Shown: in pieces, positions 1 through 35,578 of the stretch
Layout of the letters: each line of letters begins with the position of its first letter
How positions within the stretch are numbered: position 1 is the stretch's first letter
Source of the DNA: Nostoc sp. T09
Lineage (GTDB): Bacteria > Cyanobacteriota > Cyanobacteriia > Cyanobacteriales > Nostocaceae
Direction: 5' to 3'
Length of the DNA stretch: 35,578 nucleotides
NCBI RefSeq assembly: GCF_002154695.1
Contig: NZ_MTAV01000129.1
Coordinates: 1-35,578, forward strand
Notes under the pieces: model-generated
Told to the model about the DNA's origin: nothing
Database searches by the model: none
Seen by the model: the letters and a program-made list of their open reading frames with translations, nothing else
Program-made: the position numbers and the translations under genes

Positions 1-16
1 TAGGTGGGATGGGGGA

Positions 17-59
17 GTGTGGGAAGAGGGGGAAGCTTAATATTTCATTCTTCCCACAC
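17..59. repeat. Inverted repeat in G-rich/C-rich tandem tract
   Basis: GTGTGGGAAG at 17-26 is an exact inverted repeat of 50-59, giving a 10-bp stem with a loop of about 23 bases. From 50 to about 90 the strand continues as short repeats of the form CCCACACC/TCCCACAC. The tract lies in the 216-base gap beyond the 3' end of the minus-strand methyltransferase gene. It could act as a terminator for that gene, but there is no clear U-run. It is more likely one of the low-complexity intergenic repeats common in filamentous cyanobacteria. Confidence 0.4.
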
Positions 60-216
60 CTCCCACACTCCCCACACCTCCCACACTTAAGTTTCCCTCT
101 CAATTGATGATTGCTTTCGATTACTGAATTGATGCTCTAGGGATTGGGAGATGAGGGGGGAGATAACTTCCCACACTCCTCTTCCTCTCACACTTTCCAA
201 TGCCCCATGCCCAATC

Positions 217-1251
217 CTATACCTTAACAGCTTCAATAATACTCAATGGCGAGGAGGTCGGAATAATTTGGGTTAGTTGAAAACCAGCAGCTTGCAGCAG
301 CACCCGATATTCTTCCTCTGTACGTTCTCGACCACCAGCCATGACTAGCATATTCAAATCCAGCAGCTTACCGAATGATGGTTCGTTACCAGGGGCAATC
401 ACTATTTCAAATAGAAGCAGTTTACTATGCTGTGGCATAGCTTGATGACAGTTCTTGAGAATAGTAGTAGCCTTTTCTTCATCCCAGTCATGGATGATGT
501 GCTTAAGAAGATAAGCATCGCCCCCCACTGGTACTGACTCAAAAAAGCTCCCCGAAAGAACTGTAACGCGATCTGCAATATCTTCGGTTTGCAGGCGCAG
601 TTTTGTATCTTCGATTACTTGGGGCAAATCGAAGATAATTCCCTTCAGCTTTGGATTAGCTTTGAGAATCTCAGTAATTAAACTGCCCTGTCCGCCTCCG
701 ATATCTACAATGTTCTGAAACTCTGAGAAATCATAGCTAGAGAGAATTGCTGCTACCACAACAGCAGTCACATTCGTCATTGCTCGATCAAAAGACTTGC
801 CATCTTCAAGATGTTGGGCGTAATATTCCCAAATGTTCATTCCCGCGGCGTCATCGAAAGCAATTCCACCTGTTCTGAGGCTATACAGCAGATTATTCCA
901 ACCTAAAGAATGAACTGTTCCTAGTTCAGAAATCGCGAAAAAGCGCAATGAACCAAGAACATCTGTCTGCAATGTTGCAGCCAAAGGTGTCAGGGAAAAG
1001 TTGTGGTTGTCGTCTTCGGCAAATATACCAACGCTGGCAAGGGCACGTAGTAATCTGTAGAGCGATAGCGGATGAGTTTCGGTAATTGCAGCTAATTCTT
1101 CGGCAGTCTTGGGACGGTCTTGGAGGTAGTCGGCGATACCAAGTTTAGCAACTGCATAGATAGCCTTTGATATCCAAAAACCAGAAAGCATTTGCAGCAT
1201 GGCGATAGGTGCGGGCACGTCAGTATTGGGAGTACCAGTGGCTTGAGTCAT
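217..1251 (-). CDS. SAM-dependent O-methyltransferase (Methyltransf_2-like)
   Basis: A 344-residue protein of the plant/bacterial O-methyltransferase class (acetylserotonin and hydroxyneurosporene methyltransferase relatives). The N-terminal ~100 residues look like the winged-helix dimerisation domain (SGFWISKAIYAVAKLGIADYL). The SAM-binding glycine loop IVDIGGGQGSL follows at about residue 185. Near residue 250 is LLKHIIHDWDEE, the family's region that includes the catalytic base histidine. Length and domain order are normal. The ATG at 1251 has no strong Shine-Dalgarno. It is transcribed alone, with a 139-base gap to the upstream TPR gene. The substrate cannot be told from sequence: these enzymes methylate small phenolic, carotenoid or polyketide hydroxyls, and no biosynthetic cluster lies nearby. 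The fold is secure and the substrate unknown. Confidence 0.85.
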   Translation of the reverse strand: MTQATGTPNTDVPAPIAMLQMLSGFWISKAIYAVAKLGIADYLQDRPKTAEELAAITETHPLSLYRLLRALASVGIFAEDDNHNFSLTPLAATLQTDVLGSLRFFAISELGTVHSLGWNNLLYSLRTGGIAFDDAAGMNIWEYYAQHLEDGKSFDRAMTNVTAVVVAAILSSYDFSEFQNIVDIGGGQGSLITEILKANPKLKGIIFDLPQVIEDTKLRLQTEDIADRVTVLSGSFFESVPVGGDAYLLKHIIHDWDEEKATTILKNCHQAMPQHSKLLLFEIVIAPGNEPSFGKLLDLNMLVMAGGRERTEEEYRVLLQAAGFQLTQIIPTSSPLSIIEAVKV

Positions 1252-1390
1252 ATAATACAGATCCTTGCTTATAGTTTATTGAAGCTTAAAATTAGAATGC
1301 AGGCTTGATTTTTGTCTATTTGCTAAGAAGTTATATGACAGCATTTTCAGCGTTATGGATATGTAGCTGAACAAAATTGAGTGATTTTCT

Positions 1391-3016
1391 TTACAATTTT
1401 TCGAGAGCTAGTTGCATATCGGCATTTTGCCATGCTGCTGTAAACGCTGTCTGAACTTGTTGAGCCTCAGCCGTTTTATTTAATGCTTGCAAACTTGCTT
1501 GCAAGCCCAGTAAAGAACGTCCATGCAGGGGATACTTTTGTAAATCTGCACGAAATACTTTTTCTGCACCTGCATAATCACCTTTTGCTAACAGCGCACC
1601 ACCTAATGCTTCTCGTGCGGGAATGTACCAGTCTGGTGGTTCCATATAGTTCAGGGCGTCTTCTTGTGCTACCGCTGTTTCTAGTAATTTAATCGCAGAT
1701 TCATAGTCCTGCTTGGCTTTGGCAATTTTAGCGTTTAACAAATTGCTGGCAATATCTAAAATACTACTAGCAGGACTCATGCCAATAGTTGCAGTGGCAG
1801 GAATGGTGTTTTGCGCGTTTAACAGTGCAGTGCGATCGCTTGCTGCATCTTCAAGTTTACCAGTGGCAGCGTTAGCCATACCGTGAGCAAAATACCACAG
1901 TGCTTTTGTAGTGGCTAATTTATTATCAGGAGCAGAAGATTTGAGTATATTATCCCAGTCGCTAAAGCGCACCTGAATCAAAAGTTTAGTACCAAGGTAG
2001 CCCTCAATCATTGGTTCTTTAAAGCCAAATGGAGTTGCATTGGTTACCAATTTATCTGCTGCTTGGATAGCATCTTGATACCTCCCCGCCATAGCTGCGG
2101 CTACTGCAAAGAAATGGACATTGTGAGTATAGTAAGCCAAGGGATAAAAGCCCTGAATGTGATTTTTTTCGATGTAGGCTTCATCGAGGGCGATCGCTAG
2201 AGCGTTTGACTTCATTGCCCTGGTATAATCTCCCACACGGAAATAAATATGGGAAGGCATGTGTACCAGGTGTCCGGCTCCTGGTACTAATGTTTCTAAG
2301 CGCTTGGCACTTTCTAGGGCGCGTCCGGGGTTTAATGATGCTTCTACTGCATGAATATAGTAGTGATTGGCTCCCGGATGGTTCGGCTCACTTTTGAGTA
2401 CGGATTCTAAAATAGCTACAATCTCTTCAGTATCTTCCAGGGGTTTGCCATCTTTACTCCAGAGTTGCCAAGGGTGCAGATCCATCAAACTTTCGGCGTA
2501 TAGTGTCTTTGCATCTAAGTCTTGGGGATAATGCTTGACTAAATTTGCCATTGCGTTTTTGTAATCCACACCCAGCTTGTACAAATAAGCGTGGGAATCG
2601 TTAGAGTAGCGCTTTGCTAGGGCGTTAATGTAGTCCTGTTCCTGTTTTGATGCATGGCTAGATAAGGCTAAGGCTTGCTGAATTGCTTGATATGCTGCTA
2701 ATTCGCGATCGCTGTCTACATCCAGGTTAATATTAGGCCCAAGCGCTAGAGCCATACCCCAATATGCCATTGCTAATTGCGGATCGAGTTCCGCCGCATA
2801 TTTAAAAGAACGCGCCGCCTCATCATGATTAAAGGCGTAAATCAAATTCAACCCTTGATCGAAAAACTGTTGCGCTTGGGGATTCTGGGTAGAAACTGGA
2901 TGGTGATGTGTTCCCAGCCCAGAGATTAAAGTATATGGCTGTTGTGCTTCAGCTATAGCCTCGCTAGGAAAAACTAAGCTGAATATAAGTACCCAAACTA
3001 AAAATAAGTATTTCAT
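1391..3016 (-). CDS. Secreted TPR protein, function unknown
   Basis: A 541-residue protein. The N-terminus (MKYLFLVWVLIFSLVFPSEA) is a typical Sec signal peptide with probable cleavage after AEA near residue 24, so it should be periplasmic or outer-membrane associated. The mature start carries GTHHHPVST, then helical repeats of TPR type, for example AARSFKYAAELDP near residue 66 with AMAYWGMALALGP after it, and GAEKVFRADLQKYPLHGRSL near the C-terminus. A His-rich start followed by TPRs is typical of a conserved bacterial family of unknown role. The ATG at 3016 lies 15 bases after the stop of the small membrane-protein gene, so the two are probably one transcription unit. TPRs usually mediate protein-protein contacts; no catalytic domain is visible. 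Confidence 0.8.
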   Translation of the reverse strand: MKYLFLVWVLIFSLVFPSEAIAEAQQPYTLISGLGTHHHPVSTQNPQAQQFFDQGLNLIYAFNHDEAARSFKYAAELDPQLAMAYWGMALALGPNINLDVDSDRELAAYQAIQQALALSSHASKQEQDYINALAKRYSNDSHAYLYKLGVDYKNAMANLVKHYPQDLDAKTLYAESLMDLHPWQLWSKDGKPLEDTEEIVAILESVLKSEPNHPGANHYYIHAVEASLNPGRALESAKRLETLVPGAGHLVHMPSHIYFRVGDYTRAMKSNALAIALDEAYIEKNHIQGFYPLAYYTHNVHFFAVAAAMAGRYQDAIQAADKLVTNATPFGFKEPMIEGYLGTKLLIQVRFSDWDNILKSSAPDNKLATTKALWYFAHGMANAATGKLEDAASDRTALLNAQNTIPATATIGMSPASSILDIASNLLNAKIAKAKQDYESAIKLLETAVAQEDALNYMEPPDWYIPAREALGGALLAKGDYAGAEKVFRADLQKYPLHGRSLLGLQASLQALNKTAEAQQVQTAFTAAWQNADMQLALEKL

Positions 3017-3031
3017 TGTCTAAATTCCCAT

Positions 3032-3265
3032 TTATGAAGCTTTTTTCTTATTAATTTCCAGAAGCCATAATTTTTCTAAGGTCGCTACTTTTCGTTTGAG
3101 AGCAGTAGCGCGATATTTTTTATAAGCATTAAATGCTACAAATAAAACAACGTGAATAATAATGATATCAAACCATATAAAAGTATTAATATATACAGAG
3201 TTTGGTGTAGCTGTTTCTACATGAACAGAGTCAGCGATCAAGTGATTGTGATAATTTTCTAGCAT
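3032..3265 (-). CDS. Small single-span membrane protein, unknown
   Basis: A 77-residue protein starting MLENYHNHL. The start at 3265 is chosen because GGAGGT (read on the minus strand, 3270-3275) lies four bases upstream; the in-frame GTG at 3277 would place that Shine-Dalgarno inside the gene. One hydrophobic segment (FIWFDIIIIHVVLFVAF, about residues 29-45) is followed by a basic, lysine/arginine-rich tail of about 30 residues, which predicts the tail inside the cell. It sits 15 bases upstream of the secreted TPR gene on the same strand, so it is likely translated from the same mRNA and may be its partner. I do not recognise a family. Confidence 0.65.
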   Translation of the reverse strand: MLENYHNHLIADSVHVETATPNSVYINTFIWFDIIIIHVVLFVAFNAYKKYRATALKRKVATLEKLWLLEINKKKAS

Positions 3266-3269
3266 GAGT

Positions 3270-3275
3270 ACCTCC
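3270..3275 (-). promoter_or_regulatory. Strong Shine-Dalgarno deciding the small-protein start
   Basis: ACCTCC on the plus strand reads GGAGGT on the minus strand, four bases before the ATG at 3265. It is the best ribosome-binding site among the minus-strand genes at this end and fixes the start of the 77-residue membrane protein. Confidence 0.7.
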
Positions 3276-3448
3276 ACAGATTTGAATATCTGTTCTCATA
3301 CTAGACTTCAGAGGAAATCTTATAGTTTTCTGATTTAAGTAGTTATATTTTCAAGTAATTTTTGCAATCCAGATTCTTGCTTGGCTGGCTGAATTTGGGT
3401 ATCTAAAGCTTCAGACTCCGATGTTGATTGCTCATGAAAGGAAGGAGC

Positions 3449-3660
3449 CTACACTATCGGGCGTCGTGCTGCAATACGCAAGGAAGCATCGGCACCAAGG
3501 GAGTTACCTACTAACAGTACTTTTTGCCCGATGATTTCATTAATAAAATTTTAGATTTGGTCGCGACCGTCCAATCCCAATGAATTGATCGCAAATACTT
3601 GAAAATCTTGCCGTATTTCTGTAATATTTTATGCATCAATTATCTGTGGAAGCACTAAAC
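3449..3660 (-). pseudogene. Decayed alpha/beta-hydrolase fragment
   Basis: Reading the minus strand from about 3619 gives EIRQDFQVFAINSLGLDGRDQ, an in-frame stop (TAA, 3551-3553), then NFINEIIGQKVLLVGNSLGA followed by DASLRIAARRP and a stop at 3449-3451. GNSLGA with the preceding VLLV strand is the nucleophile elbow (G-x-S-x-G) of alpha/beta hydrolases, and VFAINSLGLDG matches the preceding strand/loop of the fold. A further stop lies just upstream (near 3629), and neither end of the domain is present. It is therefore a relic, not a gene. It occupies most of the 660-base gap between the small membrane protein and the CHAT gene; I see nothing else convincing in the rest of that gap. Confidence 0.65.
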
Positions 3661-3937
3661 CCATGCACTAACAGCAAGGATAAGCGTTGTGCTTATTTCT
3701 CTCCTGCTTGTACATAGCAAACTTTGTGCCTTCACTGCTACCAATATTGCCCAAAAGTTGGATTTGTAGAGGAAGCGATATCTGATTACGTAATACAAAT
3801 AAATGTGAAGTAGGCATTAATATTTGTAAGTTAGCAGATTGCTAATTTAGGAGCTGTCCCACGAAATATCCCTTTTATTAACAGATACGTGGGTTTAAAT
3901 TTCCGTACTCATCTCATGCTCAAGAAGGAATTTTCTA

Positions 3938-6418
3938 ATGCGCCTTAATTATAAATTATTGTATTTTTTAAATATAAGTTTATTGGTAGGTTTAAGCTTA
4001 TTATCTTACCCAATTCTTGCTCAAGAAATTAATAAAAAAATCCAAAATGAGGAATTAGAAGAAATAGAAGAAATCCAAAGGGAGATGTTTTCTGAAGAAA
4101 ATTGCCGTAATAATTCTACGGTTTTTGAACAGCTAACACCAGAGGTTTCAAGAATATTTAAGGATTATTGTGATGCCGTTAAAAAAGGGAATTTTCCTAA
4201 AAATGTAAACGTATTAGATTTGCTGACAGGGGGAAATAATTCTCAAGTTTTAGAAGGTTATCATCAAGCTTTAGAAGATGCTAGAAGAACAGGTAATTTG
4301 CTTAAAGAAAGGCAAATACTTTCTTCAATTGCTATGGACTATGAGAAGAAACGCCAGTTTGCCAAATCCCTTGATTTTTACCAGCAAACTTTAACTGTTG
4401 CTAAAAAAATCAACGATAAGCAGGTAGAAGCCGAGACTCTGAACAGTATTGCTAGGCTATATGCACGTCGAGGTCAAAATGAACAAAGCATAGAATATTT
4501 AGAACGAAGTTTAGCAATTACTAAAGAAGAGTGGGGGGTAAGGAAGCAAAGATTGGGGTTAAGGTTAGATACTCTTAATCTAATGGGATTTATTTATCAA
4601 TCTCAAGCTCAGAATAATAAAGCTTTACAGGTTTATGAAAATGCTTTAGCTATTGCTAAAAGTGAAGTGATAGATCAGCTAAGCCAAGCAATGACAATAC
4701 GGGAATTTGGTAGATTTTATCAAAAGAAAGGAGAGTATAACAAAGCCTTGGGCTTATATCAACAACTTTTAACAATAGCTAAAAAAGATGATTATATTAA
4801 GTTATTGTCCCTTAAAAGTCTCGGCGACTTGTATGAAGTTCAAAAAAATTATCCGAAAGCTTTAGAGTTTTATGAACAAGCTGTAGCATTAGCTAAAAAA
4901 GATAATTTAAGCCTCTACTTAGGCTCAAGTTTAGCAGACGTTGGCAGAACTTATAACTATTTAAATCAATATACAGCAGCAGAACAAGTATTGAAAAAAG
5001 CTATTGATATAGGAGGATCTCAATATAAATTGACGCAAGAAGATTTGGACGAGCGAGGCTCTAGTATCTTAAGGAATCTCACTAATTCTGTAGAGCAGTT
5101 TATCCCCTTGCTTTATGAAACTGAGAAAAATGGTTATCAGGAATTACAAAGAGCATTGATTGCTCAAAATAAAACTAAAGCTGCCCTAGAAATTTCCGAA
5201 AAATCTAGAGCTAGAGCTTTTGCACAATTATTAACGCTAAAACTTGCCGCTTCAGGAAAGGCTGTTTCACACGAAAGTGCTGAAACAATAACTATTGAGC
5301 AAATGCAGCGTATTGCTAAAGAAAGAAAGGCTACATTGATTCAATACTCAATCCTCAAAAAGCCTATTCAGAATGGTATTCTTGAATATGGCATGGATAT
5401 TCCTAATCCACAGGCACAGGAAGATTTAGAATTGTTGATTTGGGTAATTAAGCCGAATGGTGAAATTGCATTTCGTCAAGTAGATTTAAAATCCATTAAT
5501 AATTCTGTTGGAGCATTAGTCAAAAATAGCCGAAATTCTATTTTACGAATGACTGTTGGGAAAAAATCTGCTGGAGCTTTAAAGAAACTACACCAACTTT
5601 TAATTGATCCTATCGCTAACGACTTACCGACTGATTCCAATGCTCATGTGATTTTTATTCCTGATGATTCTTTATTCCTTGTGCCTTTTGTCGCGCTTCA
5701 AGATGCACAGGGCAAGTATCTAATTGAAAAGCACACTATTTTGACCGCACCCGCCATCCGAGTGTTAGATTTAGTGCGTCAGCAACGACAAAAAGTAGCA
5801 GGTAAGGGTGCTTTAGTTGTGGGTAATCCAACGATGCCTTATTATGCTGAGCAATTAGGTGAAACACCCCAACAATTATCAGCATTACCGAATGCTGAGT
5901 TAGAAGCACAAGCGATCGCAAAGTTGTTGAATACACAACCGATTATCGGTAAGGAAGCGACCAAAGCGGCTATTATCCAACAAATGCCAAAGGCACGCAT
6001 AATTCATCTAGCAACACATGGGTTACTAGATCATTATGAAGGATTAGGAAGTGCGATCGCTCTTGCACCCTCAGCAAAAGATGATGGCTTCCTGACGGCT
6101 CAAGAACTTGTCGAAATGAAGCTGAATGCAGAATTAGTGGTTTTGAGTGCTTGTGACACTGGCAGAGGGGTAATTACAGGGGATGGAGTGATTGGTTTAT
6201 CTCGCTCTTTATTTGCCGCCGGAGTTCCTAGTATGGTTGTCTCTCTGTGGGCAGTGCCAGATGTACCGACATCTGTATTAATGATGGAATATTATCAGAG
6301 GCTACAAACCCAACCTGACAAAGCCCAAGCGTTACGCCAAGCCATGTTAGCAACGATCAAGAAACATCCTTCACCTCAAGATTGGGCAGCCTTTACACTG
6401 ATTGGTGAAGCTTTTTAA
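3938..6418 (+). CDS. Exported TPR-CHAT domain protein (caspase-like protease)
   Basis: An 826-residue protein. The hydrophobic start (LLYFLNISLLVGLSLLSYPI, ending ILA-Q) is a signal peptide. An acidic linker follows, then about six TPR units between residues ~110 and 360 (SLDFYQQTLTVAKKINDKQ, ALEFYEQAVALAKKDN and others). The C-terminal ~350 residues form a CHAT domain, the caspase/separase-like peptidase fold. The expected dyad is His694 in HLATHG and Cys739 in VVLSACDTG, followed by the conserved GVIGLSRSLFAAGVPS and VVSLWAVPD strands. AAGGA at 3925-3929 is a suitably spaced ribosome-binding site. Members of this family in filamentous cyanobacteria are numerous and mostly uncharacterised; peptidase activity is inferred from the intact dyad. 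The first half is clearly more AT-rich than the neighbouring genes. Confidence 0.88.
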   Translation: MRLNYKLLYFLNISLLVGLSLLSYPILAQEINKKIQNEELEEIEEIQREMFSEENCRNNSTVFEQLTPEVSRIFKDYCDAVKKGNFPKNVNVLDLLTGGNNSQVLEGYHQALEDARRTGNLLKERQILSSIAMDYEKKRQFAKSLDFYQQTLTVAKKINDKQVEAETLNSIARLYARRGQNEQSIEYLERSLAITKEEWGVRKQRLGLRLDTLNLMGFIYQSQAQNNKALQVYENALAIAKSEVIDQLSQAMTIREFGRFYQKKGEYNKALGLYQQLLTIAKKDDYIKLLSLKSLGDLYEVQKNYPKALEFYEQAVALAKKDNLSLYLGSSLADVGRTYNYLNQYTAAEQVLKKAIDIGGSQYKLTQEDLDERGSSILRNLTNSVEQFIPLLYETEKNGYQELQRALIAQNKTKAALEISEKSRARAFAQLLTLKLAASGKAVSHESAETITIEQMQRIAKERKATLIQYSILKKPIQNGILEYGMDIPNPQAQEDLELLIWVIKPNGEIAFRQVDLKSINNSVGALVKNSRNSILRMTVGKKSAGALKKLHQLLIDPIANDLPTDSNAHVIFIPDDSLFLVPFVALQDAQGKYLIEKHTILTAPAIRVLDLVRQQRQKVAGKGALVVGNPTMPYYAEQLGETPQQLSALPNAELEAQAIAKLLNTQPIIGKEATKAAIIQQMPKARIIHLATHGLLDHYEGLGSAIALAPSAKDDGFLTAQELVEMKLNAELVVLSACDTGRGVITGDGVIGLSRSLFAAGVPSMVVSLWAVPDVPTSVLMMEYYQRLQTQPDKAQALRQAMLATIKKHPSPQDWAAFTLIGEAF

Positions 6419-6422
6419 CTAA

Positions 6423-6490
6423 GAACTCGGAATGCCGAGTGTAAAACACAAAACTTCGAGCTTGGAACTCGGAATGCCGAGTGTAAAACA
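6423..6490. repeat. Two tandem 26-bp repeats, each a hairpin
   Basis: The 26-base unit starting GAACTCGGAATGCCGAGTGT occurs at 6423-6448 and again, identical, at 6465-6490. Each copy contains a perfect 6-bp stem ACTCGG/CCGAGT around an AATG loop. They begin five bases after the CHAT stop codon. They could terminate or stabilise that transcript, but no U-run follows. Confidence 0.65.
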
Positions 6491-6624
6491 GAAATATCCA
6501 AGCTCAAAGCTGTAAATTTTCACTTCTGTAGTTAATTTTTTGAGTTAATTTCTACACTCTTGTAGTTGGCGGCTCAGTTTTTTGCGATCTATGTGAATCC
6601 GATTTGATTATTGAAAAAAATCTA

Positions 6625-6999
6625 AGAGGATGTTTGAAAAGTCCTCGATGATGTAGCAAATACTTTTAGATCCCCCTAAATCCCCCTTTTTAAGAGGGAC
6701 TTTAATTCTATTTCCCCCTTTTTAAGGCTACGGTGTACACACAAGTAAGAAAAATCCTCAATTTATCCCTCGAAGCCCCTCAGGCTGCAAGCCTGGGGCT
6801 ACACAAACAAAGCCCACCTGCGTGGGCTAAATGCGAAAAAGGACTACTATAGCCTGCGGAGGCAGGCTTTGGTATCTTTAGCCCCAGGCTTCTAGCCTGC
6901 GGGCGATAGGATTTGTGTGTACACCGTAGCTTTTTAAGGGGGGTAGGTGGGATCAATAAGTGTCTAAAGTCACAGCCAAATACTTTTAAAACAACCTCT
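6625..6999. mobile_element. Outer MITE-like repeat with imperfect terminal inverted repeats
   Basis: The left end AGAGGATGTTTGAAAAGT (6625-6642) matches the reverse complement of the right end (6982-6999) at 16 of 18 positions. Inside the ends are purine/pyrimidine palindromic blocks (TCCCCCTAAATCCCCC; CCCCCTTTTTAAG on the left, TTTTTAAGGGGGG on the right). No protein is encoded. A second element (6727-6930) has been inserted into the middle. Such non-autonomous repeats are common in cyanobacterial intergenic DNA; the mobilising transposase is not in this window. A target duplication for the outer element is not clear. Confidence 0.6.
6727..6930. mobile_element. Inner MITE: 18-bp perfect TIR, 8-bp target duplication
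   Basis: GCTACGGTGTACACACAA at 6727-6744 is a perfect inverted repeat of 6913-6930. The element is 204 bp and is flanked on both sides by TTTTTAAG (6719-6726 and 6931-6938), consistent with an 8-bp target-site duplication. Removing the element and one copy restores the palindromic run CCCCCTTTTTAAGGGGGG of the outer repeat. The interior holds several small hairpins (AGGCTGCAAGCCT, AGCCCACCTGCGTGGGCT, GCCTGCGGAGGCAGGC). No coding capacity. Confidence 0.75.
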
Positions 7000-7121
7000 A
7001 AGTATCTGTAGTGGGCAATGCCTACCAAATCCATGATACTTTCCTGCCTGAACATAGAGAAGTTAATGCGTTAAATTGGAAAATTGAGATTTTAACTTGG
7101 CAATTAATCTAAAATATATTG

Positions 7122-8303
7122 ATGCTATACAGAAGATTTGGACGCACAGAATTACAGATGTCGGTGTTTTCCTGCGGTGGCATGAGATACCAGTTTAAAT
7201 GGCAGGATGTTTCACCAAGGGAGATTGCCAAAGATAACCAGGAAAATCTCGAAGCAACTATTCAACGCGCAATTGAGTTGGGCATTAATCATATTGAGAC
7301 TGCCCGTGGCTATGGAACATCGGAAATGCAATTGGGGCGAATATTACCCAAATTTCCCCGGGAAAAGTTGATTGTTCAAACTAAAGTTGGCCCTGTTGCG
7401 GATGCTCAAGAATTTCGCGAGACATTTGAGCGATCGCTCAAATATCTCCAACTAGATTACGTTGATTTATTGGGGTTACATGGTATTAATCATGACGAAT
7501 CTTTAGATTACAGTATCCGTCCTGGTGGCTGTTTAGAAGTAGCGCAGCAGTTACAAGCTGAAGGCAAAGTCAGATTTATTGGTTTCTCCACCCACGGATC
7601 TGCTGATTTAATTGTGCAAGCAATTAATACCAACCAATTTGATTATGTGAACCTGCATTGGTACTACATTAATCAATGGAATTGGGCGGCGATTAAAGCT
7701 GCAACAAGCCACGATATGGGGGTGTTTATCATTAGCCCATCTGATAAAGGCGGGATGCTGTATAAACCACCGCAAAAATTAGTCAATCTCTGTGCGCCTT
7801 TGAGTCCGATGGTGTTTAACGATTTATTTTGCCTCAGTCATCCACAGGTGCATACCCTGAGTTTAGGAGCAGCAAAACCCCAAGATTTTGATGAACACCT
7901 GAAAACGTTAGACTTGCTCGATCAGGCAGCAGAAATTTTACCGCCAATTTTGGCACGCTTGGAATCAGAAGCGATCGCCACCTTGGGAGAAGACTGGGTA
8001 AAAACCTGGCAAGTTAATTTACCCAGCTTTGCAGAAACACCAAATCAAGTAAATATGCGGGTGATTTTGTGGCTGTGGAATTTAGCGATCGCCTACGACA
8101 TGATAGACTACGCCAAAATGCGCTACAACCTCCTAGGCAATGCTAGTCACTGGTTTCCTGGTAATAAAGCCGACCGAATCAATGAACTAGACTTACGCTC
8201 ATGTCTTGCTCATAGTCCCCAAGCAGATAAAATCCCCCAAATTCTGACAAAAGCACATCAGCTGTTGGGGGATGAAGCGGTTAAACGTTTATCTCAGAGT
8301 TAG
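7122..8303 (+). CDS. Aldo/keto reductase family oxidoreductase
   Basis: A 393-residue NADPH-dependent aldo/keto reductase-like protein. The start is [20 protein letters not shown], with ATG at 7122; a TTG immediately upstream is in frame but is a poorer start. The (beta/alpha)8 signatures are present: the region [19 protein letters not shown] (the tetrad Tyr is in GYG, and the usual Asp is Glu here), [10 protein letters not shown] for the Lys, and [13 protein letters not shown] for the His. The first ~270 residues cover the barrel. The C-terminal ~110 residues are an extension with Trp-rich helices ([20 protein letters not shown]) that is typical of a cyanobacterial subgroup. The substrate is unknown. 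It is convergent with the CorC-like gene 40 bases away. Confidence 0.85.
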
Positions 8304-8309
8304 ATGGAA

Positions 8310-8330
8310 GGGGACAAGGGGACAAGGGGA
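8310..8330. repeat. GGGGACAA tandem octamers
   Basis: Two and a half copies of GGGGACAA lie in the 40-base gap between two convergent genes. A similar run (GGGGGACAAGGGGAAAATGAC) occurs at about 21813-21833, and a complementary one at about 25650. These are cyanobacterial short tandem repeats of unknown role. Confidence 0.5.
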
Positions 8331-8343
8331 AATGACAAATTCA

Positions 8344-9669
8344 CTAAGATTCTGTTGTATCTGTTGATTTATTAGCCTTCGGCACTACTAGTACCTTATC
8401 AACCCGGTTGCCATCCATATCCATCACTTCAAAACGCATTCCCTGCCATTCAAAATGATCTGCTGCTGCTGGGATGCGGCCTAAATGAGTGATCACAAAC
8501 CCGCCCAAGGTTTGATAGCTACCTCGTTCCTCGGATTGCCACTCTTCCATATCAAAAATTTCTAAAAACTCTTCTACAGGCAACATCCCATCTAACAGCC
8601 AGGAACCATCTTCCCGTTGTACGGCTTGTGGTTGGTCTTGTCCAGGCCCAGCGGGTACATCACCAACAATTTCACTCATAATATCGTTGAGAGTTACTAA
8701 TCCTTGAATCACGCCATATTCATCAACTACCAACGCCATATGGGTAATAGTTTGCTTAAATAACTCCAAAACTTTTAAGCCACGGGTACTTTCTGGGACA
8801 AATACAGGTTGTCGCAATCCTACTGTCAAATCTAAAGATTCACCTTTAAAACTTCTAGCTAGTAAGTCTGTCACGGGGATTACACCCAGCACATTATCTA
8901 GTCCTTCTTGACAAACTGGATACCGGGAATAGGCACTTTCAACCATTTTCTGGCGGTTTTCTTCTACGGTGTCGTCCAAGTCCAGCCAAACAATATCTGG
9001 ACGAGGTGTCATAAAGGAACTGACAGGGCGATCGCCTAAGCGAAATACTCGCTCTACCATATCCTGTTCGGCTTCTTCAAAGGTTCCCGCTTCCGTACCT
9101 TGCTCAATTAAAATTTTAATTTCTTCTTCGGTGACTTGTGGCTCGGTAGAAGGAGTAATTCCTAACACCCGCAGTACCATTTCTGTAGAAGCACTTAAAA
9201 GATAAACGGCTGGAGAAGCGATCGCAGCTAAAGCTCGCATCGGTATCGCAACAAACGCAGCAATGGCTTCCGGGTTGTTTAATGCCAAGCGTTTCGGTAC
9301 TAATTCACCAACAATTAGCGATAAATACGTAATAATCAACACTACTATTCCAAAGGAGAACGGTTGACTATAAGGTGCTAAAAATGGGATTAACTTTACA
9401 TAAACTGCTAATTTCGCGGCAATAGTCGCTCCGCCAAAAGCACCAGTCAAAATACCAATCAGGGTAATGCCAATCTGAATCGTAGAAAAAAACTGATTGG
9501 GAGACTCCGCAAGTTTCAATGCTACCCGTGCTTTAACGTCTCCTTGATTAGCCATCTGTTGTAATCTTACTTTCCGCGCCGAGACAATCGCCATCTCGGA
9601 CATAGAAAACACACCATTGGCAATAATTAGTACCAAAATGATTAAAATTTCAAAAGTCATGGAGGACAT
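8344..9669 (-). CDS. CNNM/CBS-domain membrane protein (HlyC/CorC family)
   Basis: A protein of about 441 residues with the standard layout of the hemolysin-C/CorC (CNNM-like) family. The N-terminal CNNM domain has four hydrophobic segments (ILIILVLIIANGVFSMSEMA near the start, IQIGITLIGILTGAFGGAT, VVLIITYLSLIVGELVPKRL). A CBS pair follows (FMTPRPDIVWLDLDDTVEE to VLGVIPVTDLL, then VFVPESTRGL to GVIQGLVTLNDIMSEIVGD), and the C-terminus is a CorC_HlyC domain (GSWLLDGMLPVEEF). Homologues act in divalent cation (Mg/Co) transport or homeostasis. Start choice is uncertain: ATG at 9669 (MSSMTFEIL) is used, ATG at 9660 is equally possible, and TTG at 9690 is in frame but unlikely. It diverges from mfd. 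Confidence 0.88.
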   Translation of the reverse strand: MSSMTFEILIILVLIIANGVFSMSEMAIVSARKVRLQQMANQGDVKARVALKLAESPNQFFSTIQIGITLIGILTGAFGGATIAAKLAVYVKLIPFLAPYSQPFSFGIVVLIITYLSLIVGELVPKRLALNNPEAIAAFVAIPMRALAAIASPAVYLLSASTEMVLRVLGITPSTEPQVTEEEIKILIEQGTEAGTFEEAEQDMVERVFRLGDRPVSSFMTPRPDIVWLDLDDTVEENRQKMVESAYSRYPVCQEGLDNVLGVIPVTDLLARSFKGESLDLTVGLRQPVFVPESTRGLKVLELFKQTITHMALVVDEYGVIQGLVTLNDIMSEIVGDVPAGPGQDQPQAVQREDGSWLLDGMLPVEEFLEIFDMEEWQSEERGSYQTLGGFVITHLGRIPAAADHFEWQGMRFEVMDMDGNRVDKVLVVPKANKSTDTTES

Positions 9670-9774
9670 GTTTAGAATTGCCGCTATCAAGAGCGAACTT
9701 AGCTTAACTCTTAGTATCTAGTATTAAAGGTGCATCCATAAACGCTTTAATTGTACATAAAGTCATTGTGATAG

Positions 9775-9811
9775 TTCATTGGCCATTAGTCATTGGTTAT
9801 TGGTCATTTGT
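9775..9811. repeat. Heptamer repeats (STRR-like) in the mfd upstream gap
   Basis: Degenerate heptamers of the type TCATTGG/TTATTGG/TCATTTG lie between the divergent CorC-like gene and mfd. They resemble the short tandemly repeated repetitive sequences known from heterocystous cyanobacteria. I see no clear promoter motif in the rest of this gap of about 280 bases. Confidence 0.55.
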
Positions 9812-9951
9812 GATTCTCCGCGTTCCCCTGTCCTCTTGTCCTTCTCATCCCATTCCCAAATATCTTCCCCCAAAAAACAGAGGGCTGTTAACAGTATTTA
9901 AAATGGTTGACATAAGCTGCCTCACATCGACTTCCATTTATAGTAAAAGTT

Positions 9952-12900
9952 ATGGCATTTTCTTCTATTGTGCGTGCTTTGGCGCGATCGCCACTAACCA
10001 CTGAGCTAGTTTCCAAACTCAACCGCCAACAGGATTTGCGGTTAAATGGTATTCCCCGCCTCCCTAAGGGTTTAGTCGCTTCCGCACTGGCACAAAATTC
10101 CGAAAAGAATTTATTTGTGGTCTGTGCCACTTTGGAGGAAGCGGGACGCGCTTATGCACAGTTAGAAGCGATGGGATGGAAGAACGTATATTTTTACCCC
10201 ACTTCTGAAGCGTCACCCTACGAACCATTTGACCCCGAAACTGAGATGACTTGGGGACAAATGCAAGTGTTGGCTGATTTGGTTAAAAGTCAACCCTTCG
10301 GCTACGCTCAGGGCAAGGAGTCAACAGTCAAGGGAACCCAGACAAAAATTGCGATTGTGGCGACTACAGGGGCGCTACAACCTCATTTACCACCACCAGA
10401 TGCTTTTATCCCTTTTTCTGTAACTTTAAAAAAGGGTATGGAATTTGACTTAAATACCTTCAGTACTAAACTCGCTACTTTAGGGTATGAACGAGTACCG
10501 TTGGTGGAAACTGAAGGACAATGGAGTCGGCGTGGTGATATTGTTGATATCTTTCCTGTAGCGTCTGAATTACCAGTACGGTTGGAATGGTTTGGCGATG
10601 AAATCGAGCAAATCAGGGAATTCGATCCCGCAACTCAACGTTCTGCCCTTGACAAAATTGACCAAATTATTCTCACACCTACTAGCTTTGCGCCGATTAT
10701 TCTAGAAGCACTCCAAAATAGTGCTGAGTACCAACTGCTGAGTGCGCAGATGAATTCTGACTCAGGACTCGATCCTCAAGACTCAACACTCTTAGAAGGT
10801 AGTCGTCGCTTTTTAGGGTTAGCCTTTGAACAACCAGCATCACTTTTGGACTATTTAAGCGAAAATACCTTAGTCGCTATCGATGAGCCAGAACAATGTC
10901 ATGCTCATAGCGATCGCTGGGTCGAAAATGCCGAGGAGCAATGGTCCCTGGGAACTGGGGAAATAGGACTAGGTTCTTTACAATTGCCGAAAATCCATCG
11001 GTCTTTTGATGAATGTTTAGCAACAGCGACAAAATTTAAACAAGTATATTTATCGGAACTGGCAGAAGAAAACAGTGGGATTAATTTAGCTAGTAGACCT
11101 GTTCCCGTTACACCACACCAATTTGCCAAACTTGCTGACACATTACGCCAAGAACGCGATCGCAATTTTTCTACTTGGCTAATTTCCGCTCAACCTTCGC
11201 GTTCGGTTTCGCTGTTGCAAGAACATGACTGTCCGGCGCAGTTTATCCCTAACCCCCGCGACTACCTAGCAATTGAAAAGCTCCAAATCAACCATATACC
11301 TGTAGCACTTAAATATTCTGGGTTGGCAGAACTCGAAGGTTTTATTTTGCCGACCTTCCGATTGGTAGTAGTTACAGACCGGGAATTTTATGGACAGCAT
11401 TCTTTAGCTACACCTAGTTATATCCGCAAGCGTCGCCAAGCTGCGTCTAAGCAAGTTGACCCCAACAAACTGCGACCGGGAGATTATGTAGTTCACCGTA
11501 GTCACGGGATTGGTAAATTTGTCAAGTTAGAAAGCCTGACAATTAATGACGAAACCCGTGATTATATTGTGGTGCAGTATGCTGACGGTTTACTGAGAGT
11601 TGCAGCCGATCAAGTAGGTTCTTTATCTCGGTTCCGCACCACCGCCGATAAAGCACCCGAACTGCACAAAATGACGGGTAAAGCTTGGGAGAATACCAAG
11701 AACAAAGTCCGCAAAGCCATCAAGAAATTGGCGGTGGACTTGCTGAAATTGTATGCAGCGCGATCGCAACAACAAGGCTTTAGCTACCCAGCAGATATGC
11801 CTTGGCAAGAGGAAATGGAAGATTCTTTCCCTTACCAACCGACAACCGATCAGCTCAAAGCTGTGCAAGATGTTAAACGCGATATGGAAAGCGATCGCCC
11901 AATGGATCGCTTAGTTTGTGGCGATGTCGGTTTCGGGAAAACGGAAGTAGCAATTCGCGCTATTTTCAAAGCTGTCACCGCAGGTAAACAAGTCGCCTTA
12001 CTTGCGCCTACTACTATTCTTACCCAGCAACATTACCACACCCTCAAAGAACGCTTTGCACCTTACCCGGTAAATGTCGGCTTACTCAACCGCTTCCGCA
12101 CGGCTGAAGAACGCCGAGATATTCAAAAGCGGCTAGCAACTGGAGAATTAGATGTAGTCGTTGGTACACACCAACTTTTAGGCAAAGGTGTAGCCTTCCG
12201 GGATTTAGGACTGTTGGTGGTCGATGAAGAACAACGCTTTGGCGTTAACCAAAAAGAGAAAATTAAAAGCCTGAAAACTCAGGTAGATGTGCTGACGCTC
12301 TCTGCTACTCCCATTCCCCGCACCTTATATATGTCTTTGTCCGGGATTCGGGAAATGAGCTTAATCACCACACCACCCCCATCCCGGCGACCAATTAAAA
12401 CACATCTCGCCCAGATGAACCAAGAAACTATCCGTACAGCTATTCGTCAAGAAATAGACAGAGGTGGACAGGTATTTTACGTAGTGCCAAGAGTTGAAGG
12501 AATTGAAGAGACAACCACAAAGTTGCGAGAAACCATTCCCTCAGCCAGGTTTGCTGTCGCCCACGGTCAAATGGATGAAGGGCAGTTAGAATCAACCATG
12601 CTCACCTTTAACAATGGTGAAGCAGATATTTTGGTTTGTACGACAATTATTGAATCTGGTTTAGATATCCCCAGAGTCAACACCATCTTAATTGAAGATG
12701 CCCACCGCTTTGGTTTGTCACAGCTGTATCAATTACGCGGTCGTGTAGGACGCGCAGGGATTCAAGCTCACGCCTGGTTATTTTACCCCCAACAACGAGC
12801 ATTATCTGATGCTGCACGGCAGAGATTGCGGGCAATTCAGGAATTTACCCAACTAGGTTCTGGATATCAGCTAGCAATGCGAGATATGGAAATTCGGGGT

Positions 12901-13485
12901 GTAGGTAACTTGCTAGGTGCAGAACAATCCGGTCAAATGGATGCGATCGGTTTTGATTTGTATATGGAAATGCTCGAAGAATCGATTCGCGAAATCCGCG
13001 GTCAGGAAATTCCCCAGGTTGACGATACCCAAATTGACCTCAACCTCACCGCATTTATTCCCGCCGATTACATTCCCGATATAGATCAAAAGATGAGCGC
13101 TTACCGTGCAGTAGCGGCGGCTAAATCGAAAGAAGAATTAACGCAGATAGGAGCCGAATGGAGCGATCGCTATGGTGCAATTCCAGTACCAGCTAGTCAA
13201 TTATTACGCGTTATGGAACTCAAACAGCTAGCGAAAAAGTTAGGTTTTAGCCGCATTAAACCAGAAAACAAGCAGCACGTCATTTTAGAAACGCCAATGG
13301 AAGAACCAGCTTGGAATTTACTCGCAGCGAACTTACCAGAACATCTCAAAACGCGTTTTGTTTACTCTCCTGGTAAGGTAACAGTACGCGGTTTAGCAGT
13401 GATGAAAGCAGATCTACAGTTGCAGAGTTTACTTGATGCGATGAGTAGAATGCAGGGAGCAATTCCTGAAGCCGCTTTTGTTTAA
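9952..13485 (+). CDS. mfd: Transcription-repair coupling factor Mfd
   Basis: A 1177-residue protein, normal for Mfd. This ATP-driven translocase displaces stalled RNA polymerase and recruits UvrA/UvrB. Domains in order: a UvrB-like N-terminal module ([29 protein letters not shown]); the RNA polymerase-interacting Tudor-like domain near residue 510 ([20 protein letters not shown]); the helicase with Walker [10 protein letters not shown] at about 657-665 and DEEQRFG near 757; motif III as [15 protein letters not shown]; motif VI as QLRGRVGR; the TRG region ([19 protein letters not shown]); and the C-terminal TRCF domain. An odd stretch near residues 113-130 ([15 protein letters not shown]) is encoded by repeat-like DNA and is listed separately. 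No clear Shine-Dalgarno precedes the ATG. Confidence 0.97.
10288..10325 (+). repeat. Repeat-derived in-frame insertion inside mfd
   Basis: Within mfd, the 24-base block CCTTCGGCTACGCTCAGGGC plus AAGG (10295-10318) is flanked by direct repeats AGTCAAC (10288-10294 and 10319-10325). The block resembles the intergenic repeat near 32650 (CTTCGACAAGGCTCAGTGACC-type) and is partly palindromic (CCTT...AAGG). It is translated as PFGYAQGKE in a linker of the UvrB-like module. The direct repeat could instead come from AGTCAAC/AGTCAAG heptamers, since a further AGTCAAG follows at 10326. Confidence 0.5.
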
Positions 13486-13662
13486 GCAGTTGGGCGCATT
13501 TCAATGTAATGAAAAGCTGAGTTAGGAGGTTTGAAAGATACCGAAGTATTGGCGATCGCACAGACTAATAGCCGTTTAATCCAGTAGTGATAGCCTAATG
13601 AGCAAGTAGGTGGAGATCGGTGTTAGCTTTAAAAACAAAGTGTTCCGTGAGTGTATTACATC

Positions 13663-13893
13663 ATGTCGTCGGCAGCTATTACCACAGTGATCAAGATGAT
13701 GCAGTCCTTACCTGTTGATGTGCAGGAAAGGATTGCGGAGCATCTGCGAGAGTACATTGATGACTTGCAAGATGAAATCCAGTGGAATGAATCTTTCCAG
13801 AGAACACAACAAAACCTTATTGCTGCTGCTAGACGCGCAAAACAAGAAATAGCAGAGGGAAAAGCGACTGCACTAGATTACGACCAGCTATGA
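13663..13893 (+). CDS. Type II antitoxin, partner of RelE/ParE-like toxin
   Basis: A 76-residue helical, acidic protein (MSSAAITTVIKMMQSLPVDV...). ATG at 13663 is preferred; a GTG at 13651 is also in frame. The C-terminal half (RRAKQEIAEGKATALDYDQL) has the look of the extended toxin-wrapping tail of small antitoxins. No DNA-binding motif of a named family can be assigned with confidence. Its stop overlaps the start of the next gene by four bases (ATGA, 13890-13893), the usual arrangement of an antitoxin upstream of its toxin. The pair should autoregulate, but the 165-base upstream gap shows no obvious operator palindrome. Confidence 0.75.
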   Translation: MSSAAITTVIKMMQSLPVDVQERIAEHLREYIDDLQDEIQWNESFQRTQQNLIAAARRAKQEIAEGKATALDYDQL

Positions 13894-14153
13894 AATCCGC
13901 AGTGCTGCCCTCATTTTGGGTTGAGTATCGGCGGTTAAGTACAAATATCCGGCAAAGTGCTAGAAAAGCATATCGTCTCTGGGCAAAGAATCCATTCCAC
14001 CCATCCTTACATTTCAAGTGCATCAACACTCAAGAAGGAATATGGTCTGTAAGAGTTACGAGGGGATATCGAGCAATTGGGGTGCTTGAAGGGGATACAG
14101 TAACATGGTTTTGGATTGGTAGCCACGATGATTATGAGAGTTTTTTCGGGTGA
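13890..14153 (+). CDS. RelE/ParE superfamily toxin
   Basis: An 87-residue basic protein. It shows the compact RelE/ParE fold pattern: helical start (FWVEYRRLSTNIRQSARKAY), FHPSLHFKCIN, a central strand pair IWSVRVTRGYRAIGV, and the C-terminal WFWIGSHDDYESFF that typifies the superfamily. In this superfamily RelE-like members cut mRNA at the ribosome and ParE-like members poison gyrase; the sequence does not decide which applies. Translationally coupled to the preceding antitoxin. Confidence 0.8.
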   Translation: MKSAVLPSFWVEYRRLSTNIRQSARKAYRLWAKNPFHPSLHFKCINTQEGIWSVRVTRGYRAIGVLEGDTVTWFWIGSHDDYESFFG

Positions 14154-14184
14154 TTCGGTCAGCAGTCCAATTTAGGTGGTCGTT

Positions 14185-15042
14185 ATGAATTTTCTCTCTT
14201 GGAGGTATCAATTGCGTGGAAAACCGTTGACCAATCAAAAATTGCCAGATGCATCGGCAGCATTCCCCCTACTTTTTCCAGGGGCAGCGATAGATGCAGA
14301 TGAAATGTCTTTGTTTCATCAGACAATCGATCGAGGCATAGCCAAACGAGAATTGAACTCTGGCAAACTGCTGTGGACTTTGCCAACTCCGGGAGTACCT
14401 CTGGCGGTAGTGGGGCAACATCTCTGGCTAATAGAAGGAACAGGTGCTCAATTTCGCATCTTGGCACTGAATACTGAAACTGGTGAAACAGTCCACACCT
14501 CGACTTGGTTCGATATGCTATTGGGCTTGCCTGCCATCTTTGACTATAACCATTATCAGGAACTATCCGTTAATGTCGAAGCTGGCTGGGCTGCTTCAGC
14601 GCAAAATCTTTGGATACGGATTGACGGCGGAACCCGATACGCGGGAGGGGTTGATATCGGCCCATTAGCAGCCGAAAGCCGTAAGGCAATTTCTATGCTA
14701 GTGCAAATTATTCCTGCGACAGCAAATATCTCGTTAGCTAAAACAAATCACATAGATGGCTTGGGCGAGTTCATGGAGAGGCAGCAGGACGATGAACTGC
14801 CGATTCCTTTTCCTAACGACTGCGTTCAGGTAGTGCCAGTCAATTCGTCTTTGATGTCCTCTCAGAAACATTGGGTGGTGCGCTCAGCTCAACTATCTAA
14901 CTACGTTGTGTTGCTTCAGATTTTACCTGTCGATAACTTTAGTTCGCCTTTTTTGCTTCTGCGGGTATTTTCGTCAGATTTAAAGCGCTTGCTCTGGCAG
15001 CAGCCCATTAGTAATTACTACGAGGAGCCAGCTCGCTGCTAA
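14185..15042 (+). CDS. Hypothetical protein, possible beta-propeller fragment
   Basis: A 285-residue protein starting MNFLSWRYQLRGKPL. ATG at 14185 is preferred because AGGTGG (14174-14179) sits just upstream; a GTG at 14176 is in frame. No signal peptide or membrane segment. Segments such as SGKLLWTLPTPGVPLAVVGQ and LWLIEGTGAQFRILALNTET, and the end DLKRLLWQQP, look like blades of a PQQ/WD-type beta-propeller, but there are too few for a full propeller. I do not recognise a family. It starts 31 bases after the toxin stop on the same strand and could be read through with it; no functional link is evident. Confidence 0.6.
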   Translation: MNFLSWRYQLRGKPLTNQKLPDASAAFPLLFPGAAIDADEMSLFHQTIDRGIAKRELNSGKLLWTLPTPGVPLAVVGQHLWLIEGTGAQFRILALNTETGETVHTSTWFDMLLGLPAIFDYNHYQELSVNVEAGWAASAQNLWIRIDGGTRYAGGVDIGPLAAESRKAISMLVQIIPATANISLAKTNHIDGLGEFMERQQDDELPIPFPNDCVQVVPVNSSLMSSQKHWVVRSAQLSNYVVLLQILPVDNFSSPFLLLRVFSSDLKRLLWQQPISNYYEEPARC

Positions 15043-15069
15043 CAACTGATGGAATGCGATCGCTTACAA

Positions 15070-15182
15070 TAGACTTCTTGTAAAAATCCGAATAAGAATA
15101 AAAAACCACAGATGAACACCGATAAACACAGATATTTATCTGTGGTTTGGTTTTCAAAACATCGACTTATGCAAGAAGTCTA
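15070..15182. mobile_element. TA-flanked 113-bp MITE
   Basis: TAGACTTCTTG at 15070-15080 is a perfect inverted repeat of 15172-15182, so the element is bounded by TA at each end, as expected for IS630/Tc1-mariner-type targets. The interior has a second palindrome: AAACCACAGAT near 15113 pairs with ATCTGTGGTTT near 15137. It does not encode a protein. It lies in the 385-base gap before the GAF kinase gene. The rest of that gap has HIP1 sites and a leader hairpin (separate entry); no further gene is seen. Confidence 0.65.
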
Positions 15183-15387
15183 ATTTGTTGGTGTATTCCA
15201 TCCGAAGATGTTTGTAGTGCCATCATGGAAACAGCAATCCAGGAACAGGTGAGGAAGTTGGAACAGAAGCGACAAGGTTGAGCGATCGCGGCGTTTTCAC
15301 AATCCCTGAGCAGTGCGATCGCTCTCATCTTCACAGCCAGAGTAGCAGGTGCGTTCTTGGTACAAACTGAGATTAGTAAAATAAATC

Positions 15388-15421
15388 AGGGAAAACTAAA
15401 AGTAAATATTTTATTTTCCCT
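15388..15421 (+). promoter_or_regulatory. Leader hairpin just upstream of the GAF kinase start
   Basis: AGGGAAAA (15388-15395) pairs with TTTTCCCT (15414-15421), and after a bulged C, TAAAA (15397-15401) pairs with TTTTA (15409-15413). The 13-bp imperfect stem ends six bases before the ATG at 15428, where a ribosome-binding site would lie. It could limit translation or simply be an AT-rich palindrome. Confidence 0.4.
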
Positions 15422-15427
15422 ACACTT

Positions 15428-18400
15428 ATGACAATAAACGATTATGAAACGTCAAACCCCTTAGGTTGGCAAGAGTGTCACAAACAGCTACAGCTTGCCG
15501 TTCAGTACCAGAAAATCTTGGCGAGAATTATAGCTAAGATTCGAGCATCTGTAAAGCTAGAATCCTTGTGTTCAACTTCTTGTCAAGATATTTGTCGGCA
15601 ATTGAAGATTGAGCGAGTGGCAATTTACCGTTTTAATGCCGACTGGAGTGGTAGTTTCATCAATCGTTTTGGCTTTGCAGAATCTCCCTGGAATGCACTG
15701 ACGGCCTTTGGAGAGGACTTAGTGTGGGAAGATTCGCATTTTCAAGAAACTCAGGGAGGACGGTATCGTAAAAATGAGACGTTTGCCGTAACTGACATTT
15801 ACGATGCAGGACATGCTCGTTGTCATATTGAGGTTTTAGAACAATTCCAGATTCGCTCATATGCGATCGCACCGATTTTCATTGGTGCAAAACTGTGGGG
15901 TTTGCTTGCAGCCTATCAACATTCTGCGCCTCGGCAATGGTATGCTGACGAAATCGAATTTTTAGGACAAGCTGCTAGCACTCTAGGTGTGGCAATGCAG
16001 CAAGCAGAAATCCTAGAAGAAACCAAACAGCGCACAGCAGATCTGCAAGATGCAATTGCGCGGCAACGTGCGTTGACAGAAGTTGTGGGGAATATTCGCT
16101 CGTCTCTGAACACCGAATTTATTCTCAACACCGCCTGTCAAGAACTTTGCAAACTCCTAAAGCTAGAGCGGGCAGCAGTTTATCGCTTCAATGAAGACTG
16201 GAGCGGTGAATTTGTCAGCCAGTTCGGTATGGTTGAGGCACAGTGGGATAGAATCAATCCGTTTGGCAGAAATCTGGTTTGGGAAGATACCCATCTGCAA
16301 GAAACCAAAGGTGGGCGCTACCGCAATAACGAGAGTTTTGCCGTTAACGACATTTACCAAGCCGGTCACTCACGTTGTCACATCGAGATTCTCGAGCAAT
16401 TCAAGATTCGGGCTTATGCTTTAGCGCCCATCTTCATCGGACCTAAACTCTGGGGGATGATAGCAGCTTATCAACACTCCGAGCCGCGCCAATGGGCAAA
16501 TTACGAAGTTGAGTTCCTGGGACAGGTAGGGGCACAATTGGGAGTCGCCATTCAACAAGCCGAGAACTTGACTCAGTCAAAACAACAGGCCATTGCCCTC
16601 CAGGATGCGATCGCTCGGCAACGGGCACTGACGGAAGTAGTCGGGAAAATCCGCTCCTCCTTAGATATTAATTTGATTCTAGAAACAACCTGCCAAGAAG
16701 TTTGTAAACTGCTGCGAGTTGAGCGAGTTGGCGTTTATCGCTTTAATCCAGATTGGAGTGGCGAATTTGTCAGTCATTTTGGCATGGTTGAAGCACAGTG
16801 GGATAGCATCAATCCATTTGGCAAAAATTTAGTTTGGGAAGATACCCACCTGCAAGAAACCAAAGGCGGACGCTATCGCAACAACGAAAATTTTGCGATT
16901 AGCGACATCTACCTAGCTGGGCACTCACGCTGTCACTTAGATATTTTGGAGCAATTCAAGATTCGCGCCTATGTTTTGACCCCAATTTTTGTTGGGCGGA
17001 CGTTGTGGGGATTGTTGGCTGCTTATCAACATTCCGCACCGCGCCAGTGGGAGAGTGTGGAAGTGGAATTTTTGGCACAGGTTGCCAGCCAACTTGGAGT
17101 AGCGTTGCAAAGCTCGCAAATGATGACTCAAGTCCAGACTCGGGCTGATGAACTGCAACAATCGGCAGAACAACGTCGAATTTTATTTGATTTAGTTGTC
17201 AAAATTCGCGAATCTTTGGATTTAGAGACAATCTTTAAAACTACAGTCAATGAAGTGCGGCGATCGCTCAAAGGCGATCGAGTCGGCATCTTCCGTTTTG
17301 ACCCTGATGTCGGTTTTTGCAGTGGAGAATTTATCGCTGAAGATGTCCTACCCCAGTTTGACTCTGCTCTCTCTATGAAGGTACAAGACTATTGCTTTGG
17401 CGACCATTTTGCGCCGCAATATCGCCAAGGGCAAGTACAAGTGATTTCTGACATCAACAGCATTGGCTCTAAAGTACCTCATCTTGATGTGATTGAGCGA
17501 TTCCAAGTCAAAGCGCAAGTTATTGTACCGCTGATGGAAGGAGACGAACTGTGGGGATTGTTGTGCATTCACCAATGCACCCATGCTCGTAATTGGGAAG
17601 AAACTGAATTAGAATTTGTCACCCAAGTGGCGGCTCAATTCAGTGTCGCGCTACGCCAAGCCAACTTATTTCAACAATCCAGTTTGCTCGGTCAAACCCG
17701 TGAAGAAGCAAATCAACTGGCACAAGCACTTAATGAACTACGCACTGCCCAAATGCAAATTATCCACGCGGAAAAAATGGCTAGCTTGGGGCAATTAGTG
17801 GCGGGGGTTGCCCATGAAATTAATAACCCAATTAATTTTATCTACGGTAACTTGGAACACGCCCACCAATACACAAAAGATTTACTGCGCTGTCTGGAGC
17901 TTTATCGACATTATCATCCCGATACCATACCGGAGATCGAAGAGTATTTCAAGAAAGCCGAAATAGACTTTTTAATTGACGACTTACCGAAATTATTCCA
18001 GTCTATGCAGATTGGTAGTGAGCGCATTTGCGAAATTGTCACTTCTTTACGGAATTTTTCGCGCCTAGATGAAGCCGAATTTAAAGTAGCAGATATTCAC
18101 GAAGGTATTGACAGTACGTTGATGATTTTGCAACATCGCTTGAAGCCCTCATCTGATAGCCCTACCATTAATGTCAGCAAAGATTATGATTCCTTACCTT
18201 TAATAGAATGCTATCCTGGTCAGTTGAATCAAGTATTCATGAATTTACTGTCCAATGCCATTGATGCATTAGACGAGCGAAACGCACGCACATCTTTGGA
18301 AATAATTGCAGCAAAACCTAGCGAAATCCGAATTTCTACCTCTTTACTCAATAAAGACTGGATTGCTATTCGGATTGCCGACAACGGACTTGGCATGGAT

Positions 18401-18613
18401 GAAAAAGTACTATCTCGGCTGTTCGATCCATTTTTTACAACTAAGGTTGTTGGTAAAGGCACAGGGCTAGGACTTTCTATCAGCTATCAGATTGTGATCG
18501 ATAAACACAAAGGTAAGATCTACTGCCAATCTGAACTCGGCAAAGGCACAGAATTTGTGGTTGAGCTGCCAATTCATCAAGCAACAACTAAAAAATCAGC
18601 AACTCGAGTCTAG
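15428..18613 (+). CDS. Triple cyanobacteriochrome-GAF sensor histidine kinase
   Basis: A 1061-residue soluble kinase with no membrane segment. It has four GAF domains in tandem (about 29-190, 214-375, 399-560, 583-745), then HisKA (phosphoacceptor His796 in GVAHEINNP) and HATPase_c (N box LLSNAIDAL, G boxes ADNGLGM and GKGTGLGLS, F box DPFFTTK). GAF1-3 carry the cyanobacteriochrome pocket of the red/green lineage: WEDSH or WEDTH, GGRYR, and GHARCH or GHSRCH, with bilin-attachment Cys132, Cys317 and Cys502, each followed by His. In GAF1 the spacing Trp100, Asp102, Arg112, Tyr113, Cys132 equals that I recall for AnPixJ GAF2. No DXCF cysteine is present. GAF4 has Pro684 where the Cys should be, so it should not bind bilin covalently. 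GAF2 and GAF3 are nearly identical with 185-residue spacing, indicating recent duplication. No response regulator is adjacent. Confidence 0.9.
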   Translation: MTINDYETSNPLGWQECHKQLQLAVQYQKILARIIAKIRASVKLESLCSTSCQDICRQLKIERVAIYRFNADWSGSFINRFGFAESPWNALTAFGEDLVWEDSHFQETQGGRYRKNETFAVTDIYDAGHARCHIEVLEQFQIRSYAIAPIFIGAKLWGLLAAYQHSAPRQWYADEIEFLGQAASTLGVAMQQAEILEETKQRTADLQDAIARQRALTEVVGNIRSSLNTEFILNTACQELCKLLKLERAAVYRFNEDWSGEFVSQFGMVEAQWDRINPFGRNLVWEDTHLQETKGGRYRNNESFAVNDIYQAGHSRCHIEILEQFKIRAYALAPIFIGPKLWGMIAAYQHSEPRQWANYEVEFLGQVGAQLGVAIQQAENLTQSKQQAIALQDAIARQRALTEVVGKIRSSLDINLILETTCQEVCKLLRVERVGVYRFNPDWSGEFVSHFGMVEAQWDSINPFGKNLVWEDTHLQETKGGRYRNNENFAISDIYLAGHSRCHLDILEQFKIRAYVLTPIFVGRTLWGLLAAYQHSAPRQWESVEVEFLAQVASQLGVALQSSQMMTQVQTRADELQQSAEQRRILFDLVVKIRESLDLETIFKTTVNEVRRSLKGDRVGIFRFDPDVGFCSGEFIAEDVLPQFDSALSMKVQDYCFGDHFAPQYRQGQVQVISDINSIGSKVPHLDVIERFQVKAQVIVPLMEGDELWGLLCIHQCTHARNWEETELEFVTQVAAQFSVALRQANLFQQSSLLGQTREEANQLAQALNELRTAQMQIIHAEKMASLGQLVAGVAHEINNPINFIYGNLEHAHQYTKDLLRCLELYRHYHPDTIPEIEEYFKKAEIDFLIDDLPKLFQSMQIGSERICEIVTSLRNFSRLDEAEFKVADIHEGIDSTLMILQHRLKPSSDSPTINVSKDYDSLPLIECYPGQLNQVFMNLLSNAIDALDERNARTSLEIIAAKPSEIRISTSLLNKDWIAIRIADNGLGMDEKVLSRLFDPFFTTKVVGKGTGLGLSISYQIVIDKHKGKIYCQSELGKGTEFVVELPIHQATTKKSATRV

Positions 18614-18740
18614 AGAGCCGATTTACTAGAAGTAGTTGACGTAAAAGACAAGATATGGATGTTGTTAAAATCGCGATCGCTTTTCCATGCTCATACATCA
18701 TGAAGTGCGATCGCTTGATTTGATGCGATACTATCGCTGC

Positions 18741-19004
18741 ATGAAATTAGTGGAGCAATTTCTCAAGCAGCCTCCAGAAGTGCGGTTTCAGGAAGTGTAC
18801 TATCTGTTGGAAGCTTTTGGCTTTGAAGAAAAAAGGTCTAAGGGTAGCCATCATAGTTTTCGAGACTCCCAAGGTAGAACTATTACTGTACCCAAAACAG
18901 GGGGACAAAAAGTCAAAGGAGTTTATGTACAGCAAATAGTTAAACTATTAAATTTAGAAGAGTGGATTGATGAAGACACTGAACCAGAAGAACAAGCAGA
19001 TTGA
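18741..19004 (+). CDS. hicA: HicA-like mRNA interferase toxin
   Basis: An 87-residue protein starting MKLVEQFLKQPPEVRFQEVY. ATG at 18741 is chosen over the upstream in-frame ATG at 18687 because the extra 18 residues are encoded by HIP1-rich repeat DNA. The double-stranded-RNA-binding-like HicA core is visible: LLEAFGFEEKRSKGSHHSFR, containing the family's conserved GSHH with the active-site His, then TITVPKTGGQKVKGVYVQQI. HicA toxins cleave mRNA. It overlaps hicB by 35 bases, so the two are translationally coupled in the toxin-first order typical of hicAB. Confidence 0.85.
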   Translation: MKLVEQFLKQPPEVRFQEVYYLLEAFGFEEKRSKGSHHSFRDSQGRTITVPKTGGQKVKGVYVQQIVKLLNLEEWIDEDTEPEEQAD

Positions 19005-19350
19005 AAAGCCGTCCCTAGAATATTATTTAAATCTTCAATACCCTGTAACACTTTACCCCGATCCAGAGGGGGGATATGTAGCTCAAATTAAAGATTTGCC
19101 GGGATGCCTCACCCAAGGCGAAACGCTAGAACAGACAATGGCAAATATTAATGAAGCACGAGAATTGTGGATTGAGACAGCTTATGAAGCTGATGACGAT
19201 ATTCCTTTACCTAGCGGTGATGATAGCTACAGTGGTAAATTGTTGGTACGAATGCCAAAATCTCTACATCGTCGTTTAGCTGAGACTGCTGAAAGAGAAG
19301 GTGTAAGTCTCAATCAGTATATTGTGTATTTATTGAGTGCCGTTGCATAA
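18970..19350 (+). CDS. hicB: HicB-like antitoxin
   Basis: A 126-residue protein. ATG at 18970 is used; the TTG directly before it is also in frame. The N-terminal half is the partially degraded RNase H-like HicB fold (YPVTLYPDPEGGYVAQIKDL followed by PGCLTQGETLEQTMANINEA). The C-terminal half is a ribbon-helix-helix DNA-binding segment (KLLVRMPKSLHRRLAETAER, then EGVSLNQYIVYLLS). It should neutralise HicA and repress the pair through the C-terminal domain. The first ~15 residues overlap the end of hicA. Confidence 0.87.
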   Translation: MKTLNQKNKQIEKPSLEYYLNLQYPVTLYPDPEGGYVAQIKDLPGCLTQGETLEQTMANINEARELWIETAYEADDDIPLPSGDDSYSGKLLVRMPKSLHRRLAETAEREGVSLNQYIVYLLSAVA

Positions 19351-19426
19351 TTAAAAATAAAGTATTTTTATATACAGTCAAGCTTACCTGAACAAAGAAG
19401 CAATCGCTCGTCTATCGTTTATCAAT

Positions 19427-19455
19427 GTAGAGGTTTAGCATTGTTAAATCTCTAC
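19427..19455. terminator. Hairpin downstream of hicAB
   Basis: GTAGAGGTTTA (19427-19437) pairs with TAAATCTCTAC (19445-19455), an 11-bp stem with one G:U and a 7-base loop. It lies about 77 bases past hicB, between convergent genes, and could serve as a bidirectional terminator. GTAGAGA-type hairpins also occur as dispersed cyanobacterial repeats, and there is no strong U-run. Confidence 0.4.
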
Positions 19456-19565
19456 GTATTGGCTAGGGAATGAGAGTGCGATCACTTTGTTTTTGTGAAT
19501 CTTGAACTGCATCACCCTTTCTTCAACCACACAACAAGCGATCGCCTCAAATACAGATATGCTTT

Positions 19566-20744
19566 CTAAGGATACGTGTAGCCATTAATCTGAACTCCAC
19601 CATACGGACCTGGTGTAGGGCGAGGAAGAGAGTTTCGAGACTGGGGCAGTTGAGTAGGTTGCTGTACACCATAGTTGCCATACACTGTTGGGGTTGAAGG
19701 GTTGACAACGCCTTGAATTTGAGTTGGCGTAGAGTATGGTGAAATGTTGGTAGTTGCGGCAGAAGTAACAGATGGTGTCACTGATGTTGCTTGTACCCCA
19801 TTGGGCAATAGCTGACTGTTATTGAAGTTAGTATAAGGATTTTGAGTGAAGTTTGTTGTCGCTGGTTGAGCATAACCTGCCCCTGTATTTAAGCTAGTGT
19901 TAGCAGGTAGAGTCTGACTGGGTAAGCCGTTGCTCGGTGGAGTCGATGTTGCTCCGGTGGATGAAGTAAGACTGGAAGTCTGGCTATTAAAGCCAAAGAG
20001 ATTTTGGCTTGTTGATGTGACTCCGCTGTAGGAGTTAGTCCCCATAATATTTGTGGGACTGGCAGTTAAGCTATTTAAACTAGAGAGATTCTGGTTTTGC
20101 GACTGATTTATAGCACCTTGCAAAGAGCTGTTAACAACAGAATTTTGACTTTTATTGTTTTGATTAGCTAATCCCATCTCTTGGTTAAACGATTTTGTGG
20201 CACTTCCTATTTCTTCTGGGGATGTAGTTAAAGATTTAGCGCCTAACAATGGGCTGTTACTATAACCCGATCGCAATAAATTGTCTGCTTGTACAACAAA
20301 GGGATTGTTCTGCTTTGGCGTGGGTATGCCATTAATTATTCCTAAGCTAGGATTTGATTTGGCAATATTGGTAGCAGCAGGTTGTTGGTTAATAACATCA
20401 TCAAATAAGCTTTGGCTGTTCTTGGCTTTTGAGTTTTCTTCAGGGATACTTAAAGTCGCTGCTAGATTTGCTTGCTCAAAATCTTTAATCAAGACTGGTA
20501 AGTTATCAATATCTGCAACCGCCGCTCGATCTTCGGTTGAAAGAGAGGATTCAGCAACCTTTGGTGCAGCAACTTCTTGATTTTGCTTCTGAGTAAACAT
20601 ATCTGGATTTGACAGATATTCCCACATTCCCAGCCCAAGCACAGATAAAAAAATGGCTGTCACCCAAAAGCTAGGTCTTCCTAAATTCCGTAACCTGGCT
20701 TTAAGATAGCGTAAGTATGCAGGGGGATAATCTCGATTTGACAT
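19566..20744 (-). CDS. Membrane-anchored low-complexity Ser/Asn/Gln/Thr-rich protein
   Basis: A 392-residue protein of unknown function. A basic N-terminus (YLRYLKARLRNLGRPS) precedes one membrane span (FWVTAIFLSVLGLGMWEYL, about 27-45), so it is probably anchored with a long periplasmic tail. Residues 80-350 are low complexity and rich in S, N, Q, T and P with no recognisable fold (for example NQNNKSQNSVVNSSLQGAIN). The C-terminus is proline/glycine/tyrosine-rich and ends PYGGVQINGYTYP, which looks conserved rather than random. Start is the ATG at 20744. It stands alone, convergent with hicAB. Codon use is ordinary, so it is likely a real lineage-specific protein of the cell envelope. Confidence 0.65.
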   Translation of the reverse strand: MSNRDYPPAYLRYLKARLRNLGRPSFWVTAIFLSVLGLGMWEYLSNPDMFTQKQNQEVAAPKVAESSLSTEDRAAVADIDNLPVLIKDFEQANLAATLSIPEENSKAKNSQSLFDDVINQQPAATNIAKSNPSLGIINGIPTPKQNNPFVVQADNLLRSGYSNSPLLGAKSLTTSPEEIGSATKSFNQEMGLANQNNKSQNSVVNSSLQGAINQSQNQNLSSLNSLTASPTNIMGTNSYSGVTSTSQNLFGFNSQTSSLTSSTGATSTPPSNGLPSQTLPANTSLNTGAGYAQPATTNFTQNPYTNFNNSQLLPNGVQATSVTPSVTSAATTNISPYSTPTQIQGVVNPSTPTVYGNYGVQQPTQLPQSRNSLPRPTPGPYGGVQINGYTYP

Positions 20745-21151
20745 AGTTTTAGGTATGGGGAATTTACTGTGAAGCGGTAATAATTTACGTAGTTTTAGAG
20801 TACTGACGCTACTAAAACTTTCGTGGTCAGAAAAGATTTCAAATAAACTTTAAGGTTGATTTCATCCTAACTGCTCAGTCTGCATGAGTCATTAGCCAGA
20901 GACAATTATTAGTTAAAAATTTACTTTTTGCTGATTTGGGTACTTGAGTAAGGCTTTCCCTGCGTAATGAGATAGCAGTTTTTAAGCGACGGTTACTTTG
21001 GATATGATCGAGAATTGAAAGCTGGTCTAAGTTTATTGTTGTAGCTACTTTCTAGTTACTAAACTGTGCGCTGCATTTTCGATATGACCGTGAAGGCGCT
21101 GCAAGCCTCGCTCTCGCACCGCATAGTACTATTTACCAGGAGACTACAGCA
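20745..21151. other. Gap of 407 bases between divergent genes
   Basis: It separates the low-complexity membrane protein (minus) from CBS-CP12 (plus), so it must hold both promoters; I cannot place them with confidence. GCGCTGCA occurs twice, near 21067 and 21098, followed by a repeat-like block AGCCTCGCTCTCGCACCGC. AGGAGA at 21138-21143 is the ribosome-binding site of CBS-CP12. No small gene was found. Confidence 0.5.
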
Positions 21152-21772
21152 ATGATGAAAGCTGAAGATATCATGACTAAGAACGTAGTTACCATTCGTG
21201 GTTCAGCAACAGTTGCTGAAGCGGTGGGGCTGATGAAGGAAAAAGGATTGCGTGCTCTGGTTGTGGATCGTCGCTATGATAATGATGCCTATGGCATAGT
21301 CACAGAAACAGATATTGTCTATAAAGTAACTGCCTACGGTAAAGACCCGAAGCAAGTGCGGATTTACGAAATTATGAGCAAGCCCTGCATAGTCGTCAAT
21401 CCTGAGTTGAGTGTGGAATATGTGGCGCGGTTATTTGCTAATGCTGGTATCCGAAGAGCGCCAGTGATTCAAGGTAGACTGTTGGGCATCATCTCAATTA
21501 CCGATATTCTGACAAAAAGCGACTTTGTCGAAACTCCCAAAGCACCGCTGCTAGAAGAGAGAATTGAAAAAGCGATCGCAGAGGCTCGTGCTCTTTGTAC
21601 TGAACAAGGTGCCTATTCTAAAGCCTGTGCTGCGGCTTGGGATGAAGTTGAAGAACTCCAAGCAGAAGCGGCTCATCAAAAAGCTGAAGGTATGGAATCA
21701 GCCAAACTCTCTTTTGAAGAATACTGTAGAGATAACCCCGATGCGCCGGAATGTCGAAAGTACAATTCTTGA
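21152..21772 (+). CDS. CBS-CP12 fusion protein
   Basis: A 206-residue protein. Residues 7-125 form a CBS pair (EDIMTKNVVTIRGSATVAEA to YGIVTETDIV; YEIMSKPCIVVNPELSVEYV to GIISITDIL), normally an adenine-nucleotide sensor. Residues 138-206 are a full CP12 domain: the N-terminal Cys pair C149/C159, the core AWDEVEEL (162-169), and the C-terminal pair C192/C201 in YCRDNPDAPEC. CP12 is the redox-controlled scaffold that ties GAPDH and phosphoribulokinase into an inactive complex in the dark. Both disulphide pairs are intact, so complex formation should be redox dependent, with the CBS pair adding an energy signal. Such fusions are known in cyanobacteria. AGGAGA lies eight bases before the ATG. 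It is convergent with lptF/G. Confidence 0.92.
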   Translation: MMKAEDIMTKNVVTIRGSATVAEAVGLMKEKGLRALVVDRRYDNDAYGIVTETDIVYKVTAYGKDPKQVRIYEIMSKPCIVVNPELSVEYVARLFANAGIRRAPVIQGRLLGIISITDILTKSDFVETPKAPLLEERIEKAIAEARALCTEQGAYSKACAAAWDEVEELQAEAAHQKAEGMESAKLSFEEYCRDNPDAPECRKYNS

Positions 21773-21862
21773 GGGTTACTGAGGTGTGAGGCAAGGGAGC
21801 AGGGGAGGCAAGGGGGACAAGGGGAAAATGACCCTTGACTCTTGACAAATGCCTCATGCTTC

Positions 21863-23038
21863 CTACCTTTGAGCAACTCGCATCAATAACAATAGCCCAG
21901 TTCCCAATCCGATAAAGTTAGGCAGCCAAGCTCCCATAAAAGGAGATAGCACATTTGCCTGTGCTAAGGCTCCAGTCATAAAGCTGAGTAAGTAATACGA
22001 GAAAATTACGATCACGCTCACACCAAAACTTGTACCGCGCCCAGTGCGTTGGGGTATGCTGCCCATAGCTGCGCCTACCAAGCCAAAAACTACACAGACA
22101 AAAGGCAAGGCGATTTTTTGCTGAATCCGGACTTCGAGTTTACGAATTTTTTGGCGATCGCCACCAAGACGTTCTACAGCTAGTTGTTCTAATGCTTCTG
22201 CAATATTCATCTCCCCATAGTCCCGGCTTTTCTCTGCCAAACTTAATGCTGTACGGGGAAGACGCAGTTGTTGGTGTTCAAATCGCAAAATGTTGCGGTA
22301 GGAGCGATCGGCAGATACTAAATAAATAGTCCCGTTATAGAAATCCCAGACGTTTTGCGATCCGTTCCATTGGCCTGATTCTGCTACGACAATTTGATTC
22401 AGCCCTGCTTCCGAACGATCTATAATTGTCAACCCTGTCATCCGCTTGCCGTCGAATTGATCGGCGTAAAACAAGCGTGTCAGTATCCTGTTTGTAGTCC
22501 CATCTGTCCCTTTAATATCACGATATTCAGGATAAAAAATATTCTGCTGTTTTAAAATTGGCTTATCAGACTTTAAGGCGTTGTTTAGGGTAACATTTGC
22601 TTGATAACTTGCTGCTGGTGCTATATGCTCATTAAACACAAATGTCAGACCTGTAACCACCAAACTTAACATCACAGCAGTTAGCACCATCCGATAGACA
22701 CTTACCCCACAGCCACGCAAGGCAATGAGTTCACTCTCGCTCGAAAGCCGACTGTAAGTCATCAAAGTAGCCAACAGGGTGGACATGGGGAAGGCTAAAA
22801 CGATGAAAGTTGGCAGTTTTAATAAAAAAACCTGAATGGCGATGTCTATGGGTAGCCCAGATTCTACGATTTTTCTTACTAAGTCAAATACGGCATCAAT
22901 TGTTACCCCAATTGATGAAAAAGCTCCCACCCCAAATAAAAACGGTGGTAGCAATTCGCTGGTAAGGTAGCGATCCATGATCGTAAAAGGCATCAGCGAA
23001 TTGATAGTGTAATAAGATGTGAGCTTCTTTGTAATCAT
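21863..23038 (-). CDS. LptF/LptG-family LPS export permease
   Basis: A protein of about 391 residues of the YjgP/YjgQ family, the inner-membrane permease of the Lpt LPS exporter. Membrane helices are visible near the N-terminus (LLPPFLFGVGAFSSIGVTID, TFIVLAFPMSTLLATLMTYS, MVLTAVMLSLVVTGLTFVFN). A periplasmic beta-jellyroll region follows (about 140-290), then C-terminal helices (IALPFVCVVFGLVGAAMGSI, and GLGTGLLLLMRVA at the end). Cyanobacteria commonly have a single LptF/G-type gene, which would form a homodimer. ATG at 23038 is used; ATGs at 22993 and 22978 (MDRYLTSELLPP) are good alternatives. It is the last of three lpt genes in the same direction. Confidence 0.87.
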   Translation of the reverse strand: MITKKLTSYYTINSLMPFTIMDRYLTSELLPPFLFGVGAFSSIGVTIDAVFDLVRKIVESGLPIDIAIQVFLLKLPTFIVLAFPMSTLLATLMTYSRLSSESELIALRGCGVSVYRMVLTAVMLSLVVTGLTFVFNEHIAPAASYQANVTLNNALKSDKPILKQQNIFYPEYRDIKGTDGTTNRILTRLFYADQFDGKRMTGLTIIDRSEAGLNQIVVAESGQWNGSQNVWDFYNGTIYLVSADRSYRNILRFEHQQLRLPRTALSLAEKSRDYGEMNIAEALEQLAVERLGGDRQKIRKLEVRIQQKIALPFVCVVFGLVGAAMGSIPQRTGRGTSFGVSVIVIFSYYLLSFMTGALAQANVLSPFMGAWLPNFIGLGTGLLLLMRVAQR

Positions 23039-23211
23039 ACGCAAACTTAAAAAGTAAATATCTAGAACCCAGACACAGCCAAGGATTTATACTGAATTGA
23101 ATATTGAAAACAAATTCCCAGTAGCTGAAAAATTAAATGAAACTCTGGATTGACACGTAAGAATAAAGGCTCAACAATCTCCTGGGAAAATATTAATTAA
23201 TCAATAGTTTT

Positions 23212-23940
23212 TTAGACTTGAAAATTATCGCCCAAATAATATTGCCGCACGAGCGGATTATTATAAAGTTCATTGGCATTACCAAAAGCGAGAATTTGTC
23301 CCTCGCGCATGATGTAGGCGCGATCGGTGATGGCCAGAGTTTCACGGACATTGTGATCTGTTATTAAGATACCCATGCCGCGATCGCGAAGTCGCGCTAC
23401 AATTTGCTGAATCTCGGAAACCGCTATTGGATCGACTCCAGCAAATGGTTCATCCAAAAGTAAAAATTTTGGGCCTTCTCTGCCAGCCGCTAAAGCTCTG
23501 GCTAATTCCGTCCGGCGTCGTTCACCCCCTGAAAGTTGAATTCCTTTACTGTTAGCCACTTTTTCTAAACGAAACTCCCGCAGTAAATTTTGGATACGCC
23601 CTGACCATTCCCACTGTGGTACATGAGTTTGTTCTAGTACTAAGAGTATGTTATCGCGTACCGAAAGCTGGCGAAAAACACTTGCTTCTTGCGCTAGGTA
23701 GCCAATACCCAATCTTGCTCTCTTATGCATTGGCATTGCCGTAATATCACGACCATCTAGCCAGACTTTTCCCTGATTTGGTTTTTCTAAACCTGTGGCA
23801 ATATAAAAGGTTGTTGTTTTACCAGCTCCATTTGGGCCTAGTAAACCAACAACTTCTCCTTGAGCAACAGAAAGGCTGACACGATTGACAATCTGCCGCT
23901 TGCCGTAAGATTTGTGGATATTCTCTAAGATAATTTTCAC
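23212..23940 (-). CDS. lptB: LPS export ABC transporter ATPase LptB
   Basis: A 242-residue ATPase. It has Walker A GPNGAGKTTT (about 35-44), the Q-loop region YLAQEASVFRQLSV, the ABC signature LSGGERRR, Walker B FLLLDEPFAGVDP and the H-loop ILITDHNVRET. ERRRTELARALA and the overall length are typical of LptB rather than of other ABC ATPases. It powers extraction of LPS from the inner membrane together with the LptF/G permease encoded 170 bases downstream. The LptA-like gene ends 30 bases upstream, so the three genes form one cluster. Confidence 0.95.
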   Translation of the reverse strand: MKIILENIHKSYGKRQIVNRVSLSVAQGEVVGLLGPNGAGKTTTFYIATGLEKPNQGKVWLDGRDITAMPMHKRARLGIGYLAQEASVFRQLSVRDNILLVLEQTHVPQWEWSGRIQNLLREFRLEKVANSKGIQLSGGERRRTELARALAAGREGPKFLLLDEPFAGVDPIAVSEIQQIVARLRDRGMGILITDHNVRETLAITDRAYIMREGQILAFGNANELYNNPLVRQYYLGDNFQV

Positions 23941-23970
23941 GCTAGAGACGCCCTTTCCCTATAACTGCTG

Positions 23971-24468
23971 CTAATTAGAACGTTTGAGAGGTGGTGTCTT
24001 CGGAGCTGGTCTTGCAGATTGTCCACCAAGTTCTGAGTCTTGTACCATGTAAATAGACTCTACCTGGCGGTTAGATTCGGGTAAGGCAACAAATCGTCCT
24101 TCATCAATGAGATAAGTTACTTTCTCAGCTCGAATACTATTGCCACCCTGTTGCAAAATATAGACATTACCACTGAAATCAATCCGGCGTTCCTTGCTAA
24201 AGTATTGTGCTTGAGTAGCGGTTGCTTGAATCTGGCGCGCAGGATACAACATTTGAACATTGCCGCGAGCAGTTACCACTTGGCTTTTGGCATTATATTC
24301 TTGAACATCCGAGCGAATAGTCAAAGGGCGATTTCCCGCTGCTGTTTGTGCAGTCACGGTTTGCACTTGGGGAGGAAAAACCATTGCACCCAAGAGTGTA
24401 GCTGGTAACACCAAGGCTAAGGCACAGCGACGTATTTGCGATCTCGGCAATTGAAAGGGGGGCATCAT
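23971..24468 (-). CDS. lptA: LptA/OstA-like periplasmic LPS transport protein
   Basis: A 165-residue protein. The N-terminus (RRCALALVLPATLLGAMVF) is a signal peptide, with cleavage likely after VTAQT or QTAAG. The mature part is an OstA/LptA-type beta-strand domain (RPLTIRSDVQEYNAKSQVVT, ARGNVQMLYPARQIQATATQ, RRIDFSGNVYILQQGGNSIR). The C-terminus is a short proline/lysine-rich tail. LptA forms the bridge that carries LPS across the periplasm. It is first in the minus-strand lptA-lptB-lptF/G order. ATG at 24468 is followed directly by a second ATG. Confidence 0.88.
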   Translation of the reverse strand: MMPPFQLPRSQIRRCALALVLPATLLGAMVFPPQVQTVTAQTAAGNRPLTIRSDVQEYNAKSQVVTARGNVQMLYPARQIQATATQAQYFSKERRIDFSGNVYILQQGGNSIRAEKVTYLIDEGRFVALPESNRQVESIYMVQDSELGGQSARPAPKTPPLKRSN

Positions 24469-24671
24469 AGCAATTTACAATTTAGAATTTCTGCTTGTAT
24501 TTTAATTATCTCAACTACTTTATCCAAAGGTGAAAATTCCCATCTGGACTAATTTCGGATAACTGCTGACGCTATTGACGCTTACCCCTCGCTTAAGGTT
24601 TCGCTAGCATTTCTTGCTCATAGCCATACTAGAATTTTGAAGTATCCCGTAGCTAATTGACGCTAAGTAGT

Positions 24672-25601
24672 CTAAGAGTTGTATTCTGGCTTAATATCTC
24701 GCAGCATCAATTCATCGAGTGCTTGTCGGGGTGTGAGTTCTCCTTGAAGTAAGCGGTCAACTTGCTCGGTAATGGGAACTGGTATATTTTGCTGTCTGGC
24801 TCGTTGCACTAAGACTTGGCAAGTGTTGACACCTTCAGCAGTTCCTTGTAAGTTGTCCAGAATCTCTTGCAGTGTCTTACCATTAGCTAGCTGATAACCA
24901 ACTTGATAATTACGACTTAAAGCACTGTTGCAAGTTGCTAGCAAATCCCCTAAACCTGATAAACCATAAAATGTTTCTGTTTTCGCACCCCAGAAGTTAC
25001 CAATGCGAACCATTTCTGTGAGTCCACGGGTAACTAAGCCAGCTTTGGCATTGGTTCCCAGCTGTAAACCATCACAAACACCAGCTGCGATCGCAATTAC
25101 ATTCTTGAGTGTTCCGCCTAATTCTACTCCTACGGGATCGGTATTGGTATATACCCGAAAGCGATTAGAAGAAAACACTAGCTGCACCGCTTCAGCAGCA
25201 GTAGCAATGGTGCTAGCTACTACTGTTGCAGCTGGTAATTCCATCTCAATTTCTTTCGATAAATTCGGCCCAGAGAGGACAACTACCGCATGGTTAGGGA
25301 AAGCTGTTTGCCAAATTTGCGACGGCGTACAGGTAGTTTCTGGCTCTAAACCCTTCGTCGCCGTTACAAAAATTGTGTCTGGGGACAGGGGGAAAGACTT
25401 GACTTGCGTCACCACATCTCTGACACCTTTCATTGAGATCGCAGACAGGATGATTTGGGCATCTTGCAATAGTGCTTCCAGACTTACCGATCCCCAACGC
25501 GACCAAACACGCACCTGATGACCATTAGCCGCAGCCAAATTTGCCAGTGCTGTACCCCAAGCACCTGCGCCCAAAATTGCTACAGATTGTGAATTAGTCA
25601 T
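24672..25601 (-). CDS. gpsA: Glycerol-3-phosphate dehydrogenase [NAD(P)+]
   Basis: A protein of about 309 residues that reduces dihydroxyacetone phosphate to sn-glycerol-3-phosphate for phospholipid synthesis. The Rossmann glycine motif GAGAWGTALA is close to the N-terminus. VTATKGLEP, LSGPNLSKEI and GGTLKNVIAIAAG (with the catalytic Lys) follow, and FYGLSGLGDLLATCNS in the C-terminal domain is diagnostic. ATG at 25601 (MTNSQSVAILG) is preferred; the ATG at 25616 adds only MTNDQ, which is encoded by heptamer repeat DNA. Its length is slightly below the common 325-340. Confidence 0.95.
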   Translation of the reverse strand: MTNSQSVAILGAGAWGTALANLAAANGHQVRVWSRWGSVSLEALLQDAQIILSAISMKGVRDVVTQVKSFPLSPDTIFVTATKGLEPETTCTPSQIWQTAFPNHAVVVLSGPNLSKEIEMELPAATVVASTIATAAEAVQLVFSSNRFRVYTNTDPVGVELGGTLKNVIAIAAGVCDGLQLGTNAKAGLVTRGLTEMVRIGNFWGAKTETFYGLSGLGDLLATCNSALSRNYQVGYQLANGKTLQEILDNLQGTAEGVNTCQVLVQRARQQNIPVPITEQVDRLLQGELTPRQALDELMLRDIKPEYNS

Positions 25602-25640
25602 TTGGTCATTGGTCATTTGTCATTGGTCATTTGTCATTTC
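25594..25640. repeat. Heptamer STRR overlapping the gpsA start
   Basis: Alternating TCATTTG and GTCATTG heptamers run through 25594-25640 and include both candidate gpsA start codons (reverse complement CAAATGA, CCAATGA). It is followed by a C-rich GGGGACAAGG-type tract to about 25670. Repeat-number changes here would alter the gpsA leader. Confidence 0.6.
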
Positions 25641-25673
25641 CCTAGGTTCCCTTGTCCCCTTGTTCTCCTTTCC

Positions 25674-26552
25674 TCATTCTCGACTCCGGGGATAACGTTC
25701 CATTAAATTCCGCACTTGTTCTGCATGATATGAGCTTCTTGTTAGAGGAGAAGAAACTACTTGCAGAAATCCCAGTTCTTCGCCGAAGGCTTGCCAAGCG
25801 GCAAATTGTTCTGGGGTGATAAAATTATCTATTTTCAAGTGTTTTTGGCTGGGTTGGAGGTATTGCCCAATTGTCAAGATATCGCAATCCACGGCTCGCA
25901 AGTCTTGCATGACTTGACGAACTTCGGCATCAGTTTCACCGAGTCCTACCATGATTCCAGATTTAGTGTAGATCCAAGGAGCAATTTGGCGCGCTCGCAA
26001 AAGTAATTCCATTGTGCGATCGTAGTTACCTTGGGGACGCACACGGCGATATAGGCGCTGAATCGTTTCTGTATTGTGGTTTAACACTTCTGGTGCAGCT
26101 TGGATAATTATCTCTAGAGCATTCCAATTGCCGCACAAGTCAGGAATTAATACCTCAATTGTAGTTTTGGGCGAGACAGCGCGAACTGCTGCGATACACT
26201 GCACAAACTGAGATGCACCACCATCCGGTAAATCATCTCGGTTTACAGAGGTAATCACTACATGATTGAGGTTCATGCGGCGAACAGCCTCTGCCAATCG
26301 TTCTGGTTCCGTGGGGTCTAAAGGCTTGGGCTTTTTTTCAAAATCTATATCGCAGTAGGGACAGGCACGGGTACAAGCTGGTCCCATAATCAAAAACGTG
26401 GCAGTACCAGCTTGGAAACACTCACCAATATTCGGACAGGACGCTTCCTCACAAACCGTATTGAGCGCTAAATCCCGCAAAATTTCTTTAACGTTACCGA
26501 CGCGCTCCCACTGAGGCGCTTTCACCCGCAACCAGTCTGGTTTAACAGTCAC
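25674..26552 (-). CDS. lipA: Lipoyl synthase
   Basis: A 292-residue radical-SAM enzyme that inserts two sulphurs into protein-bound octanoyl groups. Both iron-sulphur motifs are present: the auxiliary cluster in [12 protein letters not shown] (near residue 34) and the radical-SAM CxxxCxxC in [11 protein letters not shown] (near 60). [11 protein letters not shown] and the C-terminal RSSYHAEQ, with the conserved serine cluster ligand, complete the family pattern. Length is normal. It lies 57-72 bases upstream of gpsA on the same strand, depending on the gpsA start, so they may be co-transcribed across the repeat tract. Cyanobacteria often carry two lipA copies; this window cannot tell whether it is the only one. 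Confidence 0.96.
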
Positions 26553-26655
26553 AATCCGCTTTTGTTAATGAAGTTATACAAATCTAATCCTAGCAAGCAA
26601 CGCCCTGATAAAAGTAATCTATATATCTATAGATGTGAGATATAGTTTTGTACTT

Positions 26656-26672
26656 TATCACTTGGTGTGATA
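26656..26672. promoter_or_regulatory. Short palindrome upstream of tRNA-Pro
   Basis: TATCAC (26656-26661) and GTGATA (26667-26672) form a perfect 6-bp inverted repeat around TTGGT, 28 bases before the tRNA gene. It could be an operator or promoter-adjacent site; there is no direct evidence for a regulator. Confidence 0.3.
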
Positions 26673-26699
26673 TTTTGGATATATAGTGCCGTTTTTCGG

Positions 26700-26773
26700 C
26701 GGGATGTGGCGCAGCTTGGTAGCGCACTTCGTTCGGGACGAAGGGGCCGCTGGTTCGAATCCAGTCATCCCGA
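26700..26773 (+). tRNA. tRNA-Pro (anticodon CGG)
   Basis: A 74-base cloverleaf. Acceptor arms CGGGATG (26700-26706) and CATCCCG (26766-26772) pair fully, with discriminator A at 26773. The D arm is GCGC-AGCTTGGTA-GCGC, the anticodon stem CTTCG/CGAAG encloses the loop TTCGGGA (anticodon CGG, reading CCG), and the T arm CTGG-TTCGAAT-CCAG is canonical. The 3' CCA is not encoded. The hsdM-like reading frame begins directly at the 3' end, which makes this tRNA a likely integration or recombination boundary. Confidence 0.95.
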
Positions 26774-26852
26774 TTCTTTTGATGAGCTACGGTTTAGATC
26801 GCAACAGGAGAAACAGGAGCTATCGCATCTCTATGAGGCGAAAATCAAAAAT

Positions 26853-27866
26853 ATGGGTAATGCAGGGCGTAATGGGGGTGAGTATTACACGCCGCGTCCG
26901 TTGATTCGGGCAATCATTCAGGTGGTGAAGCCGAAGATTGGGGATCGCATTTATGATGGTGCTTGTGGTTCGGCAGGGTTTTTGTGCGAGAGTTACGACT
27001 ATTTACGTCGGGGTAAGCTGACAACAAAAGAGCTTGAGATACTTCAAAAACATACGTTTACGGGTAAAGAAAAGAAAAGTTTGGCGTATGTGATTGCCAT
27101 CATGAATATGATTTTGCATGGCATTGATGCGCCGAATATTATCCACACGAACACGCTGACAGAAAATCTCAGTGATATTCAAGACAAGAATCGTTTTGAT
27201 GTCATCTTGGCTAATCCACCATTTGGGGGGAAGGAACGCAAGGAAGTACAGCAGAATTTCCCGATAAAAACTGGGGAAACGGCGTTTCTGTTTTTGCAGC
27301 ATTTCATCAAAATGCTGAAGATAGGCGGTAGGGCGGCAGTAGTAATCAAAAATACGTTCCTGTCAAATTCTGATAATGCTTCGCGGGCTTTGCGCCAAGA
27401 GCTTTTGAGTAGTTGCAATCTGCACACCATTTTAGATTGTCCGAGTGGGACTTTTATCGGGGCGGGTGTAAAAACGGTGGTGCTGTTTTTTGAGAAAGGA
27501 AAGTCTTTCGATGCCGTTCAGGGAACGCCTTTATTTTCTCAAGGAAAATCTTTAACTCAGGGAATGGCAACTCAGAAAATTTGGTATTATCAACTCGATC
27601 CGGGGCGTAGTTTGGGTAAAACTAATGCGTTAAATGATGAGGATTTGCAAGAATTTGTAGAGTTACAGGCTACGTTTGCAGAGTCGGAAAAGTCTTGGCT
27701 GGTGGATATTGCTGATGTGGATCGGGAGACGTTTGATTTATCGGTGAAGAATCCAAATAAAGCTGAGGAATCACCGTTAAGAGAACCGCAGGAAATTTTG
27801 GATGAAATTGCTGCTTTGGATGCGGAGAGTGCAGAGATTTTGGCGGGGATTGGGGAAATGTTATGA
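26853..27866 (+). CDS. hsdM: HsdM-like DNA methyltransferase, N-terminally truncated at the tRNA
   Basis: An adenine-N6 DNA methyltransferase of a Type I-like system. The N6_Mtase domain has SAM motif DGACGSAGFL (from Asp35) and catalytic NPPF (from Asn121). The first ATG after the tRNA, 26853, gives 337 residues. Family-like sequence (DELRFRSQQEKQELSHLYEA) begins just after the tRNA 3' end at about 26777, in the same frame but without a start codon of its own. The helical HsdM N-terminal domain (usually 100-150 residues) is missing; full-length HsdM is commonly 450-550 residues. The open frame continues back through the tRNA to 26667, but that part only translates the tRNA. It is either a broken gene or a shortened functional one. 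The stop overlaps hsdS by four bases. Confidence 0.75.
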   Translation: MGNAGRNGGEYYTPRPLIRAIIQVVKPKIGDRIYDGACGSAGFLCESYDYLRRGKLTTKELEILQKHTFTGKEKKSLAYVIAIMNMILHGIDAPNIIHTNTLTENLSDIQDKNRFDVILANPPFGGKERKEVQQNFPIKTGETAFLFLQHFIKMLKIGGRAAVVIKNTFLSNSDNASRALRQELLSSCNLHTILDCPSGTFIGAGVKTVVLFFEKGKSFDAVQGTPLFSQGKSLTQGMATQKIWYYQLDPGRSLGKTNALNDEDLQEFVELQATFAESEKSWLVDIADVDRETFDLSVKNPNKAEESPLREPQEILDEIAALDAESAEILAGIGEML

Positions 27867-29110
27867 AAAGAATATGGGAAATGGTTGCCCTAGAAAAACT
27901 AGGAAAAATTACTTCCAGCAAGCGTATATTTAAGAGCGAATATATTGATATAGGAGTTCCCTTCTATAGAACCAAAGAAATTAAAGAATTAGCAAATCGA
28001 AGAACAATATCGACAGAGTTATATATATCTCAAGATAAGTTTGATGAGATAAAAATAAAATTTGGCACTCCTGCAATAGGTGATTTACTAATTACTGCAA
28101 TCGGTACAATAGGCGAAATATACGTAGTAGACAACACAAATTTCTACTTTAAAGATGGAAATGTATTATGGCTTAAGGATTTCAGAGATATAGATCCTTA
28201 TTTCCTTAAATATTCATTAATAGCTTTTATTGATCAACTAAATGGTATTTCTCATGGATCAGCCTATCAAGCTCTTCCAATAGAAAAACTCAAGAAACAT
28301 AAAATAGCAAAACCCCCACTTTCTGAACAAAAGCAGATTGTAGCAATTTTGGATGAGGCGTTTGAGGGGATTGATAGAGCGATCGCAAACACCGAAAAGA
28401 ACCTCGCCAACTCCCGCGAATTATTTGAAAGCTATCTAAACACCATCTTTACCCAGAAAGGCGATGGGTGGAAAGAGAAGAAGTTAGGTGAAATTGGTGG
28501 CAAAGTTTTTACAGGGCCATTTGGCTCACTTTTACATAAATCTGACTATGTTTCTAATGAGATTCCGATAGTCAATCCAGCAAATATTGAAGATGATAAA
28601 ATCATTCCAAATTTTAACAAGACTGTTAGTAAAGATATAGTTAAACGACTGCAAGCATACATCTTAAAACAAAATGATGTTGTAGTAGGTAGAAGAGGAG
28701 AGATTGGAAGATGTGCAGTTGTGAGAGAAGAACAAGCTGGATGGCTTTGTGGAAGTGGTTCTTTCTTTATCAAACCATTTGAAAATGTTGATTCAGTATT
28801 TCTTGCTCATTTGCTTAGGTCAGCAGTATACAGAAATAAGCTAGAGAGCCTTTCTACTGGAGCAACAATGCAAAATTTAAGTAATCAGTCACTTTCGGAT
28901 CTTGTTATTGCTATGCCGTCCTTAGATGAGCAGAATCGAATAACAAACAAAATTGATGATTTAAGAACTGAAACCCAACGCCTCGAAACCATCTACCGCC
29001 AAAAAATCGCTGCCCTTAACGAACTCAAACAATCTATCCTGCAAAAAGCATTCACTGGCGAACTCACCGCAGATACCCCAAAAACTGCTAAAGAGGAAAT
29101 TGCAGCATGA
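27863..29110 (+). CDS. hsdS: Type I restriction specificity subunit HsdS
   Basis: A 415-residue protein with the classic two-half HsdS layout. The first target-recognition domain (about 1-150) ends in PPLSEQKQIVAILDEAFEGI, the central conserved helix. The second domain (about 205-355) ends in MPSLDEQNRITNKIDDLRTE and the C-terminal helix (KIAALNELKQSILQKAFTGE). The second domain opens with WKEKKLGEIGGKVFTGPFGS, a common HsdS motif. Each recognition domain sets half of a bipartite DNA target. Both recognition segments are clearly more AT-rich than the conserved helices, suggesting domain exchange. It overlaps hsdM at ATGA (27863-27866) and the next gene at 29107-29110. Confidence 0.93.
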   Translation: MKRIWEMVALEKLGKITSSKRIFKSEYIDIGVPFYRTKEIKELANRRTISTELYISQDKFDEIKIKFGTPAIGDLLITAIGTIGEIYVVDNTNFYFKDGNVLWLKDFRDIDPYFLKYSLIAFIDQLNGISHGSAYQALPIEKLKKHKIAKPPLSEQKQIVAILDEAFEGIDRAIANTEKNLANSRELFESYLNTIFTQKGDGWKEKKLGEIGGKVFTGPFGSLLHKSDYVSNEIPIVNPANIEDDKIIPNFNKTVSKDIVKRLQAYILKQNDVVVGRRGEIGRCAVVREEQAGWLCGSGSFFIKPFENVDSVFLAHLLRSAVYRNKLESLSTGATMQNLSNQSLSDLVIAMPSLDEQNRITNKIDDLRTETQRLETIYRQKIAALNELKQSILQKAFTGELTADTPKTAKEEIAA

Positions 29111-30153
29111 GTGATGATTTGACACAACCAAACGATCTGTTATTTCAAGAAATTCGGCAACTGATTGACACCGCCAAACAACGCGCCGCCGTTGCCATCA
29201 ATGCAGAAATAACTGTGTTATATTGGCAAGTCGGTAAACGCATCCAAACCGAAGTTTTACAAGGTCAACGGGCTGAATATGGCAAACAAATCATTGTTTC
29301 TTTATCTCAGCAGCTAACCCAAACCTATGGTAAAGGCTGGGGTGAAAGACAACTGCGACATTGCCTCCAGTTTGCCGAGACATTTCCAAATATTGAGATT
29401 GTGAACACACTGTGTTCCAAATTGAGTTGGTCACATCTGCGAGTTTTAACAGCAATAGACGATCCCCTAAAACGAGAATTTTATATTGAAATTGCCCAAC
29501 TGGAACGATGGAGCGTCCGCCAACTGCAAGAACGTATTAACTCTATGCTATTTGAGCGCACTGCCCTATCCCGCAAACCCGAAGAAACCATCCGCCATGA
29601 TTTAGAGCAACTGCGCCAAACTCAACAGGTATCACCCGATATTTTACTAAAAGACCCTTATATTTTAGATTTTCTGGAATTGAGCGATCGCTATCTCGAA
29701 AAAGACCTTGAAGATGCAATCCTCAGAGAAATTGAGCAATTTTTACTAGAACTCGGTGCAGGCTTTACCTTCATCGCCCGTCAAAAACGTCTGCAAATCG
29801 ACAACGATGATTTTTATATTGACCTGCTATTTTATAACCGCAAACTCAAACGCCTTGTAGCCATTGACCTCAAACTAGGTAGCTTCCAACCCGAATATAA
29901 AGGACAAATGGAACTTTACCTGCGCTGGCTTACTAAATATGACCAAGAGCCTGACGAACAGCCACCACTAGGGATTATTTTATGTGCAGGTAAAAAGCAA
30001 GAGCAAATCGAATTATTAGAACTAGATAAAAGCGGTATTCACGTTGCCGAATACATGACCGTATTACCACCTAAAGAGTTGTTACAAGCTAAACTGCAAG
30101 AAGCGATCGCATCTGCCCGCCGCCGACTCCCATATTCCAAAGACGAGCCATAA
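29107..30153 (+). CDS. DUF1016/YhcG-family PD-(D/E)XK nuclease-like protein
   Basis: A 348-residue protein. The N-terminal ~170 residues match the DUF1016 N-terminal region (VLYWQVGKRIQTEVLQGQRA, YGKGWGERQLRHCLQFAETF, LSWSHLRVLTAIDDPLKREF). The C-terminal half is a PD-(D/E)XK nuclease-like domain: Asp in DDFYIDLLFYNRKL, the DLK motif in LVAIDLKLGSF, and GQMELYLRWL. The pattern is intact, so nuclease activity is plausible. Family members often lie in Type I restriction loci or mobile islands. It is sandwiched between hsdS (4-base ATGA overlap) and hsdR (1-base TAATG overlap), so it is translated with them. Its role in the complex is not established. Confidence 0.88.
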   Translation: MSDDLTQPNDLLFQEIRQLIDTAKQRAAVAINAEITVLYWQVGKRIQTEVLQGQRAEYGKQIIVSLSQQLTQTYGKGWGERQLRHCLQFAETFPNIEIVNTLCSKLSWSHLRVLTAIDDPLKREFYIEIAQLERWSVRQLQERINSMLFERTALSRKPEETIRHDLEQLRQTQQVSPDILLKDPYILDFLELSDRYLEKDLEDAILREIEQFLLELGAGFTFIARQKRLQIDNDDFYIDLLFYNRKLKRLVAIDLKLGSFQPEYKGQMELYLRWLTKYDQEPDEQPPLGIILCAGKKQEQIELLELDKSGIHVAEYMTVLPPKELLQAKLQEAIASARRRLPYSKDEP

Positions 30154-32510
30154 TGAACGAAGCCGAAACCCGTGCCGAACTAATTGACCCCGCACTCAAA
30201 GCCGCAGACTGGGGAGTTATCGGAGGTAGTAGCATCCGCCGCGAATTTATTATTGCCCCTGGTCGCTTAGTTGGCAATGGTAAACGCGCTCAATCAGACA
30301 TCGCTGATTATGTCCTGGTTTATCGTGGTGAAAAACTCGCCGTCATCGAAGCGAAAAAACGCGACTCACGAGATACCGAAGGTTTAGGACAAGCCAAAAA
30401 ATACGCCGAAAAATTGCAGACTCGATTTGCCTACTCTACAAATGGTATCGGCATCTACCAAGTAGATATGCACACAGGGGTAGAAGGCTACATCAACCAA
30501 TATCCCACCCCGGATCAACTGTGGTCAGCCACCTTTAGCGAAAATAATGAGTGGCGCGATCGCTTTGCTGCCATCCCCTTTGAAGACAAAAGCGGGACAT
30601 GGGAAGCCCGTTACTATCAACACAATGCCATTAAGCACGTTCTAGAAGCAATCTGCCAAGGACAAAACCGGATTTTGTTAACAATGGCAACAGGCACAGG
30701 TAAAACCTTCATCGCCTTCCAACTCGCCTGGAAACTCTTTCAAAGCCGTTGGAACCTTAGCCGACAACCCACCCGTCGTCCGCGAATTTTGTTTTTAAGC
30801 GATCGCAATATCTTAGCCAACCAAGCCTACAACTCATTCTCTGCCTTCCCCGACGATGCCCTAGTCCGCATCGATCCCGAAGCTATCAAAAAACGCGGTC
30901 GAGTTCCCAAAAATGGCAGTATCTTTTTTACTATTTTCCAGACATTTATGACTGGACGGGACGACGCTGGCAATCCTACGCCCAAATTCAGCGACTATCC
31001 CCCTGACTTCTTTGACTTCATCATCATTGATGAATGTCACCGAGGCGGAGCCAGTGACGAAAGCACCTGGCGGGGCATTTTAGAATACTTCTCCCCAGCA
31101 GTACAACTTGGACTCACCGCCACTCCTAAAAGAAAAAACAACGCAGACACCTACGCCTACTTCGGTGAGCCAGTTTATACCTACGCCCTCAAAGACGGCA
31201 TCAACGACGGGTTTCTGACTCCCTTTAAAGTCAGGCAAATCGAAACTACCCTAGATGAATATATTTACAGCACCGAAGATGAATTGATCGAAGGTGCAGT
31301 AGACGAAACCAGAACCTACACCGAAGCCGACTTCAACCACATCATTGAAATTGCCGAGCGCGAACGCTACCGGGTGCAACTGTTCATGGAAGAAATCGAC
31401 CAGAATCAAAAAACTCTGGTGTTTTGCGCCAACCAACCCCACGCTTTAGCTGTGCGAGATTTAATCAACCAAATGAAGATTAGCAGTGACCCTAATTACT
31501 GTGTCCGCGTCACCGCCGATGATGGGAAACTAGGCGAACAACACCTCAGTAACTTTCAAGACAACGAGAAGAATATCCCTACCATTCTCACCACTTCCCA
31601 TAAGCTCTCCACTGGCGTTGATGCCCGAAATGTTCGTAACATCGTGCTGATGCGCCCCATCAACACGATGATTGAATTTAAGCAAATTATTGGTCGTGGT
31701 ACTCGTCTTTTTGAAGGGAAAGACTACTTCACTATTTATGATTTCGTCAAAGCCTACGAACACTTCAGCGATCCTGAATGGGATGGCGAACCCCAGGAAC
31801 CTGTTCTGGTGAAAATTGCCAGAGGGGGAGAGAAATCAGACGCATACAACGACTCTACAACAGATGGTGGTATAAATAGAGGCAAAAATAGAAACAAAAT
31901 TGCAGAAGTTCCCAACCCCAAAACCATCAAAATCAAACTCGCCGATGGTAAAGAACGAACTCTCCAGCACCGAATGTCTACTAGCTTCTGGAGTCCAGAC
32001 GGTAAACCCATGAGTGCAGCAGAATTTGTGGAACGTCTCTTTGGTGAAATTCCTGAACTATTCACAAATGAAGACGAATTAAGAGCAATCTGGAGCCGCC
32101 CTGACACCCGTAGAGCTTTATTAGAAGGACTGGCAGAGAAGGGCTACGGGGAGGAACAACTCACAGAAATTAGCCGCCTGATTGATGCCGAGAAAAGCGA
32201 TTTATATGATGTGCTGGCTTATATCGCCTATGCCTCTCCACCCATTAGTCGCCGAGAGCGCGTCCTTGCTCACAAGTCCTTAATCTTCTCGCAGTATCTC
32301 GGCAAACAGCAAGAATTTCTCGACTTTGTACTAGAGCAATACATCAAAGCCGGGGTGGGAGAACTCGATCGTACTAAATTACCTCAACTTTTAGAGCTGA
32401 AATATCATACCGTTCGTGATGCTGTTGAAGAACTAGGGAGTGTTGCGAACATCAGTGAAGTATTTATTGGGTTTCAGCAGTATTTGTATTCACAGGACAG
32501 AGCAGCTTAA
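30153..32510 (+). CDS. hsdR: Type I restriction endonuclease subunit R (EcoEI-like)
   Basis: A 785-residue protein of the shorter EcoEI-type HsdR class. The N-terminal nuclease domain has SDIADYVLVY and the EAK motif at residues 66-68 (VIEAKKRD). The helicase has Walker A ATGTGKT (179-185), Walker B DECH (293-296), motif III LTATPKR, and motif VI region QIIGRGTRLFEG. The C-terminal ~180 residues resemble the EcoEI_R C-terminal domain (PMSAAEFVERLFGEIPELF and GVGELDRTKLPQLLELKYHT). All catalytic motifs are intact. The ATG shares its A with the stop of the DUF1016 gene. It should translocate and cut DNA when the HsdM/HsdS recognition core finds unmodified sites. Confidence 0.93.
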   Translation: MNEAETRAELIDPALKAADWGVIGGSSIRREFIIAPGRLVGNGKRAQSDIADYVLVYRGEKLAVIEAKKRDSRDTEGLGQAKKYAEKLQTRFAYSTNGIGIYQVDMHTGVEGYINQYPTPDQLWSATFSENNEWRDRFAAIPFEDKSGTWEARYYQHNAIKHVLEAICQGQNRILLTMATGTGKTFIAFQLAWKLFQSRWNLSRQPTRRPRILFLSDRNILANQAYNSFSAFPDDALVRIDPEAIKKRGRVPKNGSIFFTIFQTFMTGRDDAGNPTPKFSDYPPDFFDFIIIDECHRGGASDESTWRGILEYFSPAVQLGLTATPKRKNNADTYAYFGEPVYTYALKDGINDGFLTPFKVRQIETTLDEYIYSTEDELIEGAVDETRTYTEADFNHIIEIAERERYRVQLFMEEIDQNQKTLVFCANQPHALAVRDLINQMKISSDPNYCVRVTADDGKLGEQHLSNFQDNEKNIPTILTTSHKLSTGVDARNVRNIVLMRPINTMIEFKQIIGRGTRLFEGKDYFTIYDFVKAYEHFSDPEWDGEPQEPVLVKIARGGEKSDAYNDSTTDGGINRGKNRNKIAEVPNPKTIKIKLADGKERTLQHRMSTSFWSPDGKPMSAAEFVERLFGEIPELFTNEDELRAIWSRPDTRRALLEGLAEKGYGEEQLTEISRLIDAEKSDLYDVLAYIAYASPPISRRERVLAHKSLIFSQYLGKQQEFLDFVLEQYIKAGVGELDRTKLPQLLELKYHTVRDAVEELGSVANISEVFIGFQQYLYSQDRAA

Positions 32511-32616
32511 TTGGGCAGATCGCTACAATTAACAACCCCAGTTAGGTGATTAGTCCAAAGCTACATAACTATAGCTAAAAAAGGCGATCGCTTTTCAATA
32601 TATCTGTGCTGTGGGA

Positions 32617-32676
32617 CGATGGATGCGGTGAGTGCGTAGGCGCAGCCCGCACTTCGACAAGGCTCAGTGACCATCG
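32617..32676. repeat. Dispersed palindromic repeat in the gap after hsdR
   Basis: CGATGG (32617-32622) pairs with CCATCG (32671-32676), and inside it AGTGCG (32631-32636) pairs with CGCACT (32648-32653). The right arm, CTTCGACAAGGCTCAGTGAC, is of the type widely repeated in Nostoc-like genomes and related to the block inside mfd. The remaining ~190 bases of the gap show HIP1 sites only. Confidence 0.5.
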
Positions 32677-32757
32677 GAGACATCGCCACACGTCTAAATT
32701 AGGCATTAAATGTATAATTGCTGAATACTTCGTGTATTTACCAGTTAAAACTATTAA

Positions 32758-33126
32758 ATGATTACTCTTCCACCAGAGGAAATTAGTCAGTTTCGCAGCC
32801 AGTTGGCGGATCTTCCCCAGGCTTTAGTAGCTTTGGATGCCATAGAAGAGTGTGAAGGCTATTTAGACGATGCTGTTCCACTGCTGGTTATGCGGGAAAC
32901 TGCACAGGAACCAGATAAATCGTTAAATGATTTGCTTGAAAAATGCCGTCAATTCATTTGTCAAGAGGAAGTCAGAGAATTTTTGGAATCTGGATTAATT
33001 GCTCCAATTGTAGAACCATTGGCTGTTAGTGCAGGCATTCCTCTGGGTACTGCGACTGCACTTAGCATATTGGTGTTTAAACTAGGTGCGAGAAAGTTTT
33101 GTAACGTACCGGAATCGGGTGCTTAA
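32758..33126 (+). CDS. Small hypothetical protein, convergent with CHAT gene
   Basis: A 122-residue acidic, helical protein (MITLPPEEISQFRSQLADLP, ALVALDAIEECEGYLDDAVP). The C-terminal third is hydrophobic (IAPIVEPLAVSAGIPLGTAT followed by ALSILVFKLGARKFC) and could be a membrane-associated or amphipathic segment. I do not recognise a family. Its stop codon overlaps the stop of the opposing CHAT-TPR gene by three bases, so both genes end on each other. That tight arrangement may reflect a shared history with the CHAT gene, but co-regulation is not shown. Start at ATG 32758. Confidence 0.65.
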   Translation: MITLPPEEISQFRSQLADLPQALVALDAIEECEGYLDDAVPLLVMRETAQEPDKSLNDLLEKCRQFICQEEVREFLESGLIAPIVEPLAVSAGIPLGTATALSILVFKLGARKFCNVPESGA

Positions 33127-35578
33127 AGCCCAGATGCTGTAAATCCAGCCCAGTAGTAGGGATTTGCAAAAGGTAGGGGTTGACGTTGCTTAATTAGTTT
33201 CAAAGATTCTTGAAATATGATACGTTGTCCTACTCTTAGTTGAGCAAGGACTGTTTCAATTTTGGCTTTGTGTTCCTCTAAAAATTTGTCTAATTCTTCA
33301 ATAGTCAGATTTCGCAGCCAGTTTTGAGCTTGTTTCAGGGCGATCGCAATATCTCCTGCTTCCAGGTTATCAAGTTTGAATAATTTGAATAAGTTTTCGT
33401 AGAATTTAATCATTAAAAAGCTGGTGGAAAGGTCATCTACTTTCCAGAGTGAACTAATGACACAGGGACTACCTGCTAATAGAAAACCACTAGGTAAACC
33501 AATATATTCGTCACTGGTATTGTAAAAATCAATCAATCCAGTTTCGCACGCGGAAAGGGTGACGAGGCGACATTTATCTAATTTGAGAGTGAAGATTTTA
33601 TCCAAAGTAAGGCATTTGTCTAAATCGTTGGTTTCCCCTGCTCGCACATTCAGATAACGTTCGGAATCGGTTTTTTTTGGTGTGTCTGCGATAGGCGCAT
33701 CTGCCAAAATTAGGGCTGATTTATCGGCGTTTGTGAAGTTAAAATAACCGTGACAGCTAAAATGAGCGCAGTGGTAAGTATTTAAATCAGAATTATTAAT
33801 TGCTGTAAGTGTCGCTGCTGTTTTTTTCAGGACATTAGCAGTATTAAAGTAGCTTTGAATAACTTGTACTTCTAGATCTGTATAGTTTAAATCGCCTGCG
33901 GGGTTTTGAATCGCAAACAGGGATTGGAAATCAGGACGTTTGCGCTGTTGTACCTGTTGCAGTAGTTGACAACTGGGTGCATAACTCACACCACCAGCAA
34001 ATAAATCTAGAAGACAGCGCGAATTTTCAGCACTGTGATTGACTGGGAGTGCATGAAGGGGTAATAAGTGCAAGAACTGATGGGGAATTAGGATGAGTTG
34101 ATCGCAGTGCTTTGGTATCTGGTTTAATATTTCATCAATGTGCAGAATTGAGGCTAATTCTTTGAGTGATTTTCCTAAGCTATTAAGCCATTGTTGTTTT
34201 TGCTCATAGTAGTTTTGTAAATATTTATCTATCCAATTAAACAAAGCTTCTAAATCTTCTGGTTGAGATTGCCAAACTGTTACCTCTCTTGTTTTTGTGA
34301 GAATAAAAGCCAGAATTTTGTCGTTGATAATATACCATTCAATAATGGCTGTATACTCATTTAAAGTAGGCTGAAATGAGCCAAAGTTGAAACCATAACC
34401 AACAGGTAAGTAGGTATTTTGTAATTCATTACGCTGTTGTCGCAACTCTTGGAGATGTTGTGCGAGGACTTTAAGATTTTCAGCTTTGCCATTTTGGATT
34501 TGATATTGTCCTACGGCTATTTCATCTCTATATTTTTCTAATTGAGTGAATACTTCTGGAGGGAAAATGGTTTTAGAGTCGCGTTCGAGGATTTGTTCAA
34601 CTAAATTGCGAGTTTTACTACGTTCAACATATTCAATTGCTTCGGTAATCTTATTTAATTCCCTGCAAACTTCTACCATGCGGCTATAAACTTGGTTAAA
34701 GTGTTCCGCTTGTTTGCGTTTGCTTTCTTCTCCAGATACTATTTCTTCTCGCAAAGATTCTATAGTGGCAATGGCAGACTCAAAAGTATTGTATGCTAGG
34801 TCAAGCTTGTTTGCGTCTTGGTAAGTTATTCCCAGTCCAAACAATGTTTCTGCATGGTTTTCAGGCAAAGCTTCTCTGGTGTAGACAGTTAAAGCAGCAG
34901 TAGAAGCAGCGATCGCCTGTTCGATGTTATCTGCCCTGTCTCCTTTAATTCTATCCCTGTAGGCATTTGCGAGATTATTTTGCGTTCCTGCCCAAGATTG
35001 AGGCAAAGCTTCTCTGGTGTAGAGAGCTAAAGCAGCAGTACAAGCAGCGATTGCTTTTTCGATGTTATCTGCCCTGTATCCTTTAATTCTATCCCTGTAG
35101 GCAGTTGCGAGATTATTTTGCGTCATTGCCCAAGATTGAGGCAAAGCTTCTCTGGTGTAGACAGTTAAAGCAGCAGTATAAGCAGCGATTGCTTTTTCGA
35201 TATTATCTGCCCTGTCTCCTTTAATTCTATCGCTGTAGGCAAGTCCGAGATTATTTTGCGTTGCTGCCCAAGATTGAGGCAAAGCTTCTCTGGTGTGGAC
35301 AGTTAAAGCCGCAGTATAAGCAGCGATTGCTTTTTCGATATTATCTGCTCTGTCTCCTTTGATTCTATAGCTGTAGGCATTTGCGAGATTGTTTTGCGTC
35401 ATTGCCCAATCTTGAGGCAAAGCTTCTCTGGTTCTGACAGTTAAAGCCGCAGTAAAAGCCGCGATCGCTTTTTCGATGTTATCTGCTCTGTCTCCTTTGA
35501 TTCTCTGTCTGTAGGCAATTGCGAGATTATTTTGCGTTGCTGCCCAATCTTGAGGCAAAGCTTCTCTGGTTCTGACAG
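33123..35578 (-). CDS. CHAT-TPR protein, 5' end outside the window
   Basis: The open frame runs off the right edge, so the true start is not visible; at least 817 codons are present. The N-terminal part visible consists of 46-residue TPR-like units (pattern REALPQxWAxTQNNLAxAYxxRIKGDRADNIEKA), five complete copies and part of a sixth, nearly identical in DNA (138-bp period). A coiled/TPR linker follows, then a C-terminal CHAT peptidase-like domain with the dyad His in HFSCHGYF (codon 33750-33752) and Cys in LSACETG (codon 33546-33548). There is no signal peptide in the visible part. It is probably a cytoplasmic caspase-like sensor or effector; activity is inferred. Confidence 0.88.
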   Translation of the reverse strand, partial: VRTREALPQDWAATQNNLAIAYRQRIKGDRADNIEKAIAAFTAALTVRTREALPQDWAMTQNNLANAYSYRIKGDRADNIEKAIAAYTAALTVHTREALPQSWAATQNNLGLAYSDRIKGDRADNIEKAIAAYTAALTVYTREALPQSWAMTQNNLATAYRDRIKGYRADNIEKAIAACTAALALYTREALPQSWAGTQNNLANAYRDRIKGDRADNIEQAIAASTAALTVYTREALPENHAETLFGLGITYQDANKLDLAYNTFESAIATIESLREEIVSGEESKRKQAEHFNQVYSRMVEVCRELNKITEAIEYVERSKTRNLVEQILERDSKTIFPPEVFTQLEKYRDEIAVGQYQIQNGKAENLKVLAQHLQELRQQRNELQNTYLPVGYGFNFGSFQPTLNEYTAIIEWYIINDKILAFILTKTREVTVWQSQPEDLEALFNWIDKYLQNYYEQKQQWLNSLGKSLKELASILHIDEILNQIPKHCDQLILIPHQFLHLLPLHALPVNHSAENSRCLLDLFAGGVSYAPSCQLLQQVQQRKRPDFQSLFAIQNPAGDLNYTDLEVQVIQSYFNTANVLKKTAATLTAINNSDLNTYHCAHFSCHGYFNFTNADKSALILADAPIADTPKKTDSERYLNVRAGETNDLDKCLTLDKIFTLKLDKCRLVTLSACETGLIDFYNTSDEYIGLPSGFLLAGSPCVISSLWKVDDLSTSFLMIKFYENLFKLFKLDNLEAGDIAIALKQAQNWLRNLTIEELDKFLEEHKAKIETVLAQLRVGQRIIFQESLKLIKQRQPLPFANPYYWAGFTASGL
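34865..35578 (-). repeat. 138-bp in-frame tandem repeats in CHAT-TPR gene
   Basis: The marker GCAAAGCTTCTCTGGT recurs at 34865, 35003, 35141, 35279, 35417 and 35555, an exact 138-bp period (46 codons). Copies are nearly identical at DNA level, showing recent expansion or gene conversion. The array continues past the window edge, so the copy number is unknown. It would be prone to slippage and misassembly. Confidence 0.9.

Follow-up and report, generated by a model that had tools for sequence, protein, structure and literature searches.

A truncated hsdM gene beside tRNA-Pro in Nostoc sp. T09, probably the cut cargo of a decayed type V-K CAST

Why does the hsdM gene of a type I restriction operon in Nostoc sp. 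T09 begin abruptly at the end of a tRNA gene? The stretch of DNA analysed here (the window, 35,578 nt) is the complete contig C75 of the 8.25-Mb draft genome of this strain (G000, 270 contigs). The original prediction, made from the letters of the window, was that hsdM starts abruptly at the 3' end of tRNA-Pro and lacks its N-terminal domain. Both statements are borne out: the tRNA ends at 26773 and hsdM sequence runs from 26779, and in the Pfam search the 362-aa HsdM fragment matches N6_Mtase (PF02384, E 1.9e-60) and has no HsdM_N. Five bases (26774-26778) separate the last base of the tRNA from the hsdM identity; at the DNA level, identity to intact alleles starts at T26779, with GAT at 26781 as the first full codon, and similarity to the HsdM protein is found only from DELRF onward (codon 143/144 of a 504-codon gene). 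The reading frame is open across tRNA-Pro, where the ORF caller puts its start at the GTG at 26667, and the first in-frame ATG of the fragment is at 26853. The tRNA-Pro gene itself is retained whole beside the truncated gene. As argued below, the window very probably contains cargo from a type V-K CAST in decay, whose left end and hsdM codons 1-143 were lost by deletion. The features discussed are collected in Table 1.

Table 1. Features of the window (contig C75) and of contig C120, with the basis of each assignment.
Feature	Position	Strand	Basis or remark
Lipoyl synthase-like gene (radical SAM), chromosomal flank beyond the tRNA	25674-26552	-	Pfam Radical_SAM and LIAS_N
tRNA-Pro (CGG)	26700-26773	+	ARAGORN
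GTA PAM (26719-26721) and 17-nt anchor protospacer (26722-26738) in the tRNA	26719-26738	+	Identical 17-mer in CASTs of relatives
Junction	26774-26781	+	5 nt of tRNA flank, then hsdM; TG 26780-26781 at the expected CAST left-end start
hsdM without codons 1-143 (type I restriction M subunit)	26779-27866	+	Pfam; alignment to intact relatives
hsdS, specificity subunit, 415 aa	27863-29110	+	Pfam Methylase_S, two stretches
DUF1016/YhcG nuclease-domain gene, 348 aa	29107-30153	+	Pfam PF17761 and PF06250; PADLOC PDC-S02
hsdR, EcoAI/FtnUII-type R subunit, 785 aa	30153-32510	+	NF046051, 844 bits (cut-off 550); Pfam
122-aa cargo ORF	32758-33126	+	ORF list; no Pfam family
TPR-CHAT gene, C-terminal part, leaves the contig and continues on C120	33123-35578	-	Pfam CHAT and TPR
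Cro/C1-type regulator	C120 970-1230		
100-aa ORF	C120, between Cro/C1-type regulator and tniQ		
tniQ	C120 1827-2336		Best solved relative a ShCAST-type PDB chain, E 1.1e-66
tnsC	C120 2371-3177		Best solved relative a ShCAST-type PDB chain, E 3.2e-62
tnsB	C120 3181-5142		Best solved relative a ShCAST-type PDB chain, E 1.2e-168
Right end with repeated TnsB-like sites	C120 ~5160-5406	Terminus TGTAG on the other strand	By eye

The segment absent from the window is an ordinary component of the protein. In an intact relative the 143 residues upstream of the corresponding point carry HsdM_N (PF12161, E 2.2e-10, above cut-off). Among solved structures the closest, 5ybb, aligns from residue 11, which places the lost part within the regular fold. 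Of the best 80 of at least 542 confirmed related loci, 78 have these 143 residues; in the remaining two (L009 and L034) the match starts 222 and 65 bases, respectively, into the contig, which makes them not judgeable. It had also been suggested that the missing 5' half of hsdM sits elsewhere, near a partial copy of tRNA-Pro. Neither was found in the draft assembly, from which, at 270 contigs, a stretch may be missing: a search with the 143 N-terminal residues (without its own positive control) gave nothing at E up to 1, and PF12161, a profile that does recognise the missing N-terminus, detects in G000 just one other hsdM, on contig C97, while 9 of 14 control genomes are positive. The proposal that the tRNA 3' end served as an integrase attachment site fared no better. 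Its 21-mer recurs in the genome (up to two mismatches) solely in the tRNA-Pro (TGG) gene, that is, another tRNA-Pro gene, and its 15-mer occurs within the window, with up to three mismatches, only in tRNA-Pro itself; with no tRNA 3' repeat at the far side, an integrase att repeat was rejected. Among the 14 of the 40 listed window ORFs that were scanned there is no recombinase gene.

A way to understand this boundary is to look at the same locus in the relatives, as had been proposed from the start, and here the intact operon is found behind the same tRNA. The DNA of the junction was searched in 58 genomes, G000 among them. The intact hsdM point corresponding to the junction lies ~0.7 kb (G001, same genus) and ~0.8 kb (G016, taken as the same as L005, LEGE 11386) after the same tRNA-Pro, with hsdM codons 1-143 present in between. 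The lipoyl synthase-like neighbour of the tRNA is 92-96% identical in G001, G016 and (partial) L004. In L004 (Nostoc sp. FACHB-152) the operon is the cargo of a V-K CAST: tRNA-Pro is followed by the CAST left end, a 17-nt anchor spacer, cas12k (minus strand; NF038191, E 9.5e-286) and, last, the intact hsdM operon. The anchor spacer is a 17-nt stretch behind the repeat end GGGTTGAAAG, identical to part of tRNA-Pro, and the same 17-mer stands behind GGGTTGAAAG in the CASTs of L107, L118 and L123. The element of L004 resembles the window in its tRNA-Pro and in its HsdM (96% identical), DUF1016 protein (98%) and HsdR (93%), but it has a complete left part with cas12k and a full-length hsdM, and its HsdS differs (39% identical over 351 residues).

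CASTs locate a tRNA via an RNA guide and use TnsB ends. The CAST ends in the relatives were first recognised as such and afterwards checked by matches to Cas12k and Tns proteins. Left ends of the type TGTACATTCGCAAATTA..TGTCG, or a variant, follow tRNA-Pro in 11 of 17 relative loci when read by eye (L004, L107, L108 and L118-L125), a count that excludes L109 and L113, where the end pattern matched TGTAG alone, and the doubtful L106; L111 is unmatched by the tRNA pattern. A match of the anchor spacer was identified in six of 14 distinct loci (L112, the same place as L008, being counted once). Specifically, the anchors of L004, L107, L118 and L123 correspond to tRNA-Pro and that of L011 to tRNA-Thr (17 nt each), and that of L008 to tRNA-Ala (14 nt). 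No anchor match was seen in the other eight (L012, L106, L119, L120, L121, L122, L124 and L125), so not every end need be RNA-guided. Within the fetched flanks, cas12k appears beside hsdM in four of the best 80 of at least 542 loci (L004, L006, L008 and L011). These arrangements are those of the published V-K CAST layout, with the left end after the tRNA, an anchor spacer usually of 17 nt, a GTN PAM 46-82 nt from the left end and the cargo between cas12k and tniQ, restriction-modification systems being common cargo (PMC9938897). Such genes have also been counted in 947 Tn7-like transposons in another study (PMC8649781). Two further loci gave minor observations. In L015 (Nostoc mirabile, 4410-4600) an intact hsdM starts 87 nt after tRNA-Ala and no CAST left end was seen between them; here the left part may have been lost independently. 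In L006 (143-3980) a CAST end and cas12k are directly preceded by a tnsB in the same orientation, 48% identical to its C120 counterpart, which may mean that two CASTs stand in tandem.

The rest of the element appears to lie on contig C120. An exact 46-bp overlap joins the two contigs (window 35533-35578 with C120 1-46), a 46-mer present nowhere else in G000 (up to two mismatches), and the two parts of the TPR-CHAT gene are in one frame, since window base 35576 falls on C120 base 44 and 761-44 is a multiple of 3. The adjacency of C75 and C120 is thus likely on sequence grounds. Starting from the right end, ShCAST-like tnsB, tnsC and tniQ follow in that order, and gene order and orientation on C120 match a V-K CAST with a predicted left end at tRNA-Pro. 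The matches of these Tns proteins in the PDB include chains named ShTnsC and ShTniQ, and chain 7svw, which we take to be from ShCAST. TniQ was found once in G000, the same search being positive in none of 14 control genomes. Cas12k gave no match to NF038191 in G000 (above cut-off in 9 of the 14 genomes searched), so it is from the tns genes and the relatives that the element is assigned to type V-K. Likewise, no anchor spacer was detected in the window or in the genome with up to three mismatches, and no TnsB-like sites in the window, where the place of the left end is taken by hsdM. Compared with ShCAST and AnCAST (PMC9938897), the tRNA at the left-end side, the restriction-modification cargo and the order and orientation of tniQ-tnsC-tnsB toward the right end are alike; in contrast, the left end, anchor spacer, CRISPR array and cas12k were not found here, the first cargo gene is truncated and the right end lies in another locus. 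The TPR-CHAT gene (window 33123-35578, C120 1-761) breaks the assembly of G000, and in the relative G005 two contigs likewise end inside the TPR coding of a TPR-CHAT-type gene.

These observations taken together suggest the following history. The left end of a CAST carrying an hsdM-hsdS-DUF1016-hsdR operon would have followed closely on tRNA-Pro (CGG), where, judging from the relatives, an anchor guide matching the tRNA would have placed it. A later deletion would then have extended from the transposon left end to hsdM codon 143, removing the left end and codons 1-143, with the anchor spacer, CRISPR array and cas12k lost in the same event or earlier. The loss would amount to between ~0.7 kb (from an ancestor like G001, which is without cas12k) and ~4.3 kb (from one like L004), and the element would continue on C120 with the regulator, tniQ, tnsC, tnsB and the right end. 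It is the intact order in the relatives, the lost parts not found in G000 and the tns genes on C120 that point to a decayed V-K CAST, with a deletion as the likely causal event. The element should be immobile by itself, because cas12k, the guide and the left end are gone. The original prediction had tied the restriction operon to an integration or deletion event at the tRNA; this survives as a tRNA-targeting mobile element cut by a deletion, and the integrase part of it does not.

The position of the junction fits this reading. The distance from the PAM to the TG at the junction is 58 nt. In 11 relatives the left ends lie 53-64 nt from the PAM, measured with an end pattern drawn up after the ends had been read by eye; so the deletion would begin at, or a few bases from, the expected position of the lost CAST terminus. 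In the alignment both sides of the junction have TG or TTG in common. We also considered whether a pseudo-end within hsdM could serve as the left end, and rejected it: scored as a CAST end, the hsdM side of the junction gives -7.4 (rank 24 of 119 TG positions and 78 of 1482 positions) and is not end-like.

A more complicated picture is obtained from the right end. At C120 5406 it interrupts a response-regulator gene at about residue 106, a gene that is intact (224 aa) in G016 and that adjoins a phosphorylase-family gene. Neither the rest of the regulator nor the next gene (as in G005) has an orthologue in G000, where the best protein match is a 65% identical paralogue and the best DNA matches cover 175 and 69 bases. 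In G001, G002, G006, G007 and G012, between 0.46 and several Mb separate the phosphorylase locus from tRNA-Pro (3.45 versus 4.80 Mb in G001, 6.35 versus 3.04 in G006 and 1.89 versus 2.35 in G012), so one element seems to join two loci, i.e. to have chimeric flanks. Since the right end is not at the other flank of tRNA-Pro, a simple insertion plus a deletion is insufficient for everything. Along these lines, a simple insertion at tRNA-Pro with target duplication was rejected, as the 5-bp GCACC beside the right end is absent at the tRNA-Pro edge. The regulator-phosphorylase pair as native neighbour of tRNA-Pro was rejected too, being present in none of the 20 loci L106-L125 (16 around tRNA-Pro), in several of which CASTs may hide it. 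Chimeric flanks would be expected from replicative intramolecular transposition or from recombination between CASTs; V-K elements are without TnsA, and their replicative transposition produces cointegrates and may cause rearrangements (PMC11406308). As a separate observation, the same response-regulator gene has in G005 (L143, 1742-2100) an internal deletion spanning the point of the G000 right end.

As to how the left part was lost, we lean slightly towards an ordinary deletion by illegitimate recombination with no link to transposition, its left edge set by the need of the cell for the tRNA. The TG or TTG common to both sides would be enough for chance end joining, and the hsdM side ranks, as said, only 24th among the TG positions; however, if the left edge had fallen at random within the lost 0.7-4.3 kb, it would seldom hit the expected terminus, a coincidence that is a single case, chosen for looking exact, and no fair test. 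It is attractive to think of a break at the transposon end that led to loss into the cargo; a chance deletion sparing the tRNA is at least as likely. Quite possible, if short of probable, is that a CAST whose right end lay in the response-regulator gene was directed by its guide to tRNA-Pro and underwent replicative intramolecular transposition, the left end being lost then or later (or, as a variant, that two CASTs recombined in the repetitive TPR-CHAT gene). The right end inside a regulator gene that is whole in G016, the rest of this gene and the next one without orthologue in G000, the separation of the phosphorylase gene from tRNA-Pro by at least 0.46 Mb in five relatives and the replicative character of V-K elements (PMC11406308) all agree with it, but the C75-C120 join is itself deduced, there is no second copy in the assembly (TniQ occurs once), and in G005 a different V-K tns set (TnsB 46% identical) stands near this locus while a separate contig has the same cargo, which makes for a more tangled history. 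A particular form of it, in which guided replicative intramolecular transposition to tRNA-Pro was followed by faulty left-end repair joining over TG/TTG and destroying cas12k and hsdM, we regard as rather unlikely; if true, the element would be frozen there, a natural record of the risk of rearrangement by a CAST without TnsA.

Much less credible is an assembly error at the junction, a concern in a draft of 270 contigs: with just 2-3 bases shared by the two sides, a false overlap could hardly have formed, and nowhere in the assembly were the lost parts found. Least of all can we believe in an excisable element of the nifD/fdxN/hupL type, with the 5' half of hsdM elsewhere and rejoined by a recombinase. 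The exact edge at the tRNA is what would recommend it, and the nifD-type excision elements of heterocystous cyanobacteria also cut a gene at a sharp edge; here, in contrast, the HsdM N-terminus was not found in the draft assembly, there is no repeat of at least 12 nt between the tRNA region and the downstream window, and the gene is uninterrupted at this point in 78 of the best 80 of at least 542 relatives. Without a second half of hsdM and an edge repeat, this candidate was rejected.

Within the history of a decayed V-K CAST, the deletion was probably recent. The dN/dS of the hsdM fragment versus seven intact alleles, picked by hand among the nearest, is 0.053-0.091, and 0.052-0.106 among those seven; private amino-acid changes number 3 in the window HsdM and 1-7 in the intact alleles. 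Relaxed selection on the fragment was therefore not seen, both measures being like those of intact alleles, which counts against an old dead gene; so the deletion would be recent, or the fragment still useful. The reading frames of hsdS, the DUF1016 gene and hsdR are all open. Of the components of a type I restriction-modification system, HsdS and HsdR are present and a complete HsdM with its N-terminal domain is absent, and the system is probably inactive because its M subunit is without HsdM_N. When compared with type I systems having an EcoAI/FtnUII-like HsdR (NF046051), the hsdM-hsdS-hsdR order and the Methylase_S and R-subunit domains are alike, whereas the M subunit of the window lacks HsdM_N and a DUF1016 gene lies between hsdS and hsdR.

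A decayed V-K CAST is of a known kind; the interest here lies in the chimeric flanks. Elements sharing this restriction cargo form a decay series of which the odd hsdM start is one stage: the left part is complete in L004 and L008, the left end is kept and cas12k is gone between tRNA and hsdM in L005, and in the window the left end is gone together with the 5' part of the cargo, the restriction cargo probably being disabled along with its transposon. If true in a finished genome, the chimeric flanks would be natural evidence of the effects of replicative V-K CASTs on the chromosome and would bear on their use as editing tools. A literature search in one library with limited terms found neither a description of this remnant nor work linking Cas12k with hsdM.

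Further observations concern G005, a close relative. One of its loci (L164, 8275-11457) has a V-K tns set beside the same XRE, 100-aa and TPR-CHAT genes, with TnsB, TnsC and TniQ 46%, 36% and 75% identical to those of C120. On another contig (L165, 3819-11884) a degenerate cas12k, DUF1016, a shortened hsdR, a 122-aa ORF and TPR-CHAT are found, this 122-aa ORF occupying the same place in this decayed CAST as in the window. Cargo seems to have been exchanged between CAST lineages. The DUF1016/YhcG gene (the PADLOC candidate PDC-S02) is located between hsdS and hsdR in L004, L006 and G001 as well. Lastly, the HsdS of the window is only 39-45% identical to that of most relatives (71% to that of G001) although their HsdM is ~95% identical, indicating that the specificity subunit changes much faster.
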